Part shown: positions 1 through 64,000 of the stretch, in pieces
Position numbering within the stretch: position 1 is the stretch's first letter
How the letters are laid out: each line of letters begins with the position of its first letter
Assembly (NCBI RefSeq): GCF_002964975.1
Contig: NZ_PSZM01000046.1
Span: forward strand, 124,001-188,000
From: Apibacter adventoris
Lineage (GTDB): Bacteria > Bacteroidota > Bacteroidia > Flavobacteriales > Weeksellaceae
Direction of reading: 5' to 3'
DNA length: 64,000 bases
Made by a program: the position numbers and the translations under genes
The notes under the pieces: generated by a model
Told to the model about the DNA's origin: nothing
The model's database searches: none
The model's input: only the letters and a program-made list of their open reading frames with translations

Positions 1-2754
1 TTGTATAATAGGGTAAACTTTGTTTTCAGTTGTTATTTCGGATAAAACCTGATGGATAATGTTTCCATATCTGATTTCTTTATTTTCTTTTGTATATTTT
101 TTTCCAATTTCTGTACTTACCTTTATTTTTTGCGACCAGCTTTCTGAAATCCAATCAATATTTTTTTCTTCAAGAGAATTTTTATTATCCAAATTTATTT
201 TTTGAGTTTCGATGTCCGGATATAGTTCTATTATACCTTCTGTAGGGAAATGATTTTTTTTTAGAAATTTTTCTATTCTACCTATATCTGAATTTTTTTG
301 TTCTTTTAATATAAAAAGTTGTTGCGAAGCCCTTGTGGTAGCTACATACTGAACACATAAATCATCTATAAAATTTTCACTTTTTTTAATTTCTATAACT
401 TCGTCAATAGCATCGTTTGTTTGGTCTACACCTGATTTTCCATAGGTGTAGTATTGGTTAAAGCCATTATACAAATCTTCCTCCAAAGGAAACCAATATT
501 CGTCTTGATAAACTCGGTTTTCTGCCAAGGGATAAATAACTATTGGAAATTCTAAACCTTTAGATTTATGAATGGTCATTACTTGTATAGCATTCATATT
601 TTCTGGAAATTGAACAGAAAGATTTGAACTTTTTAATTCCCAATTTTCTAAAAAATCATTTATACTTATTGTTCCGTTTTTTTCTAAATGTAAAATTACA
701 TCCAATAAAGCAGAAAGATACATTTCATCTCCTTTTCCAAATTTTAAAGATCTTATCAAATTTTCCACAAAATCATAGAAACTTAAATTATTATTCAGCG
801 TATCGCATATATTTATTTCAAAAGTGTTTTTTAGGTAAAGAAGTGTATCCGTAAAAGATAAATCTTTTATTTTAAGCATTTCTGAAGTAAAATCTACTAA
901 TTTTATTTTTCGTAGTATATGTAACTGGTATAGAGTATAAATTAAAGCTTCTTTGTTTTGAGGAGTATTTAACCATTTTAATGCGGAAATAATAGTTAAG
1001 ATGACTGGAGAAGAAGATAATAATAATGCTTCTTCTGTTAATACCGGATACCCTTTTTCGGTTAACGCTTCAATAATAGGGAAACTATGTTTCTTGTTCC
1101 GGGTTAAAATAGCTATGTCTTTAAAATTGAAACTGTTTGAAATTGATTCTTCAATAATTTCTAAAATTCTATTGACCAATGGGCTGTTTTCTTCTATATC
1201 AGGAGAAACAAATGAAATTTGAACCCTTCCTCCATTTTTTAGATATGGAATTTGGTAAGAATGGCTACCAAATAATTTTTTGTTTTCTTCATTTGTGAGT
1301 TCAGTTTCTGCAATAAATTGGTAAAAATCATTATTAAAATTGACAATGTTGGGCAGACTTCTGTAATTATTTGGTAAGGTTATGATAGAAATATTTTCCT
1401 TTTCAGAATTAGAAATCAGGTTCATCAAAATTTCAGGTTTTCCTGATCGAAACCGGTAGATAGATTGTTTAGGATCTCCTACTAGTGTAATTGAAGAACC
1501 ATAAGTTACTTTTGCATTTTCAACTAATGGTAAAAAATTGTTCCATTGTAATTGAGAGGTATCCTGAAATTCATCAATAAAATAATGATTATATTTTCCT
1601 CCTAATTTTTCATATATAAAGGCAACAGGTTCATTTTTTAGATGATTATTTATTATTGGATTTACATCTGAAAGAAAAAGAATGTCATTTTCTGATTTTT
1701 TTTGGTTTAGAAATCTAGATATTTCTGATTGTAACTCAATGGTAATTAAATTTTGTCTTACCGATTCATCTATTTTAATCCGGTTTATTAACTCTTTAGT
1801 CTGGTAAAAATATTTTATAAGTTGTGGAGCGATAGATTCAATTTCATTTATTTTGGTAGATTTTAGTTTTGCATATTTTTCATTTTCACAAAAATCTTTA
1901 TAAAAATTAGATTTTAGATTAATGGCTGCATAATTTTGTTTAATAAGAGTTTCATCAGTTAATTTATAAAAAAATCCTCCCATTCCTCTGCCACCTTGGT
2001 AAAAATCATTTGCTTGTAATCCCAAATTTTCTATCAAATTTATGGCGCATATAGCAAATTCTTTTATTTTTTTATGATTGGAAGAAGTTCTTTTTAAAAG
2101 AAGAACATTCAATTTTTTAAAATCTTCAAAATCTTTAGAAGATAAAGAATGGATTTTTTCTAAATGCATTTCTTTAAGGAAATTCTGTGAGGATACAAGC
2201 AATTCCTTTCTTATGTCTGTGGAAGATTCGCTATCAAATTTCCAAAAAATATAATTCAGAATAACTTCTGCAAATGGATTGTCTGTACCTAATTCATCAA
2301 TTAATTCATCTATAGATTGTTTTAAATATTCTGTTGTATCTAGTTCCACAGCAAAAGAATAAGAAAGTCCTAATTCTTTAGTAAAAGCTCTCATTAATCT
2401 TAAATTGAATTTATCTATTGTGCTTATACTTAATAAAGAATAGTGATGTAATAGATATGATAAAGACTTTTTTGATCTTTGATGTAAAATTTCTATATTA
2501 ATCCCTGTTTCATATGCTATTTGTTGTAATATAGAATTTGATAAGTAAGTAGCCTCCTCAGTAAAATCTTTAAGCCATTTAAGTATTCTGGCTTTCATTT
2601 CATTTGCTGCCTTATTGGTAAATGTTACCGCTAAAATAGAACGTATACTTTCAGGCTGTTTATTTTTTAATAAAATAGATAAAAAATTTTTAACCAAAGT
2701 ATAGGTTTTTCCAGCCCCGGCAGAGGCGTTATAAATGGTATAGCTAGATCTCAT
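1..2754 (-). CDS. UvrD/RecB-like helicase-nuclease (AddA-type), 3' end outside window
   Basis: Reading frame open from ATG at 2754 to the left edge (918 codons), so the C-terminus is missing. Superfamily 1 helicase motifs appear in order: Walker A SAGAGKTYT (about residues 10-18), motif Ia TFTNKAANEMKARI, Walker B FIDEFQDTSQLQW, motif III VGDPKQSIYRFR, motif V TIHKSKGLEFPIVI and motif VI YVATTRASQQL. The last residues visible, GNIIHQVLSEI, match the first motif of the RecB/AddA PD-(D/E)XK nuclease domain, so the missing part is probably the nuclease. The family processes double-strand DNA ends for recombination. A partner AddB/RecC-type gene would be expected nearby but is not in the window. 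Helicase call is firm; AddA versus other RecB-like types is less so. Confidence 0.9.
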   Translation of the reverse strand, partial: MRSSYTIYNASAGAGKTYTLVKNFLSILLKNKQPESIRSILAVTFTNKAANEMKARILKWLKDFTEEATYLSNSILQQIAYETGINIEILHQRSKKSLSYLLHHYSLLSISTIDKFNLRLMRAFTKELGLSYSFAVELDTTEYLKQSIDELIDELGTDNPFAEVILNYIFWKFDSESSTDIRKELLVSSQNFLKEMHLEKIHSLSSKDFEDFKKLNVLLLKRTSSNHKKIKEFAICAINLIENLGLQANDFYQGGRGMGGFFYKLTDETLIKQNYAAINLKSNFYKDFCENEKYAKLKSTKINEIESIAPQLIKYFYQTKELINRIKIDESVRQNLITIELQSEISRFLNQKKSENDILFLSDVNPIINNHLKNEPVAFIYEKLGGKYNHYFIDEFQDTSQLQWNNFLPLVENAKVTYGSSITLVGDPKQSIYRFRSGKPEILMNLISNSEKENISIITLPNNYRSLPNIVNFNNDFYQFIAETELTNEENKKLFGSHSYQIPYLKNGGRVQISFVSPDIEENSPLVNRILEIIEESISNSFNFKDIAILTRNKKHSFPIIEALTEKGYPVLTEEALLLSSSPVILTIISALKWLNTPQNKEALIYTLYQLHILRKIKLVDFTSEMLKIKDLSFTDTLLYLKNTFEINICDTLNNNLSFYDFVENLIRSLKFGKGDEMYLSALLDVILHLEKNGTISINDFLENWELKSSNLSVQFPENMNAIQVMTIHKSKGLEFPIVIYPLAENRVYQDEYWFPLEEDLYNGFNQYYTYGKSGVDQTNDAIDEVIEIKKSENFIDDLCVQYVATTRASQQLFILKEQKNSDIGRIEKFLKKNHFPTEGIIELYPDIETQKINLDNKNSLEEKNIDWISESWSQKIKVSTEIGKKYTKENKEIRYGNIIHQVLSEITTENKVYPIIQ

Positions 2755-2762
2755 AAATTAAA

Positions 2763-2795
2763 AAAAGGATTTAACAAAGTTAGTTAAATCCTTTT
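2763..2795 (-). terminator. Hairpin terminator after the three-gene secreted paralogue operon
   Basis: A perfect 13-bp inverted repeat (arms 2763-2775 and 2783-2795, loop 7 nt) sits 40 bp beyond the stop of the gene at 2835. The stem contains AAAGGATTTAAC and is flanked by A/T runs, as in a factor-independent terminator. Almost the same stem recurs at 5824-5854. Confidence 0.75.
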
Positions 2796-2834
2796 GAAAT
2801 TATTTTTAATCTTTTTTTTCCAGTTTGGAAACGT

Positions 2835-3722
2835 TTAATTTAACTTTATAATAGTTATATTAGATAAAGATTCTTTATCATAAGAAACTCTTCCATTTGC
2901 CCTTGTTGTAGTATTTGTCTGAAGAGATCTTAGCCTTAATATATCTCCTTCTTTTGCTTGTAAATAAGAGTATTGGGTAAAAGTAAACTTTCCTCTTGTA
3001 TAATATGTTTTATTTGAACTGGCAGTATTAATAGTACTAGGGGTAGTATCACTGATAAGTTCGGAACCAGTGTCATGTAGTTGAGGTACCATTGTTAGGG
3101 TTCCTTCGGCAGGCTGGGTTTCTGTACCATTATGTTCAATAGTAAAACTCATAAAAATTTCAACGTTAGAGTTTACCCCGTATGTTTTATTATTTGAAGT
3201 TTCGTCTTCTAAAGCTAAATTTAAATTAATAAAATATAATCCGTCTTTTAAAAATTGAATGGAATTATCAGATAATTTTTTATATAAATTAGGATCATCA
3301 TTAAAAACTTCTACTCCAAAAATATCCGTCTCCTTACCAAAACCTATAGTAGAACCATTAAAATTAAACTTAGAATCGGGATTGTTGGAAAATTGTACAA
3401 CTTTATAATCGGTATCATCGTTTTTGCTCATTAAAGTATTCCATTTTGAATCTTTCCAGTAATAGAACCCCGAAAATATTTTATCATCTCCGATTCCGGC
3501 AATACCTTCATTAAAAACTAATGTGCCTTCAGTTATATCTTTTGGTAGAGGGCTATGGCTATTTATACTTTTTAGTTGTATTCTAGGTACTAAAACACCT
3601 TTCGTACTACTGTTTATATGAAACATTGACGCACTATTTATTTGAGCAGTATTAATTCCTATTTGACTTTTTATTACCGGGCATATTAAAAGACTGCATA
3701 ACAATGGTATAATTTTTTTCAT
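2835..3722 (-). CDS. Secreted protein, QIGINT-type paralogue 3
   Basis: 295 residues with a signal peptide (MKKIIPLLCSLLICP, ending near SQ) followed by QIGINT and a GVLVPRIQL segment. This N-terminal pattern is common in flavobacterial surface or exported proteins. The middle holds a GFYYWKDSKWNTL segment. The C-terminal half is beta-rich, with the block KEGDILRLRSLQ and a last strand SNITIIKLN. The same plan is seen in the next two genes upstream, so the three arose by tandem duplication. I cannot name a function. The C-terminal blocks resemble a C1q/TNF-like jelly roll, but this is only an impression from pattern. No type IX sorting domain is visible. Last gene of the operon. Confidence 0.75.
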   Translation of the reverse strand: MKKIIPLLCSLLICPVIKSQIGINTAQINSASMFHINSSTKGVLVPRIQLKSINSHSPLPKDITEGTLVFNEGIAGIGDDKIFSGFYYWKDSKWNTLMSKNDDTDYKVVQFSNNPDSKFNFNGSTIGFGKETDIFGVEVFNDDPNLYKKLSDNSIQFLKDGLYFINLNLALEDETSNNKTYGVNSNVEIFMSFTIEHNGTETQPAEGTLTMVPQLHDTGSELISDTTPSTINTASSNKTYYTRGKFTFTQYSYLQAKEGDILRLRSLQTNTTTRANGRVSYDKESLSNITIIKLN

Positions 3723-3731
3723 GGTTTAAAT

Positions 3732-4526
3732 TTATCTGATTCTGGATATGGTTATAGAAGAACTACCTAGCTGATCAAAGTTTACTTTATAAGTTTTTGG
3801 GTCTTGTAAAGTGGCTCTAACAGATTTTAGGGTCAAAATATCTCCCTCTTTTACTTCTATATATTCTGTAAAGCAATTAGAAAAAAATCTTCCGGATTTA
3901 GAAGTTACAGCTGCAGAGGATCTTACGTAATGAGAAATTCCCACTGGTTTATCATTTAAAGCTAAATTGACTTTTAGTGCAATTGCAGGATTCTTATTAA
4001 ATTTATTTAATGAAAGTACTACGCTTATGGCATATAATCCGGAGTAATTGAATTTTAAAAAATCATCTTTATCTCTATCTTTTTGTAAGGCTTCATAATT
4101 TTCATTAAAAACAATATTTCCAAATATTTTCATGTTTTTTGATTTGCCATCATAGTAATCATTATTTGCACCATCAATAGTTTCCCCAAAATCAACATTT
4201 GTAAATTTAGCTGTAAAATTTTCTCTGCTCGAAGCTAAAGGATTCCATTGTGAATTTTCATTGTCCCACCAAAAGAATCCCGGAGTTACTTCATAAGGAA
4301 AATCACCAAAAGTATTAGTATTGAAAATAAAAGTACCTGTAGGAACAGTACCTGTAAGAGGTGCTTGGGAATTTCTGTTTGTTAAAGCAACAATTGGGAA
4401 TAATACGCCTTTGGTTTCACTATCTATTTGAAGGATAAGACCATTTTGTTCACCCATTTTTACCTGGCTGAATAATGTGAAAGAAAATACTGTTATAAGT
4501 ATTATTGTAAAAATTATTTTTTTCAT
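3732..4526 (-). CDS. Secreted protein, QIGINT-type paralogue 2
   Basis: 264 residues, with signal peptide (MKKIIFTIILITVFSFTLFS) then QVKMGEQNGLILQIDSETKG and VLFPIVALTNRNSQAPL. A GFFWWDNENSQWNPL segment follows near residue 85-100. The C-terminus carries VKEGDILTLKSVRA and ends SSSITISRIR, parallel to its neighbours. It is the most divergent of the three at the N-terminal motif, lacking the exact IGINT. It lies 9 bp upstream of paralogue 3 and 20 bp downstream of paralogue 1, so one transcript is likely. Function unknown; probably exported to the periplasm or surface. Confidence 0.75.
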   Translation of the reverse strand: MKKIIFTIILITVFSFTLFSQVKMGEQNGLILQIDSETKGVLFPIVALTNRNSQAPLTGTVPTGTFIFNTNTFGDFPYEVTPGFFWWDNENSQWNPLASSRENFTAKFTNVDFGETIDGANNDYYDGKSKNMKIFGNIVFNENYEALQKDRDKDDFLKFNYSGLYAISVVLSLNKFNKNPAIALKVNLALNDKPVGISHYVRSSAAVTSKSGRFFSNCFTEYIEVKEGDILTLKSVRATLQDPKTYKVNFDQLGSSSITISRIR

Positions 4527-4546
4527 GTTTTAAATTGAAAATTAAG

Positions 4547-5299
4547 TTATCGTACTTTTTCAATGGTTACTGAGGATGTCTTAGGTTTTCTAAATGTAAC
4601 TTTAGCTGCTCCGTCTACTTCTTTACCTTTAAAGTATATATAAGATCCGGAGCTATTACGAGGAATATTGATGTATACTGTAAATACGTATCCAATATCT
4701 TGGCTTGATCCTGCAGCATTATCTACAGTACAGACATAAAATGTTTCGGGTATTTTTTTGTCATCTACAAATATGTCAATTTCAAAAATATCCCTATCAC
4801 TGGTACCGTCCATATCTAAATTTAAAGTGAATTTATAAAGACCAGTTTCATAAATTTTAATCCCGTCTAAATATTTTTTATATAAAGAAGGATCTTCATT
4901 AAATAATTCCACGTCAAATATATTAAGTGGATTAACTTTAGTGTTAAAATCCACATTTGTTCCATAGTTTGCAAATTTTGCAATGGAATGACTAATAGGA
5001 ATGTATGCCGACGTCCAACTAGAGGTTTTTTCATCCCAATAATAAAATCCACGAGAAACATAGTTAGGGGGTGTTCCGCTTCTTTGCGTATTATAAACAA
5101 TTAATCCTGTTTTAGGTTCTCCTTCTAAAGGCGCTTGGATGTTTTTTCCTTGTAATGCTAATCGAGGAATTAAAATACCAGAATTTTCACTATTCATTTT
5201 TAGCACTAGTCCGGTCTCTATATCCTGAGTGCCTATTCCAATTTGACCCAATAATATGTTTACATTGAAAGTGATTAATGTAAAAAATAAATTTTTCAT
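4547..5299 (-). CDS. Secreted protein, QIGINT-type paralogue 1
   Basis: 250 residues, first gene of the three-gene operon. A signal peptide is followed by GQIGIGTQDIETG, then GILIPRLALQGKNIQAPLEG and GFYYWDEKTSSW. The C-terminal half is predicted beta-rich, ending SSVTIEKVR like its paralogues. Two Cys-poor but Asp-rich strands (LDMDGTSDRDIFEIDIFVDD) precede the last third. The three paralogues differ strongly in the middle region while keeping both ends, as expected for exported proteins under diversifying pressure. Role unknown. An A/T-rich leader of more than 500 bp lies upstream. Confidence 0.75.
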   Translation of the reverse strand: MKNLFFTLITFNVNILLGQIGIGTQDIETGLVLKMNSENSGILIPRLALQGKNIQAPLEGEPKTGLIVYNTQRSGTPPNYVSRGFYYWDEKTSSWTSAYIPISHSIAKFANYGTNVDFNTKVNPLNIFDVELFNEDPSLYKKYLDGIKIYETGLYKFTLNLDMDGTSDRDIFEIDIFVDDKKIPETFYVCTVDNAAGSSQDIGYVFTVYINIPRNSSGSYIYFKGKEVDGAAKVTFRKPKTSSVTIEKVR

Positions 5300-5823
5300 T
5301 GAAATTAATTTTGAATGAACTTTAATTTAAAAATTATAAACTATAAACTATTAAAGATAAATTTTATCTGCGCACAAATTTAAATAAAATAATATATTTT
5401 AATGTAATTTTTATTAAATATAAAATATATATAACAATTTAATGTTATATTATTATTTATTGTTTGTTTATGTTAATTATTATTTAATTTTTGTTATTGT
5501 AACGAGGCTTTTTAATGTATATAATAATTATATAAGTGTTTTTTTATATTATATTTTGTATTTATTTATTTTTTTTATATAAAAAATAAATTTAAAAGCA
5601 CTTATTGAAATATTATATAATAACTATATTTTATATCTTTTGTGTTTAAAAATATAAATTTTTAATATAAATTAATTTTTTAATGTTTGTTAATATATCT
5701 TATAATTTAGATGGAGGATAAGGTTGAAATACAAATGTTTCTTTACTTTTATTTTGTATTTAATATAATTATTTTAAACTAATGAAAGTATTTTTTTATC
5801 TGTCCGAATGCATTAAAAGTATT
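5300..5823. other. Very AT-rich intergenic region
   Basis: About 520 bp with long A/T tracts and no convincing reading frame. It contains the leader of the secreted paralogue operon; a weak -7-like box (TATCTTTA on the minus strand, 5352-5359) is the only promoter candidate I see. Nothing else is recognisable. Confidence 0.5.
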
Positions 5824-5854
5824 AAAGGACTTAACTCTATTAGTTAAATCCTTT
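5824..5854 (-). terminator. Hairpin terminator after the M43 protease gene
   Basis: Inverted repeat with arms 5824-5836 and 5842-5854, 13 bp with one G:T type mismatch and a 5-nt loop, 26 bp past the stop codon at 5880. The stem is nearly identical in sequence to the one at 2763-2795. Confidence 0.75.
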
Positions 5855-5879
5855 AATATTTATTATTATTTCCTTAATG

Positions 5880-7271
5880 TTATCTTCTCACAATAAATTT
5901 AAATTTGGCAGTACCTTTATTGGTTTTGACTTCTAAAATGTATGTATTTGAAATTAAATTTGAAGTATTAATTTGGAATTCAGTTTTAGAGTCAATCACA
6001 TCTTTGCGTATAAGAAGTCCTACATTGTTAAATATTTTATAACTAGTAGCAACCCTGTTGGAGTCAGAAAATTTGATATTTAATTCATTAATAGCAGGAT
6101 TTGGATATAATTGGATTCCTTCTACTATATTTACTTTTTGAGGAGTTTTCCAAACTCCAGAAGTAGTCAAAGAAGCTCTTCTTGGGGAATTTTTTAAAAC
6201 AGCTAATATTCTTGCTTTTTGATCTAAAGTAAAAGTATTAAAGCAGGTATCATTACAATAATCCATATAATTTTCAGTCATATCATTTCCAGGTTCATTG
6301 GGACAAGAATCTTCTATAGTTATGCAAGAATAATTAGGTGCAGCAGCAGCAGGGGTATCTAAACAATAATCGTTTTTACTATCAGTGGCATCGACGGTAC
6401 ATAAGGAATTATCTCCCCAAATATGTCTTAATCCTAGGGCATGTCCTATTTCATGAGTTAATGTTCTTCCTTTATTATATCCGGAATAATAAATGTCTGT
6501 TTCATTATTGCTAAATCCAAAAGCTCTCCAATCGAGAATTACCCCATCAGTAGCAGCTATTCCATCAAGATTTTCCAATCCATCTAATTTTGAACCAGAA
6601 GGAAACTGGGCGTATCCTAAAGTATTTTTTAAATCCCCAGAGTCATCGAATTCACAGACCCATATATTAAAATATTTATTAGGATCCCATTGAGTTTTAG
6701 GTTTTAAAATTTTTTCAACATTATCAGTATCCCATATATAATTTTTTAAAGATATACGGTCTATACCATTTGTTGGGTTGCCTTTAGGGTCTACAATTGC
6801 TAATTTAAATTCAATTCCTACATTTGCCCCTATAGGATTATTATTATACCCAGGAGTGTTAATTATTCTTAAATAATCCTGATTAAGAACTGTTATCTGA
6901 GAAAACACTCTTTCATTAGAAATATTCTCGTTTTCTCCTATAGCTTTATCTTTATGTATAATGTGTACCACTACTGGAATTATGAGAGTGTCATTAGTAT
7001 ATTTCCCTGATTTTAAAGCCTTTTTTATTTTATCAGTTTTGTGAGATATCCATTTTTCAAATTGTTGTTCGGTATCTCGATTAGTGTATTTGCTTTGTAA
7101 AAACATTTCATATTCTGTAGAAGCGCAACGTATAAGTCCGTTTTTAGGATTTATTAAATTTTTAGATATTTTAGATTGGAATATCTTATTCTCTTTTTTA
7201 TTTTGTCCTAATAAAATTCCTGATAAGAGAAATAGAGAGAATAATCTAATAAGTAAGTGATTTATTGTCAT
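5880..7271 (-). CDS. Secreted M43 (pappalysin-type) zinc metalloprotease with T9SS sorting domain
   Basis: 463 residues. N-terminal signal peptide, a propeptide-like stretch to about residue 90, then a metzincin domain with HEIGHALGLRH (273-283; three zinc-binding His and catalytic Glu) and the Met-turn region NYMDY (334-338). Many Cys in residues 291-343 probably form disulphides. Residues about 385-463, starting LYPNPAINELNI and ending KFIVRR, match a type IX secretion type A sorting domain, so the enzyme should be exported through the T9SS and anchored or released at the surface. It is preceded by a good promoter (7288-7318) and followed by a hairpin terminator, so it is probably monocistronic. 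Substrate unknown. Confidence 0.9.
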   Translation of the reverse strand: MTINHLLIRLFSLFLLSGILLGQNKKENKIFQSKISKNLINPKNGLIRCASTEYEMFLQSKYTNRDTEQQFEKWISHKTDKIKKALKSGKYTNDTLIIPVVVHIIHKDKAIGENENISNERVFSQITVLNQDYLRIINTPGYNNNPIGANVGIEFKLAIVDPKGNPTNGIDRISLKNYIWDTDNVEKILKPKTQWDPNKYFNIWVCEFDDSGDLKNTLGYAQFPSGSKLDGLENLDGIAATDGVILDWRAFGFSNNETDIYYSGYNKGRTLTHEIGHALGLRHIWGDNSLCTVDATDSKNDYCLDTPAAAAPNYSCITIEDSCPNEPGNDMTENYMDYCNDTCFNTFTLDQKARILAVLKNSPRRASLTTSGVWKTPQKVNIVEGIQLYPNPAINELNIKFSDSNRVATSYKIFNNVGLLIRKDVIDSKTEFQINTSNLISNTYILEVKTNKGTAKFKFIVRR

Positions 7272-7287
7272 GAGCTTAAACTATAAG

Positions 7288-7318
7288 CAAATATATCGTT
7301 TAATTAAATTATTTACAA
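7288..7318 (-). promoter_or_regulatory. Bacteroidota-type promoter of the M43 protease gene
   Basis: On the minus strand TTG (7316-7318), a 20-nt spacer and TATATTTG (7288-7295) fit the TTG-N19-TAnnTTTG consensus of Bacteroidota sigma-A promoters. The box lies 16 bp upstream of the ATG at 7271. Confidence 0.6.
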
Positions 7319-7362
7319 ATTATAAAGAAAACAAATTCATCTTCATTAAATAAAATAATCCA

Positions 7363-8385
7363 TTATTTAGGGAATGCCTTATTAATATTCTTTTGAAAGG
7401 AATAAATTAAATGAAATACACCGGGTAGAATAAAAATACTTCCCAACATTAATGCCCAAGCTAAGTTTTTAATAGCCATGGGTTCATCTTCATTACTTAT
7501 TAAAGATAATGTGCCGTTTTTTAAAAGTATAAGATTGGGGTAATGTTGGTATGTAGCCGCTAATAATATCATAATTACTTGAAAACCAGATAAAATTCGT
7601 ATCGGTGTATACTTTTTCAATTTCAAATAATAATATATACCTATTAATGAAACTGTAGCCAATATCACTGAAATTTGACCTATTGTTCCTTTATATACCC
7701 ATTCAAAAATTGGTATATCAGATATATAAGCTGCAACAAATACTAAAATGCCTGTAATAACGACTATAAGTTGAAATACTTTCACTTTTTTTATCAAAAA
7801 TTGTTTATCGCTATTTTCTTTTACTTGGGGTAAAATATAACAGGATGCTAAAAATCCACAAATAGAAATGGTGAAAATTCCTAAAGCACATCCAAATGGA
7901 GTGAGCCAACTAAAAATATAGGCAGACAAAAAATCAGTAGATTCGGTATCAATAGTCATAGAAACTGTAGAAGCAGCAATAACTCCTAAAAAGAAGGGAG
8001 TTATTAAGCTAGACCAAGTAAAGATTTTATTATATACAATTTGCCAATGATCATTTACAACATCGTAATTTCGGAAAGAGAATGCTGTGCCCCTTGCAAT
8101 GATTCCTATAAGCATAAGTACTAAAGGTATATGCACATAAGTAGACATGGTGGCATAAATATTGGGAAACCCTACAAAAAGTATAACGATTACGATAATT
8201 AGCCACATATGATTTGCTTCCCAAACGGGGCCCATAGATTTATACATAATTTTACCAGCCCTATTTTTATTTTTTTTACTGCTGAATAATTCTACTATTC
8301 CTGCGCCAAAATCTGCTCCACCTAGTAATAAATATAAGCAAATAGCTGTCCAAAGAAAGAATATGACTACATAAAGATAAAACAT
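7363..8385 (-). CDS. cydB: Cytochrome bd oxidase subunit II
   Basis: 340 residues, close to family length, with about eight to nine hydrophobic spans. The N-terminus MFYLYVVIFFLWTAICLYLLLGG continues into ADFGAGIVELF, and the block MGPVWEANHMWLIIVIVILF is characteristic of CydB. It forms the membrane heterodimer with CydA that oxidises quinol and reduces oxygen to water with high affinity. It lies 5 bp downstream of cydA, so they are cotranscribed. A high-affinity oxidase suits a microaerobic habitat. No small CydX-type subunit was recognised after the stop. Confidence 0.95.
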   Translation of the reverse strand: MFYLYVVIFFLWTAICLYLLLGGADFGAGIVELFSSKKNKNRAGKIMYKSMGPVWEANHMWLIIVIVILFVGFPNIYATMSTYVHIPLVLMLIGIIARGTAFSFRNYDVVNDHWQIVYNKIFTWSSLITPFFLGVIAASTVSMTIDTESTDFLSAYIFSWLTPFGCALGIFTISICGFLASCYILPQVKENSDKQFLIKKVKVFQLIVVITGILVFVAAYISDIPIFEWVYKGTIGQISVILATVSLIGIYYYLKLKKYTPIRILSGFQVIMILLAATYQHYPNLILLKNGTLSLISNEDEPMAIKNLAWALMLGSIFILPGVFHLIYSFQKNINKAFPK

Positions 8386-8390
8386 AATTT

Positions 8391-9728
8391 TTACTTTTTA
8401 TTTAAGATATAATTTTTGTCAGTTGGGTCGTAAAGTTTTGGAACCATTTTAATTTGACGGTATATGAGAAAAGCAACTATTAAAGACAGAGAGATAAAAA
8501 TAGCTGTAAATAAATAAAATGAATAAGCTATTCCCGGCATGGGGGTAACAGCATCTGCCGTTTTCATAACCTTGTATATAATCCATGGTTGGCGTCCAAC
8601 CTCTGTAACTGTCCATCCGGCTTCTAATGCTATATACCCCAAAGGAGTAGCAATAACAAAAAATTTTAGTAAATATTTATTATTAACCCATTGTTTTTTC
8701 CTAATTATTCCTATAAGATAAATAAAGCCAAGAATCATGAGTATTACACCTAAAAATACCATAATTTGAAATGAATAATGAGTGATAGAAACAGGAGGTC
8801 TATCATTTTTAGGAAAATCTGAAAGACCTTTCACTGGAGTTTTAAAATTTCCATGGGCTAAAAAGCTTAAAAATCCAGGTATTTTAACTGCGAATTTTAC
8901 TTTTTCGTTCTTAACATCCGGAATACCACCAATAATTAATGCAGATGCAGAATCTGTTTTAAAGTGTGCCTCCATAGCCGCTAGTTTTTCTGGTTGTCTT
9001 TGGGTTATATCTTTAGCAGAAATATCTCCGCTTATAGGTTGCAATATAGCAGCAATAGATGCCGATATAGCGGCTATTTTAAAGGCTCGTGAATGGAATT
9101 TAATGTTTTTTCTCTTAAGGATCATAAGTGCATGAATACCCGCAATCGCAAAACCGGTAGCAACAAAAGCTGCTATAATCATATGTAAGGCCTGTGAGAA
9201 CCAAGCATCATTAAACATTGCTTTTATTGGGTCTATATTTAAATATTTACCATTTATATAATCGAATCCTGCAGGGCTATTCATCCAGGCATTTGCAGAA
9301 ACAACCAATATTCCTGAAGCTAATCCGCTTATACCTACTAATAATCCGGTGAACCAATGAAACCAAGGATTTAGTTTCTTCCATCCATAAAGATAAAACC
9401 CCAAAGCAATAGCTTCAACAAAAAAAGCAGTTCCTTCTAATGAAAAAGGCATTCCGAAAATTGGTCCGGCATGTTTCATAAATTTAGGCCATAATAAACC
9501 TAATTCAAATGAGAGCATGGTACCGGATACAGCTCCTGTAGCAAATAGTATTGCAATACCCATGCTCCAAGCTTTAGTAATTCCTTTATATATTTCATCG
9601 CCTGTTTTTAAGTATTTGTAGTGAGATATTGCCATAAAAATTGGCATTACCATTCCTATACAGGAAAAGATGATGTGGAAGCCTAAGGATAGCGCCATTT
9701 GTGAGCGTGCGGCTATAAAATCATTCAT
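8391..9728 (-). CDS. cydA: Cytochrome bd oxidase subunit I
   Basis: 445 residues, a short form of CydA. The N-terminus MNDFIAARSQMALSLGFHII contains the conserved His near residue 18 that ligates a haem. GRQPWIIYKVMKTADAVTP near residue 380 is the diagnostic GRQPW block. The periplasmic Q-loop (about residues 245-315, with PVKGLSDFP) is short compared with the E. coli protein, as is usual outside the enterobacteria. Carries haems b558, b595 and d and the quinol site. First gene of a two-gene operon with cydB; a TAAATTTG box lies upstream. Confidence 0.95.
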   Translation of the reverse strand: MNDFIAARSQMALSLGFHIIFSCIGMVMPIFMAISHYKYLKTGDEIYKGITKAWSMGIAILFATGAVSGTMLSFELGLLWPKFMKHAGPIFGMPFSLEGTAFFVEAIALGFYLYGWKKLNPWFHWFTGLLVGISGLASGILVVSANAWMNSPAGFDYINGKYLNIDPIKAMFNDAWFSQALHMIIAAFVATGFAIAGIHALMILKRKNIKFHSRAFKIAAISASIAAILQPISGDISAKDITQRQPEKLAAMEAHFKTDSASALIIGGIPDVKNEKVKFAVKIPGFLSFLAHGNFKTPVKGLSDFPKNDRPPVSITHYSFQIMVFLGVILMILGFIYLIGIIRKKQWVNNKYLLKFFVIATPLGYIALEAGWTVTEVGRQPWIIYKVMKTADAVTPMPGIAYSFYLFTAIFISLSLIVAFLIYRQIKMVPKLYDPTDKNYILNKK

Positions 9729-9770
9729 GTTTTAATTTGTTATTTTTAGTATTAAAGATTCAAATTTATG

Positions 9771-9778
9771 AAGGAATT
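9771..9778 (-). promoter_or_regulatory. -7 promoter box upstream of cydAB
   Basis: TAAATTTG on the minus strand, 43 bp upstream of the cydA ATG, matches TAnnTTTG. No clear -33 TTG was found at the ideal distance. Confidence 0.4.
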
Positions 9779-9940
9779 ATATATACTAAAAGTTTAATAA
9801 TTGTATTTTTTTATAGCTGTATATAAGTGTTTGAGATTTCTAGTTAAATTAGTATAGATGTTTAAATATTTTTCTATAAATAAATTATAATAAGAGAACA
9901 GAGAAATATATTATAGATTTGAAAGAAATAAAAAAACAAA

Positions 9941-10211
9941 ATGAAAAATAAGATTTGGTTTGTCTTTATTTTAATATTTAGAATTACTAGTGTTAGTTGT
10001 ACACAAAAGAAAAATATTAATGGTGATTTATATATATTTTGTTTAAAATTTCAGTTAATGATAAAACTTTAGATCCCACTTATAAAAGGCTAACTCAAAA
10101 ATCATAAAATGGAAAGATTAATGCAGAAATTCAATAGAATTTTTAATTCATGAAAAAGCGAATGATGTAGATAATATATTTAATTTTAATAAAGAAAAAT
10201 ATATTATCTGA
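9941..10211 (+). pseudogene. Decayed small lipoprotein gene
   Basis: An ATG at 9941 starts a lipoprotein-like N-terminus (MKNKIWFVFILIFR, then VSCTQKKN) that stops at 10072 after 43 residues. Coding-like sequence continues in another frame (ISVNDKTLDPTYKRLTQKS, stop, NGKINAEIQ) and, after a further shift, as IEFLIHEKANDVDNIF to a TGA at 10209-10211. The pieces have normal composition for this genome and look like one gene of about 85-90 codons broken by at least two frameshifts and a stop. Function unknown. A short functional peptide of 43 residues cannot be excluded but is less likely. Confidence 0.5.
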
Positions 10212-10236
10212 TAAGAGTTATATAATGTATTAAAAA

Positions 10237-10503
10237 TTATTTTATAAAATTCTTAGGATTTGCTTTAAATTCTTCCTTACAATTGGAACTACAAAATCCA
10301 TATAATTTACCATCATAAGTAAGAGTATCTTTTAAATGTTTGGAAGTTGGCATTTGACAAACAGGGTCTAGTTTATTAATAACTTTAACATTTGAAAGAA
10401 CTTCTTTATCATTATTAGGCATTACATTATCTTTTTCTTTAGAGTTACAAGATATGATTGAAGATAATACAATTATTGATAAAAACAATATTTTTCCTTT
10501 CAT
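10237..10503 (-). CDS. YHS-domain lipoprotein
   Basis: 88 residues. A signal peptide ends in a lipobox-like SSIISC, so the mature protein should be lipid-anchored at Cys 19 or 20. The C-terminal part, LDPVCQM (about 46-52) then YGFCSSNCKEEFKANP, is a YHS/TRASH-type domain: paired Cys residues that bind a metal ion, often copper or another heavy metal. Such lipoproteins often accompany metal handling or respiratory enzymes; here it lies downstream of cydAB but across a decayed gene. Single gene with no clear operon partner. Confidence 0.8.
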   Translation of the reverse strand: MKGKILFLSIIVLSSIISCNSKEKDNVMPNNDKEVLSNVKVINKLDPVCQMPTSKHLKDTLTYDGKLYGFCSSNCKEEFKANPKNFIK

Positions 10504-10559
10504 TTTATAAGGTGTTTATTATTAATCAAAGATGGGAAAAAATCTGGTAAATAACAAGT

Positions 10560-11324
10560 TTATTTTTGGCGCCACATTTCTGTCAATTTAATAAAATCAT
10601 CTACAGATAATTGTTCTGCTCTTAAAGATAAATAATTGTGATTGCTCAAATATTCAGGAATAGCCAAAGATTTGAGGGCATTTCTTAATGTTTTTCTGCG
10701 CTGATTAAATCCTGCTTTAACAATTCTTATAAAAAGATTGTTGTCTATTCCCTCAATGGTATCTCTATATCTGGTTAACCTTATGACAGCAGATTTAACC
10801 TTAGGCGGAGGAATGAACACATGTTCATGTACAGTAAAAAGATACTCAGTTTTATAATAAGCCTGTGTAAGAACCGATAATATTCCGTATATTTTATTTC
10901 CTTTAGCAGCTACTATTCTCTCTGCAACCTCTTTTTGAAACATGCCTACCATTTCAGGGATCAAAGATTTATTTTCTAATATTTTAAAAATAATTTGAGA
11001 AGAAATATTGTATGGAAAATTACCAATTATAGCCAAAGATTGATTAAAAAGCGAGGGTATATCTAGTTTTAAAAAATCTCCTACAATATGGTTTTTTAAT
11101 TGTGGATAGTGGATTAGAAGATATTCAATTGATTCGGTATCTATTTCAGAAACAAAAGTTTCAATATTTTTTTGTAGCAAAAATTCAGTTAAAACACCCA
11201 TTCCCGGACCTATTTCCAAAACTTTCAGGTAGTTTGCATACGTTAAAGAATTTATAATTTTAGAAGCTATATTTGGGTCATTTAAAAAATGTTGACCTAA
11301 ATGTTTTTTAGGTTTAACTCTCAA
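10560..11324 (-). CDS. rsmA: 16S rRNA dimethyladenosine transferase
   Basis: 254 residues (family about 260-275). Begins MRVKPKKHLGQHFLNDPN, the family signature, followed by the SAM-binding EIGPGMGVLTEFL (about 37-49) and the catalytic motif GNFPYNISSQII. The C-terminal domain has FNQRRKTLRNALK. RsmA (KsgA) dimethylates two adjacent adenosines in the 3' hairpin of 16S rRNA and acts as a late 30S assembly checkpoint. It is divergent from ftsX, with an 85-bp gap holding both promoters. Confidence 0.97.
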   Translation of the reverse strand: MRVKPKKHLGQHFLNDPNIASKIINSLTYANYLKVLEIGPGMGVLTEFLLQKNIETFVSEIDTESIEYLLIHYPQLKNHIVGDFLKLDIPSLFNQSLAIIGNFPYNISSQIIFKILENKSLIPEMVGMFQKEVAERIVAAKGNKIYGILSVLTQAYYKTEYLFTVHEHVFIPPPKVKSAVIRLTRYRDTIEGIDNNLFIRIVKAGFNQRRKTLRNALKSLAIPEYLSNHNYLSLRAEQLSVDDFIKLTEMWRQK

Positions 11325-11409
11325 TGTTAATAGTTTTTAACAATTTTTTATAGTCAAAATTACATTAAAATATATTAGGATTTTATACTTTAGCAAATAT
11401 TTTATAAAT

Positions 11410-12309
11410 ATGGCTTCAAAATTAGATAGGATTAATAAGAATAGATTGCGTTCATCAAACGTAACAGTGGTTATAAGTATATCTCTTGTATTGTTTTTGA
11501 TTGGAATTATTGGAATGATTATTATTAATGCAAATTCATATATTGATTATTTAAAAGAACAAATGGTAATTGAGGTGTTTTTTAAAAATGAAAAAGATAA
11601 AAAAGATTTGGTGAAAAATGAAAAATCTCAGTTATTATATTTAGATACTGTTAGAACAAATCCCTACGTAAAATCAGCAAAATATATATCTAAAAAACAA
11701 GCAGTCCAAATAGCTAAAAAAGATTTAGGAGTAGATTCTGAAGCCTTATTTGAAGAAGATATATTTCCTGCGTCTATAACAGTAGCACTAAAGCCTGAAT
11801 ATATAGATTCTACACATATTGAAACAATTAAACATCAATTACAAAAAAGTAAAATTGTAGATGAAGTAAAGTCTGATAGTCAACTTTTATCACAAATGAA
11901 TAAAGGAGTTAACAAAATTACTATTGGTATTTCAGTTCTTGCAGTAATTATTCTACTTATTTCTGTTTCTTTAATTAATAATTCAATAAGGCTTAAAATT
12001 TATTCTAAAAGATTTATTATTAAAACCATGCAATTAGTAGGAGCTAAACGCTTTTTTATTATGAAACCTTTTTTAGGGCAAGCCATTGTATTAGGTTCTA
12101 TAGGGGCAGTTATAGCATTAATATTGCTTTCTGGTGTAAATTACGGTTTAATCCATTATAATATTTTACCTCCTATAGTAGAATATAGCAATTATATACT
12201 TTTATTTTTGTTTATCTTAATATTAGGAGTTTTAATTACTACCCTCAGCACATGGTTAGCTACCTGGAGGTTTTTAAGATTAAAACTAGATGATTTATAT
12301 TATTCCTAA
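11410..12309 (+). CDS. ftsX: Cell-division ABC transporter permease FtsX
   Basis: 299 residues with the FtsX plan: one N-terminal membrane span (about 18-40), an extracytoplasmic domain (about 41-165) and three C-terminal spans. ATWRFLRLKLDDLYY closes the protein. FtsX works with the ATPase FtsE to control peptidoglycan hydrolases at the septum; ftsE is not adjacent, which is usual in this phylum. First gene of ftsX-DUF3098-uppP, a conserved order in Flavobacteriia. A near-consensus -7 box TACTTTAG lies at 11386-11393. Confidence 0.95.
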   Translation: MASKLDRINKNRLRSSNVTVVISISLVLFLIGIIGMIIINANSYIDYLKEQMVIEVFFKNEKDKKDLVKNEKSQLLYLDTVRTNPYVKSAKYISKKQAVQIAKKDLGVDSEALFEEDIFPASITVALKPEYIDSTHIETIKHQLQKSKIVDEVKSDSQLLSQMNKGVNKITIGISVLAVIILLISVSLINNSIRLKIYSKRFIIKTMQLVGAKRFFIMKPFLGQAIVLGSIGAVIALILLSGVNYGLIHYNILPPIVEYSNYILLFLFILILGVLITTLSTWLATWRFLRLKLDDLYYS

Positions 12310-12345
12310 ATTTGCAATAAATTAGCAAATTGAAAAAAGATACCA

Positions 12346-12636
12346 ATGAAGAAAAAAACAGATCAAAAAAAACTTTCCGAGACTTCAAAAATGTTTCTTT
12401 TTGGAAAGAAAAATTATATATATATGTTTATAGGAGTTGGATTGATTGCACTAGGATTATTATTAATGACAGGCCCAGATGCCAATACAATAAATGGAGT
12501 ATATGATAAAAATAACTGGAATGAAGATATTTTTAGTTTTAGAAGAATACGTTTAGCTCCTATTTTTATTGTGCTTGGTTTTATCGTAGAGGTTTATGCT
12601 ATAATGACAAGTTCAACTAAAAAAGAAAATTCTTAA
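12346..12636 (+). CDS. DUF3098 small membrane protein
   Basis: 96 residues. Two hydrophobic spans (about 25-43 and 70-87) flank a soluble segment containing MTGPDANTINGVYDKNNW and FSFRRIRLAPIFIVLGF, which is the DUF3098 signature. The family is nearly confined to Bacteroidota and almost always sits between ftsX and uppP, as here, with only 3 bp to uppP. Its function is unknown; the context suggests the cell envelope or division. Confidence 0.9.
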   Translation: MKKKTDQKKLSETSKMFLFGKKNYIYMFIGVGLIALGLLLMTGPDANTINGVYDKNNWNEDIFSFRRIRLAPIFIVLGFIVEVYAIMTSSTKKENS

Positions 12637-12639
12637 TTT

Positions 12640-13461
12640 ATGAGTACCGTAGAAGCAATAATCATTGCTATTGTAGAAGGTCTTACTGAATATTTGCCTG
12701 TTTCGTCTACAGCTCATATGATTTTTACCAGTTCCATTTTAGGTATTCAGGAAGATAATTTCTTAAAAATGTTTGAATATTGTATACAATTTGGTGCCAT
12801 ATTAGCTGTTGTTGTATTATACTGGAAAAAATTCTTTGATTTTAAAAAACTTAATTTCTATATCAAATTAGTTTGTGCGGTTATACCAGCCTTGATTTTA
12901 GGAAAATTATTTAGTGATAAAATAGATGCAATTTTAGAAAAACCTATCCCCATAGCCATAGTCTTGGTAATTGGAGGTTTTATATTATTATTTATAGATA
13001 AATATTTTAAAAAACCTACTGTTTTCAAGGAAGAAGATATTTCTATCAAACAAGCTGTAGTTATAGGCTTTTGGCAATGTTTAGCAATGATGCCAGGAAC
13101 CAGTAGGTCAGCAGCATCCATTATCGGAGGGATGCAACAAAAATTAACTAGAGAAGTTGCAGCTGAATTTTCCTTTTTTTTAGCTGTACCTACTATGTTG
13201 GCTGTAACTGTATATTCACTTACTTTAAAAAAATGGAAAGAGGGAAATATAGAAATGAGAGGTTATGAAATATTAGCATCCAATAGCGATAAATTAGGTG
13301 TTTTTTTATTAGGAAATTTTGTAGCTTTTATAGTAGCTATTTTTGCTATTAAATTTTTTGTAGGAGTAATAAAAAAATTTGGCTTTAAAATTTGGGGATG
13401 GTATAGAATCATTGTAGGGATTCTTTTATTAGTATATTTTTTCTTTTACCAAGAAAGTTAA
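12640..13461 (+). CDS. uppP: Undecaprenyl-diphosphatase
   Basis: 273 residues, full length. The active-site blocks EGLTEYLPVSSTAHM (about 13-27) and MPGTSRSAASIIGGM (about 150-164) are both present, with about eight membrane spans. BacA/UppP removes a phosphate from undecaprenyl diphosphate so the lipid carrier can be reused for peptidoglycan and other envelope polymers; extra copies give bacitracin resistance. Last gene of the ftsX operon. Confidence 0.97.
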   Translation: MSTVEAIIIAIVEGLTEYLPVSSTAHMIFTSSILGIQEDNFLKMFEYCIQFGAILAVVVLYWKKFFDFKKLNFYIKLVCAVIPALILGKLFSDKIDAILEKPIPIAIVLVIGGFILLFIDKYFKKPTVFKEEDISIKQAVVIGFWQCLAMMPGTSRSAASIIGGMQQKLTREVAAEFSFFLAVPTMLAVTVYSLTLKKWKEGNIEMRGYEILASNSDKLGVFLLGNFVAFIVAIFAIKFFVGVIKKFGFKIWGWYRIIVGILLLVYFFFYQES

Positions 13462-13733
13462 TTTTATAGACTTCCCCTTTAATTTTTTTTGAAAAGATAA
13501 TTTTCTGATTATAGTTTATATAATTGAAATTATATAATATAATAAACCCACTTCTGTAATCAGTTTTTTATTATTACTGACATAAATAAAGTATTTAAAA
13601 GAAAAAGTGTTCGTTCATTTTAAGTAGTTAAGAATTCTCATAAAATATTAATTTAGTGTAGATACTTCTAAATTATCTTAAGTAAATTATAATTCATAAT
13701 TAAATTTTTCAATAAAATATATATGTCATTGAT
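13462..13733. other. Intergenic region after uppP
   Basis: About 270 bp without a plausible gene. It contains a short A/T inverted repeat around 13520-13540 (TATATAAT / ATTATATA). Nothing else recognised. Confidence 0.4.
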
Positions 13734-13762
13734 AATGATATAACAAGGTATATCATTTTTTT
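13734..13762 (+). terminator. Terminator-like hairpin 270 bp after uppP
   Basis: Nine-bp perfect stem (13734-13742 and 13749-13757, loop ACAAGG) followed by a run of T on the plus strand. It may end uppP read-through or a short leader RNA, and lies 27 bp before the next gene. Confidence 0.5.
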
Positions 13763-13788
13763 ATGTTTAAATTGCACTTATTTTTATT

Positions 13789-14826
13789 ATGGATCAGGAA
13801 CAAATATTAGAAAAAGTGCATAAATTTTTATTCTCATATTTTAATTCCAGAGAATATGAAATTTCACCTATTACAAACAGTGCATCAGATAGAAAATATT
13901 TTAAAATAAAGTTTAATAAAGTATTTTTTATATTAACATTTAGTAGTAATATAGCAGAAACACAAACATTTTTATATTTTTCTAAAATATTCAAAAAAGA
14001 AGGTATTCCTGTACCGGAAATTTTGAAAGTAGACGCTGATTTGGATATTTATTTACAGGAATATTTAGGAAATCAAAATTTATTTTCAATAGTAAATCAA
14101 GAAGGAGAAAATATAAAAATTAAAAAATTATATGAACAATCCTTAGATGACTTAATAAAACTACAATTTAAAGTATCCAAAAAAATAGATTATTCACAAT
14201 GTTATGATTTTTGTAGGTTTGATAGAAATATAATTTTTAATGATTTAAATTATTTTAAATTTTATTTTTTTATGCCTTTGGAAATACCCTATTCTAATAA
14301 TAAATTATTGCATGAATTTTATCAAATTGGGAAAAAAATAGAACAATTATCTCCCCAAGGTTTTGTATTTCGAGATTTCCAATCCAGAAATATTATGATT
14401 AAAGAATCTAAACCGTATTTTATAGATTATCAGGGAGGAATGAAAGGAAATACTTTATATGACCTTGTGTCTTTATTATGGCAAGCAAAAGTTCATCTAT
14501 CAGTAAAATTAAAAGAAGATTTAAAATACTATTATGTAGAAAAAGTTAAAGATATAAGTCATTTATCCATAGATCAGTTAGAAGAAGCCTATCAATACTG
14601 TTTGCTTATAAGGCTATTGCAAGTTTTAGGAGCTTATGGATTTCGAGGAATGTTTCAAAAAAAAGAACATTTTATTAATAGCATAAGTCTAGGATTAGAT
14701 AATTTAAAATGTTGGATGGGGCAAAGTACTATTATTAAAAATTATCCTGAATTATATAAAATCATTTCCAGTTTATTTAATAAAGATGTAGAAAATAAAA
14801 TTAATGACATAATAAATAAATCATGA
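13789..14826 (+). CDS. APH-fold sugar/aminoglycoside-type phosphotransferase
   Basis: 345 residues with the aminoglycoside phosphotransferase/choline kinase fold. A nucleotide loop NSASDRKYFKI (30-40) is followed by the catalytic loop FRDFQSRNIM (194-203, catalytic Asp196) and the metal-binding block IDYQGG (212-217). The FRDFQSRN/IDYQ form is typical of AmgK-like amino-sugar kinases rather than antibiotic resistance enzymes. The stop overlaps the start of the RapZ-C-terminal-like gene (ATGA), so translation is coupled. Neighbourhood with a glucosamine-sensing RapZ domain points to phosphorylation of an amino sugar in cell-wall recycling or precursor synthesis; this is inference, and a MurU-type nucleotidyltransferase is not next to it. 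Confidence 0.85.
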   Translation: MDQEQILEKVHKFLFSYFNSREYEISPITNSASDRKYFKIKFNKVFFILTFSSNIAETQTFLYFSKIFKKEGIPVPEILKVDADLDIYLQEYLGNQNLFSIVNQEGENIKIKKLYEQSLDDLIKLQFKVSKKIDYSQCYDFCRFDRNIIFNDLNYFKFYFFMPLEIPYSNNKLLHEFYQIGKKIEQLSPQGFVFRDFQSRNIMIKESKPYFIDYQGGMKGNTLYDLVSLLWQAKVHLSVKLKEDLKYYYVEKVKDISHLSIDQLEEAYQYCLLIRLLQVLGAYGFRGMFQKKEHFINSISLGLDNLKCWMGQSTIIKNYPELYKIISSLFNKDVENKINDIINKS

Positions 14827-15236
14827 AAAAAACACTGCAAATTTTAGTTCAAAGTTTTTCTTATCGTAAAGGATATCCGGAAGATCCAGCTGGGAATGGG
14901 GGAGGATTTGTTTTTGATTGTCGTGGCATTTTAAATCCCTATAGATTTGGAAATTTAAAATATCTCACAGGTAAAGATAAAGAAGTTGAAGAATTTTTTG
15001 TTGAAAAAACGGATATGCCAGAATTTATTGAATCTATAAAAAAGATTATTGATATTACAATTAACAATTATTTAGAACGTGAATTTTCAGATTTACAAAT
15101 TAATTTTGGATGTACTGGGGGGCAACATAGATCTGTATATTCTGCAGAAAAAATAGCATTATATATAATTGAAAAATATCCTCAAACTCGAGTTTCCCTT
15201 GTACATAGAAATTCTAAAAATTGGATGTTGAAATAG
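14823..15236 (+). CDS. Stand-alone RapZ C-terminal domain protein
   Basis: 137 residues corresponding only to the C-terminal domain of RapZ, without the N-terminal P-loop kinase-like domain. FDCRGILNPYR (31-41) and GCTGGQHRSV (96-105) are the conserved blocks; VHRN follows near the end. In enterobacterial RapZ this domain binds glucosamine-6-phosphate and the small RNA GlmZ. Here it overlaps the upstream kinase gene by 4 bp, so the two products probably act together. Its ligand in this phylum is not known; an amino-sugar phosphate is the reasonable guess. Confidence 0.85.
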   Translation: MKKTLQILVQSFSYRKGYPEDPAGNGGGFVFDCRGILNPYRFGNLKYLTGKDKEVEEFFVEKTDMPEFIESIKKIIDITINNYLEREFSDLQINFGCTGGQHRSVYSAEKIALYIIEKYPQTRVSLVHRNSKNWMLK

Positions 15237-15258
15237 CTTATATAAAAAGCAAATAATT

Positions 15259-16083
15259 TTGAAGAATCTTATAAAATTATTATTTCTATTTTTTCAGTTG
15301 TTTATGTTCTCGTGTTATGGACAAAAAAATGTTATTAATTTTAATCCTAGATATTTACCTGATAAAATATATAAGAAAAATATTACTCAAATGTGTGTAA
15401 TACAATTGGAAATTCAGGGAAATAAAGAAATGTTAGAAGAAATAATAAAAAATGGAATTGAAAATCCTGCTATACAAACAGAAAAGGAAAGAGAAAAAAT
15501 ATTAATAACTACCGGTAAATTATCACCTAATCATACTTTTCCAATCTCAGGTAAAACAGAAAATATTGAAAATTCAAAGTTAAAAGGAATAGCATTTAAA
15601 GGATTTTGCAAATTAGGAAATTCTCCCATAATAAATTCGTTAGATTCCTTACAATTAAAAAAAGATATAGAGCAAAAATTGATTTTATATATTGAGAAAT
15701 TATTGCGAGAGAATATTATTTCTCAAAGAAAAATTAAAATTGGAGATAGTATTTCAGTTGTTTCACCACTTATTAATTATTCAACAGAAAATTTGAATAT
15801 AGATTTGAAAGAGGCGACTATTTATTATTTACAGAAAATAAAGGGGAAAAAAGTTTTTTTTAACTTTACTCAAAATTATATAACCAAAGCAGCTATTAAC
15901 AAATCACAGTTTTCAGGAAATGGGAAAGGAAAAGGAATTTTAGTTTATGATTTAGAAAAACAATTTATCATTTATAGTAAAAGTTCTGGAAAGGTAGAAT
16001 TAGATTCAGGCAATATATATCCAGACATTAATTTTAGTATAAAAATGAAATTTAATACAAAAGAGAAAAATACAATAAAATAA
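15259..16083 (+). CDS. Exported protein of unknown function
   Basis: 274 residues from a TTG start; no ATG lies near, and the TTG gives an intact signal peptide (MKNLIKLLFLFFQLFMFSC) with a Cys that could be a lipobox. The mature protein is Lys- and Ile-rich without motifs I recognise. Two segments, PNHTFPISGKTEN and SISVVSPLINYSTENL, are probably beta strands. It lies 22 bp after the RapZ-domain gene and 18 bp before panB, so it is in the same transcription unit. Function unknown. Confidence 0.65.
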   Translation: MKNLIKLLFLFFQLFMFSCYGQKNVINFNPRYLPDKIYKKNITQMCVIQLEIQGNKEMLEEIIKNGIENPAIQTEKEREKILITTGKLSPNHTFPISGKTENIENSKLKGIAFKGFCKLGNSPIINSLDSLQLKKDIEQKLILYIEKLLRENIISQRKIKIGDSISVVSPLINYSTENLNIDLKEATIYYLQKIKGKKVFFNFTQNYITKAAINKSQFSGNGKGKGILVYDLEKQFIIYSKSSGKVELDSGNIYPDINFSIKMKFNTKEKNTIK

Positions 16084-16101
16084 ACATTTTATTAAATCCT
16101 T

Positions 16102-16917
16102 ATGTCTATACACTTTGAATTAAAAAAAATTACTACAGAAACTTTAAAAAAAATGAAAGTTTCCGGAGAAAAAATTTCTATGTTAACCGCTTATGATTAT
16201 TCTATGGCAAAGCTTGCTGATGAAGGAGGATTAGAAGCTATATTAGTTGGAGATTCAGCAGCAAATGTTATGGCTGGTTATGAAAGTACATTACCTATTA
16301 CATTAGATCATATGATTTATCATGCGCAATCGGTGGTTCGAGCCGTTAAAAGAGCATTGGTAATAGTAGATTTGCCTTTTGGTACATATCAGTCAGACCC
16401 TATACAAGCCTATAATTCAGCTGTAAGAATAATGAAAGAATCAGGAGCTTCAGCAATCAAAATAGAAGGAGGAGAAGAAATAAAAGATTCTATAAAATCA
16501 ATTTTAAATTCAGGTATTCCTGTTATGGGACATTTAGGGCTTACTCCCCAATCTATTAATAAATTTGGGTCATTCAAGCTAAGGGCAAAAGAACTAGATG
16601 AAGCAGAAAAGTTAATTTCCGATGCCAAATTACTTGAAAAATTAGGGTGTTTTTCTATAGTTTTAGAAAAAATTCCTTCAGATTTAGCAGAAAAAATCTC
16701 TCGAGAATTAAGTATTCCTATTATAGGTATAGGAGCAGGTAATGAAACTGATGGACAGGTGTTGGTAATACATGATTTATTGGGTATGAATAAAGACTTT
16801 AAACCTAAATTTGTCCGTAAATACTTAAATCTTCATGAAGAAATAACAGAAGCTGTTTCACAATATGTTAAAGATGTAAAAAGCAAAAATTTCCCAAATA
16901 AAGAAGAAAGTTTTTAA
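16102..16917 (+). CDS. panB: 3-Methyl-2-oxobutanoate hydroxymethyltransferase
   Basis: 271 residues, normal length. [47 protein letters not shown] and [11 protein letters not shown] are family blocks; the Asp residues after VGD and VDLP bind magnesium. PanB transfers a hydroxymethyl group from methylene-tetrahydrofolate to 2-oxoisovalerate to make ketopantoate, the first committed step to pantothenate and coenzyme A. panC and panD are not in the window. Confidence 0.97.
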
Positions 16918-16945
16918 ATAATTCTTTTAATATTTTGTATTCAAT

Positions 16946-17629
16946 ATGAATTTTGAAGAGCAAATACTTTTTGAAGATAATCACATTATTATAATTAATA
17001 AAAAATCAGGACAAATTGTACAAGGAGATAAAACTGGTGATGTTCCATTGGTAGATGAAGTTAAAAATTACTTAAAAAATAAATATAATAAACCCGGTAA
17101 TGTATTTGCCGGTTTAGTACATAGGTTAGATAGACCCACATCCGGAATTGTAATTTTTGCTAAAACCAGTAAAGCATTAAGTCGCCTAACTCAAATGCTC
17201 AAAAAAAGGGAAATTAAAAAGACATATTGGGCAGTAATAAAAAAAAAGAATTTGCCTGAAAGTCAGCGTTTAGTACATTATTTAAAAAAGAATGAAAAAA
17301 ATAATAAAACTATAGCATATAATCATCCATTTCAAAATGCTAAAGAAGCAATATTAACTTATCATATAATTAAAAAATCGGATCACTATCAATTATTAGA
17401 AATAAATTTAGAAACAGGAAGACATCATCAAATCAGAGCCCAATTAAGTGCGATAGAATGTCCTATTAAAGGAGATTTAAAATATGGTTTTGAACGATCT
17501 AATGCGGACGGGAGTATACATTTATTAGCTAGAAAAATAGAATTTATACATCCAGTAAAAAAAATAAAAATTTTTTTAGAAGCCCCTGTTCCTCAAAATG
17601 ATAATCTATGGAAAAGCTTTCAAAAATAA
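16946..17629 (+). CDS. RluA-family rRNA/tRNA pseudouridine synthase
   Basis: 227 residues. The catalytic block VHRLDRPTSGIVIFAKTSKA (Asp in HRLDR) is present, as is the ETGRHHQIRAQLSAI block of the RluA family. There is no N-terminal S4 domain, making it a short RluA/RluC-like enzyme. It converts uridine to pseudouridine in RNA; the exact site cannot be told from sequence. Lies 28 bp after panB and overlaps the next gene by 22 bp. Confidence 0.92.
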   Translation: MNFEEQILFEDNHIIIINKKSGQIVQGDKTGDVPLVDEVKNYLKNKYNKPGNVFAGLVHRLDRPTSGIVIFAKTSKALSRLTQMLKKREIKKTYWAVIKKKNLPESQRLVHYLKKNEKNNKTIAYNHPFQNAKEAILTYHIIKKSDHYQLLEINLETGRHHQIRAQLSAIECPIKGDLKYGFERSNADGSIHLLARKIEFIHPVKKIKIFLEAPVPQNDNLWKSFQK

Positions 17630-18024
17630 ATTTTGTGAAATTAAGATTTAGTATTTATGATTTTCTATTTAGCTTATTATTTTTTCTACTTGAGATTTTT
17701 ATTGGTCTTTTTGTAAAAGATCATTTTATAAGACCTTGGGGCGGAGACTTTTTAGTGATATTTTTAATTTATTATTTTATAAAGGCATTTATAAAAATAC
17801 CCTCTCTATTACTTATATTTTTAGTTCTAATTTTTGCGTGTTTAGTAGAAATTGGTCAATATTTTCATATAGTAGATATATTAGAAATTAAAAATAAGAT
17901 ATTAAGAATAGCTATCGGAAATTCTTTTAGTTGGGGTGATATATTAGTCTATATTTTGGGGGCCATTACTTGTTACTATTTTGATAGCAAAATATTTAAT
18001 AAAAAAGGGAAAATTTCTAATTAG
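17608..18024 (+). CDS. DUF2809 membrane protein
   Basis: 138 residues with four hydrophobic spans. FIRPWGGDFLVIFLIYY and the later ACLVEIGQYFHI and SWGDILVYILGA blocks match the DUF2809 family of small integral membrane proteins. The start overlaps the pseudouridine synthase gene by 22 bp, so the exact start is uncertain, but an ATG inside the overlap gives an intact N-terminus. Function of the family is unknown. Confidence 0.8.
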   Translation: MEKLSKINFVKLRFSIYDFLFSLLFFLLEIFIGLFVKDHFIRPWGGDFLVIFLIYYFIKAFIKIPSLLLIFLVLIFACLVEIGQYFHIVDILEIKNKILRIAIGNSFSWGDILVYILGAITCYYFDSKIFNKKGKISN

Positions 18025-18036
18025 AAATCTTCCCTT
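18006..18036. terminator. Bidirectional terminator between convergent genes
   Basis: Inverted repeat AAGGGAAAATTTCT / AGAAATCTTCCCTT with one mismatch and a 4-nt loop. It overlaps the stop codon of the DUF2809 gene and is followed by T-rich sequence; the facing lipoprotein gene ends 22 bp further on. Confidence 0.65.
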
Positions 18037-18057
18037 TATTTATAATTTAAATTTAAA

Positions 18058-18810
18058 TTATTTCACATAAATATATTTGATATTTATCTCAGTATTATTA
18101 TTTACAATAATTTTTAACGGATATTTAGAAGGATTAAATTCAATATAACTATATGTATTTCCATCCCAATCAGTAATAATATTATTGATTAAATTAAAAG
18201 TTCCCGGAAATTCTTCTCCAAAATTATTAAATAACCAATTAGGTGTCTGTACAGAGCTCATCCATCCTTTTGTTTTATCATAAACATTTTGGTCACTGTT
18301 TTTAGTAAGTAAATTGCCAGCAGCATCGTATCCGTAAGTAATTGTTCCTGTGTCAGGATTATTTTTTGAAATCAGTTGCTGTTTGCTATTCAACGTAAGA
18401 GTGTAAGTTTTATTTACTCCGGAAATTATAACATTTTCTAATATGTTTTCTTTATCTATATATTTATAGGTGTACTTGGCAATACCCGTTTTATATGAAT
18501 TTACAGACACCTCTGTAACATTATTGGTATTTTCGTCATAAGCAATGTTATAGGTATTTTTATATCCTCCGGTAAGTGTTTCCTGAATAGATATAAGCTG
18601 ATTTTTAGAATTATAATCTAATGTAATGTAACTACTAGTAGATATAGCTCCGGTACTAGGATCTGTAAAAGATTTTGTAATTTCTGAAGGTAATAATTTC
18701 AGATTTTGAGAGGAATTATCTATTTCGTAAGGTTCAAAATTTTCTTCTCCACAAGAGAAAAATAACGAAAAAGAGAACATAGTAATAGCTATTAACAATA
18801 AATTTTTCAT
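18058..18810 (-). CDS. Lipoprotein with YD/RHS-like repeat segments
   Basis: 250 residues. A signal peptide ends in a lipobox (FSLFFSC), so the product should be membrane-anchored. The body is a run of beta-hairpin-like segments with tyrosine-rich repeats, including GYDAAGNLLTKNSD and YKYIDKENILENV, resembling the YD-repeat style of small Bacteroidota lipoproteins. It lacks any toxin-like C-terminus. Single gene, convergent with the panB operon. Function unknown. Confidence 0.75.
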   Translation of the reverse strand: MKNLLLIAITMFSFSLFFSCGEENFEPYEIDNSSQNLKLLPSEITKSFTDPSTGAISTSSYITLDYNSKNQLISIQETLTGGYKNTYNIAYDENTNNVTEVSVNSYKTGIAKYTYKYIDKENILENVIISGVNKTYTLTLNSKQQLISKNNPDTGTITYGYDAAGNLLTKNSDQNVYDKTKGWMSSVQTPNWLFNNFGEEFPGTFNLINNIITDWDGNTYSYIEFNPSKYPLKIIVNNNTEINIKYIYVK

Positions 18811-18881
18811 AAATTGCTTTTTGCAAATATACTATATTTTTATAGATCTTTCATGATAGAACCTTATAAAGTGAATTAAAA

Positions 18882-19244
18882 ATGGCATTGCATAATGATT
18901 TAGGAAAAGAAGCCGAAAATGAAGCTGTAACTTATTTGATTTCAAAAGGGTATGATATTTTAGAGAAAAATTGGAGATATAAAAAAGCTGAGGTTGATAT
19001 AATTACACTTTATAAAGAAGAATTGGTAATTGTAGAAGTTAAAGCCAGAAGTTCCGATCTTTTTATAAATCCTGAAGATGCTGTTACTCCAGCAAAGAGG
19101 AAAAGAATTATTGAAGCAGTTAATTATTATGTAATAGATAAAGATTGGAATGTAAATGTTAGATTTGATATTATTTCTTTATTAAAAAAGAGAGAAAAAT
19201 GGACCATTAATCATATAGAAGATGCATTTGATATTCTTTTATAA
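18882..19244 (+). CDS. yraN: YraN/UPF0102 nuclease-like protein
   Basis: 120 residues, normal length for UPF0102. The blocks LGKEAENEAVTYLISKGY, NWRYKKAEVDII and LVIVEVKARSS give the E, D and ExK residues of a PD-(D/E)XK endonuclease fold. Thought to act on DNA structures, but its role is not established. The 3' end overlaps by 6 bp the 3' end of the convergent trmN6 gene. Confidence 0.9.
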   Translation: MALHNDLGKEAENEAVTYLISKGYDILEKNWRYKKAEVDIITLYKEELVIVEVKARSSDLFINPEDAVTPAKRKRIIEAVNYYVIDKDWNVNVRFDIISLLKKREKWTINHIEDAFDILL

Positions 19245-19937
19245 ATAAAAATCTTTGGTTAGCTCTTTATACTCAGCAGACCATACACGTGGACTTTTTT
19301 CAACATAAAAATATCTTTCTTCTTTTTTTATGGGGTCTATGTTAGAAAACTCAACTATAGTCCTATTTATTTTTCCATTTTTAATGCCGGATATACGTAC
19401 AATTTTTTGAGGGTATAAATGTATTGACTCTGCGAAAGAAAAAATAACTTCTTCATCATAATGTGGGAATATACATCCCATGATTCCTTTATTATTAAGT
19501 AAAATTTTTGATTTTAATAATAAGGTTCTATAATCCAATTTTAATTGTTGTCTAGCTATGGGATGCTTAGTATGATGGGGTTGAGTGCTTTTAAAATAAG
19601 GAGGGTTACAAATAATATAATCAAAATGAAGTAAAGGAGAAAATTTTTGTAACTCTAAATTAAAAACAGTAATTCTTGACGAAAAATCAGAATTTGAAAT
19701 ATTTTTTTGCGCTAGTAAAAAGGCTTCTTTTTCCGATTCTAGTGCTGTTATGGTTGCTTTAGAATTTCGCTGGGCACACATAAGAGAAAGTAACCCTGTG
19801 CCGGTTCCTATGTCTAAAATAGTTTGAGCGGAATTAATATTTGTAAGACAGCCTAATAACACACTGTCTGTGCCAACTTTAAAAACGGATGGAGCTTGTA
19901 AGATTGAGAATTTTTTAAAATGAAAAATCTTATTCAT
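19239..19937 (-). CDS. trmN6: tRNA1(Val) adenine-N6-methyltransferase
   Basis: About 232 residues when started at the ATG at 19937 (MNKIFHFKKFSILQ); an upstream ATG at 19952 would add five residues and overlap the histidine kinase gene more. KVGTDSVLLG, DIGTGTGLLSLMCAQRN (SAM site) and the catalytic YIICNPPYF mark the YfiC/TrmN6 family, which methylates A37 of tRNA1(Val). It overlaps the upstream kinase gene by 8 bp, suggesting coupled translation. Confidence 0.88.
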   Translation of the reverse strand: MNKIFHFKKFSILQAPSVFKVGTDSVLLGCLTNINSAQTILDIGTGTGLLSLMCAQRNSKATITALESEKEAFLLAQKNISNSDFSSRITVFNLELQKFSPLLHFDYIICNPPYFKSTQPHHTKHPIARQQLKLDYRTLLLKSKILLNNKGIMGCIFPHYDEEVIFSFAESIHLYPQKIVRISGIKNGKINRTIVEFSNIDPIKKEERYFYVEKSPRVWSAEYKELTKDFYL

Positions 19938-21366
19938 TTTTAGGAATTTCAAATTTAAAAACAGTACCTTCTCCTACTTCAGAAAAAAAGGAAATATTAC
20001 CATCATATTCTTCAATAATTTTTTTTGTTATAGCAAGCCCTAATCCACTACCACTGGTTTTGGTAGAAAATTGTGGAGTAAAAATTTTAGGTTGTATTTT
20101 TTCAGGTATACCATTACCATTATCTATGATTATAAAATATACCATACGTATATCATGTCTTATTTTTACAATAATATTTGGAATTCTTTTCTCAGGAACT
20201 GATTGAAAAGCATTTTTGATAAGATTAGTAAGAACTCTGTTTAGTAAGTTAGGATCTATATTTAATATAATGGAGTCTTCCAAATAATCCATTACTAAAT
20301 ATTGAGAAGGGAATATTTCCAAGCAATTTTTAACCACTTCAATTACATTTATTCTTTCATCTTTCTTTAGTGGCATTTTAGCAAAATCTGAGAAAGCCTC
20401 GGCTATAGAAGATATAGTATTGATTTGTTGAATTAGTGATTGAAAAAGAATGTTTAGCTTACTAACCACTTCCGGATCTTTAGGGTTGAATTTCATTTGG
20501 AAACTTTGAATTTCCAGTTTCATGGGAGTTAATGGGTTTTTAATTTCATGAGCCACTTGCCTGGCCATTTCTTGCCAAGCACTATCTTTTTCTGCCTTTA
20601 TAAGAGCATCCGTTTGCTGTTTAAATTTAGATAACATAGTGTTATAAGCACTAACTAAAGGACTTATTTCATCTATATAGCTGTATAGAATGGGGCGATT
20701 ATGTGAAAGGGCGCCGGTATCACTTAATCGATAAGCTATTTCTTTAATTCTTTTGGTAAGATTTTGTGAAAAAAACCATGAAAATATTCCACTGATTATC
20801 ATTACTATAAACATTATAGCCACATATCTATATAATAAATCATAAAAATCTTTTTTTAAGAAATAATCATCATGAAGATATGGGAAATTTATTATAGCTA
20901 TAGGTTGATAATCATTATTATATATGTATCTATATACAGAGGTAGAATTGGAATTGGCATTAGGTGATTTTTCAGTTATTTCTATGCGATCATTATTTCT
21001 ATTGAGATTTTTTAATATTTCTTTGGAAATAAACTCAGTTTTTTGAGTTGGTATTTTATTCCCTAAAATAAATTTACCATCTAATGAATAAAAATTAATA
21101 TCTATATTATTTATATCAGCGATTTCATAAATTTTATTGCCTATTTTTTCTTTTACTTCTTTTGCTTTAGTATTTCTGTTAGAAAGAAGATAATCAAAAG
21201 TTTCAATAATTAATTGTTCTTTTCTTTCCAATCTTCTATTATTATAATCTTTTGCAATTTTAATGTATTGGTAAAAAGTTATAATTCCCATAGCAAATAT
21301 GGTACTAATCACAACTAAAATCATGACTAAAAAAATGCGAAGAGAAAGTGGAAATCTTCTATACAT
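19930..21366 (-). CDS. NtrY-like membrane sensor histidine kinase
   Basis: 478 residues. Two membrane spans (about 8-31 and 180-200) flank an extracytoplasmic sensor domain. A HAMP-like linker follows, then the phospho-acceptor block ARQVAHEIKNPLTPMKLE (His273), an N-box NLIKNAFQSV, and G-boxes DNGNGIPEK and SGSGLGLAITKKI. The H-box form with HEIKNPLTPM is typical of NtrY-like kinases. No response regulator lies next to it. It follows the ABC-type genes by 35 bp, so it could be cotranscribed with the peptide/terpenoid locus, but it is equally well placed as an independent flavobacterial gene with trmN6. Confidence 0.88.
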   Translation of the reverse strand: MYRRFPLSLRIFLVMILVVISTIFAMGIITFYQYIKIAKDYNNRRLERKEQLIIETFDYLLSNRNTKAKEVKEKIGNKIYEIADINNIDINFYSLDGKFILGNKIPTQKTEFISKEILKNLNRNNDRIEITEKSPNANSNSTSVYRYIYNNDYQPIAIINFPYLHDDYFLKKDFYDLLYRYVAIMFIVMIISGIFSWFFSQNLTKRIKEIAYRLSDTGALSHNRPILYSYIDEISPLVSAYNTMLSKFKQQTDALIKAEKDSAWQEMARQVAHEIKNPLTPMKLEIQSFQMKFNPKDPEVVSKLNILFQSLIQQINTISSIAEAFSDFAKMPLKKDERINVIEVVKNCLEIFPSQYLVMDYLEDSIILNIDPNLLNRVLTNLIKNAFQSVPEKRIPNIIVKIRHDIRMVYFIIIDNGNGIPEKIQPKIFTPQFSTKTSGSGLGLAITKKIIEEYDGNISFFSEVGEGTVFKFEIPKNE

Positions 21367-21401
21367 TAATTATAAGAATAAGAATATAAACCAGAAATAA
21401 A

Positions 21402-22778
21402 TTATTCTTCAGGTAAGGCACGTAATTTTTTTATAGGTTTCATTAAAAAGAAAAATATAATATTAACAAATATAAGATTTATCCAGAAAAATAAATTAGG
21501 ATAATTTCTAAAAATTGATTTATCTACAAATTTTGTGTAATATAAAATTAATGGGAGTATAGGAATTAACCAAATACTGAGATTAAGTATAACAGGAGAT
21601 TTTCTCTTAGGTAAATGGTTTAATATCAGATTGGCTAAATAAATTATCATTATAATAAATAGTCCATACCAGAAAGAAATAACTAGCATTATTATAATAA
21701 ATTCATCATCATAGTTAAATAATATATCAAAAAAAGCTACAGCTATTCCAAAAATAAAAATTAAAAGACCTGCTACCACCAGGCTTATTAACCAGGATTT
21801 ACCGCTGGTTACTCTGAATGAGAACAAGGCGATAGATATAAATAAACTTATATATAAGGTTGTGCGTAATAATTGTTCAGTTTTACTTAATGAATTTTCT
21901 AAACAATTATCATTAATTTTTTGATAACCATTAATTAGATTATTATATTGTACATAGTATACATGTTTATTACTATACTCATAAACAGGTTTTTCGCGTT
22001 CGATATGATTTTGGGGATTAATTGGAAAATCAGGGTAATGATAAATTAAATCAAACCATTTATCAGCAGTTAGATTGGTTTCTAAATTATGTTTTTTTTG
22101 TAGATCAAGGTATTGTTGTATAAGTAATTTAATACTATCTTTTTTATCTTCAATTAACCATTGTCTTACAGTATTTAAATTTGTAGAATCAGCAAAGAAA
22201 AATGACCTAAAGGAGAAGGATTCACTTTCAGGATAATTTAACAGGGATGCAACTACAGAATCTTTATGTTCATTATTTGGATTTGCTACATCTGTTTCAT
22301 CATAAGATGTCTCTGATTTAGGGATTAATATTCTGATTTTATCTAATATATTTACGCCTTTTACAAATTGTTTATGGGAGACCTGATTTTGTCGTCTTAA
22401 TACAATTCCCTGATTATAAGAAAAACAATAAAGAGCATTAGCACTTACAAGAATAAAAATGAGAATCCACTCATAGTACAAAGAAATAGATTTTTTCGGA
22501 TAAAAAGATTTAAAGGCATTATTTTTCAAGTAAAATATTAACCAGATTATGAATGTTAAAACAGATGTAAATCCGGCTATAAAGTATAATAAGTCCATAT
22601 TTCGAAAAGAAGAATAATAATAATATGATGTATCCTGGAAATCAATTTTTCCGGATATATATCCGAAAAAGAAAAACAAAAGATTAAGTCCTAAAATAGT
22701 AAGTCCTATAGGTAGAATTTTTATATTCCAAAGTAATGGGTAATTAAGCAGTAAATATTTTTGAGTTTTTTTAAACAT
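21402..22778 (-). CDS. Multi-pass membrane protein, candidate ABC permease
   Basis: 458 residues. Three N-terminal spans (about 22-42, 65-85 and 98-118), an extracytoplasmic domain of roughly 170 residues, then about five spans to the C-terminus. No motif I can name. It lies 24 bp after the gene for an ABC ATPase that has no membrane domain, so the simplest reading is the permease partner of that ATPase. The order of three spans, large external domain and further spans would suit an exporter. I cannot assign it to a known permease family with certainty. Confidence 0.6.
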   Translation of the reverse strand: MFKKTQKYLLLNYPLLWNIKILPIGLTILGLNLLFFFFGYISGKIDFQDTSYYYYSSFRNMDLLYFIAGFTSVLTFIIWLIFYLKNNAFKSFYPKKSISLYYEWILIFILVSANALYCFSYNQGIVLRRQNQVSHKQFVKGVNILDKIRILIPKSETSYDETDVANPNNEHKDSVVASLLNYPESESFSFRSFFFADSTNLNTVRQWLIEDKKDSIKLLIQQYLDLQKKHNLETNLTADKWFDLIYHYPDFPINPQNHIEREKPVYEYSNKHVYYVQYNNLINGYQKINDNCLENSLSKTEQLLRTTLYISLFISIALFSFRVTSGKSWLISLVVAGLLIFIFGIAVAFFDILFNYDDEFIIIMLVISFWYGLFIIMIIYLANLILNHLPKRKSPVILNLSIWLIPILPLILYYTKFVDKSIFRNYPNLFFWINLIFVNIIFFFLMKPIKKLRALPEE

Positions 22779-22802
22779 AATATTGTTATAAATAATTAGA
22801 AG

Positions 22803-23951
22803 TTAAATAAAGAAACGACGTGTAGAGTTGGAAATATCTCTAAAATATTTTATAGGAATATTTTCTTGAATAATTGTTTCTAAAAAATTTTTTATAGAGG
22901 TTGTTGCAGGAAAATTTGCTATATAAGTTCCACCATTGTAATGGAGTTTTATAAGATTTAATTGCTGGAATGTTTTATATAATTCTTCTTGATTCCAATC
23001 AGATTCAAATTCAATAATAAACTCATGTATTTTATTATCAATAGTTTCAGTCTTTAAATTTCTTTGTTCTCCATGTTTTAAGAATATAACCTGATCGGAA
23101 GTTTTCTCTACCTCATATAGTTGCTGGGAGCTTAGTACTATTCCTAATGGTCTGAATGGTGATTTGGCTATAGCTTTAAAGTCATCTAAAACAATTTGTT
23201 GTGCCATAATGTCTAGATTGGCTAAAGGCTCATCTATGAGTAATAATTTTGGCTTTCTTAGAAGCATACGGGCTAATTCAAAACGCATTTTATAACCGGA
23301 AGAAAGGTTTTTCCAACTTAGTTTTTTATAATCCCTAAGTCCCATACGGCTTAGAATTAAATCTGTTATTAATTCATTTTCTTCACTGGCTACTCCATAG
23401 CAAGAAGCAGTGAATCTTAAATTATCTAACATAGAGCCATACCAATTATTTGTTCTCTGTGGTATATATATAAGTTGAGTTCTCAAGTCATAAATGTCTG
23501 AATAGGTAAAATGATATTTAATTTCTCCTTCAGTAGGATTTAATTCTTTACATAAAGACCGTAATAGGGTAGTTTTCCCATTACCGTTTTCTCCTACTAG
23601 TCCTATAATTTCTCCTTCAGATATTTTTAAATTTATAGGTCCCAAAGCAAATGGAGATTTACTATATGACTTTTTTAAGTTATTGATTTCTAATAGACAT
23701 TTTTGGCTTTTTATTTCTTTTTTGGATAAAAACTGGTGTAGTTCCTGAAGTATAGTAAGATATTTTTCTTTTTTTTCTTCTGTATTGGATTGGTTATAAT
23801 CTACCCAAGCTAAAAGATTGTAAGTTTTTTTATAAAAAGAAAAGTCTTCCGTATCTAAGGTTAAATCTATAATTCTTTTAAGAGTAAAAGTGAAATCCTC
23901 AAATTGTAAAGAATGTAAAATTTTCTCGTATTGTTTTTCAAATAAATTCAT
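22803..23951 (-). CDS. ABC transporter ATP-binding protein with N-terminal extension
   Basis: 382 residues. Residues 1-85 are a helical, Gln/Lys-rich extension with no recognised motif. The ATPase domain follows: Walker A GENGNGKT (120-127), Q-loop region IYIPQRTNN, signature NLSSGYKMR (215-223), Walker B LLLIDEP (236-242) and a switch region near SSQQLYEVE. The signature is LSSGY rather than LSGGQ, as in many ABC-2 exporters. About 80 residues after the ATPase may regulate or dock. It lies 98 bp downstream of the M50 peptidase gene and 24 bp upstream of the candidate permease; together they may export the product of the peptide/terpenoid locus. Confidence 0.88.
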   Translation of the reverse strand: MNLFEKQYEKILHSLQFEDFTFTLKRIIDLTLDTEDFSFYKKTYNLLAWVDYNQSNTEEKKEKYLTILQELHQFLSKKEIKSQKCLLEINNLKKSYSKSPFALGPINLKISEGEIIGLVGENGNGKTTLLRSLCKELNPTEGEIKYHFTYSDIYDLRTQLIYIPQRTNNWYGSMLDNLRFTASCYGVASEENELITDLILSRMGLRDYKKLSWKNLSSGYKMRFELARMLLRKPKLLLIDEPLANLDIMAQQIVLDDFKAIAKSPFRPLGIVLSSQQLYEVEKTSDQVIFLKHGEQRNLKTETIDNKIHEFIIEFESDWNQEELYKTFQQLNLIKLHYNGGTYIANFPATTSIKNFLETIIQENIPIKYFRDISNSTRRFFI

Positions 23952-24049
23952 GAAATTCTATAAAATAATTTATATATACATTAAAATAAATATTATTACT
24001 TATTTAAGATGACAAATATAAATTTAATTTATGGGTTAATGGCAAAAAA

Positions 24050-25240
24050 TTAAGATTTTGATAATTTATCTTTTTTAGATATAATAAAACCTTTAATGAA
24101 ATTAAATAACAAATAAAAAAATAACATGGGCACCAAAAGTTGTGCAAATTCACTAAAAGAAAATTCAGCTCCTCGTGTAAATAGATTTTTAAAAAAATTA
24201 TATAGATTTTTAGGAAATAGTAATATGGAATTTGGGTTTTTAATAATTACATAGTAAACAAATAATAAAATAATAGAATAACTAATCAACCCATAGAAAA
24301 ATAAAAGAAAATCTTCTCCTTTCCATTTTTTTTGTTTTTTTGAAAAAATACTTAACACTTTTTTTCCTGCATGGCTCATAAGATTAGGTTTATTAATAAT
24401 ATCTGAAAAAATCCAATATCCATCGCTTCTTAAAAAAGGGTTAAGATTATTAAGAGTTTTAATACATACAATTGAAGCTAATACAGCTAAGAATGAATTT
24501 TTTAAAATAAGCGTAGCAAAAACAACTATTAGAGAGCAAAAAATTAATTCAAAATACATGCCTGCTAAATTTACTACTATTCTTTGTTTTTTGGGTAGTC
24601 TCCATACATCTGTGACATCTGCATAATATACAGGGGTAAATAAGTAAAATCCTCCGCCTATTCCACCATGTTTTGCTCCAAAATAATTTGCAGAAGAAGC
24701 ATGTCCTATCTCATGAAAAGTAGTACTCATAGCCATAAGGATAAAGAAATATATAAGACTGTTTCTCAAATTAAAAGAGGAATAAAGGTCAAAGTGGTAG
24801 TACAGGCAACTACCAATAATACCTATGCAAAGAATAATAACACAAATAGAAATTTTAGATTTAAACAAGAAACCAAAGAATGGCGTAATCTTTTTTAGTA
24901 AATTTTCATTAAATATTATAAAACTAAGATTTAAATATCCGGGTTTTTTATATTTTTTTAGATTTTCATTTTCACCTTCAAGTAATCCATAAGGTTGTAA
25001 CTTTTTGTATAATAAATCGTGTACAAATTCCTCTGTGAGTTCTAAATCATATTGGTTGTTATAGGCAATTATAATATCATGAATACTCTTTTTTCCATCT
25101 ATAAGACAAAGCAAGTCATAAACTTCATTAGATATTTTTACATAATGGTTTTGTATGGTATCATGAAGAAGATATTCACTCTTAGAAAAATTAGTGAATT
25201 CAATATTGCCTGCAATTTTAGGAATTAAATGATCATCCAT
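24050..25240 (-). CDS. Membrane M50-type peptidase with N-terminal PqqD-like domain
   Basis: 396 residues. Residues about 8-90 look like a PqqD-like peptide-recognition domain (pattern HYVKISNEVYDLLCLIDGKK, then a GLLEG end), the kind that binds leader peptides in RiPP pathways. The rest is an integral membrane zinc peptidase: HEIGH at 176-180 within a span, and the second metal motif NLNPFLRSDGYW (265-276, Asp273). At least six hydrophobic spans. It would cleave, or help release, a membrane-associated peptide. It lies 26 bp downstream of the terpene-cyclase fusion gene, so cotranscription is nearly certain. Related arrangements are known for YydH-like and other peptide-maturing M50 proteins. 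Substrate inferred to be the small precursors upstream. Confidence 0.8.
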   Translation of the reverse strand: MDDHLIPKIAGNIEFTNFSKSEYLLHDTIQNHYVKISNEVYDLLCLIDGKKSIHDIIIAYNNQYDLELTEEFVHDLLYKKLQPYGLLEGENENLKKYKKPGYLNLSFIIFNENLLKKITPFFGFLFKSKISICVIILCIGIIGSCLYYHFDLYSSFNLRNSLIYFFILMAMSTTFHEIGHASSANYFGAKHGGIGGGFYLFTPVYYADVTDVWRLPKKQRIVVNLAGMYFELIFCSLIVVFATLILKNSFLAVLASIVCIKTLNNLNPFLRSDGYWIFSDIINKPNLMSHAGKKVLSIFSKKQKKWKGEDFLLFFYGLISYSIILLFVYYVIIKNPNSILLFPKNLYNFFKNLFTRGAEFSFSEFAQLLVPMLFFYLLFNFIKGFIISKKDKLSKS

Positions 25241-25265
25241 TTCACGAAATTTGTTATTTACAAAG

Positions 25266-27134
25266 TTACATAGATAATGCCTTTAAAACAAAAGCAGTAG
25301 TTAAAACTTTACTTTGATATGGTTGTCCGGCTTTAGGACGAATAAAATCGACCGCATTCCAGCTTCCGTTTTTGTTTTGTGAAATAATTAAATATTTTTT
25401 TCCGGCATTTATATATTTTTTATATACATCTTTATCAAATAGCTTTAAACATAGAAGAGCAAAGGAAGTATTTAAAGCATCTGATCCTGAATTATCTCCC
25501 CAACCTCCATCATGGTTTTGATTTTGAACAATAAAATTTATAGCCTGTTGTATTTCTTTTTTATATAAATCTTTTTGAATAGATAAAGCTCTAAGGGCAG
25601 TATAGGTTCCATAATAAACACCATAATACCATCGGGCAGCCCAATAGCCTTCCTTTAATTGTGAACGGACTACGTATTGTAAAGATATGTTTATTTGGCT
25701 CTTAAAAGATTCATCTTTGAGAAGATGTAAAGCGTATATAAAATTGGCTACTACCTCAATATCCGGGCCCGTTCCCCATAAAGTTTGGTTACAATACTCT
25801 TGTTTTTGTTGTATTTTTGTCTGATTTTTTCTAGGTATAATCCAAGTTTCAATTCCTCCATTAGCATCTGTTCTTTCTTCTAAAGCTATATTTATTGGTT
25901 TAGCACAGTATTTAGAAATTAAATGGGTTTTGTCAAACTTTATAAATACTTGTAAGATCTGAGCTAAATCGTCTATATCCGAAGCAATTTCTTTTACATC
26001 CGGATAATAAGACCAACCCCCAACCTTGTCTTTCCGTCTTTTATTTATCCAATATATAGTCTCTTTTTCTATATAATCAGAAATATTTAAAGCATATTTA
26101 TTAGCAATATGAAGCAAACAATCATCTAACATAGCCCTTTGAAAAACATCACTTACCTGTATAGGGGACGAATTGGTAAAACCTTGTTTTTTACTGAGAT
26201 ACATGATGTGTTGCAACTCTTGATAATTTTTCCGATAATCACTTTCAATAAAAGACAATCCTTGGAAAATAGTTTTATTTCGCACATTAGAATAATTAAA
26301 GAAACTATTTTGAGATAGAGCAGATTGTTCCAATTCAATTTTCTTTTCCAGTATAAGTAAATAACCTTCCGTTTCATCCAGATAATTAGATATAGTATTT
26401 GCCATATCTGAAATAGTATTTTCCCATAAACTAGAAATAGAATATTTAACCAAAACAGCTTTTGCTTTTTTAAAATATTGTATAGAGTTTTTTAATATTT
26501 TTTGGCCTATTCCACGAATGAAAAAAAGTTTATTAAGAATCTGTGGAGATAATTTTCTTTCTTCTTCAAAAAGGGAAATATTTAATTGATATACTCCCCA
26601 GTTAAATTGCCCTTTGGTAAAATCTTCATAAAAGTCTTTCACATCATCATATAGTTGAAAGCCTATGGAAAAATAATAATGAGATTGGATAAGGGATTCA
26701 TATAATTGTTTATTATTAGACCCGGAAAGAATATACATGCTGTCAATAGCTATTTTTCCAAAAGCAGCCTTGAGATCTGCTAAATTTTTGTATTTGCTAA
26801 AAGAAACTGTAGATTTTTGTAGACTTAAACCTTTTTCAATACTAATAGCTTGCTGATATTCTTTTTTTCTTTGATTCCAGGTTTTCCAAAAAATAGAATT
26901 AAGTCCAAATATATGTGTGAGTTTTTTTATAGCCTCTTCCTGAAAAGCTAGGGAATAGGTTAGCTTGGTTATATCATGATCATCAATAACTGCATCTAAA
27001 AACAATAAAGATTGGTAGTATAAAAAACCCGCAGAAGACAGTTCTTTGACTAATTCAGAATCTATATTAGGAAAAAAGGCGGTGAATAATTTGGGATAAT
27101 ATTCATAAAATTCAGGAGATTTAGTAGTACTCAT
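25266..27134 (-). CDS. Fusion of class I isoprenoid synthase and class II terpene cyclase domains
   Basis: 622 residues, soluble. N-terminal half (about 30-270): all-alpha class I isoprenoid-synthase pattern with a first Asp-rich motif in LDAVIDDHD (46-54) and a second in GFQLYDDVKDFYEDF (158-172), where FQ..DD..D is typical of prenyl diphosphate synthases. C-terminal half (about 330-622): alpha/alpha-barrel repeats of the squalene-cyclase/prenyltransferase type, with the class II acid motif DIDD (386-389, in ASDIDDLAQ) and QW-like blocks QNQNHDGGWGD (537-547) and SQNKNGSWN. One protein could therefore build or bind a prenyl diphosphate and also cyclise it by protonation. First gene of the run cyclase-peptidase-ABC. 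Linked precursor peptides suggest the prenyl group may go onto a peptide, as ComQ does to ComX tryptophan; a free terpenoid product is the alternative. Confidence 0.8.
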   Translation of the reverse strand: MSTTKSPEFYEYYPKLFTAFFPNIDSELVKELSSAGFLYYQSLLFLDAVIDDHDITKLTYSLAFQEEAIKKLTHIFGLNSIFWKTWNQRKKEYQQAISIEKGLSLQKSTVSFSKYKNLADLKAAFGKIAIDSMYILSGSNNKQLYESLIQSHYYFSIGFQLYDDVKDFYEDFTKGQFNWGVYQLNISLFEEERKLSPQILNKLFFIRGIGQKILKNSIQYFKKAKAVLVKYSISSLWENTISDMANTISNYLDETEGYLLILEKKIELEQSALSQNSFFNYSNVRNKTIFQGLSFIESDYRKNYQELQHIMYLSKKQGFTNSSPIQVSDVFQRAMLDDCLLHIANKYALNISDYIEKETIYWINKRRKDKVGGWSYYPDVKEIASDIDDLAQILQVFIKFDKTHLISKYCAKPINIALEERTDANGGIETWIIPRKNQTKIQQKQEYCNQTLWGTGPDIEVVANFIYALHLLKDESFKSQINISLQYVVRSQLKEGYWAARWYYGVYYGTYTALRALSIQKDLYKKEIQQAINFIVQNQNHDGGWGDNSGSDALNTSFALLCLKLFDKDVYKKYINAGKKYLIISQNKNGSWNAVDFIRPKAGQPYQSKVLTTAFVLKALSM

Positions 27135-27173
27135 ATAATTTTTCTTAAATTAATTTAAATGAACAAATATTTA

Positions 27174-27320
27174 TTAAAAACCATTTATCGGGAATAATTT
27201 TTCTGATAACAGTTGAATAAATCCTGCAACCCAAAAACCCTCAGCTTTTGTAACTCTTAACGGATTGTAAATATTTTGTTTATTATAAAAAGGATAATTA
27301 ATATATATAATAGTTATTTT
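27174..27320 (-). pseudogene. Duplicated 3' fragment of the small secreted protein gene
   Basis: On the minus strand this reads INYPFYNKQNIYNP, then VTKAEGFWVAGFIQLLSEKL and a stop at 27174, almost identical to the last 45 residues of the gene at 27771-28124. Upstream the frame is lost through a 2-bp insertion in an AT repeat. It lies 40 bp before the cyclase start, directly joined to copy A of the intergenic repeat. Confidence 0.75.
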
Positions 27321-27735
27321 TTAAATTATTAAATTTTTATATTCTATAAAATAGATAATAATTAGAATGTTGTAAAAATAATAATAAATATTATTATTTG
27401 TCTGTTTTTTTATAATAAATTACATATATATGACTTTATTTTATTATATAAAATTATAATTGATTATTTTTTTATTTTTTGATAAAAAAAATACTATAGT
27501 TTCTTTTATTTTTATTTGTTTGGGATAAAGTCCACTTAGGGATATGCTGTAAAACTGCCTGTGTACTAAAAATTAATACAATTTATTACTATAGAAAGAC
27601 TTTTAAAAAAGTGAAATATATATATAAAGGTGAAATTTTATGTAGTGATTCAAATAACTTGAATTCCACTAAGGGTTAGAATAATTTAGAGTAATATTCA
27701 TAGAATTTAGGAACAGGATTAGTTAACCTCATATA
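27318..27735 (-). repeat. Locus repeat copy A (promoter region plus cyclase 5' remnant)
   Basis: About 400 bp similar to copies B (29446-29938) and C (31320-31795), including a block around GGGATAAAGT and ATATGCTGTAAA. On the minus strand it starts with a remnant of the cyclase N-terminus (27676-27732: MRLTNPVPKFYEYYSKLF then stop, compare MSTTKSPEFYEYYPKLF) and ends in a promoter-like block. The -7 box is degenerate here (TATTTTTA). The precursor gene expected after it is missing, replaced by the fragment at 27174-27320. Confidence 0.65.
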
Positions 27736-27770
27736 GTTAGCTTGAAAAATGTTATTATAAGTATGAAAGT

Positions 27771-28124
27771 TTATAATAAACTATTTTTTGGGAATAATTT
27801 TTCCGATAACAGTTGAATAAATCCTGCAACCCAAAAACCCTCAGCTTTTGTAACTCCTGACGGATTATATATATTTTGTTTATTATAAAAAGGATAATTA
27901 ATATAATAGTTATATTTTAAATTATAATTTAAATCCTTTTGTTTTAAGTATTCGCTGTATAGAAGATTATTTTGGTAGATGTTGTTTAATTGTAGTATTT
28001 CCTGTGTATTAATAAAATTTTCAGGTAAAAAAGTAATTGATTCTTTTTGGGTCTGGGAAGAGATTTCTTGGCCATAAATAATATGGAAAGAAAAAGCAAT
28101 GAGTAAAATGAATAAGGTTTTCAT
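27771..28124 (-). CDS. Small secreted protein of unknown function
   Basis: 117 residues with a signal peptide (MKTLFILLIAFSFHIIYG) and a mature part rich in Asn, Gln and Tyr. The C-terminus has the segment VTKAEGFWVAGFIQLLSEKL, hydrophobic enough to touch a membrane. It lies 9 bp downstream of the gene at 28134, so they are cotranscribed. Its 3' end is duplicated at 27174-27320, just upstream of the cyclase, showing that this gene and the cyclase were once direct neighbours in another copy. Function unknown; perhaps immunity to or handling of the locus product. Confidence 0.65.
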   Translation of the reverse strand: MKTLFILLIAFSFHIIYGQEISSQTQKESITFLPENFINTQEILQLNNIYQNNLLYSEYLKQKDLNYNLKYNYYINYPFYNKQNIYNPSGVTKAEGFWVAGFIQLLSEKLFPKNSLL

Positions 28125-28133
28125 GGCTTATTA

Positions 28134-29273
28134 TTATTTAATTTCTGTAAATTCCTTTTCTTGCTCTGATAATAAAATGAAAGAATTATTTTTTTCTTTA
28201 TCAGGAATGTTGTCAGTTATTTTTTTAGACAGGTCTATTTTATTTTTTAATCCTTTATGTTTTCCTTTATTAAAGGTAGAAAAATAAATTATTTGGTTTG
28301 AGGTAATAGGAATATTTTTTGTAGTGTTTTCTCTTGTTTTGAATCCTTTAAAATTCATTTCCATGCTTGAAGGGATATATTTTCCTTTATTTTTTATGAA
28401 AGTATATTTCAATTCGGTATCGGTTGTATAAGCTTTATAAAGTATGTTGTCTATTTTTTTCTCGGTATACGTATTTGCCTGTTGGGTTTTAATCTGTAAA
28501 TAAGTAATGGCTTTATCCTTGGAATTATAGATCATCTCTCCCCGTATTTTTAGTTCTTCTTTTTCAATATAGTCAGACTCAAAAGTAATTTCGTATAGAT
28601 CTTCTTCTATCTTACGGCAGGTAGAACTTAGCGGGGAATCTTCGGTAGCTTGTAAGATTCCGAAAATTTCACTGTTAAGAAAAAAACGAAAAATAAAATC
28701 GGAAGGTTTTATTTGTATATCTTGGTTTTTGGTTTTATAATAGAGTATGGAATTTAAACTTATTTGTAAGAAAGAGTCCGGAGTTTTACTTTTAGAGAAA
28801 TCAAACCCATTAAATAAGGTCCATATTTTCATTTGGGATATCAGTAAATTATTTAGTTTACCGTCTGAAAAAGCTTTTTGTTTTATAAGACAATCATATT
28901 CAGAAGGGGAATCATAGTATATTTTAGTGTAATTTTTTAAAATATCTTTAAAAATTTTGTTAGCAGAAAGCCCGTCAATTATTACTTCAGGTATAGTTTT
29001 TTCTATAGGTGTTAAGGTAATCAGATTAGATAAAGCTTCATTAACTATAATTATTTTCTGCTTATATAAAGGATGATAAACTAATAAACTATCTTTAAAA
29101 GTAGTCGGTATGGTTATATCTCCATCATCATTGGTGAAAAAGGTAATTTCTTTACCTCTCAATTCAACATTGGCAATAGGAGCCTGGCTTTCGAAATCAA
29201 TAATTTTATATTTATTTTGTGAATAAAGTAATAATTGAGTAAGAAATAATATGAAAACAAATTCTAATTTCAT
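28134..29273 (-). CDS. Secreted carboxypeptidase-regulatory-like domain protein, copy 1
   Basis: 379 residues. Signal peptide (MKLEFVFILFLTQLLLYS), then a carboxypeptidase-D regulatory-like beta domain (about 20-95: KIIDFESQAPIANVELRGKE, TNDDGDITIP, then LTPIEKTIPEVIIDG). The remaining 280 residues are a beta-rich domain without a named motif. The same plan is seen in the protein at 29943. Such CarboxypepD_reg-like modules are common at the N-terminus of TonB-linked surface proteins, but no barrel is present here. It is in one transcript with the 117-residue gene. Role in the peptide locus is unknown. Confidence 0.75.
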   Translation of the reverse strand: MKLEFVFILFLTQLLLYSQNKYKIIDFESQAPIANVELRGKEITFFTNDDGDITIPTTFKDSLLVYHPLYKQKIIIVNEALSNLITLTPIEKTIPEVIIDGLSANKIFKDILKNYTKIYYDSPSEYDCLIKQKAFSDGKLNNLLISQMKIWTLFNGFDFSKSKTPDSFLQISLNSILYYKTKNQDIQIKPSDFIFRFFLNSEIFGILQATEDSPLSSTCRKIEEDLYEITFESDYIEKEELKIRGEMIYNSKDKAITYLQIKTQQANTYTEKKIDNILYKAYTTDTELKYTFIKNKGKYIPSSMEMNFKGFKTRENTTKNIPITSNQIIYFSTFNKGKHKGLKNKIDLSKKITDNIPDKEKNNSFILLSEQEKEFTEIK

Positions 29274-29307
29274 TTTTATATAAAATTAATTTAGGTTATG
29301 TTACAAG

Positions 29308-29331
29308 AGGCTACCTACTTTAAGGTAGCCT
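29308..29331 (-). terminator. Hairpin after the 55-residue precursor gene
   Basis: Perfect 9-bp stem AGGCTACCT / AGGTAGCCT with a 6-nt loop, 28 bp past the stop of the small gene at 29359. It is one of the most GC-rich hairpins in the locus and may end the precursor transcript while allowing some read-through to 28134. Confidence 0.65.
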
Positions 29332-29358
29332 GAATTTTTATTGGGTAACTATCTATTT

Positions 29359-29526
29359 TTAAAAATTAATTGTCCATTTTCCTCCATAATGGGTTTCCCC
29401 ATCTGAAGTGCTAATAATAGCTGGAGATAATCTTCCCCAACCCATTTCGTATCTTTTTTCCAATTCTTCAACTTTGAATTTTTCTAATACTAATTTTTCA
29501 TTTGTTTTACCTTTGGCTTGAGCCAT
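29359..29526 (-). CDS. Candidate precursor peptide, 55 residues
   Basis: A short gene from ATG at 29526 to TAA at 29359. The leader reads MAQAKGKTNEKLVLEKF then KVEELEKRYEMGW; the rest, GRLSPAIISTSDGETHY followed by GGKWTINF, would be the core. The VEELEKRYEMGW block is identical to that of the 66-residue peptide at 31966, while the cores are unrelated, the usual mark of RiPP precursors: fixed leader, variable core. There are no Cys, so lanthionine or disulphide chemistry is excluded; Ser, Thr and Trp remain as targets. A consensus -7 box (29605-29612) lies upstream and a terminator downstream. Confidence 0.7.
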   Translation of the reverse strand: MAQAKGKTNEKLVLEKFKVEELEKRYEMGWGRLSPAIISTSDGETHYGGKWTINF

Positions 29527-29938
29527 TTGTCTTTTTTTTCATAAGAAGTTTTTTCAATCATTCAATTTTTGAATTCTATAAATTAGCTAATAGTTAGAAT
29601 AATACAAAAATAATAATATATATTAATATTCTATAATTTATTTTGTAATAAATTATCTATATGCTCTTATTTTATTATATATATTTATAATGAAGTGTTT
29701 TTTTATTTTTATTTGTTTAGGATAAAGTTCTCTTGTGAATATGCTGTAAATAATCTTAGGAATAGTAATTATTTTAAATTTATTAATACGGGAAGATTTT
29801 TAAAATGTGATTTAGATAAAAAGATTAAATATTTTATATAGTTAATTCAAATAACTTGAAATCTACTAAGGTTTGGGATAATTTAGGGTAAGATTCATAG
29901 AATTCAAAAGATTTAGCAGTATTTATAGTTTTTACATA
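29446..29938 (-). repeat. Locus repeat copy B (cyclase remnant, promoter, precursor leader)
   Basis: Similar to copies A and C over about 380-480 bp and extending into the precursor leader. At its upstream end (about 29868-29925) the minus strand reads NTAKSFEFYESYPKL, a remnant of the cyclase start. This copy keeps the consensus -7 box TATTTTTG and an intact precursor gene. Confidence 0.65.
29605..29612 (-). promoter_or_regulatory. -7 promoter box of the 55-residue precursor gene
   Basis: TATTTTTG on the minus strand, about 80 bp upstream of the ATG at 29526. The matching position in copies A and C reads TATTTTTA, so only the copy with an intact peptide keeps the consensus G. Confidence 0.5.
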
Positions 29939-29942
29939 ATAT

Positions 29943-31106
29943 TTATTTGCTTAATATGGCTTTGTATTCTTTGTTATCTTGTAGTGAGTTTATAAATTTT
30001 TTCATCTCTTCAGTAAGCAATAACTGATTTTGTTTTTTCCAGAACTCCTCATTGTAAGCTCCCTCAATTTTAAAAATTTCTTTGGTTACTGAGGTGTTGG
30101 AAGTAATGTCTGAGGTAGTAGGATTGGAAAGTAGTAATTGATAATCTAAATCATATACAGTTCTTTTATTATTTCTGTCGAATAATTCCACATTATATTT
30201 AAAGACACAATTAGATTGAGTATATTTTTTTAAAGAGGAATTATAAGAATAGGAAATAGCTATATTGTAGTTCATGACCCTCCACTTAAATCCGTATTTA
30301 GAAGTAAAAGGTAATCCGGAATTTCGATCGTTTTTAGAATGGTAATAAACTGAAAGTATAGCATTGTCTGTGTTGTTTATAATATAGAATCCTTCACGGG
30401 GGTTATTTGTGTTTTCTTTAGCAGTAAAATAAATTTTAGTGTAAAGAGAATCAATATTTTCACCTTTATAAAAGTTGTAATTTTTATATTCAATTCCGAT
30501 TAGTGTCGCTCGATAGAGTATTTCTTTTAAAGTAAATAATCTAAAATACTCTATTTTATTACTTGAAAATACTTTTCCAGCTTTGCGTATATTGGATACC
30601 GAAGCTTTATATTTGTTTTTTTTAATTGTAGAGGTTAAGAATGATGTTTTTCTGTGGATTTGTCCTGTAAGGTCTACTATTCTAAGTAGTTCATTATTTT
30701 GTTTTATTGTTCCCCTGAGAAAAAAAGATTCTGAATAAGGGAATAAAACATAATTATTTTTCATTTCTTTAAAAGCTTCTTCCACTATAAGTTTTGGGCT
30801 TTTTACTACTATTTCGTCTATATCAGTCATTTCAAGTGGAGTTAGTGAAATAGTAGTATGGTCTTTTATATCAGAAATTTCTTTATCCTGATAGTATAAA
30901 TGATTAAAATTTATAACTCCTCCAGTATAATACAGGTAATATTTTCCTTCAGAATTAGTAAAATTTTTATTAGAATCTAAGGTAGTTATTTCTACCCCTT
31001 CTATAGGTAACCCTGTATTTTTATCGATTACTTTCCCTGTAATAATAGTCTGTGTATAATTAAAAATACATAAAAGGGAAATAAGTATAGAAAATATGAT
31101 TTTCAT
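29943..31106 (-). CDS. Secreted carboxypeptidase-regulatory-like domain protein, copy 2
   Basis: 387 residues from the ATG at 31106 (MKIIFSILISLLCIF), which gives a clean signal peptide; an in-frame ATG at 31133 would add nine residues before it. A carboxypeptidase-D regulatory-like domain follows (ITGKVIDKNTGLPIEGVEIT, FTNSEGKYYLYY, ISLTPLEMTDIDEIVVKSPK), then a beta-rich domain of about 280 residues. It is a paralogue of the protein at 28134 in plan, but clearly diverged. It sits between precursor copies, downstream of the broken copy and upstream of the 55-residue gene. Function unknown; surface or periplasmic. Confidence 0.75.
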   Translation of the reverse strand: MKIIFSILISLLCIFNYTQTIITGKVIDKNTGLPIEGVEITTLDSNKNFTNSEGKYYLYYTGGVINFNHLYYQDKEISDIKDHTTISLTPLEMTDIDEIVVKSPKLIVEEAFKEMKNNYVLFPYSESFFLRGTIKQNNELLRIVDLTGQIHRKTSFLTSTIKKNKYKASVSNIRKAGKVFSSNKIEYFRLFTLKEILYRATLIGIEYKNYNFYKGENIDSLYTKIYFTAKENTNNPREGFYIINNTDNAILSVYYHSKNDRNSGLPFTSKYGFKWRVMNYNIAISYSYNSSLKKYTQSNCVFKYNVELFDRNNKRTVYDLDYQLLLSNPTTSDITSNTSVTKEIFKIEGAYNEEFWKKQNQLLLTEEMKKFINSLQDNKEYKAILSK

Positions 31107-31250
31107 TAATTTTAATTTATATAAACTGTCCAAAATGTTTGTTTATCCTTATTTTATAGTAATTATAATTTTTGATAAATTCTAATTTTGGACAGTTTTT
31201 ATATTTAACAAATAAGTATTTAAACTATAATTGTAATAAAATTTACAAAA

Positions 31251-31410
31251 TTATTTATGCAATATTATTATTGGCTCAGCATTCTGAAGCTCCATATGTA
31301 CTTCGGGTTCAATCCAATCCATTTCATATCTTTTTTCCAATTCTTCAACTTTGAATTTTTCTAATACTAATTTTTCATTTGTTTTTACTTGTACTTGTAG
31401 CTTTTGCGAT
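31251..31410 (-). pseudogene. Broken precursor peptide gene
   Basis: On the minus strand TNEKLVLEKF, VEELEKRYEMDW and a core IEPEVHMELQNAEPIIILHK end at a TAA at 31251. The leader matches the 55-residue gene, but the position of its ATG is ATC here (31408-31410) and one extra A in an A-run shifts the frame before TNEKL. No other start serves the leader. It is therefore a recently decayed third precursor with yet another core. Confidence 0.7.
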
Positions 31411-31795
31411 TTGTTTTTTATAAGATATTTTTTTTAATCATTAAATTTTTGAATTCTATAAATTAGCTAATAGTTAGAACACTGTAAAAATAATAATATA
31501 TATTAATATATTGCATTTTTTTTGTAATAAATTATATATATGCTCTTATTTTATTATATCTAATTATAATGAAGTGTTTTTTTTATTTTTTAATAAAAAA
31601 AATATTATTTTTTCTTTTATTTTTATTTGTTTAGGATAAAGTTCTCTTGCGAATATGCTGTAAATTACCTGAGGAATAGTAATTAATTCAAATTTATTAC
31701 TACAGAAAGACTTTTAAAAAAGTGATTTAGATAAAAAGAATAAAAATTTTATATAGTTATTCAAATAACTTAGAATCTATGAAGGTAATATTTGT
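31320..31795 (-). repeat. Locus repeat copy C (promoter region plus broken precursor leader)
   Basis: Aligns with copies A and B, including the ATATGCTGTAAA block near 31660 and the GAATTCTATAAATTAGCTAA block near 31450. The -7 box is TATTTTTA. No cyclase remnant is clear at its upstream end. Together with 31134-31319 and 31796-31905 it fills an otherwise gene-free stretch. Confidence 0.6.
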
Positions 31796-31905
31796 AAAGC
31801 TCAGAGATTTTGAATTTTGATTCATTCAAGAGTTATTGAAAAAAACACTTAAAGTTATATTATGATAACTAAATTATGTAGAATAAGAGCATGTATAAGA
31901 AGATA

Positions 31906-31947
31906 AAATAAAGAAAAAAGAAATCTTGGTCTCTTTTTTCTTTATTT
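31906..31947 (-). terminator. Strong hairpin after the 66-residue precursor gene
   Basis: Perfect 16-bp stem (31906-31921 and 31932-31947, loop 10 nt), 19 bp past the stop at 31966. The arms are A-rich and T-rich, so it could work in both directions. It separates the intact precursor from the rest of the locus, favouring a short abundant transcript. Confidence 0.75.
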
Positions 31948-31965
31948 GTTAATTAAGATAAATAA

Positions 31966-32166
31966 TTATTTATTCACGCCCCAGCTAGCGCTACCTTTTC
32001 CATTACCCCAACTAACGTCTCCTTTATCTCCATCAACGTGTACGCTTCCGCTACCCCAATCTACATTAACAGTGTACCAGCCCATTTCGTAACGTTTTTC
32101 TAATTCTTCAACTTGGAATTTTTTTACTAATTGAGCTTCTTTTTCTTTTTTGTTTAAATTTTTCAT
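31966..32166 (-). CDS. Candidate precursor peptide, 66 residues
   Basis: 66 residues. Leader MKNLNKKEKEAQLVKKF then QVEELEKRYEMGW (18-30), followed by a 36-residue core rich in Gly, Ser, Val, Asp and Trp with three WG units: DWGSGSVHVD, SWGNGKGS and SWGVNK. The core lacks Cys, Arg, Leu and Pro and looks repetitive. The leader block is shared with 29359-29526 and the broken copy. Charged leader plus small, repetitive core fits a ribosomal natural-product precursor; prenylation of Trp would be the parallel to ComX. It has its own promoter box and terminator. It could instead be a small structural peptide, but the shared leader argues against that. Confidence 0.75.
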   Translation of the reverse strand: MKNLNKKEKEAQLVKKFQVEELEKRYEMGWYTVNVDWGSGSVHVDGDKGDVSWGNGKGSASWGVNK

Positions 32167-32225
32167 AATGAACTTTTTTTAAGTTATAAAATTTAGTTTT
32201 TTATCATTAAAATGATGATATTTTT

Positions 32226-32233
32226 CAAATATA
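32226..32233 (-). promoter_or_regulatory. -7 promoter box of the 66-residue precursor gene
   Basis: TATATTTG on the minus strand, 59 bp upstream of the ATG at 32166, matches TAnnTTTG. The leader between them is A/T-rich with an A-run that may act as ribosome binding site. Confidence 0.5.
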
Positions 32234-32334
32234 CAAAAAAAACACTAATATGAAATTTTTTTACAATAATTTATTTTAAATAAAAAAATAGTTTTGTTGT
32301 TTTTATGTGTATTATTATACGATTACTACTAATA

Positions 32335-33669
32335 TTATATGCTTCCTCTGGATTTTAGTTCTAAATATTTATTAATTGTATTAATGGTTAAATTTTGAGG
32401 CTCAGTTAAAATAGATTGAATACCATGTTTTTTTAGTTCATGAACAATTAGATTCTTATCAAATTCAAATTTTTCTGCTATTACTTTTTGATAAATTTGT
32501 CTGGTATTTAGAGCTTCTTTTTCAATTAGTTTTTTTAATTCTACATTTTTAAAGAAAATTACTATAAGCAAATGATTTTTTGCAATAGCTCTTAAATAGG
32601 GTAATTGTCTATGTAAAGAATCTAAGTTTTCAAAATTTGTATAAAGTAAAAGTAAGCTTCTATGGTAAATTTTTCTTTTAATATCAATATATAATCTTTC
32701 GAAATCACTTTCAGCATAATCTGTTCTTATATTATATAAGGTTTCTAGGATCTTGTTCATTTGAGATTTTTTTCTATCAGCCACAATACGGTTTTCAACT
32801 TTTTCCGAGAAAGTAAACATTCCTGCCTTATCATTTTTTTGTAAGACTACGTTAGAGATAACCAAGCTTGAATTAATGGCATAATCTAGTAAAGACAATT
32901 CATTAAAAGGCATCATCATAATCCGACCTTTATCAATTATGGAATAAACAGTTTGAGATTTTTCATCTTGAAATTGGTTTACCATTAAAGTATTTCTCTT
33001 TGCTGTAGCTTTCCAATTAAGATTTCTTATATCATCCCCTATAATATAATCCCTGATTTGCTCAAATTCCATGGTATTTCCAATTTTACGTATTTTTTTT
33101 AAACCATATTCATGTAATTGATTAGTAAAAGCATGAAGATCATATTTGTGAAGTTGTAAAAAGGAGGGGTAAACCACAATATTTTTTTTATCGGAAAAAA
33201 TATAGCGTCTTTTGACTAAACCTAAAATGCTATTAACATATACATTTAGTTTTCCATATTGATAAACTCCACGTTTTGTAGGACGAAGGGTATATAGGTA
33301 ATCTTTAGTTTCAGCCGGTTTTAAATTTACTTTAAATAAAAAATCACGTTTCTGAAACTGAAAAGGTATTTCATCAATTACATTTAAATGAACAGGGAAT
33401 TTATATAAGTTTTTGAAAGTTATCGATACAGGATTTTCGTCACCATTACTGAATTTTTCAGGTAAAATTCTTTGGGCATTAACTCCTTCATTTACTAGAT
33501 ATAAAAGCATAATATCGGCAATAATAGCAAGAAGGAACAATAAAAAAAGGAATTTTAACAATATGAATAATGGAGGAAAAAGATACGAAAATACAAAAGC
33601 AATTATAAATCCTAATATAATTAAGAATAACCGCTGTGAAAGGAATAAAGATTTAATGAAATTCAGCAC
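32335..33669 (-). CDS. DUF58 domain protein
   Basis: 444 residues. Two N-terminal membrane spans (about 14-30 and 34-52), then a beta-rich domain and the DUF58 core EFEQIRDYIIGDDIRNLNWK with AKRNTLMVNQFQDE following. The C-terminal half resembles a von Willebrand A fold (VYSIIDKGRIM). DUF58 proteins accompany MoxR AAA+ ATPases and are thought to be their partners in assembling or activating envelope complexes. It lies 2 bp downstream of the moxR-like gene and ends this six-gene operon. Confidence 0.9.
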   Translation of the reverse strand: MLNFIKSLFLSQRLFLIILGFIIAFVFSYLFPPLFILLKFLFLLFLLAIIADIMLLYLVNEGVNAQRILPEKFSNGDENPVSITFKNLYKFPVHLNVIDEIPFQFQKRDFLFKVNLKPAETKDYLYTLRPTKRGVYQYGKLNVYVNSILGLVKRRYIFSDKKNIVVYPSFLQLHKYDLHAFTNQLHEYGLKKIRKIGNTMEFEQIRDYIIGDDIRNLNWKATAKRNTLMVNQFQDEKSQTVYSIIDKGRIMMMPFNELSLLDYAINSSLVISNVVLQKNDKAGMFTFSEKVENRIVADRKKSQMNKILETLYNIRTDYAESDFERLYIDIKRKIYHRSLLLLYTNFENLDSLHRQLPYLRAIAKNHLLIVIFFKNVELKKLIEKEALNTRQIYQKVIAEKFEFDKNLIVHELKKHGIQSILTEPQNLTINTINKYLELKSRGSI

Positions 33670-33671
33670 AA

Positions 33672-34658
33672 TTATCTAGGTATTTCAATTCCTTCAATGA
33701 TTCGTTTCATTAACACAGATGTTGTAAGTCCTTCCATTTCCCTTTCAGGGGTCAAAATTACTCTATGTTTTAAAATATAAGGAGCTATATATTTAATATC
33801 GTCAGGAGTAATAAAGTCTTTTCCCTGTAATGCTGCATAAGCTTTTGAAGCTTTCAGTATGGCTATGGAAGCCCTTGGAGAAGCGCCTAAATATAGATTT
33901 GCATTATTACGGGTAGAAGTAACAATTTTTGCTATATACTCAATTAAAGTATCTTCAACATGAATAAGCTGGACAAGATCTTGATAACGTACTATCTCTT
34001 CTTCAGAAATTACAGGATTAACAATTTCTTCTTCTTTTTGAGATTTTAAATGATTGTGTTTTTTTATAATTTCAATTTCTTCTTCCAATTTAGGATAGTC
34101 AATTTCAATTTTAAATAAAAAACGGTCTAATTGAGCTTCCGGTAAACGGTAAGTACCTTCCTGTTCTACCGGGTTTTGAGTAGCAAGAATTGTAAAAGGG
34201 CGCTGAAAAACATGTGAAACACCATCTATCGTAATTTGTCTTTCTGCCATAACTTCAAACAAAGCAGCTTGCGTTTTAGCAGGGGCACGATTTATTTCAT
34301 CAATTAAAACAATATTAGAGAAAACTGGTCCTTTTTTAAATTCAAAATCAGTAAGTTTTTCATTAAATATAGATGTTCCAATAACATCTGAAGGCATAAG
34401 ATCTGGGGTGAACTGTATTCTGCTGTATGGAGCAGATATGGTTTTAGCTATAAGTTTTGCCATAATGGTTTTAGCAACTCCGGGAACACCTTCTATTAAC
34501 ACATGTCCATCTGATAATATAGCTGTAAGGATAAGGTCTATAGAAACCTCCTGCCCGACAATAATTTTTTTAATTTCTTCGCGAATTTTATCAGCTGCAA
34601 TTTTTAAAGCAGACAAGTCAACTCGACTTTCATATTGTAAGTTTTCGTTATCCATCAA
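33672..34658 (-). CDS. MoxR-family AAA+ ATPase
   Basis: 328 residues. Walker A GVPGVAKT (57-64), Walker B IVLIDEINRAP (116-126), sensor 1 in ILATQNPVEQEGTY and the C-terminal lid with LGASPRASIAILKASKAYA are all present. MoxR ATPases act as chaperones, often for von Willebrand-domain proteins such as the DUF58 product next to it. The start overlaps the upstream DUF4350 gene by 4 bp. Housekeeping in Bacteroidota. Confidence 0.95.
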   Translation of the reverse strand: MMDNENLQYESRVDLSALKIAADKIREEIKKIIVGQEVSIDLILTAILSDGHVLIEGVPGVAKTIMAKLIAKTISAPYSRIQFTPDLMPSDVIGTSIFNEKLTDFEFKKGPVFSNIVLIDEINRAPAKTQAALFEVMAERQITIDGVSHVFQRPFTILATQNPVEQEGTYRLPEAQLDRFLFKIEIDYPKLEEEIEIIKKHNHLKSQKEEEIVNPVISEEEIVRYQDLVQLIHVEDTLIEYIAKIVTSTRNNANLYLGASPRASIAILKASKAYAALQGKDFITPDDIKYIAPYILKHRVILTPEREMEGLTTSVLMKRIIEGIEIPR

Positions 34659-35851
34659 TTAATATTTTTATAAAATAAGTCTATGGTTCTATTAATAAGT
34701 TTTAAATCTTCTTCAGTGGATATATCTGAATTTTGATTTTTTTGAATTAAAGATACAATTTTATCGGTTATTTCTTTAGGTACTCCAGATTTCAGATGAA
34801 GTAAGTCAGAAAACTCTGTATTGATTTTTTCAATATTCATAAAATAATGTTCTTTAACGTAGTATAAAAAGTATTTAATTTTTTTATTGATAATATCCTT
34901 ATGTTCTTTGTTATTATAATATAAATTGCCTATAGTTTGTGTAAATTCTACTGTTGTATTTTTTAAAGGTTTTATAATAGGAATAATCCTTTGCGTTCTT
35001 TTTCCAAAAAAAAGGCTATATAAAACAAAACTACATAATAGTATTACCCATGCCCAATGTAACGGGGGATTATTAAAAATATACATAAGAATTCCATCAG
35101 GAGGGGTATGTATTGATTTATTATTTTCTTCCCAAAGAATAGTATTTTTATTTATATAGTTTAAAGAATTTACAACATACATATAGTTTTTATCTTTAAG
35201 CATAAAATAATTAGAATATGCCTCGGGGAATAATTGAATATAAAAATATCCTTCTCCGTATTTTTGTTTAATAAAATTTGTTTTAGTTTCAGTACCCATA
35301 TGGTATTGTCCTAAAATTACGGAGTTCACACTGTCTATTTCTGAAAAATAAGCATATTGATCAACTTTTTCAAACTTATAACGTGGATTGGAAAACGAAG
35401 GATTTACAAGACTTAGTTCCACATTAGAAAAATCCTTATTAAGTATATAATAAGAAGATTCTGTTTTTAAATGTAATGAATCCAGGATTGGAGTGGGAAT
35501 AAAATTAGAAACTATGAAGGCATCATTTCCCTGTTCTACAAAATCTAAAAGGTATTCTGTATCGGTTTCAGAGAGTGTGGAGTTTTGATTAATAATAAAA
35601 AAAACATCAGACCCTGTTCTATTGTTAAAACTAAGGTATGAAGAAATACTTTGTTCTATTCGTTTCTTGTTTTTTTCAGGGAATAATTGAGCCAATTCAT
35701 TATAAGCTATATAAGTCCCGAAAGGAATTTTATCTTTAGACGAGTAAGTAGGTGTCCAAATTATAGGTTTAGGTTTTGTGTATTCAAGGTACATTAAAAA
35801 ACCTATAACTACAATAAAAATTCCTGTATATATTTTTAATGTTCTAGACAA
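34655..35851 (-). CDS. DUF4350 domain membrane protein
   Basis: 398 residues. One span at the N-terminus (about 5-22), then an extracytoplasmic domain with KPKPIIWTPTYSSKDKIPFG and TYIAYNELAQLFPEK near residues 28-60, the start of the DUF4350 domain. A second span near 262-282 (PPLHWAWVILLCSFVLYS) leads to a cytoplasmic tail. Overlaps moxR and lies 10 bp after the DUF4129 gene. Function unknown; part of the same envelope operon. Confidence 0.85.
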   Translation of the reverse strand: MSRTLKIYTGIFIVVIGFLMYLEYTKPKPIIWTPTYSSKDKIPFGTYIAYNELAQLFPEKNKKRIEQSISSYLSFNNRTGSDVFFIINQNSTLSETDTEYLLDFVEQGNDAFIVSNFIPTPILDSLHLKTESSYYILNKDFSNVELSLVNPSFSNPRYKFEKVDQYAYFSEIDSVNSVILGQYHMGTETKTNFIKQKYGEGYFYIQLFPEAYSNYFMLKDKNYMYVVNSLNYINKNTILWEENNKSIHTPPDGILMYIFNNPPLHWAWVILLCSFVLYSLFFGKRTQRIIPIIKPLKNTTVEFTQTIGNLYYNNKEHKDIINKKIKYFLYYVKEHYFMNIEKINTEFSDLLHLKSGVPKEITDKIVSLIQKNQNSDISTEEDLKLINRTIDLFYKNIN

Positions 35852-35861
35852 TTTGGTTTTT

Positions 35862-36587
35862 TTATAATTTTGAAATTAATTGTTGAATTTCCTTAAACTT
35901 GATTTCAGCTATACTAAAATCCGATTCTTTTGCTATATGATCTCCATACCAACAATAATCAAAAACAAAAGAAACATCTTTAAAAAGATTTTTCAAATCC
36001 GGATTATTAATCTCATAAAAATATTCATAATTAGTTTTTTGATATTCATAGTTAATTAGTTTTAGTACAGAAAGGGTTTTAAGAATTTTTAAATAATAAA
36101 AACGAATAGCTAATCGATAATTTTGTTCGTTTACTGCATTAGCAATTAGTAGATCGAAATCAACCGAATTTATATTTTTTTCTACCTCTTCAACAGAGAT
36201 TTTATTTTTATCATTTCTTCCTATAACAGTTTTAAATTTTTTATAAAAAAATAATATTCCTAAAATAATTAATACCCCTAAAAGAATAAATGAGATTATC
36301 CATATTATTTTTCTGCCTGAAAGAGTTTCGGCTCGTAAATTAAAGTTGAAAAATTGATTTAAAAAATCGATAATCTTTTTGTATATAAAAGATAATAAAC
36401 GTGAAAATAAATTAGGTTCTTGAATAGGAGCTTCATATATAAAATCTTTTTCAGTATATACCTCGGATGGTTTATTAGGTAGATTTTTAGGCTGTAAATG
36501 AGAAGAATCATAAATTACGTTTACTTTTGCTGACAATTTGAAAATTGTAACAAAAAACAAAAGTGCAATATATTTTATTCTTTTCAT
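35862..36587 (-). CDS. DUF4129 domain membrane protein
   Basis: 241 residues. Signal peptide, a short external part, one span (about 93-117, IIWIISFILLGVLIILGI) and a cytoplasmic DUF4129 domain with NEQNYRLAIRFYYLKILKTL and FVFDYCWYGD near the end. DUF4129 usually occurs in MoxR/DUF58 operons, as here. Adjacent to the next upstream gene with no gap. Confidence 0.85.
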   Translation of the reverse strand: MKRIKYIALLFFVTIFKLSAKVNVIYDSSHLQPKNLPNKPSEVYTEKDFIYEAPIQEPNLFSRLLSFIYKKIIDFLNQFFNFNLRAETLSGRKIIWIISFILLGVLIILGILFFYKKFKTVIGRNDKNKISVEEVEKNINSVDFDLLIANAVNEQNYRLAIRFYYLKILKTLSVLKLINYEYQKTNYEYFYEINNPDLKNLFKDVSFVFDYCWYGDHIAKESDFSIAEIKFKEIQQLISKL

Positions 36588-37577
36588 TTATCTTTTCAAA
36601 TCTGATGAATTATCATAATCTTCAGTTTTACCAATATTTTCTATTTGTGTATTTGTAGCTATTCCTGTTCTGTTTTCTATAGTACTATAATAAAAGATAG
36701 AAAGTCCTATATAGTATATAGAATAAGCTACATAACCAATCGCTGCTCCTAAGCCGGTTAAAGCACTGCCTAATAAACTAATAAATGAATTACCAGATGA
36801 ATTTTGGTTTGCAAAACCCATAAATATATTAAAGTAAATAAGTATAGTCCCTGGTAATTGAAATATGTAAGTAAATAGAGAAGTTATGAGCCCCATAAGA
36901 AATATAAATAAAAAAATATTCCAAAAAATACCTTGAGTAAATTTATAGCTTAACTTAAAAGATTCAAAAATTCCTTTATCTTCTAATATAATAAATGCTT
37001 GGGCAAATATCAGCTTTATATATAAATAAAACAGTCCGAATATAAAAATAATAAAAAACAAAACAGTAAATATGGCTCCAATAGGACCCATAATCATCGG
37101 AAAAAAGCATACAGCATAGGCAATAATAGTAGCTAATAACAAAATAAATTGTGAACCAATAACTTTTCCAAAATATTTTTTAGTTTGTATCCACAAAATA
37201 GGAGTAGAAATTTCTTCATTATTTTTATATAATTTTATATAACATAAACTAACAGTATATACTAAGCTCATTGCTAAAAAAGCTGATAATGAAAAGAATA
37301 ATACATTAGGAATTATTGATAAAAACATATCAGAATAATCATTTGAAACATAAGAGTTTTCATTTATCTCTTGGGTTATATTTGTAAGTATAAGGTTAAA
37401 ATAACTATTAAAAAATAAAACACTACAAATACCGTATACCAGTAAAATCGGAGCACATATATAAAATAGCCCCGTAAAAAGAGATTTAAAGTTAGCTTTA
37501 GTAAACGAAAAAGTATCAGAAAGTAAGCTGCTGATATCCCGAACTTTCAATAGTTCAATTTTTTGAGATTTGTTCAT
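36588..37577 (-). CDS. Multi-pass membrane protein of the MoxR operon
   Basis: 329 residues from the ATG at 37577 (MNKSQKIELLKVRDISSLLS); a start at 37631 would put 18 hydrophobic residues inside the spoIIM-like gene and is less likely. About six to seven spans, with TFSFTKANFKSLFTGLFY at the cytoplasmic start and a C-terminal soluble tail. The pattern is that of the membrane protein found between SpoIIM and DUF4129 genes in Bacteroidota. Function unknown. The start overlaps the spoIIM-like gene by 23 bp. Confidence 0.8.
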   Translation of the reverse strand: MNKSQKIELLKVRDISSLLSDTFSFTKANFKSLFTGLFYICAPILLVYGICSVLFFNSYFNLILTNITQEINENSYVSNDYSDMFLSIIPNVLFFSLSAFLAMSLVYTVSLCYIKLYKNNEEISTPILWIQTKKYFGKVIGSQFILLLATIIAYAVCFFPMIMGPIGAIFTVLFFIIFIFGLFYLYIKLIFAQAFIILEDKGIFESFKLSYKFTQGIFWNIFLFIFLMGLITSLFTYIFQLPGTILIYFNIFMGFANQNSSGNSFISLLGSALTGLGAAIGYVAYSIYYIGLSIFYYSTIENRTGIATNTQIENIGKTEDYDNSSDLKR

Positions 37578-38535
37578 AGGAATTAAATTTTTTATGTAAA
37601 TTTTTTGGGTAGATAATATAATAAAAAACAATAATACATAAAGAGATAATTATAATTCCTATAGCTATAGGAATAGGCATTAAAGAATGGCGGGTTACAA
37701 AACTTTCTAAAAAACCGGCACAAATAAAGAACGGAACTGTACTAAAACATATTTTCATACCATCTCTAAACCCTTTTTGAACGGATTGTAATCGAGTAAA
37801 GGTTTTAGGGAATAAAACACTCTTTCCCAAGATAATTCCGGCAGCTCCACAAACAATAATTACAAATATTTCAAAAACACCATGTATCCATATAATAGAA
37901 TTTGCTCTGGCACCAACCCCTTGTTGAATTAAGAATCCATCAAAGGAACCTATCATTTCACCATTATAAAATAACATGAATATAGGGATGATAGGAGTGA
38001 AAATTCCTCCTACAAAAGCAGTAAAGCCCACTTTAATATTATTGGTTGTAATATCCAGAAACATAACAGATGCCGACATATTGTGGTATACCCCCATAGG
38101 GTCTCCTTTCTCAATATTATTTAAAGTCATATCCACATATCCGTCTCCCAGAATAACCCTTGCAAAATCCATGTTTTGATAAACAGAAAATAGACCTATT
38201 CCGAAGGAAATAAAAAATATAATAAAAGAAAATAATAAGTCTTTCTGGTAGTTTCCAATAAGAAAAGGAATTTCATATTTCCAAAAAGTAATAATACGAT
38301 TAGAACTTTCTTTTTTATTTTTATAAATAGAAAGATGAGCTTTACGAGCAAGATCATTTAAATAGAGGGTGGTTTTGCTTTTAGGATAATAAGTTTGTGC
38401 ATAACTTAAATCATTTACCAATTGAAGATATAAATCGGCTAATTTATCCGGGATAAGAACATTACTTTTTGTTAAGGCCTTTTCAAAACTGATCCAGCGT
38501 TCTTTATTTTTTTTTATGAAGGCTGCCTCTCTCAT
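37555..38535 (-). CDS. SpoIIM-like membrane protein
   Basis: 326 residues. N-terminal cytoplasmic part with REAAFIKKNKERWISFEKAL, followed by about five spans. GVFEIFVIIVCGAAGIILGK and GGIFTPIIPIFMLFYNGEMI are characteristic of the stage II sporulation protein M family. In non-sporulating Bacteroidota this gene heads the MoxR/DUF58 operon next to an RDD gene, as here. Its role outside sporulation is not known. Confidence 0.88.
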   Translation of the reverse strand: MREAAFIKKNKERWISFEKALTKSNVLIPDKLADLYLQLVNDLSYAQTYYPKSKTTLYLNDLARKAHLSIYKNKKESSNRIITFWKYEIPFLIGNYQKDLLFSFIIFFISFGIGLFSVYQNMDFARVILGDGYVDMTLNNIEKGDPMGVYHNMSASVMFLDITTNNIKVGFTAFVGGIFTPIIPIFMLFYNGEMIGSFDGFLIQQGVGARANSIIWIHGVFEIFVIIVCGAAGIILGKSVLFPKTFTRLQSVQKGFRDGMKICFSTVPFFICAGFLESFVTRHSLMPIPIAIGIIIISLCIIVFYYIIYPKNLHKKFNSYEQISKN

Positions 38536-38545
38536 TAAAAAATAT

Positions 38546-38553
38546 TACTTTTG
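38546..38553 (+). promoter_or_regulatory. -7 promoter box of the RDD gene
   Basis: TACTTTTG, 28 bp before the ATG at 38581. It covers the TTG at 38551, so that TTG is part of the promoter and not the start codon. Confidence 0.5.
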
Positions 38554-38580
38554 TGCAATATTACAAAAAAACATGAGAAT

Positions 38581-39312
38581 ATGGAGGGGGTTCATATTAA
38601 TACATCTCAGAATGTTACCATTGATTTTAATCTTGCAACTATCGGTAACAGAATAGCAGCAAGATTCTTAGATTGGATATTTATCCTTATATATTTAGTG
38701 ATTTTTTTTATAATTATTTATGTTTTAACAAGTAATGATTTCAATTTTGAACATGAAATGTTAAATATGGTTCTTTATGTTATAATGATTTTACCGGTAG
38801 TTTTTTATTCTTTATGGGCTCCTTATTTTATGCAGGGACAAACTTTTGGTAAGAAAATTCTAAAAATAAAGATTGTTAAAGCTGATGGAGCGGAAGCAAC
38901 CTTTGGAACATATTTTATTCGTTGGTTGTTAAATGTGGTGGATTCTATATTTTATTCTAGTGTAGGATTAATAACTATGGCATCTACAAAAAAAAGACAA
39001 AGAGTTGCAGATTTAGTTGCCCATACGGTAGTAATAACTACTAGGCAACAAATAAATTTTGATCAAACAATACTCTATAATTTAGAAGAAAATTATCAGC
39101 CCATATTTTCACAAGTTTTACAATTGTCAGATAAAGATGTTCAAATTATTAGAACTTCTTTAGATTTTGCAAAAAAAAATAGAGACTATGAATTAATTAA
39201 AAAACTTAGGAATAAAATAGAATCTGTGATAAATGAATATAAATCGGAAATGTCTGATGTAGATTATGTAGATACGGTTATTAAGGATTATCAGTATTTT
39301 TCGCAACAATAA
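38581..39312 (+). CDS. RDD family membrane protein
   Basis: 243 residues from the ATG at 38581 (MEGVHINTSQNVTIDFNLAT); the in-frame TTG at 38551 falls inside the promoter. The RDD signature is in IGNRIAARFLDWIFILIYLV and later FGKKILKIKIVKADG with RRQRVADLVAHTVVI-type ending. Three spans and an 80-residue cytoplasmic tail. RDD proteins may carry ions or small solutes. It is divergent from the SpoIIM/MoxR operon, a fixed neighbourhood in this phylum. Confidence 0.9.
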   Translation: MEGVHINTSQNVTIDFNLATIGNRIAARFLDWIFILIYLVIFFIIIYVLTSNDFNFEHEMLNMVLYVIMILPVVFYSLWAPYFMQGQTFGKKILKIKIVKADGAEATFGTYFIRWLLNVVDSIFYSSVGLITMASTKKRQRVADLVAHTVVITTRQQINFDQTILYNLEENYQPIFSQVLQLSDKDVQIIRTSLDFAKKNRDYELIKKLRNKIESVINEYKSEMSDVDYVDTVIKDYQYFSQQ

Positions 39313-39346
39313 AAATAAGTCATTCACATTTTAGTAAATTATATTT

Positions 39347-39354
39347 TAACTTTG
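39347..39354 (+). promoter_or_regulatory. -7 promoter box of the oxidoreductase gene
   Basis: TAACTTTG, 13 bp upstream of the ATG at 39367, fits TAnnTTTG. Confidence 0.5.
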
Positions 39355-39366
39355 TAAGAAAATAGT

Positions 39367-40356
39367 ATGTTAAAAGCAGGGTTAGTTGGAGCAGGACATT
39401 TAGGGAAAATACATTTAAAGTTATTAGATCAATCCTCTAAATATGAACTGGTAGGTTTTCATGATATAGATGTAGAAAATGGAAGAAGACTTGAAGCAGA
39501 GTTTGGATATAAATTTTTTGATAATTTTGAGGAATTGCTTGCTTCAATTGAAATTTTGGATATTGTAACTCCCACTTTTGCTCATTTTGAATATGCAAAG
39601 AAAGCAATTATTTCAGGGAAACATTTTTTTATAGAAAAACCTATAACTAATACCTTAGCTGAAGCGGAAGAAATAATTAAATTATCAAAAGAATTTAAAG
39701 TAAAAGGTCAAGTTGGACATGTAGAGCGATTTAATCCGGCATTTATTGCCTGTAAGCCTTATATCATAAACCCCATGTTCTTAGAAATTCATAGATTGGC
39801 AGAGTTTAATCCAAGGGGAACGGATGTTCCTGTTGTTTTAGATCTGATGATCCATGATTTAGATATAGTTCTGTCAGTAATACAATCCAAAGTAAAAGAA
39901 ATTCATGCGAGTGGGGTAGCTGTAGTAAGTAAAACTCCGGATATTGCAAATGCCAGAATAGAGTTTGAAAACGGTTGTGTTGCCAATGTTACAACCAGTA
40001 GAATTTCTATGAAAAATATGAGAAAAAGCAGATTTTTTCAAAAAGATGCCTATATTTCTATCGATTTTTTAGCTAAAAAAGCTGAAATAATTAAGATGAA
40101 TAAAGCTCCTGAGAAAGAACAGCCTTTTGATATGATTATAGAAAATGCCGAAGGTGAAAAAAAACAAATTATATTTCAATACCCTGAAATTCATAATAAT
40201 AATGCTATATTAGATGAATTAGAATCATTGGCAGATTCTATTGAACATCAGACACCAATAAAAGTGAGTTTAACTCAAGGCAAAGAAGCGTTAAGAATTG
40301 CTCTAGAAGTAATGAGGCAGATTGAACATAAGTTATCTTTAAACAAAGTAGATTAA
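39367..40356 (+). CDS. Gfo/Idh/MocA family oxidoreductase
   Basis: 329 residues. N-terminal Rossmann fold with GLVGAGHLGKIHLKLL and the family EKPITNTLAEAEEI block (about 93-106), where the Lys takes part in catalysis. The C-terminal beta domain contains LDLMIHDLDIVLSV. It would oxidise or reduce a sugar, polyol or related substrate with NAD(P). Specificity cannot be read from the sequence; the nearest relatives in Flavobacteriia are conserved single genes of unknown substrate. Confidence 0.9.
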   Translation: MLKAGLVGAGHLGKIHLKLLDQSSKYELVGFHDIDVENGRRLEAEFGYKFFDNFEELLASIEILDIVTPTFAHFEYAKKAIISGKHFFIEKPITNTLAEAEEIIKLSKEFKVKGQVGHVERFNPAFIACKPYIINPMFLEIHRLAEFNPRGTDVPVVLDLMIHDLDIVLSVIQSKVKEIHASGVAVVSKTPDIANARIEFENGCVANVTTSRISMKNMRKSRFFQKDAYISIDFLAKKAEIIKMNKAPEKEQPFDMIIENAEGEKKQIIFQYPEIHNNNAILDELESLADSIEHQTPIKVSLTQGKEALRIALEVMRQIEHKLSLNKVD

Positions 40357-40405
40357 ATAAAGATATCAAATAAAAATTATTTATTTTTTCAAATGGTTGT
40401 GAGAT

Positions 40406-40702
40406 ATGAAAGATCGAGAGGAAAATGAAAAATTACTAGCAGATGAACATCCAGATAATTATTTAGCATTTGCTATTTTATGTACAGTAGTTTGTTTTGC
40501 TCCGGTAGGAATTTTTGCTTTATTTTATTCATTACGCGTAAATCAATATTGGGCAAGCGGGAACATTTTAAAGGCTCGTAGAGCTTCTATTATTACACGA
40601 ATTATTTGTGTTTGGACGATAATAGCAGGAATTATATTTTGGATTGGTATTTTATTTGGTGCTTCTTATAATATATTTGGACATAAGCCATTAAGGCATT
40701 AA
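40406..40702 (+). CDS. CD225/dispanin family membrane protein
   Basis: 98 residues. Two hydrophobic segments with the CD225 pattern: NYLAFAILCTVVCFAPVGIF, ALFYSLRVNQYWASGN and AKRAS-like KARRASIITRII between them. Dispanins include animal interferon-induced transmembrane proteins; bacterial members are common in Bacteroidota and their role is unknown. The gene lies 49 bp after the oxidoreductase gene. Confidence 0.85.
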   Translation: MKDREENEKLLADEHPDNYLAFAILCTVVCFAPVGIFALFYSLRVNQYWASGNILKARRASIITRIICVWTIIAGIIFWIGILFGASYNIFGHKPLRH

Positions 40703-40814
40703 TGCAACTAAAATTACATTTGCATTTAAAATATTTCCCTTTTTTATTAAAAAAATAAAATACAGTTATATTTAAGTTATATAAAATCATGTAAAACGTG
40801 CTTAAATAATAAAA

Positions 40815-41306
40815 CTATTTATATTTTTGAAAGGTTAAAAATGTAAAATCATAAATATGTTTTTCATCTTTAGGATGGAATTTTTCATAAGTTTTATTCC
40901 ATTTAGATAAATTTAAATATGGGAAAAAGGTATCGGCTTCATTAACTTTTGTATGTACACGAGTTACTTCAATAGCATCTATAAAATCTAATGCCTGTTT
41001 ATAAATAGTACCTCCTCCGATTATGAAAGGGTCTGCATCAACTTTTTTGGCAATTTCAATAGCTTCTTGTAAAGAATGGGTAAGGACAACACCCTCAGGC
41101 ACAATATAATTCAAGTTATTAGAAATTATAATGTTAAGACGATTTGGTAAAGGTTTTGTTAAAGATTCAAAGGTATTTCTTCCCATAATCACAGGATGAT
41201 TCAAAGTCAACTTTTTAAATCTTTTTAAGTCATCCGGTAAATTCCATAAAAGCTGATTATCTTTTCCAATCGCATTATTTTCATCCATTGCCACAATAAT
41301 TCTCAT
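40815..41306 (-). CDS. folA: Dihydrofolate reductase
   Basis: 163 residues from the ATG at 41306 (MRIIVAMDENNAIGKDNQLL), the usual DHFR N-terminus; the ATG at 41330 would add eight odd residues. NLPDDLKRFKKLT (substrate acid in this block), VIMGRNTFESL and FIIGGGTIYKQAL are conserved. Reduces dihydrofolate to tetrahydrofolate with NADPH and is the target of trimethoprim. Thymidylate synthase is not adjacent. Confidence 0.95.
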   Translation of the reverse strand: MRIIVAMDENNAIGKDNQLLWNLPDDLKRFKKLTLNHPVIMGRNTFESLTKPLPNRLNIIISNNLNYIVPEGVVLTHSLQEAIEIAKKVDADPFIIGGGTIYKQALDFIDAIEVTRVHTKVNEADTFFPYLNLSKWNKTYEKFHPKDEKHIYDFTFLTFQKYK

Positions 41307-41395
41307 TTTTTCTTCTATATAATTTTTCAATAGTTAAAATTAAATAATTTTTTTTTAGACTTTTAAATATTTTATCAAGAAAAAAATAAACTAAA

Positions 41396-41421
41396 AGACT
41401 TCCTAAATTTTTAAGAAGTCT
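41396..41421 (-). terminator. Hairpin terminator after the M1 aminopeptidase gene
   Basis: Eleven-bp stem with one G:T type mismatch (41396-41406 and 41411-41421, loop ATTT), 24 bp past the stop, followed on the minus strand by a T-rich run. Confidence 0.7.
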
Positions 41422-41444
41422 ATGTTATAAAATAAGAAATTATG

Positions 41445-43919
41445 TTATTTCATTTTATTCAATCCTTCAGTAATAATTTTCACCTGTTTTTGTAAAGCTT
41501 CATTTGTAGGATTAGAATTAGACGCTTGTTGTTTTAATTGTAAACCATTCTGCATCATTTCTAACAATATTTCTCCGGAGTTATATCCTTTAACCTGTAA
41601 GTAAATTTTTACAATGCTGTTAACTAAATTTTTAGTAGCCATAAGATAATCTCCGCTCATAATATCTTTAAATGCAGAAAAGTATGTATTAGCTTCTTCT
41701 TGAGATTGAGCAGTAAATAACAAAGGGACAAGCCTTTTAGAAATTAAATTTATTTTTGAATAATCTTGAGCTATTATAACTGCTTTTGCCATAGCATTCA
41801 TTAAAATATCTCCCGGATCTTTATCATCGATATTATTAATAATTTCTAGAGCAGCTTCTTTATTAGTTTGTAATAAAGCTTCAATACAAGCCGATTTTAC
41901 AGAATAAGATTTACTAGAAGAAAATTTTATAAATGTTTTAGAATATTTAGCAGCATCAATATTAGCTAATTGTTTAATAGCTTCGGCTTGTACCGGAGTT
42001 TGAGTTTCAGTATTTAAAACCTTTTCTAAAATTGAAGCGGATTTTTGTTTAACCGTAGGATTAGTTTCATCTAATTTAGATATGGCTAATTTTCTAATAC
42101 CTTCATATTTATCGGTTGTAATAGCTTCTAATAAAGTTTCTAAGGCTTTTTTGTTTGAAATTTGAACATCTGCTAATTTGTTAATTGCTTCTATTTTAGA
42201 GTGATATTCAGGGGTGTTTTTATATTGGAATATATATTGTTCTGTAGTTTTATCTTCAATAATTTCACATAATAAAATATCGTCAGGATTGATATTTACT
42301 AATTGAGGTATAGACTTATAAGGAATTTCAAAAGAATTATTTTCAATAGCTTTAGCCCAAACCTGATGTTTAGTGGATTTTCCATTTTCATATACATCTA
42401 TATCCAGAGGAAATTGAAATTTAGGCTCTTGAGTTTGAAGAATTTCTATTTTTATTAATTTTTTAGACTCATCTAAACTATAAGTAGCTTTTAGTTTTGG
42501 GTGCCCATTGCCATAATACCATTGATTGAAAAACCAATTTAGATCTTTTCCGCTAACTTCTTCCAAAGCGAGACGTAAATGATGCGCTTCCGTAGCTTTA
42601 TATTCATTATTTTTTAAATATTTATTTAATCCGGCAAAAAAAGCGTCATCTCCCAAATATTTTCTTAGCATATGTAAAATAAGACCTCCTTTATTATAAG
42701 TAACTGCATCAAACATGTCTTCGCGATCTTTGTAATGAAATCTAACTAAGTCTTTATCAAAATCAACTTTCCCATACATATATCCATCTTTTTCTTCTTG
42801 TTTATGTTCTTCTGCTTTATCTTTTCCATATTTATGTTCAAGCCATAAATATTCGGAATAATTGGCAAAAGATTCATTAACTGTTAAATTAGACCAGCTT
42901 TCACTCGTAGCGAGGTCACCAAACCAATGATGAAAAAGTTCATGGGCTATCGTTGTCTCCCATAGATTTCCATCAATTAATTGTCCTGGTTTTTGTTGAG
43001 CTTTTTCCATGTGTAAGGTAGCTGTTGTATTTTCCATGGCACCACTCACATAATCTCTGCCTACCATTTGACTGTATTTTTCCCAAGGATAAGGATAATT
43101 TAATAAATTAGAAAAAAAATCAATCATATCAGGAGTATCGCCAAAAATTTGTTTTGCGTAGGGCTCATATTCCTTTTCAACATAATATTCAACAGGTATA
43201 TTCTTCCACTTATCTTTTACAATGGCAAAATCTCCAACTCCCATAAAAAATAAATAGGGTGCATGTTTCTTATCAAATTTCCAATAGTCGGTACGGGTTC
43301 CGTCAGAATTTTTTGTTTGGCTCTTTAATAATCCATTGGATAAGGTGACATACTTATCAGGAACTGTCATATAAATTTCTTCGGAAGTTTTTTGATTGGT
43401 TTTATCAATGGTAGGAAACCAGCAACTACTAGATTCTGTTTCACCTTGTGTCCATATTTGAGTAGGTTTGTCTTCTTCTTCTCCTCTTGGGTTAATAAAA
43501 TAAAGCCCTTTTGCATCATTAATGGCACCACTGCCTTTTTGTGATACAGATGAAGGAATTGCAATATATTTTATATATACTGTATAAAGTTCATTTTTCT
43601 TATATAACTTATCTAGAGAAATTTTTATTTTAGAATTTTGGTATGTGTATTTTAGATCTTTACCATTTTCTAGAGTAACTTTTAAAATTTCCATGCCTTT
43701 AGCATCTAGTGATAAAGAATCTGTAGGGTAAAAATGAGGTTCAAGTGTAATCCAAGCTTCTCCTGCCATTTTTTCGTTAGGTATATCAAAACTTACTTTT
43801 AATTTTGTATGTACCAAATCATTAATCATAGTAGCTGAAGGCTGGTAATTGGAATAGTCTTGGGCATTACATATGCCTAAAGTAATAAAAAAGACTATAA
43901 ATAAAAATCTTTTTTTCAT
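41445..43919 (-). CDS. Exported M1-family zinc aminopeptidase
   Basis: 824 residues with signal peptide (MKKRFLFIVFFITLGICNAQ). The exopeptidase motif GAMEN is at 293-297 and the zinc site HELFHHW at 326-332 with the third ligand Glu349 in NESFANYSEYLW. C-terminal 250 residues are helical, with HEAT-like repeats (KLADVQISNKKALETLLEAI). It should remove N-terminal residues from peptides in the periplasm or outside the cell, feeding amino acids to the bacterium. Single gene with its own terminator. Confidence 0.95.
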   Translation of the reverse strand: MKKRFLFIVFFITLGICNAQDYSNYQPSATMINDLVHTKLKVSFDIPNEKMAGEAWITLEPHFYPTDSLSLDAKGMEILKVTLENGKDLKYTYQNSKIKISLDKLYKKNELYTVYIKYIAIPSSVSQKGSGAINDAKGLYFINPRGEEEDKPTQIWTQGETESSSCWFPTIDKTNQKTSEEIYMTVPDKYVTLSNGLLKSQTKNSDGTRTDYWKFDKKHAPYLFFMGVGDFAIVKDKWKNIPVEYYVEKEYEPYAKQIFGDTPDMIDFFSNLLNYPYPWEKYSQMVGRDYVSGAMENTTATLHMEKAQQKPGQLIDGNLWETTIAHELFHHWFGDLATSESWSNLTVNESFANYSEYLWLEHKYGKDKAEEHKQEEKDGYMYGKVDFDKDLVRFHYKDREDMFDAVTYNKGGLILHMLRKYLGDDAFFAGLNKYLKNNEYKATEAHHLRLALEEVSGKDLNWFFNQWYYGNGHPKLKATYSLDESKKLIKIEILQTQEPKFQFPLDIDVYENGKSTKHQVWAKAIENNSFEIPYKSIPQLVNINPDDILLCEIIEDKTTEQYIFQYKNTPEYHSKIEAINKLADVQISNKKALETLLEAITTDKYEGIRKLAISKLDETNPTVKQKSASILEKVLNTETQTPVQAEAIKQLANIDAAKYSKTFIKFSSSKSYSVKSACIEALLQTNKEAALEIINNIDDKDPGDILMNAMAKAVIIAQDYSKINLISKRLVPLLFTAQSQEEANTYFSAFKDIMSGDYLMATKNLVNSIVKIYLQVKGYNSGEILLEMMQNGLQLKQQASNSNPTNEALQKQVKIITEGLNKMK

Positions 43920-44039
43920 TATAATTGTTTTTTTGATTGTGTATATTAATATATGTGTAAAAATAATTGATAAAATGTTACAAAAGCTTGGAGGGTTTAT
44001 TGTTATTTATAATTATGATATTTAAAAATAAAATATAAA

Positions 44040-44333
44040 TTATATGAATTTTATTTTATTAATATATTTAGTGTGAGTTTCTTTTATAATTTCGGATAAA
44101 ATTGCAGCTTGATTATAATTAAGTTCATTTCGTAAACTTGCTGAATTTAATTGGATAAACAAGACTTTTTTATCAATAAACATTTTTAGAGTGTGCTTAC
44201 ATATAACATCTCCCATCATGTTTTTCCAAATTTTTTCTATTTCCAGAATTAGTAATTTTTCCTCTAAACCTAAAGCCTTAATAAGGCTTTTAATTGCTGA
44301 ATTACTGGTTTGTTCCTTTCTTCTTAAGCTCAT
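44040..44333 (-). CDS. DciA-like DUF721 protein
   Basis: 97 residues from the ATG at 44333 (MSLRRKEQTSNSAIKSLIKA); an in-frame ATG at 44354 adds seven residues. The pattern LGLEEKLLILEIEKIWKNMM, then LKMFIDKKVLFIQLNSASLR, is the DUF721/DciA domain. In bacteria without DnaC, DciA helps load the replicative helicase. It follows recF by about 180 bp, which supports a replication role. Confidence 0.85.
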   Translation of the reverse strand: MSLRRKEQTSNSAIKSLIKALGLEEKLLILEIEKIWKNMMGDVICKHTLKMFIDKKVLFIQLNSASLRNELNYNQAAILSEIIKETHTKYINKIKFI

Positions 44334-44510
44334 ATAGAAATCCTCACTTCTCAAAATTACAATAAAATTGAATAATTAATGAATTAAAATATAACAGATG
44401 ATTTTTCTCATACTATTAAAGAAATTTTCAGAGAGAAAAATTAATTTTTAATTACATAAAAAGATTTTAATTAAAAGGAAGAAATTATAGATTAAAATCA
44501 GTAAATAAAT

Positions 44511-45590
44511 TTATAAACTAAAAATTTTATAATCAGAACTAATTTGGTCAACTATTTTTTCAGTTCTTTCTTTATGGGTGTCTGAAAGGAAAATTTGTCC
44601 AAACTTCTCTTTATGAACCAGCTTTACTAACTGCGCCACACGATGTTCATCCAGTTTGTCAAAAATGTCATCCATAAGCAAAAGCGGATTTTTTCCGGAT
44701 TTATCTTTAATGAGTTGAAGTTGAGCTAATTTTAAAGAAATTAAAAAAGATTTTTGCTGTCCCTGAGAACCGAATTTTTTAATAGGATAATCAAATAAAT
44801 TAAAGATAAGATCATCTTTATGAATTCCTTGAGTAGTATAGGTACAGACTCGATCTTTATCAATGTTTTCCTTTAAAATATTATCTAAACTATTCTTATT
44901 CAGATCAGAAATATACTGTATGGAGACAGTCTCTTTTCCGAGAGAAAGAACCGAATAAAATTTAGAGAAATTTGGTAAATAATTCGAGATAAAGTCTTTT
45001 CGTAGCCGATGAATTTTAGTACCATTTTCAATAAGTTCAGAATCATATATTTCTAAGCTTATTGCATCAAAAGTATGAGTAGTGGAAAATAATTTTAATA
45101 AAGCATTTCTTTGAGCTAAGGCTTTTTGATATCGAATTAGTAGATGTAAATATTCTGGATTAATTTGGCTTATCATTCCATCCATAAATTTTCTCCTATA
45201 TTCACTTCCTTCTGTAATCAGATTCTGGTCGTAAGGAGAAATCATAACGGAGGGATATTTTCCAATATGTTCAGATAGTTTTTCGTAAGCTTTGTTATTT
45301 CTTTTAATTATTTTTTTTTGTCCTGGTTGAACTAAAAGTTTTATAATATCTTCAGTTGAGTCATCTGCAAAATCACCTTCCAGAGAGAAAAATTTTTCTC
45401 CAAATCGAATATTATTCTGGTCTGAATAATTTAGATAACTTTTAGTAAGTGATAGATAATGAATAGCATCTAAAATATTAGTTTTACCCACTCCATTGTT
45501 ACCTACAAAACAGTTAATATTAGCAGAAAAAGAAAATTGCTTTTCTGCAAAGTTTTTGAAATTGAATAACTTTAGATCTTTCAGATACAT
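44511..45590 (-). CDS. recF: DNA replication/repair protein RecF
   Basis: 359 residues, normal length. Walker A VGNNGVGKTNILDAIH (28-43), the signature region KFGSQGQQKSFLISLKLAQL and Walker B LLLMDDIFDKLDEHR are present. RecF helps load RecA at gaps in single-stranded DNA together with RecO and RecR. It lies 8 bp downstream of the E1 dehydrogenase gene, so the two are probably cotranscribed. Confidence 0.97.
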   Translation of the reverse strand: MYLKDLKLFNFKNFAEKQFSFSANINCFVGNNGVGKTNILDAIHYLSLTKSYLNYSDQNNIRFGEKFFSLEGDFADDSTEDIIKLLVQPGQKKIIKRNNKAYEKLSEHIGKYPSVMISPYDQNLITEGSEYRRKFMDGMISQINPEYLHLLIRYQKALAQRNALLKLFSTTHTFDAISLEIYDSELIENGTKIHRLRKDFISNYLPNFSKFYSVLSLGKETVSIQYISDLNKNSLDNILKENIDKDRVCTYTTQGIHKDDLIFNLFDYPIKKFGSQGQQKSFLISLKLAQLQLIKDKSGKNPLLLMDDIFDKLDEHRVAQLVKLVHKEKFGQIFLSDTHKERTEKIVDQISSDYKIFSL

Positions 45591-45598
45591 CTTAAAAA

Positions 45599-48061
45599 TT
45601 ATCTGATTTTTGGATATTCTAAAGGATTTGCCTCATGCATAATTTCATATATTCCTTCTACTATATCATCTAAGGAAGGTTTGGAAAAATAATCTCCATC
45701 TGAACTGTAAGCAGGGCGATGTTCTTGGGCTGTTATTGTTTTTGGAGCGGAATCTAAATATTGATAACCTTTTTGCTCTTCCAAAACTTTTTGCATTAAA
45801 TATGAGTTTGCTCCACCTGGAACATCTTCATCAATAATAACTAAGCGGTTGGTTTTTTTTAGGCTTTCCACTACTTGATGTTTATTATCAAAAGGAACCA
45901 GAGATTGGGCGTCGATAATTTCAATGTCAATACCTAAAGTTTGTAATTCTTGAGCTGCTTTAGTAACAATTTTCCATGTTGCGCCATAGGTAAGTACCGT
46001 AATATCTTTTCCTTCTCGGGTAATTTCTACTTCTCCTACAGGAGTAGTAAATTCTCCTAAATTATTGGGAAGGAATTCTTTTAAACGGTATCCATTTAAG
46101 CATTCAATAATTAACGAAGGCTCATCCGCTTGTAACATAGTATTGTAAAAGCCGGCAGCTTTGACAAAATTACGAGGAACTAATATAAAGATGCCACGTA
46201 AAAAATGAATTAAACCTCCCATAGGGGATCCGGAATGCCAGATTCCTTCCAATCTGTGTCCGCGAGTACGCACAATAAGAGGGGCTTTTTGTTTTCCTTT
46301 AGTACGGTAACTTAAACTTGCTAAGTCATCACTTAAGGTTTGTAGTCCATAAAGAATATAATCAAGATATTGGATTTCAGCAATGGGACGTAAACCTCTC
46401 ATAGCCATACCGATTCCTTGACCTATTATTGTAGCTTCACGAATGCCTGTATCTGCAATTCGATTTGTACCATATTTTTCTTGTAACCCTTCCATTCCTT
46501 GATTAACATCACCTATTTTTCCTACATCTTCTCCAAAAGCTATGACCTCCGGATATTTTTCAAATATTTTATCAAAATTGTTACGGATCACAATTCTTCC
46601 ATCTACTTCTGCTGGATTTTCATCATAAGTAGGGGGAATAGATGGGACATTTAATGCTGAAAACGGTGTTTCAGGGTATAATTTGGAATTATAATTATCT
46701 TCTTCTTTTATTAAGCTTTCATCTAACCAATTTATAAGATTAGTTTTATCAGGAGAATTTTCCTCTCTGACAATACGTAACACTTTTCTTATGAAGTGAA
46801 ATATATCTTTTTTATAAGGGTTTTCAATATTTTGGAAAGCTTCTTTTTCTTTATTTATAAATAATTTTTTAGGACTCTTTTTACTTAAAATTTCAACTAA
46901 GGATAAAGCTTTATTTTTTAAAAAATTAATATCAGTACGGAATTTATTCCATGCCTTTTTTTGATGTTCTTTAACCAATTGTTTAACTTCTTGTTCCAGG
47001 GATATCAATTCTTCTTCTGAAGCAAGATATAATTCATGATTATTTTCTTTATCGTAAACAATAAATTCTTTAATCCAATTTCTAAATTTTATATTACAAT
47101 CATATTCTTTTTCCCATTGTAAGCGTTCAGCAGATTTGTATCTTTCATGTGATCCCGAAGTAGAGTGCCCCTGAGGTTGTGTTAGCTCAGTTACATGAAC
47201 AATTACAGGAATGTGATTCTCTCTTGCAAATTGTTCTGCTTTTGTATAAGCATCTATAAGTTCAGCATAATTCCATCCTCGAACTTTTATTATTTCACAG
47301 CCCTTACTTTCTTCATTAGATTTACGTTGAAACCCTTGTAAAAGTTCTGTAAAATCTTCTTTTGCTCTTTGACTGGATGAAGTTACAGAAATTCCATAAC
47401 CATCATCCCAGATAGATAAGATCATAGGAATCTGTAATGCACAAGCTGCATTTAAAGCTTCCCAAAAGTGTCCTTCAGCCGTGCTTGCATCTCCGATAGT
47501 TCCAAAGGCAATTTCTTTTCCCTGATTGGAAAAATGAATTTTATTTTCTAAATCTTTTACATTTTTATATACTTTGGAAGCATAAGCTAATCCTAATAAT
47601 CGTGGAATTTGAGCAGCTGTAGGAGAAAGATCGGCAGCTATATTTTTCTGTTCGGTAAGGTTTTTCCAGCTACCATCTTCGTTCACATAATGTGTAGCAT
47701 AATGACAATTCATCATTCTTCCTCCAGATTCTGGTTCCCTATTTTGATTTGTGTCTGCATATAATTGGGCAAAATAATTTTCGATAGTAATTTCACCTAT
47801 AGCTAAAGCAAAAGTTTGATCTCGATAGTATCCAGAACGAAAGTCACCATTTTTAAAAACTTTAGACATAGCAATTTGTGGCAACTCTTTTCCATCTCCT
47901 AAAATTCCAAATTTTGCTTTTCCGGAAAGAACTTCTTTTCTCCCTAACAAGCTACATTCACGGCTAATTAGACATAGACGGTAGTCGTGTAAGACTTCTT
48001 TTTTAAATTCCTGAAAACTTAAATTAGCTTCGGACTCTATAGAAACTTTTTTTTCAATCAC
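45599..48061 (-). CDS. 2-Oxoacid dehydrogenase E1, fused alpha and beta subunits
   Basis: 820 residues: an alpha part (about 20-400) fused to a beta part (about 480-820). The thiamine diphosphate motif starts at GDASTAEGHFWEALNAACAL (190-209) and ends at SIWDDGYGIS; the active-site loop SGSHERYKSAERL is also present. The beta part begins after PSIPPTYDENPAE with VIAFGEDVGKIGDVNQGMEG. It decarboxylates a branched-chain 2-oxoacid or pyruvate and passes the acyl group to an E2 lipoyl protein, which is not adjacent. The single-chain form is usual in Flavobacteriia. Branched-chain substrate is likely but not proven. Confidence 0.92.
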   Translation of the reverse strand: MIEKKVSIESEANLSFQEFKKEVLHDYRLCLISRECSLLGRKEVLSGKAKFGILGDGKELPQIAMSKVFKNGDFRSGYYRDQTFALAIGEITIENYFAQLYADTNQNREPESGGRMMNCHYATHYVNEDGSWKNLTEQKNIAADLSPTAAQIPRLLGLAYASKVYKNVKDLENKIHFSNQGKEIAFGTIGDASTAEGHFWEALNAACALQIPMILSIWDDGYGISVTSSSQRAKEDFTELLQGFQRKSNEESKGCEIIKVRGWNYAELIDAYTKAEQFARENHIPVIVHVTELTQPQGHSTSGSHERYKSAERLQWEKEYDCNIKFRNWIKEFIVYDKENNHELYLASEEELISLEQEVKQLVKEHQKKAWNKFRTDINFLKNKALSLVEILSKKSPKKLFINKEKEAFQNIENPYKKDIFHFIRKVLRIVREENSPDKTNLINWLDESLIKEEDNYNSKLYPETPFSALNVPSIPPTYDENPAEVDGRIVIRNNFDKIFEKYPEVIAFGEDVGKIGDVNQGMEGLQEKYGTNRIADTGIREATIIGQGIGMAMRGLRPIAEIQYLDYILYGLQTLSDDLASLSYRTKGKQKAPLIVRTRGHRLEGIWHSGSPMGGLIHFLRGIFILVPRNFVKAAGFYNTMLQADEPSLIIECLNGYRLKEFLPNNLGEFTTPVGEVEITREGKDITVLTYGATWKIVTKAAQELQTLGIDIEIIDAQSLVPFDNKHQVVESLKKTNRLVIIDEDVPGGANSYLMQKVLEEQKGYQYLDSAPKTITAQEHRPAYSSDGDYFSKPSLDDIVEGIYEIMHEANPLEYPKIR

Positions 48062-48165
48062 TTCGTAATATTATTTAATAAAAACCAAGCAAAGTTACAG
48101 ATTTTATTAGAACGAAAGTTCATATTAAAGAGCTAAAAAAACAAAAATTTGTAAACTAAATTTTA

Positions 48166-48173
48166 TAATTTTG
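48166..48173 (+). promoter_or_regulatory. -7 promoter box of ppc
   Basis: TAATTTTG, 18 bp upstream of the ATG at 48192. It includes the TTG at 48171, so that codon is not the start of ppc. Confidence 0.5.
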
Positions 48174-48191
48174 TTATATCAATATAAAAAT

Positions 48192-50750
48192 ATGAATAAT
48201 AATATTGCTGAAAATACTTTTAGGCAGGAAGTAGAAAATAAATATATTGTTTACAATAGTTTATTTTCTAATTTGCCCTATGATGATATGGGGAAATTGG
48301 GAGCTTTAACTCCTATGTTATGTGATTTAAGTATTAAAGAGTTAAAAAAGTCTAAAAACCCTAGTGATATAATAAACACATTTTTGAATAAGTTTGCTCA
48401 TATTAAAGGAGAACAGGAAAAAATAGATTTATTATTTAAAATAATTCAGTTCATAGAAAGAGAGGTAGTTTTATTTGATTCTGTAGAAGATGCTTCTTTT
48501 GACCGGATAGTTGGATTGCAACACCAAAAAGGGACATTAGAGAATATGTATCAGGTGGCTCAGCAACAAAAAAAACTAGATGCTGTTTATGAAGAATTAA
48601 AAACTTTTAAAGTACGAGTAGTTTTTACTGCCCACCCTACTCAATTTTATCCGAACCCGGTTTTAAGAATTATTGCAGATTTAACTCAGGCTATACAAAA
48701 AAATAATATTTCTCAAATTAATGATTTACTTCAACAATTAGGTAAAACTCCGTTTATTAACAAAACGAAGCCTACTCCCTTAGAAGAAGCTAAAAGCATT
48801 ATGTATTATTTACGTTATGTTTATTATAAAGCTATAGGTCAATTGCACGAAAAATTATTTTTAGAACATTATAAGCCTGGTGAAGATTTTATTCCTGTTA
48901 TGGAATTAGGTTTTTGGCCGGGTGGAGATAGAGATGGAAATCCTTTTGTAACAGCTGAAATTACTAAACAGGTAACTGAAGAATTAAAGATTAATATATT
49001 GAAATGTTATTATGAGGATTTAAGAGGTATTTTAAGAAAACTTACTTTTAGAGGAGTTTATGAAAAGTTGGAAAATTTGTCTGGTCTTATATATGAAAAT
49101 ACTTTTAGTTTAAGGAATGATTTAACTACGGAAGATATTTTACAAAAAGTGGAAGAAATAAAAAAGGTTTTAATTGAAAAACATGATGGATTATTCTCAA
49201 ATGAATTAGATAGATTTACACGTCAGGTTAAAACCTTTAAATTACATTTTGCATCCTTAGATATCAGGCAAGATAGCAGTATTCATAATCTTATTTTAAA
49301 TAAAATTGTTAAGCGATATAATTTGTCAGACAATTCTTATGATAAAATGGATAATGAAGAGAAGTTTTACATATTGTTTCAATCTAACATAATTATTAAA
49401 GAAGAAGATTTTGAAGAAGACATTATAAAAGATACAATTCGGAATATTAAGCAATTAAAAAAAATTCAAAAAGAAAACGGTGAGCGTTCAATTCACAGAT
49501 ATATTATTAGTAATTCTACTACTATATTTAGTGTGTTGGAAGTATTGGCATTATTTGATTTTTGTGGATATAAACCTCAGGAAATAAATGTGGATATAAT
49601 TCCTTTGTTTGAAACTGTAGAGGGTTTAGACAATGCTGAAAATGTTATGGAGCAATTGTATAATTTACCATTATATAGAAACCATTTAGAAAGAAGGAGA
49701 AAACAGCAGACAATTATGCTTGGATTTTCAGATGGAACCAAAGATGGAGGATATGTAAAAGCTAACTGGGGGATATTTAAAGCTAAAGAAAGGTTAACTC
49801 AAGTATCTAAAAATAATAATATTGAAGTATTATTTTTTGATGGAAGAGGAGGACCTCCGGCAAGAGGAGGTGGAAAAACCAGACAATTTTATGCATCACA
49901 AAGCCCCACCATTGCTTCTAATCAAATTCAATTAACTATTCAGGGTCAAACTATAACGTCTTCCTATGGTTCTGTAGATCAAGCTAAACATAATTTTGAA
50001 CAATTAATTACCGCTGGAATTTCAAATAAAGTTTTTGTAGATGTAAAGTTGAATCTCACTTCTGAAGACAGAAATATTTTAAATAGGCTTTCAGCAATAA
50101 GTTATAAAAAATATTTGGAACTAAAAAATCACCCTCAATTTATTTCTTATTTAGAAGAAAGAAGTACGGTAGAATATTACGGAAAAGCTAATATTGGAAG
50201 TCGACCTTCAAAAAGAGGTAAAACTTCAGGGTTGAGTTTTAAAGATTTACGTGCAATTCCTTTTGTAGGTTCATGGAGCCAGTCTAAACAAAATGTTCCT
50301 GGGTATTTTGGTTTTGGCACTGCTGTTTTAAAACTAAAAGAAGAGGGTAAAATGCCCGATTTACAAGAGCTTTATAAAAGGTCTTTGTATTTTAAAACCT
50401 TAGTTCAAAATAGTATGATGTCGATGATTAAATGTAACTTTACTTTAACTTCATATATGAAAGAAAATGATAAATATTCAGATTTTTGGAATATTTTAAA
50501 TGATGAATATTTATTGACTTGTAAATTATTATTAGAAGTTGCCCAACAGAAGGTTTTGATGGAAAAAGAAGAAATAAACCGGCTTTCTGTATTATGTAGG
50601 GAAAAAATTATGTTACCCTTATTAATTATACAACAATTTTCTTTGCAGAAAATACATGAAGTGGATAAGGATGAAGAAAGGCTAATTTATGAAAAAATGC
50701 TTGTGCGTACTTTATATGGAATAATAAATGCAAGTCGAAACTCTGCTTAA
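48192..50750 (+). CDS. ppc: Phosphoenolpyruvate carboxylase
   Basis: 852 residues from the ATG at 48192 (MNNNIAENTFRQEVENKY). Conserved blocks: VFTAHPTQFYPNPVLR with the catalytic His, GFWPGGDRDGNPFVT, LDIRQDSS, MLGFSDGTKDGGYVKANW, FFDGRGGPPARGGGKT and SRPSKRGKTSGLSFKDLRAI. It carboxylates phosphoenolpyruvate to oxaloacetate, replenishing the citric-acid cycle. The C-terminus reads RNSA in place of the usual RNTG, a small change at the end that takes part in catalysis and may alter kinetics. Divergent from the E1 dehydrogenase gene. Confidence 0.96.
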   Translation: MNNNIAENTFRQEVENKYIVYNSLFSNLPYDDMGKLGALTPMLCDLSIKELKKSKNPSDIINTFLNKFAHIKGEQEKIDLLFKIIQFIEREVVLFDSVEDASFDRIVGLQHQKGTLENMYQVAQQQKKLDAVYEELKTFKVRVVFTAHPTQFYPNPVLRIIADLTQAIQKNNISQINDLLQQLGKTPFINKTKPTPLEEAKSIMYYLRYVYYKAIGQLHEKLFLEHYKPGEDFIPVMELGFWPGGDRDGNPFVTAEITKQVTEELKINILKCYYEDLRGILRKLTFRGVYEKLENLSGLIYENTFSLRNDLTTEDILQKVEEIKKVLIEKHDGLFSNELDRFTRQVKTFKLHFASLDIRQDSSIHNLILNKIVKRYNLSDNSYDKMDNEEKFYILFQSNIIIKEEDFEEDIIKDTIRNIKQLKKIQKENGERSIHRYIISNSTTIFSVLEVLALFDFCGYKPQEINVDIIPLFETVEGLDNAENVMEQLYNLPLYRNHLERRRKQQTIMLGFSDGTKDGGYVKANWGIFKAKERLTQVSKNNNIEVLFFDGRGGPPARGGGKTRQFYASQSPTIASNQIQLTIQGQTITSSYGSVDQAKHNFEQLITAGISNKVFVDVKLNLTSEDRNILNRLSAISYKKYLELKNHPQFISYLEERSTVEYYGKANIGSRPSKRGKTSGLSFKDLRAIPFVGSWSQSKQNVPGYFGFGTAVLKLKEEGKMPDLQELYKRSLYFKTLVQNSMMSMIKCNFTLTSYMKENDKYSDFWNILNDEYLLTCKLLLEVAQQKVLMEKEEINRLSVLCREKIMLPLLIIQQFSLQKIHEVDKDEERLIYEKMLVRTLYGIINASRNSA

Positions 50751-50775
50751 ATAAAATATTATAACTGTAAATACC

Positions 50776-50803
50776 AAAAGAGAGTTATTTTTTACTCTCT
50801 TTT
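50776..50803 (+). terminator. Hairpin terminator of ppc
   Basis: Perfect 10-bp stem AAAAGAGAGT / ACTCTCTTTT (50776-50785 and 50794-50803) with an 8-nt T-rich loop, 26 bp after the stop codon and followed by T-rich sequence. Confidence 0.8.
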
Positions 50804-51244
50804 GCTTTTATCAATTTTTCAGTTTTTTTGTTATAGGGAGTTATTAAAAAATAAAAGTTTGAAATGAATAATTCCATCTAACAAAGATAAGCTTCCATAT
50901 AAAAATGTTCAATTATTAAACCTTATTTATAAAGAGTCGTAAATCTTTATAATATGCATATCCCAATCCAAGAAATCCCTAATATTGAGAAACTCAAAAA
51001 AATAATAAAAAAAATATTTTAATTATCCATTAAATAACTATAAGGTATAATTAATAAAACTAAAAACTAAAGCTGTTTTTTATTGGATTTGGAAAAAATC
51101 TATTCTGTTTTGAAAATAGTGATTCCTATGCGTCCTAACAAGGTTATTCTAGACCTTAAAAAGCAATAATAATTTCAATAAAATAATATGGAGATTCATT
51201 TCATTATTTAATGTAATTTTCAAGAAGAAAAAAATAATAAGGAT
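50804..51244. other. Gene-free stretch, possible decayed gene
   Basis: About 440 bp with no intact gene. On the minus strand a short open stretch at about 50918-50985 reads GFLGLGYAYYKDLRLFINKV and stops, and another near 51110-51170 reads ITLLGRIGITIFKTE. These could be remnants of a membrane protein gene, but the evidence is thin. Confidence 0.3.
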
Positions 51245-51252
51245 TATCTTTG
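51245..51252 (+). promoter_or_regulatory. -7 promoter box of the HAD gene pair
   Basis: TATCTTTG, 17 bp upstream of the ATG at 51270, fits TAnnTTTG. Confidence 0.5.
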
Positions 51253-51269
51253 TTTAATAGATTTAATAT

Positions 51270-52040
51270 ATGATAAAAGCAATATTCTTTGATATAGATG
51301 GAACATTAATTAGTTTTAAAGCTCATACAATAAACTCACAGACCTTAAAAGCTTTGTATTCAGCTAAACAGAATGGGGTGAAATTATTTATTGCAACTGG
51401 ACGACATAAATTGGAAACAGATCGTTTTAACGGTTTTAAATTTGAGGGTCATGTAACTATGAACGGACAATATTGTTTTAATCAGGAAAAGGTTATATAT
51501 AAAAACCCTATAGATAAACTCTCTGTTCAATCTGTAATTTCCATAGCTCAAAAAAGTGGAGAAGCATATATGTTTTTTGAAGAAAACAATGTGTACCTTA
51601 ACAAAAAGAACATATATGTAGAAAAAGTACTGGAGGATATAAATGTAACCAATATACAAATAGAAGACTTGAGTTCTTTTTCAGACAAAGAAATATTCCA
51701 GATTGTAAGTTTTGTGAATGTTGAGAAAGAAGATGAGGTAAAAAAGCAACTTCCTAGTTGTGAAGTGACCCGTTGGCATCCTTTATTTATGGATATAAAC
51801 CCAAAAGGTGGAAATAAAAAATTAGGTATACAAAAAATGTTAGAATATTATAGTATTTCTCCAGATGAAATAATGACAATAGGTGATGGAGAAAATGATA
51901 TATCTATGTTAGAACTGGCACAATATAGTGTTGCTATGGGAAATGCTTCTGATGAAGTAAAATCTCATGCAAAATATATTACCTCTAGTGTAGATCAGGA
52001 TGGGGTAATTCAAGCTTTAAAACATTATCAAATTATATAA
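51270..52040 (+). CDS. Cof-type HAD-superfamily phosphatase, copy 1
   Basis: 256 residues. HAD motifs: FFDIDGTLISF (motif I, catalytic Asp pair), FIATGRHK (motif II), NPKGGNKKLGIQ (motif III Lys) and TIGDGENDISMLELA (motif IV), with a C2B cap between. Members dephosphorylate sugar phosphates, flavin mononucleotide or similar small molecules. It lies 6 bp upstream of a second HAD gene and is probably cotranscribed. Confidence 0.92.
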   Translation: MIKAIFFDIDGTLISFKAHTINSQTLKALYSAKQNGVKLFIATGRHKLETDRFNGFKFEGHVTMNGQYCFNQEKVIYKNPIDKLSVQSVISIAQKSGEAYMFFEENNVYLNKKNIYVEKVLEDINVTNIQIEDLSSFSDKEIFQIVSFVNVEKEDEVKKQLPSCEVTRWHPLFMDINPKGGNKKLGIQKMLEYYSISPDEIMTIGDGENDISMLELAQYSVAMGNASDEVKSHAKYITSSVDQDGVIQALKHYQII

Positions 52041-52046
52041 AAAGAA

Positions 52047-52814
52047 ATGATGAAAAATATTTTTGCTTTCGATATAGATGGAACTTTAATGAAATTTAGT
52101 AGTCCTAAAATAGACCAATATGCAGAAATGTCTATAAAAGAGGCTAAGAAATTAGGAGAGGTAGTATTGGCTTCAGCACGTCCCTATAGAGGAATTACCA
52201 GTCTATATAATTCCAATTTATCTATAGACCATATTGTAGCTTTAAATGGAGCCCATATAATTTCAGGGAATAAGGAAAAAATGGTCCCCATTCCTACAGA
52301 AATTGCGAAAATATTAATTTCACAAAAATCTAATTATCCTAATTTTTGGATATACACAAAAAAAGGTTGGTATGCAGATAATATTTCAACTCCAGAATGT
52401 AAAAAAGAAATTTATGGGGTTAATTTTGAGCCATATTCATTTGCAGAATATGAAAACGATGGAATATTAAAAATTTTAATTGTTTTAAATGAAAATATTC
52501 AAGAAACAATAGAAAAAATAAGGAATATATCTAATGATATAACCGTAGTAACCTCTTCAGATACCTTTATTGAAATTTTTTCTTCAAAAATTAATAAATT
52601 TAAAGCTATTCAAAGTTTATATACCGGAGAAGTTCGTATTTATTCATTTGGTGATTCTAATAATGATGAAGAAATGATTAAAAATTCTTTTTGGGGAAGT
52701 GCTGTAAATAATGCTACAGATAATGTAAAATCTTCAGCAAAATACATTTCTAAATATAAATATGGACAAGGGGTTTATGATGCTATGCAAATTATTAAGT
52801 CTAAATTTTTTTAA
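52047..52814 (+). CDS. Cof-type HAD-superfamily phosphatase, copy 2
   Basis: 255 residues, paralogue of the preceding gene. Motif I FAFDIDGTLMKF, motif II LASARPYRG, motif III SSKINKFKAIQ and motif IV SFGDSNNDEEMIKNS. The motif II Thr/Ser is followed by AR rather than GR, and motif IV has FGDSNND in place of IGDGEND, so substrates probably differ from copy 1. Specificity unknown. Confidence 0.9.
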   Translation: MMKNIFAFDIDGTLMKFSSPKIDQYAEMSIKEAKKLGEVVLASARPYRGITSLYNSNLSIDHIVALNGAHIISGNKEKMVPIPTEIAKILISQKSNYPNFWIYTKKGWYADNISTPECKKEIYGVNFEPYSFAEYENDGILKILIVLNENIQETIEKIRNISNDITVVTSSDTFIEIFSSKINKFKAIQSLYTGEVRIYSFGDSNNDEEMIKNSFWGSAVNNATDNVKSSAKYISKYKYGQGVYDAMQIIKSKFF

Positions 52815-52849
52815 CCTGCTGGTTTAAAAGTAGATAGTCGTATTTATTT

Positions 52850-52857
52850 TACTTTTG
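52850..52857 (+). promoter_or_regulatory. -7 promoter box of the ecotin gene
   Basis: TACTTTTG, 32 bp upstream of the ATG at 52890. It suggests the ecotin gene is transcribed separately from the HAD pair. Confidence 0.45.
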
Positions 52858-52889
52858 TTTAAAAATAATTAATAATAAAAAAATAGAAA

Positions 52890-53387
52890 ATGAAAACAGC
52901 AAAAAAAATTTTAATTATGTTATTGGCATTAGGTTTAATAATGTCTTTTGTAAGTAAAAAATCAGAAGTTACCAATGAAGATGATCCCAAAAAAGAATTA
53001 GAACATTTCCCAAAAGCTAAAGAGGGAATGGTAAGATATGTCATTTTTTTAGATAAAAAAACAAATGAAAATTTGTATCAAATAGAATTAATTCCAGGCA
53101 AGGTTATGAATGTAGATTGTAATATTCATAGTTTGATAGGAAAAATAGAAGAAAAAAATTTAGAAGGTTGGGGGTATACATATTATGACTTTTCTTCTGA
53201 TGGGAATACTATGTCTACCCAAATGGCTTGTCCCAAACAAGAGAATAAAAATAAATATATATCAGCCCAATCAATTATGATTAGATATAACAGTAAACTT
53301 CCTATCGTAATATATGCTCCTAAAGGATATGAAATACATTATAAAATTTGGGAAGCAGGTAAAGACAAAAAATCTTTAGAAAATTAA
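52890..53387 (+). CDS. eco: Ecotin-type serine protease inhibitor
   Basis: 165 residues with a signal peptide (about 1-22). FPKAKEGMVRYVIFL, VDCNIHSLIGKIEEK, LEGWGYTYYDF, the reactive loop MSTQMACP (108-115) and RYNSKLPIVIYAP follow the ecotin sequence closely. Cys77 and Cys114 are the conserved disulphide pair. Ecotin is a periplasmic dimer that blocks trypsin-like and elastase-like proteases. By alignment to the E. coli loop STMMACP, the P1 residue is Gln111 in place of Met, which should change which proteases are bound. It may protect the cell from host or its own secreted proteases. Confidence 0.92.
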   Translation: MKTAKKILIMLLALGLIMSFVSKKSEVTNEDDPKKELEHFPKAKEGMVRYVIFLDKKTNENLYQIELIPGKVMNVDCNIHSLIGKIEEKNLEGWGYTYYDFSSDGNTMSTQMACPKQENKNKYISAQSIMIRYNSKLPIVIYAPKGYEIHYKIWEAGKDKKSLEN

Positions 53388-53815
53388 ACAGTTTTTTATA
53401 ATTATTAAAGACAAAAATATATGTGAGAATATTTTTTTTATCTTTATAATATATAATTAATTAAAATTAGAAGTTAAATACTGAAATGCAAATTATTTCA
53501 ATATTTAACTTCTATTACTTTTTAATATAACGTGAGTCTTAGTAAATTATTAAGTAATTTTTGATCTTTAAATAAAAAAATCAAATTTTTTAAAATTTTG
53601 CCTTTTATTGTCAATATTTTCAAATTAAAATCAATCTTATAATGAAAATATTGGAAACTGTTTTATGTATTAATTTAACTTTTCTATCATTTAAGGGAAA
53701 ATTTCAAAACAAAATAAAAGTATTTAACAAACTAATAAAACTTTTTTAATCTATTTCTAATATAACTTTAATAGAAAATTAATTTACCTCAAATAGCTTT
53801 CTAATTTCTGCAAAA
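53388..53815. other. Intergenic region between ecotin and efflux operon
   Basis: About 430 bp without a gene. It holds the ecotin terminator (53469-53513) and, near 53600-53660, AT-rich sequence with short complementary segments around AATATTTTCAA / TGAAAATATT. Nothing else recognised. Confidence 0.4.
53469..53513 (+). terminator. Long hairpin terminator after ecotin
   Basis: Nineteen-bp stem with one G:T type mismatch (53469-53487 and 53495-53513, loop 7 nt), followed by a T-rich run, about 80 bp past the ecotin stop. Confidence 0.75.
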
Positions 53816-53823
53816 TAATTTTG
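53816..53823 (+). promoter_or_regulatory. -7 promoter box of the metal efflux operon
   Basis: TAATTTTG, 27 bp upstream of the ATG at 53851; it contains the TTG at 53821, which therefore is not the translation start. Confidence 0.45.
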
Positions 53824-53850
53824 CTTAATATAAAAAATATAGCAGAAATA

Positions 53851-55137
53851 ATGGGCAAATATTTTTTTTTACTAGTTAGTATCTTTCTTGCTAATATAAT
53901 ATCGGCACAAAAAGCAGAAATAATCTATTTAACACAAGAACAAGCAGAGGCATTGTTTCTAAAACAAAATTTGCAGTTATTGGCAGAAAAAATGAATATC
54001 GAAGCCGCAGATGCTGCCATAGTGCAGGCTAAATTATGGGAGAATCCAACTTTTTCTATAGGGGAAGTAAATCTATGGTCTACCCATACACAAAGAGAAC
54101 AAGGACAAATCCCAGCTTTATTTGGAAATTTTGCCAAGAATACAGAATTTACCATAGAATTGACACAATTAGTTCAGACTGCAAGAAAGAGAGGGAAATT
54201 AATAAACAGAGAAAAAATCTCTAAAGAAATAGCCATTCAGGAATTTGAAGAAACTCTTCGTGGTTTGAAATTAGAAGTTAGGGAGTCATTACAAGAACTT
54301 ATATATTTACAGTCCTATCAACATATATTAAATAGGCAGCACGAAGCACTTCAAAAACTGATTATAGCTTATAAAAATCAGGTAGCTCAAGGCAATATTG
54401 CAAAAAAGGAATTAATACGATTACAATCCTCACAATTGGAAATGAATGGGGAAATCTATGAAGTAAAAAGCAATTATAATGAACAACAAAAAATATTAAA
54501 AAGCTTACTACATATTCCTCCCGGAAGTATTATAGAAATTAAAGAAACTACCGAAAAAATTAAAAATCCCGATGATATTTTGTTGTCCAATATCTTAGAG
54601 CAAGCTCAAAATAATCGTCCCGATCTCCAAAGAGCAAATTTACAGATTAAATACTTTGACAAAAATCTCAAATATGAAAAAGCGCAAAAAGTTCCCGATC
54701 TTACTTTTGCGTTAAACTATGATCGCGTAAGTGGACCATGGAAAGATTTTATAGGATTAGGAATTAGCTTTGATTTGCCATTTTTTAATAGAAACCAAGG
54801 AAATATAAAAATAGCACAGATTAATAAAGAACAAAGCCAGTATTGGGCAACACAGCAATTAAACTTGGCTCAACAGGAAATCACAGAAGCATATAACAAT
54901 TACCATATGACTTATTTTTTATTTAAGGAAATGCAAGATGAAAATATTTCAGAAGATTTAGATTATATGTTGGATGCTTATATGAGAAATTTAATGAACA
55001 GAAATATTACTATGCTAGAATTTATTGATTTTATGGAAGCCTATAAAAATAATAAACAAACTCTTTTGTCGACACGAAGAAATCTCTTTACACAATTTGA
55101 AGAATTGCAATACACAGTTGGAAAAGAAATAAAATAG
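53851..55137 (+). CDS. Outer-membrane efflux protein (TolC/CzcC type)
   Basis: 428 residues from the ATG at 53851 (MGKYFFLLVSIFLANIISAQ), which gives a proper signal peptide. Long helical segments with the outer-membrane efflux protein repeats: LTQEQAEALFLKQNLQLLAE and, in the second half, NRPDLQRANLQIKYFDKNL. It forms the outer-membrane channel of the tripartite pump. First gene of a five-gene unit; 5 bp to the adaptor gene. Confidence 0.92.
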   Translation: MGKYFFLLVSIFLANIISAQKAEIIYLTQEQAEALFLKQNLQLLAEKMNIEAADAAIVQAKLWENPTFSIGEVNLWSTHTQREQGQIPALFGNFAKNTEFTIELTQLVQTARKRGKLINREKISKEIAIQEFEETLRGLKLEVRESLQELIYLQSYQHILNRQHEALQKLIIAYKNQVAQGNIAKKELIRLQSSQLEMNGEIYEVKSNYNEQQKILKSLLHIPPGSIIEIKETTEKIKNPDDILLSNILEQAQNNRPDLQRANLQIKYFDKNLKYEKAQKVPDLTFALNYDRVSGPWKDFIGLGISFDLPFFNRNQGNIKIAQINKEQSQYWATQQLNLAQQEITEAYNNYHMTYFLFKEMQDENISEDLDYMLDAYMRNLMNRNITMLEFIDFMEAYKNNKQTLLSTRRNLFTQFEELQYTVGKEIK

Positions 55138-55142
55138 AACCT

Positions 55143-56219
55143 ATGAAAAATACTCTAAATTTCCTATTAATTTTTATTTTAATCACCTCATGCTCAGGTA
55201 ATGTAGAAAAAGAAAAATCTGAACAAAATGATGTAAATAAATCTTTTTTACAAAATATAAAAACCGTTAAATCAGAATTAAAATCACAGGAAGAAGAATT
55301 AATTCTTACTGGTAAGGTAGAATACGATCCCGATAAGATTGTAAACTATATACCATTGATTAATGGTGTAGTAACCCAAACGTATTTTTCTTTAGGAGAT
55401 CAAGTTAAACAAGGACAGGTATTAGCAAATGTGCGTAGCTTAGAAGTAAATTCATTACAAGCAGAAAAATTTTCTTTACAATCAGAATTGCAAGTAGCCC
55501 GGCGAGAATTAAAAAGTGCAGAATCTATGTATAAAGATAATATGTTGTCTGAGAGAGAATTAGTAGAAGCTAGGGGAAAAGTAAGACAAGCAGAATCCGC
55601 TTTAGGTAGGGTTCATACAGATATGTCTGTAGTAAAAACTAATAAAAGAGGTGGGTTTTCAATAGTTTCTCCTATTACCGGATATATTATCAGTAAAAAT
55701 ATAACTTCAGGTAGTACAATTTCACAGGAATCCGAACCAGTTTTTACAATCGCAGATCTTAATGTAGTTTGGATTACAGCAAATGTATATGCTAGCAATT
55801 TACAATTTGTAAAAGAAGGAATGCCTGTAGAAATGAGCTCTTTGTCTTATCCGGGAGAAATATTTTACGGTACTATTCATTCTTTGTCTAAGGTATTTGA
55901 TTCTGAAGAAAAAGTATTAAAAGCTAGAATTATTATGCCTAATCTGGAATTAAAATTTAAACCCGAAATGTCAATGACTATTAAACTTAAAAATAATATT
56001 GAGAATAAAAAAGTTTCTGTACCTATAAATGCTCTGATTTTCGATAACGATAAAAATTATGTGATAATAGAAGAAACTAAAAATAAATTTAAAATAAAAG
56101 AAGTAAAATTACAAGGGCATAATGAAGAAGTAGCTTATATACTTTCAGGTCTTAATGCAGGAGAGAACATAGTAATAAAAAATCAATTGCTTATATATTC
56201 CGGTTTAAAAAATAACTAA
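55143..56219 (+). CDS. RND efflux periplasmic adaptor (CzcB type), lipoprotein
   Basis: 358 residues. Lipobox ITSC at about residue 17 anchors it to the membrane. A lipoyl/barrel-sandwich domain (VNYIPLINGVVTQTYFSLGD, then GGFSIVSPITGYIISKNITS), an alpha-helical hairpin and a beta-barrel domain follow, as in CusB/CzcB. It lacks the Met-rich or His-rich metal-binding N-terminus of some relatives, so metal delivery by it is not evident. 3 bp to the RND gene. Confidence 0.92.
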   Translation: MKNTLNFLLIFILITSCSGNVEKEKSEQNDVNKSFLQNIKTVKSELKSQEEELILTGKVEYDPDKIVNYIPLINGVVTQTYFSLGDQVKQGQVLANVRSLEVNSLQAEKFSLQSELQVARRELKSAESMYKDNMLSERELVEARGKVRQAESALGRVHTDMSVVKTNKRGGFSIVSPITGYIISKNITSGSTISQESEPVFTIADLNVVWITANVYASNLQFVKEGMPVEMSSLSYPGEIFYGTIHSLSKVFDSEEKVLKARIIMPNLELKFKPEMSMTIKLKNNIENKKVSVPINALIFDNDKNYVIIEETKNKFKIKEVKLQGHNEEVAYILSGLNAGENIVIKNQLLIYSGLKNN

Positions 56220-56222
56220 ATC

Positions 56223-59200
56223 ATGCACAAGTTTGTAGAAAAATGTATCGCATTCTCATTACGAAACCATATAATAATTATATTCCTTAGCGTATTATTA
56301 TTTATTGGAGGAATTGCATGTTATATTAATACCCCCATAGAAGCCTATCCGGATGTTACCAACACAAGGGTAAGAATTATAACCCAATGGCCGGGAAGAA
56401 GTGCCGAAGAAATTGAAAAATTTGTGACCCTACCTATTATGAGGGAAATGAACACTCTTCCCAAAAAAACGGATGTAAGATCTACCTCTCTCTTCGGATT
56501 GTCTGTAGTGACTGTTATTTTTGAAGATGGAGTAGAGGATTTCTTTGCTCAGCAATATGCCTCAAACCGTATGCAAGGTATAGAATTACCGGAAGGAGCA
56601 GATTCATCTATAGAGCCACCTTCAGGAGCAACCGGAGAAATTTATCGGTATACAATAAAGAGTGATTTACCAATTCGAGAAGTAGCATCCATTAATGAAT
56701 GGGTAGTAGAACGAGAACTCCTATCTGTTCCTGGAGTTGCTAGTATTGTCAGTTTTGGAGGAGAAGAAAAAATATATGAAATAAAAGTTAATCCCATTGA
56801 GTTAGCCAATTACGGATTATCTCCCTTAGAAGTTTATGAAGCAATTTCCAAAAGTAATATAAATGTAGGAGGCGATGTTATACAAAAAGGAAGTCAGGCA
56901 TATGTAGTAAGAGGAGTAGGATTACTGGATAACATTCAAGATATAGAAAATATACTTATAGAAGTAAAAGGGAGTACTCCAATAAGGGTAAAGCAGGTGG
57001 CTTCTGTTACGACTTCTTCTAAACCTAGGTTAGGACAAGTCGGATTAGATAATAGGGATGATGTAGTGCAAGGAATAGTAGTAATGTTAAGAGGACAAAA
57101 TCCCGGAGAAGTAATAAAAAATTTAAAAGTAAAAATAGCTGAATTAAATGATCAAATTTTACCAAAAGATGTTAAAATAGAACCATTTTTAGATCGTACC
57201 ACTTTAGTAAATTCAACAGTAAATACTGTAATTAAAAATCTGGTAGAAGGAATTATATTAGTTTCAATTGTAGTATTCATTTTCTTGTTCAATTGGAGAA
57301 CAACCCTAATAGTTGCCACTGTAATTCCATTATCTTTTCTTTTTGCAATAATTATGCTTAGGATACAAGGGCTTCCAGCCAATTTAATTTCTATGGGAGC
57401 CCTTGATTTTGGATTGCTTTTAGAAGGAACTTTAGTAATTGTAGAAATTATTTTTGTTTCTATGGCAAAACGAACTAATCAGTTAGGAAACGAACGTTAT
57501 GTTAAAGTAGCCAAAGGTGGACTTATAAAGAAGAGTTCTGGTGGAGTAGCTTCTCATATTTTCTTTGCACAAATTATTTTAGTTGTAGCGCTATTTCCTA
57601 TATTTTCATTTCAAAAGGTAGAAGGAAAAATGTTTTCTCCCTTGGCGTTTACCTTAGGATATGCTTTGTTGGGTTCTTTACTACTATCTCTTACCTATGT
57701 TCCGGTAATGTGCAAAATATTGTTAACAAAACCAGTAAAAGAAAAAACAAACGTAATCAGCAGGTTTTTCACATCTAACCTATATAAAATCTATGAATTT
57801 TCCTCGCGTCATCGTAAAGGGGCTATTATAGCGTTTGTAATTTTATTAATAATATGTCTGATACGGTTTAGTTTTTGGGGAACAGAATTCATACCGAGTA
57901 TGAATGAGGGAGCTATTTATATACGGGCAACCCTGCCAAATAGCATTAATCTGGATGAATCTGTGAAGATCACTCAGCAAATGAAAAAGAAACTGAGAAA
58001 ATTTGATGAAGTGCAATTTGTATTATCTCAAACCGGAAGACCCAATGATGGTACTGATCCTACAGGTTTCTTTAACATAGAATTTCATGCACAACTTAAA
58101 CCTGAAAAAGAATGGAAAAGGAAAATAAATAAAGACAAACTGATAGGCGAAATGAAAGACTCGCTGGATATTTATCCGGGAACTATTTTCGGTTTTAGTC
58201 AGCCTATTCAGGATAATGTAGAAGAATATGTTGCAGGAGTAAAAAGTTCTTTAGTAATAAAAATTTTTGGGAATGATCTTCAAAAATTGGAAAAACTGGC
58301 AGACCAGACAGCATCAATTATTCAGAAAGTTAACGGAGTGGAAGACGTAAATGTTTTTAGAAGCATAGGTTTGCCCGAATTACAAATACGTTTATCAGAG
58401 TCTCGAATGGCCCGTTATGCTGTTTCTATGGCAGATGCTCAGGCAGTTGTAGAAATGGCTATCGGAGGAAAAGCAGCTACCCACTTCTATGAAGGAGAAA
58501 GAGTTTTTGATGTAAGAGTACGATTCCAAAAAGAATTTAGGGATAATGAAGATAAAATTGGTGAAATATTAATACCTACTATGGATGGTAAGCATATACC
58601 ATTAAAAGAAATTGCAGATATTAATTTTGTAACAGGGCCTACTTTTATTTATAGAGATGGGAGCAATCGATATATAGGTGTAGGATTTAGTATACGAAAT
58701 AGGGATTTAGGATCTACAATAAAAGAAGCACAAGAAAAAGTAGATAAAGGTATAAAATTAGATCATGGCAATCGAATAGTATGGGCAGGAGAATTTGAAA
58801 GTCAGCAAAGAGCAACCCATCGTTTAATGATAATTGTTCCTTGTGCTTTATTACTTATTTTGTTTTTACTATATATGAACTTTAGGACTATTAAAGATAC
58901 TTTAATTGCTTCGAGCGCTATGCCTTATGCATTTATAGGAGGTTTTGTATCTTTATGGATAACAGGTACTACTTTTGGAATTTCTGCGGGTATAGGTTTT
59001 ATAATTCTATTTGGAATCACAGCTATAGATAGTATTCTGTTAATAGCTTTAATGAAGAAAAACTTACATTCTACAAACAATTTAAAATTAGCGATTGATA
59101 AAGCAGTAAAAAGTAGAGTACGGCCTGTGCTAATGATCGCATTAATGGGAGCTATGGGGCTTTTACCGGCAGCTATGTCTAACGGAATGGGCTCTGAAGT

Positions 59201-59321
59201 ACAAAAACCCTTAGCCATAATGATTGTCGGAGGGATAATAATGTGTATGTTGTTGTCGTTTACTATCTTACCTCAAGTTTTTTACTTTGCTTATAGAAGA
59301 AATAAAAAAGTAAAGTCATAA
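56223..59321 (+). CDS. CzcA/CusA-family heavy-metal RND transporter
   Basis: 1032 residues, full length, with twelve membrane spans. YPDVTNTRVRIITQWPGRS (43-61) and the N-terminal blocks mark the heavy-metal efflux group. The proton/metal relay block reads ALDFGLLLEGTLVIVE (393-408): Asp395 and Glu408 are kept, but the second Asp of the CzcA pattern DFG...D is Glu401. Together with the adaptor and outer-membrane protein it would pump a cation (zinc, cobalt, cadmium, copper or silver) out of the cell; the metal cannot be told from sequence. Followed by its own two-component system. Confidence 0.92.
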   Translation: MHKFVEKCIAFSLRNHIIIIFLSVLLFIGGIACYINTPIEAYPDVTNTRVRIITQWPGRSAEEIEKFVTLPIMREMNTLPKKTDVRSTSLFGLSVVTVIFEDGVEDFFAQQYASNRMQGIELPEGADSSIEPPSGATGEIYRYTIKSDLPIREVASINEWVVERELLSVPGVASIVSFGGEEKIYEIKVNPIELANYGLSPLEVYEAISKSNINVGGDVIQKGSQAYVVRGVGLLDNIQDIENILIEVKGSTPIRVKQVASVTTSSKPRLGQVGLDNRDDVVQGIVVMLRGQNPGEVIKNLKVKIAELNDQILPKDVKIEPFLDRTTLVNSTVNTVIKNLVEGIILVSIVVFIFLFNWRTTLIVATVIPLSFLFAIIMLRIQGLPANLISMGALDFGLLLEGTLVIVEIIFVSMAKRTNQLGNERYVKVAKGGLIKKSSGGVASHIFFAQIILVVALFPIFSFQKVEGKMFSPLAFTLGYALLGSLLLSLTYVPVMCKILLTKPVKEKTNVISRFFTSNLYKIYEFSSRHRKGAIIAFVILLIICLIRFSFWGTEFIPSMNEGAIYIRATLPNSINLDESVKITQQMKKKLRKFDEVQFVLSQTGRPNDGTDPTGFFNIEFHAQLKPEKEWKRKINKDKLIGEMKDSLDIYPGTIFGFSQPIQDNVEEYVAGVKSSLVIKIFGNDLQKLEKLADQTASIIQKVNGVEDVNVFRSIGLPELQIRLSESRMARYAVSMADAQAVVEMAIGGKAATHFYEGERVFDVRVRFQKEFRDNEDKIGEILIPTMDGKHIPLKEIADINFVTGPTFIYRDGSNRYIGVGFSIRNRDLGSTIKEAQEKVDKGIKLDHGNRIVWAGEFESQQRATHRLMIIVPCALLLILFLLYMNFRTIKDTLIASSAMPYAFIGGFVSLWITGTTFGISAGIGFIILFGITAIDSILLIALMKKNLHSTNNLKLAIDKAVKSRVRPVLMIALMGAMGLLPAAMSNGMGSEVQKPLAIMIVGGIIMCMLLSFTILPQVFYFAYRRNKKVKS

Positions 59322-59356
59322 AAATAGTATCTTTATAAGATCAAAAAACAAGCAAT

Positions 59357-60034
59357 ATGGAATTATTGTTAGTAGAAGATAATAAAAAAATAAGTGAATT
59401 CATGATCAAAGGTCTTGAAGAAAGCGGATTTTCAGTTACACTTGCAGAAAATGGAGTAGATGCCAGAAGTCAGATTAATGAACGTAATTGGAAAGTAATC
59501 TTGTTAGATATTATGTTGCCAGATATTGATGGTATAGAGATTTTACAATATATACGTTATAAAAAAATTAAGACTCCCATATTGGTAATTAGTGCTTTAG
59601 GAGATCCAGATGATAAAGTCAAAGCTTTAAACTATGGAGCCGACGATTATTTATCCAAACCTTTTCATTTTAAAGAATTAATTGCAAGGATTTATGCTTT
59701 AGACAGGAGGATGAATATGAGTTATGAAAATTCTTCAGATATATTAATATGTGGAGATTTGAAATTATATGTAGATGAACACAAGATTATGAGAAAGGGA
59801 AGAGAAATCATATTAACGATTCAAGAATTTAAATTGCTAAAATTCCTAATGGAAAATAAAAATAAAGTAGTATCACGTACTCAGATATTAAATAGTGTTT
59901 GGGGAATAAACCACGATATAAATACCAATATAGTTGATGTGTATATTTCCTATTTGAGAAATAAAATAGATATAGATGGAGAAAATAAAATGATTGAAAC
60001 CATTAAAGGAAGAGGTTATCGTATTAAATCATAA
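59357..60034 (+). CDS. OmpR-family response regulator
   Basis: 225 residues. Receiver domain with phospho-acceptor Asp51 in ILLDIMLPDIDG and the conserved Lys in DDYLSKPFHF, then a winged-helix DNA-binding domain ending GRGYRIKS. CusR/CopR-like. It lies 35 bp after the RND gene and 14 bp before the kinase, so it most likely controls the efflux operon in response to metal. A weak box TATCTTTA at 59328-59335 could give it an additional promoter. Confidence 0.95.
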   Translation: MELLLVEDNKKISEFMIKGLEESGFSVTLAENGVDARSQINERNWKVILLDIMLPDIDGIEILQYIRYKKIKTPILVISALGDPDDKVKALNYGADDYLSKPFHFKELIARIYALDRRMNMSYENSSDILICGDLKLYVDEHKIMRKGREIILTIQEFKLLKFLMENKNKVVSRTQILNSVWGINHDINTNIVDVYISYLRNKIDIDGENKMIETIKGRGYRIKS

Positions 60035-60048
60035 AAAAAATTAGTTTT

Positions 60049-61401
60049 ATGAAAATACAAAACCGTTTGAGTTTAATCAGTTCCGCCTTGTGGGGTATTG
60101 TTTTCATTGTTGTTGCATTATTAATCTTTGGATTATATAAAACAAATATTGAAAATTCTGTTTACAGAAATCTTCAGAAGACTTCTCAAATCATTGGATA
60201 CTATTTTTTTGAAAAAGATGAAGTAAGCCCCAAAGAATTTATAAAAATAAAAAAACAATACGAAAAAATAAATAATCCCTATTACGAAATCTATGACGAA
60301 AATAATTATCTAAAATATGGAAATACTCCAGATATACCTATTGAAACTATTGAAGAAATAAGAACCAAAAAAAAATTAACCTTTACTACTCAGGAATTTT
60401 TATGTTATGGAGTATACTATAAAGATAATCAGGGAAACTTTGTTATTATAACCAAAGAAAAAAAAGAAGATATATATTATTACATCAATCCTCTCATATG
60501 GATTTTATTATCTGCCTTTATTTTAGGACTATTAGCAACCATATTTCTAAATAAATGGATTGCAAATATGGCATATCGTCCTATAAGAGAAGCAATAAGG
60601 CAGGTAAAAAAAATGTCACCCGGAGATAGTATGCATTTAAATGCAACATATACCGTTAAGGATGAAATGTATGATCTTACCGAAACTTTTAATGAATTAC
60701 TTAAGAAAATTTCAGATACATTTAAAATACAACAAAATTTCGTGAGTTATGTTTCCCATGAATTTAAAACCCCATTGGCAGCAATACAGGGAAATTTAGA
60801 AGTTTTTTCATTAAAAGATCGTTCCCCTGAAGAATATCATACATTGTCTCAGAAACTTATAGATGAAATATATCAATTACAAGAAATTTTAAATACTCTT
60901 TTAGTAGTATCTGATTTACGTAAAAATACAGATGTCTCAGAACAAATCAGAATAGATGAAATGATTCTGGATATTATAAAAAGAGTATCAGATAAGCATT
61001 TCGATTATAAGGAATGTATTAATTTTACTATAAATATATCTCCCGAAAATACTCGACTACTCCAAATAAATATTGATAAAACTCAAATATTTATCGCTTT
61101 ATTTAATTTAATAGAAAATGCAGTTAAGTTTTCACAAGGAAAAACCGTTCAGATTCATTTATATGAAATAAAAAGGGAAATACATGTAGTAATACAAGAT
61201 AAGGGAATTGGAATACCTGAAAAACAAATAAAAGAAATAAGTCGTCCCTTTTATAGAGCAGATAATGCCGAAAAAGTTTCAGGAACAGGTATCGGCTTAT
61301 CTATAGCACTCAGAATATTAGAAAAAAACTTTATAAAATATACTATAGAATCCAGCATAAATAAAGGAACTTTGATTACTTTAATCTTTATGAATAGTTA
61401 A
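60049..61401 (+). CDS. Sensor histidine kinase of the efflux operon
   Basis: 450 residues. Two membrane spans (about 11-30 and 147-168) around a periplasmic sensor of about 115 residues, then a HAMP region and HisKA block FVSYVSHEFKTPLAAIQGN (His237), N-box NLIENAVKFSQG and G-boxes DKGIGIPEKQ and GTGIGLSIALRI. The periplasmic part lacks obvious His or Met clusters. Partner of the response regulator upstream, presumably sensing periplasmic metal. Last gene of the efflux unit. Confidence 0.93.
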   Translation: MKIQNRLSLISSALWGIVFIVVALLIFGLYKTNIENSVYRNLQKTSQIIGYYFFEKDEVSPKEFIKIKKQYEKINNPYYEIYDENNYLKYGNTPDIPIETIEEIRTKKKLTFTTQEFLCYGVYYKDNQGNFVIITKEKKEDIYYYINPLIWILLSAFILGLLATIFLNKWIANMAYRPIREAIRQVKKMSPGDSMHLNATYTVKDEMYDLTETFNELLKKISDTFKIQQNFVSYVSHEFKTPLAAIQGNLEVFSLKDRSPEEYHTLSQKLIDEIYQLQEILNTLLVVSDLRKNTDVSEQIRIDEMILDIIKRVSDKHFDYKECINFTINISPENTRLLQINIDKTQIFIALFNLIENAVKFSQGKTVQIHLYEIKREIHVVIQDKGIGIPEKQIKEISRPFYRADNAEKVSGTGIGLSIALRILEKNFIKYTIESSINKGTLITLIFMNS

Positions 61402-61525
61402 TAATAATCTTTAAATATTTATTATTTTATATTAACTGTTATAATTATAATTTAAAATTTCTATTTGAATTTTTTTTATAAATGAGATAAATTGTTATCT
61501 TTAAAAATATAAAAATTATAATACG

Positions 61526-63277
61526 ATGAAAAATTACTTTATAATATGCATAGTTATTCTTATGAATTGTGTAGGAATGGCTCAAGAAATTTGTGGTACG
61601 GAAGAAGTAAATCGTGAATTGATGAAAAAATATCCTGAGTTTGCTAAACAAACCCAGGAATTTAATGATGAGCTATCCCAAATGATTAAGAAAGGATATT
61701 TAAAAAAAAATTATAAAGCAACTGACCAAATCTATGAAATTCCTGTTGTGGTACATGTTTTCCATGATGGCTCACCCATTGGAACAAAATACAACAAAAC
61801 AGATCAAGAAATTCAGGCATGGATTGATAATACCAATAAAATTTATGAAGGAACAGCTCCAGGTTTTGATGGTCCCGATAATGGAGGCACCCGTGTTCCA
61901 GTTCGGTTAGTTTTAGCAAAAAGAGATATGAATTGTAATGCTACTTCAGGTATAGTAAGAATTGACGGCTCTCAATTACCTGAATATGTAAATTATGGAT
62001 TGAAAAGAAGCGGTGATAATGGAATAAATGAAAGCCAGTTATTTAATTTAAGTAAATGGGATTCTCAATATTATTATAATATATATATAATAAATAAATT
62101 TGACGGTAATGATGCTTCTAATGGAGGTTTAGCAGGATATGCCTATTATCCAGGCGGAAACAAAGATGCAGCTATAATGGTTTCAAATATAGTTAAAAAT
62201 AATAATACAATACTTTCACACGAATTTGGTCACGCTATAGGCTTAAAACATACCTTTGGTACAGCATCCGGTAATGGTGGAGAATGTCCTGCTAGTACTG
62301 GCGATTGTACTGTAGATGATGATTCAGTTTGCGATACTGAGCCTTCACAAAGTTTATTGAAAACCTATCCGGTTCCTACAAATTCGGATATAAACCCTTG
62401 TACAGGGAAATTTTACGAAGGTGTTCAGTATAATATTATGAACTATGGATATAAACTTACACGTTTTACCAATGGACAAAGTGATCGTGCAGTTGCTCAT
62501 TTGATAGAATATAGAGGAAATCTGTTGAAATCTAAAGGGGGAATAGCACCCGATCTTACTTCAAAACCAAACTTAGTATCAGCTTGCACGCCTTCTTCTA
62601 TTATGTATCCGAATTATGACTACAATATGGGGCCCGCTAAGGTAAATTTTGGCGAAATTGATTATACATCTAGAGGATATTTTTTAGATGGATATATTTT
62701 TTATATAGATAACATAGCTAAATGTAATTTAAAAGGGACGCATACAGAGTTAAAGATAGGAGTAGCTACACCTTTGAGTATATCAGTGGAAGATAATCCC
62801 CAGAGAGTAAAAGCTTATATTGATTATAACAACGACGGGGTTTTTGATGAAACTAAGGAAATTGTTTTTAACATGCAAGTGGAAAAAAATACCACCGGTA
62901 CTGTAAATGTAACGCCTCCGGATGGAGCTATATTGGATACACCATTACGGTTAAGAATAATTGCTGATTTTTATACTGTAGAGGTCTCTCCGTGCTATAA
63001 TCCTACATATGGGCAAGTAGAAGACTTTTCTGTAACCTTACGTTCTTCTGCATCCAATGAAAAAATATGGCAAGGAATTGACAGTGATTGGTTCAATGCT
63101 GCTAACTGGTCGCCTGGAGGAGTGCCGGATGGAACTCATAGTGTTAAAATACCAGAGACTCCTGTAATTCCGATTCTTAATGGAAATGCAGAAGTGGAAA
63201 GTATAGATTTTATTGGGGGAGAAATGAAAATAGAATTAAACGGACATTTAAAAATTTTAGGAAAAACTAATAAATAA
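61526..63277 (+). CDS. Secreted M43-type metalloprotease with GEVED domain
   Basis: 583 residues with signal peptide (MKNYFIICIVILMNCVGMAQ). Zinc-binding HEFGHAIGLKH (232-242) and Met-turn NIMNYG (303-308) define the pappalysin-type catalytic domain. A GEVED-type beta domain follows (about 400-515: VKAYIDYNNDGVFDE ... YGQVEDFSVTL). The last 70 residues (KIWQGIDSDWFNAANWSPGG onward) resemble the start of a repeat usually followed by a T9SS sorting domain, but the protein ends at HLKILGKTNK without one. It may be truncated or exported by another route. Probably monocistronic. Confidence 0.9.
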   Translation: MKNYFIICIVILMNCVGMAQEICGTEEVNRELMKKYPEFAKQTQEFNDELSQMIKKGYLKKNYKATDQIYEIPVVVHVFHDGSPIGTKYNKTDQEIQAWIDNTNKIYEGTAPGFDGPDNGGTRVPVRLVLAKRDMNCNATSGIVRIDGSQLPEYVNYGLKRSGDNGINESQLFNLSKWDSQYYYNIYIINKFDGNDASNGGLAGYAYYPGGNKDAAIMVSNIVKNNNTILSHEFGHAIGLKHTFGTASGNGGECPASTGDCTVDDDSVCDTEPSQSLLKTYPVPTNSDINPCTGKFYEGVQYNIMNYGYKLTRFTNGQSDRAVAHLIEYRGNLLKSKGGIAPDLTSKPNLVSACTPSSIMYPNYDYNMGPAKVNFGEIDYTSRGYFLDGYIFYIDNIAKCNLKGTHTELKIGVATPLSISVEDNPQRVKAYIDYNNDGVFDETKEIVFNMQVEKNTTGTVNVTPPDGAILDTPLRLRIIADFYTVEVSPCYNPTYGQVEDFSVTLRSSASNEKIWQGIDSDWFNAANWSPGGVPDGTHSVKIPETPVIPILNGNAEVESIDFIGGEMKIELNGHLKILGKTNK

Positions 63278-63339
63278 TTTAATAAAATAAAAATACCAGT
63301 GAGAATAGTAGTAATTCACTGGTATTTTATATATTTTTA

Positions 63340-63816
63340 TTATTTTTTTTTTCTTTTAATTTGTTTTTCTCGCGAATCAAGATAAGTCATGAAATTGTTA
63401 TTAAACGTATATAAACGAGCATTATCGATAACCTTTAAGGCTTTCTTATATTTTTTCTGATATTCCAAGAGAATAGATTTTTTATTTAAAAGTACAGCCT
63501 TATCAATTCCTTTAATTGTTAATGCAAAGTCTATAAGTCTTTTAGCCTCTTTATAATCTTCATTCCATAATAAACAATCTATATAATAAGGATATAAATT
63601 TAAAGACTGAATATTTACCGTAATGGCTTCTTCGAAATATTCCTTAGCAGTTTCATAATCATTTAGTATTTCAGAATATATTCTGGCTAATAAACATAAA
63701 CAATCTTCATTTTTATCATAAGACAAGGCATATGTTAACGCCTCTATGGTCTCTCCCATATTAAAAGGATAGTTATCTAATGCCTGAAAATAGTATTTGT
63801 TTTGTGTTGCATTCAT
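63340..63816 (-). CDS. TPR-like protein of unknown function
   Basis: 158 residues, no signal peptide, hence cytoplasmic. Repeating helical pairs, for example ALSYDKNEDCLCLLARIYSE, ILNDYETAKEYFEEAITVN and LLWNEDYKEAKRLIDFALTI, look like three or four tetratricopeptide-type repeats, which bind other proteins. The C-terminus is a short Lys-rich tail. Partners unknown; convergent with the M43 protease gene. Confidence 0.7.
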   Translation of the reverse strand: MNATQNKYYFQALDNYPFNMGETIEALTYALSYDKNEDCLCLLARIYSEILNDYETAKEYFEEAITVNIQSLNLYPYYIDCLLWNEDYKEAKRLIDFALTIKGIDKAVLLNKKSILLEYQKKYKKALKVIDNARLYTFNNNFMTYLDSREKQIKRKKK

Positions 63817-63854
63817 TATTTAATTTTTTTTATAATTTATAGTTATATCTTTTT

Positions 63855-63977
63855 CTAAATAATACCTATATCAGATTGTTCCTTTTCAAATCCAGGTTTT
63901 AATTCCTTTTTTTCTGAATTTGAGTTGCTTTCAACCTGAATAAAATTCAGTTTAGATAAATATTTCAAATGCAGTTT
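63855..63977 (-). pseudogene. Possible 3' end of a minus-strand gene, frame broken
   Basis: A 40-codon open stretch without a start ends at 63855 (LSKLNFIQVESNSNSEKK, then ELKPGFEKEQSDIGII). A stop lies just upstream in this frame, and a neighbouring frame reads KKTPVKTAFEIFI before it. This looks like the end of a coding region interrupted by a frameshift, running off the right edge. Family not recognised. Confidence 0.25.
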
Positions 63978-64000
63978 TTACCGGAGTTTTCTTTATAATT

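Follow-up and report, generated by a model that had tools for sequence, protein, structure and literature searches.

A probable ChrPC-type terpenoid-RiPP cluster in Apibacter adventoris

Known peptide-terpenoid enzymes and the Apibacter locus

Peptides carrying terpene rings were first published in 2024, and a 2026 review names two enzymes of this kind, crediting Hubrich et al. (2024, Chem 10:3224) with the two of them (PMC13290415). ChrPC consists of a trans-IDS-like prenyltransferase and a cyclase domain; it prenylates an internal Trp of the peptide and cyclises the chain. NctPC joins an ABBA-fold prenyltransferase to an MstE-like cyclase, MstE itself being a monodomain protein, and geranylgeranylates Trp before cyclisation (PMC13290415). 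According to the review, every trans-IDS-like peptide prenyltransferase characterised so far acts on Trp, which is recognised by a Gln ahead of the second Asp motif (PMC13290415).

The window analysed here is a 64,000-nucleotide stretch of an A. adventoris contig. By analogy with these enzymes, its segment 24050-32166 is very probably a ChrPC-type terpenoid-RiPP cluster, in which a Trp would be prenylated, the chain cyclised and the leader cut by an M50 peptidase. The ChrPC type, which is defined in part by prenylation of Trp from a C10-C20 donor and by ring formation in the attached chain, is assigned on architecture, motifs and the published description rather than on direct comparison with the ChrPC sequence. 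The locus contains the following features:

31966..32166, minus strand: pre3 precursor, 66 aa; leader end VEELEKRYEM; 38-residue core with 4 Trp, the first at core +2
About 31251..31409, minus strand: pre2, probably a decayed precursor copy; leader VEELEKRYEMDW; open frame with no ATG, GTG or TTG before the leader
29943..31133, minus strand: CPD2, 396 aa, secreted-looking, CarboxypepD_reg-like (PF13715 8.9e-6, below cut-off)
29359..29526, minus strand: pre1 precursor, 55 aa; leader end VEELEKRYEM; 27-residue core with 2 Trp, the first at core +2
29308..29331, no strand assigned: hairpin with a 9-bp stem, between pre1 and CPD1
28134..29273, minus strand: CPD1, 379 aa, secreted-looking, no family match
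27771..28124, minus strand: 117-aa secreted-looking protein, no family
25266..27134, minus strand: fusion maturase, 622 aa; trans-IDS-like prenyltransferase domain and class II cyclase domain
24050..25240, minus strand: M50 membrane metallopeptidase, HEIGH ... PFLRSDGYW; possible N-terminal PqqD-like leader-binding region

CPD1, CPD2 and the 117-aa protein, which sit between the precursors and the fusion, were absent from the earlier sequence-only reading of this DNA. The two CPD proteins are distant homologues of each other (E 1e-6), and CPD1 homologues adjoin the fusion in loci L015-L019 and L021; as a guess, the CPD proteins may be receptors, immunity proteins or display partners. The similarity of the 117-aa protein to a 97-aa protein at the equivalent place in L017 is not significant. 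The hairpin at 29308-29331 was the one terminator-like site found, against 1.8 expected in shuffles, and is thus not above chance; it is possibly an attenuator or a processing stem.

Precursors, fusion enzyme and peptidase

In pre1 and pre3 the block VEELEKRYEM is followed by GW. A leader profile of 16 rows, pre1 and pre3 among them, gave three matches in the 2.75-Mb host genome, all at this locus (E 1.4e-21 to 2.1e-9). The shared leader VEELEKRYEM[GD]W recognised earlier is thus present in three copies, of which the D variant, pre2 (D where the others have G), looks decayed because it has no usual in-frame start before the leader and its 5' part, set against the corresponding part of pre1, shows mismatches and indels in the start-codon region.

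Trp is present in all 17 distinct cores compared from fusion loci and lies no more than six residues into the core in 15 of them; the cores of L019 and L042 have Trp near the C terminus only. L014 encodes six precursors in tandem, with exactly one Trp per core. The count covers intact, distinct cores with a matching leader pattern, leaving aside pre2, L016, L017 and L021 (whose core is that of L015) and frame 21-263 of L108, and some start codons were picked by hand within longer frames. Cores were tallied by sequence and the relatives are not independent, so that the naive P values and the Fisher value of 2.8e-4 of this tally overstate the significance.

The proposed fusion of an isoprenoid synthase with a terpene cyclase was borne out in both halves, by Pfam PF00348 for the N half (1.8e-4, below the gathering score) and by PF13243 for the class II cyclase of the C half (2.3e-21). 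The prenyltransferase domain contains D47...D51 and Q160 followed by DDVKD at 163, and the cyclase domain contains DIDD at 386-389. D47, D51, D163, D164, D167, D171 and the two Asp residues of the DxD motif in the cyclase are kept in 14/14 aligned fusions and Gln160 in 13, the exception being L042; the residue after the cyclase DxD is D in ten fusions and S in four (L042, L071, L106 and L107). The AlphaFold model of the fusion has a pLDDT of 81.6 and a pTM of 0.59, at which it is uncertain how the two domains are arranged towards each other. Foldseek matched the cyclase to an SHC-type cyclase (8pak, 6.9e-10), a drimenyl diphosphate synthase (7xru, 8.5e-10) and MstE (6sbb, 1.8e-8), and the prenyltransferase side to a polyprenyl synthase (4jxn, 4.4e-5). 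The second half therefore shares its class II cyclase fold with MstE and the drimenyl diphosphate synthases, which to our knowledge lack an isoprenoid-synthase-fold peptide prenyltransferase half. The housekeeping role does not fall to the fusion, since two further polyprenyl synthases, both above the Pfam cut-off, are encoded by the host.

The peptidase is homologous to the M50 peptidases of daptide and epipeptide (YydH/LiaK) systems, although it scores below both curated cut-offs: it matches NCBIfam daptide_HExxH (NF041824; 3.5e-34, 118.6 bits against a cut-off of 300 bits) and, on the YydH/LiaK side, NF058609 (1.3e-19). The Pfam M50 match is also below cut-off (0.0019), and the M50 profile has a single match in the host genome. 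In daptide systems, aminotransferase and methyltransferase genes serve the modified C terminus; none of that type was found among the nine proteins scanned. Of the M50 peptidase with a PqqD-like domain described in the sequence-only reading, the peptidase stood, while the PqqD-like region matched the WgkC model weakly (E 0.015) and a scan of 9 members, reaching to E 1, gave no Pfam PqqD match. The M50 protein likely removes the leader.

ComX, the product of a system suggested earlier as the nearest parallel, is a Gram-positive pheromone, and we know of no such M50 peptidase in its system. The parallel holds for the first half of the fusion: ComQ/ComX and PalQ also represent isoprenoid-synthase-fold peptide prenylation on Trp (PMC13290415), but the fused cyclase is absent there and the 622-aa protein is not a stand-alone enzyme. 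NctPC likewise fuses a prenyltransferase to an MstE-like cyclase, but its first half has the ABBA fold instead of the isoprenoid-synthase fold. ChrPC is by description a trans-IDS-like prenyltransferase and terpene cyclase in one enzyme with an internal Trp acceptor. Correspondingly, both Asp-rich motifs with the upstream Gln, a fused MstE-like cyclase with its catalytic acid and, in the cluster itself, precursors that contain an internal Trp (pre1 and pre3) were found here; set beside that description, the present operon has two intact long-core precursors and a decayed one, the M50 peptidase and the CPD proteins. The fusion linked to peptides had been thought undescribed, a claim which fails because ChrPC, with the same domain fusion, and NctPC were already described (PMC13290415).

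We infer both Trp prenylation and the cyclisation after it from these published relatives. The two intact precursors, and the decayed third, would be made with a common leader; the N-terminal part of the M50 protein, the fusion or both probably recognise it. In the fusion, the isoprenoid-synthase-fold half, which has the Trp-recognising Gln ahead of its second Asp-rich motif, would move a C15 or C20 prenyl chain from the diphosphate onto a core Trp, most likely that two residues past the leader. The other half, which resembles MstE as a class II (DxDD) cyclase, would protonate the attached chain to form rings, and the leader would then be cut off by the M50 peptidase.

Conservation of the locus and alternative readings

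Fusion loci were read in 17 genomes, one in each, the window included. They contain 13 distinct fusion genes, near-identical copies being counted once, from six families of Bacteroidota by database labels. The M50 gene is present in 15/17 loci, the other two stretches (L020 and L107) ending at contig ends. As the sequence-only reading had anticipated, the leader motif and the fusion co-occur, together in 14/17 loci; in L018, L020 and L071 none of the frames gave a leader peptide, and in the 20 kb of L018 that were read the fusion, M50 and CPD genes are present but nothing recognisable as a precursor. Leader peptides of their own accompany 11/13 distinct fusion genes (one of these, L107, interrupted). 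This conserved linkage and the conserved Trp support a peptide-terpenoid locus of the RiPP type whose tailoring enzyme is the fusion. Cyclase-like genes with no leader peptide match in L109 (G930) and L041 (G240), and weak matches in G200, G284 and G004 (L045-L047), are outside these counts. Seven of ten class-level matches (E 1.7e-8 to 7.7e-5, frames of 325-341 aa) look like ordinary polyprenyl synthases, judged by frame length. A contig search with a single window protein gave one Planctomycetaceae record, L013 (33% over 77 residues).

The same linkage bears on whether the fusion is instead a bifunctional terpene synthase, the first half making FPP or GGPP and the second a free terpene, with the peptides handled by M50 alone. 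Both folds perform such steps in terpene pathways, but the association with leader peptides and M50, the occurrence of first-half relatives alone with M50 and leader peptides in 10/10 stand-alone loci read, the kept Trp-recognition Gln (PMC13290415) and the two polyprenyl synthases already in the host make this highly improbable. It is also improbable that the peptide is prenylated while the cyclase half is inactive or cyclises the prenyl diphosphate before transfer. In favour of this reading, step order is unreadable from sequence, and Foldseek ranks MstE together with a drimenyl diphosphate synthase, a class II enzyme type that retains the diphosphate. The two DxD acids, kept in every aligned fusion, argue against inactivity, and NctPC and ChrPC, which prenylate first and cyclise second, argue against the reversed order (PMC13290415).

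A third reading, compatible with a ChrPC-type cluster, takes the window copy as a decaying or silent cluster gained horizontally. One of three precursors is broken, the fusion is rare, occurring in 0/8 same-genus genomes listed, and elsewhere it is split in G068; a stretch of 4173 identical bases is shared by the loci L016, L017 and L018, whose genomes belong to two genera, and L017 adjoins a relaxase gene and L106 an integrase-core gene. Nevertheless, two precursors, the fusion and M50 are intact, no catalytic residue is missing and the island resembles its sides in composition; we regard this third reading as unlikely. A mobile island defined by composition or flanking repeats found no support, as the G+C is 0.256 against 0.264 and 0.274 on the sides and no repeat longer than 11 bases is shared between the junction zones.

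The ABC ATPase (22803-23951) and permease (21402-22778), earlier counted as locus parts, were rejected as the cluster exporter. The pair, followed by a kinase gene, is adjacent and in the same order in 6/6 same-genus loci read (L055-L060), all in genomes without the fusion, and this synteny contradicts the assignment; the ABC match was absent at the cut-off used from two further same-genus genomes, G071 and G097. No exporter was identified for the cluster. An empty site, resting on the single locus L060 (G016), has 12 bases from the DUF58 stop to the first ABC ATG, where the window has 8.4 kb between those genes; among the other five loci the two are 1.6 kb apart in L056, and DUF58 was not found on the stretch in L055 and L057-L059.

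A stand-alone sister branch

Outside the window, a sister branch combines a stand-alone synthase that has no cyclase with the same M50 peptidase and related leaders. Its cores have early Tyr in 11/11 and early Trp in 0/11, and the leader-core join is mostly F-[T/I]-F-Y. Cys occurs in 11/11 of these cores against 11/17 fusion cores, so the groups are not cleanly separated by it. The stand-alone enzyme could prenylate Tyr or Cys and not Trp, so that the acceptor would depend on whether the enzyme has a cyclase domain; we put this suggestion at slightly below even odds. No published account of the branch was found among the literature matches listed (titles and abstract starts), and the original ChrPC paper may describe it; the branch is possibly new.

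The fusion loci, which include the six-precursor array, form a panel for testing the modified residue, the chain and the rings, and with the stand-alone branch one could ask whether enzymes of this fold are truly limited to Trp. Such lipidation of peptides is relevant to membrane-active peptides.

Gene order and precursors of the locus

The peptides sharing the leader VEELEKRYEM, the 622-residue fusion of a prenyltransferase-like and a class II cyclase half, and the M50 peptidase occur together at one locus, and most of the grouping proposed by the sequence-only reading holds. A profile of 16 leader peptides (pre1 and pre3 among them, so that the informative point is the lack of any further match) matched the 2.75-Mb host genome three times, always at this locus (E 1.4e-21, 5.3e-15 and 2.1e-9). 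An M50 profile matched the genome once. The window, part of contig C46, has a G+C content of 0.277, and its gene content points to the phylum Bacteroidota. All genes of the locus lie on the minus strand and are listed in the order of transcription.

Genes of the locus (window coordinates)
31966-32166, minus strand: precursor pre3
about 31251-31409, minus strand: pre2, taken as a decayed precursor copy
29943-31133, minus strand: CPD2, CarboxypepD_reg-like protein
29359-29526, minus strand: precursor pre1
28134-29273, minus strand: CPD1
27771-28124, minus strand: 117-aa protein
25266-27134, minus strand: 622-aa fusion
24050-25240, minus strand: M50 membrane peptidase

By eye, the N termini of CPD1, CPD2 and the 117-aa protein resemble those of secreted proteins. 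Among the small leader genes, pre1 and pre3 stand as precursors. The leader of pre2 is in an open frame, but ATG, GTG and TTG are absent 5' of it. Compared with pre1, the leader and the DNA preceding the start region are nearly identical, while the start region itself shows mismatches and indels; pre2 is for these reasons taken as decayed. A hairpin, AGGCTACC...GGTAGCCT, at 29308-29331 between pre1 and CPD1 may possibly set the ratio of precursor to operon transcript.

The fusion enzyme and its published counterpart

The C-terminal half of the fusion is of the squalene-hopene-cyclase type (Pfam, 2.3e-21) and the N-terminal half matches polyprenyl synthases weakly (1.8e-4, under the gathering score); two further polyprenyl synthases of the host genome exceed the Pfam cut-off. 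The AlphaFold model (pLDDT 81.6, pTM 0.59) finds its best structural matches among class II cyclases (8pak, 6.9e-10; drimenyl diphosphate synthase 7xru, 8.5e-10; MstE 6sbb, 1.8e-8) and also matches polyprenyl synthases (4jxn among them, 4.4e-5). All 14 aligned fusions keep every Asp of the two Asp-rich motifs and of the cyclase DxD; the residue following the DxD is D in ten and S in four. Thirteen have a Gln ahead of the second Asp-rich motif, and the fourteenth has Cys (L042, a locus from another genome, as are all L-numbers).

The review PMC13290415, in which Hubrich et al. are credited, describes a fusion of like architecture, ChrPC, whose P domain uses C10-C20 donors to modify an internal Trp and whose C domain cyclises the prenyl group. 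According to the same review, NctPC is an ABBA-fold fusion with an MstE-like cyclase domain, a Gln on the N-terminal side of the second Asp-rich motif is common to the trans-IDS-like peptide prenyltransferases, and Trp is the target of all those characterised. Related literature includes the PalQ paper (PMC10853753), PMC12715784 and PMC11002830. The name ChrPC points to an origin in Chryseobacterium.

With identical copies left out, 17 cores from fusion loci were compared, and all contain Trp, a residue whose share in 14 window proteins is 0.9%. In 15 cores it lies within the first six positions; in L019 and L042 it is found near the C terminus instead. The pattern agrees with Trp being the acceptor residue. 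The window locus belongs to the ChrPC kind, already published, and a mechanism of the ChrPC type very probably applies to it. The earlier interpretation was mostly right; its claim of novelty was wrong.

Related fusion loci and the ABC neighbours

A single-protein search with the fusion matched 11/197 family genomes, including the window's own, one split copy and two weak matches that are stand-alone enzymes. The fusion profile matched 11/395 order genomes, weak matches and stand-alone enzymes counted in, and, at E 1e-10 or better, 11/395 phylum genomes, cyclase-only and stand-alone genes counted in; the three samples overlap. Seventeen fusion loci in as many genomes were examined (the window, L014-L021, L042, L071 and L102-L107). 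Fifteen have an M50 gene, which in L106 is spread over two overlapping frames; none was seen in any frame in L020 or L107, both of which stop at contig ends. Leader peptide and fusion occur together at 14 of the 17, with no leader peptide in any frame in L018 (20 kb), L020 (6.3 kb) or L071 (4.4 kb). Six leader peptides precede the fusion in tandem in L014; the fusion is split in L021 (genome G068), and a stop interrupts its cyclase half in L107. L015-L018 and L021, from five genomes of two genera, share 99.8-100% identity across the 4.2-4.7 kb compared; they therefore count as one case, and they represent a recent transfer. With identical copies merged, 13 distinct fusions remain, 11 of them with leader peptides. 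In L015-L017, L019 and L021 a CPD1 homologue separates the precursor from the fusion; in L018 one lies ahead of the fusion. A relaxase gene adjoins L017 and an integrase-core gene L106; neither composition nor flanking repeats mark the window locus as a recent mobile island.

The ABC ATPase and permease had been read as the exporter of the cluster. This reading fails: 6/6 same-genus loci examined have ABC ATPase, permease and sensor kinase side by side in the same order without the fusion, which is found in none of the eight same-genus genomes listed. In one of these loci only (G016), 12 bases separate the DUF58 stop from the first ABC ATG, an empty site; L056 has 1.6 kb between them, and the stretches of the other four do not include DUF58. 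In L016-L018 and L021 the M50 gene is followed by an ABC transporter ATPase of 198 aa that looks truncated.

No radical SAM protein, as the sequence-only reading had noted, and no P450 was found among nine window proteins scanned. Elsewhere, the fusion locus L042 (4107-10409) also encodes, on the M50 side, a radical SAM/SPASM protein (TIGR04463, 3.7e-51, below cut-off) and a P450 (1.7e-18), and in L102-L105, from other families, radical SAM proteins directly precede the precursor. In the L042 fusion, DxDD is replaced by DxDS and the Trp-recognising Gln by Cys. The genome of L042, G240, also holds L041 (8269-11095), where a cyclase-like protein without a prenyltransferase half adjoins two PhyH-type dioxygenases and no leader peptide was matched. 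A YcaO-family protein (L020, 268-2118; PF02624, 3.3e-48) shares a short contig with the fusion gene.

The stand-alone sister branch

The fusion profile also picks up enzymes of about 270-316 aa that have no cyclase half. A profile built from four such enzymes matched 11/197 family and 7/395 order genomes, fusions counted in. All ten stand-alone loci examined (L022, L023, L043, L044, L090-L094, L108) have an M50 homologue and at least one related-leader peptide; the enzyme of L094 is broken, and the leader match of L108 is weak (E 0.0066). These enzymes gave no meaningful match in Pfam (L022, L043) or NCBIfam (L022, L043, L044). A model of one (pLDDT 77.8, pTM 0.77) resembles geranylgeranyl diphosphate synthases at E 6.6e-3, with the Trp prenyltransferase Ord1 at rank 49 and all structural matches short of E 0.001.

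None of the 11 stand-alone cores has an early Trp and four have any, whereas Tyr lies within the first four core residues in 11/11 (2/17 at fusion loci) and Cys occurs in 11/11 (11/17), a comparison between two groups of relatives that is no proof on chemistry. Tyr or Cys may possibly be prenylated in this branch; against a new acceptor stand the Trp-recognition Gln, retained in all four stand-alone enzymes aligned, and the later Trp of the four cores. Next to the triads of L022, L023, L091, L092 and L094 stand, in tandem, three proteins of about 240-340 aa that look secreted and may be partners of the mature peptide. Of all leads, the stand-alone branch is the most interesting.
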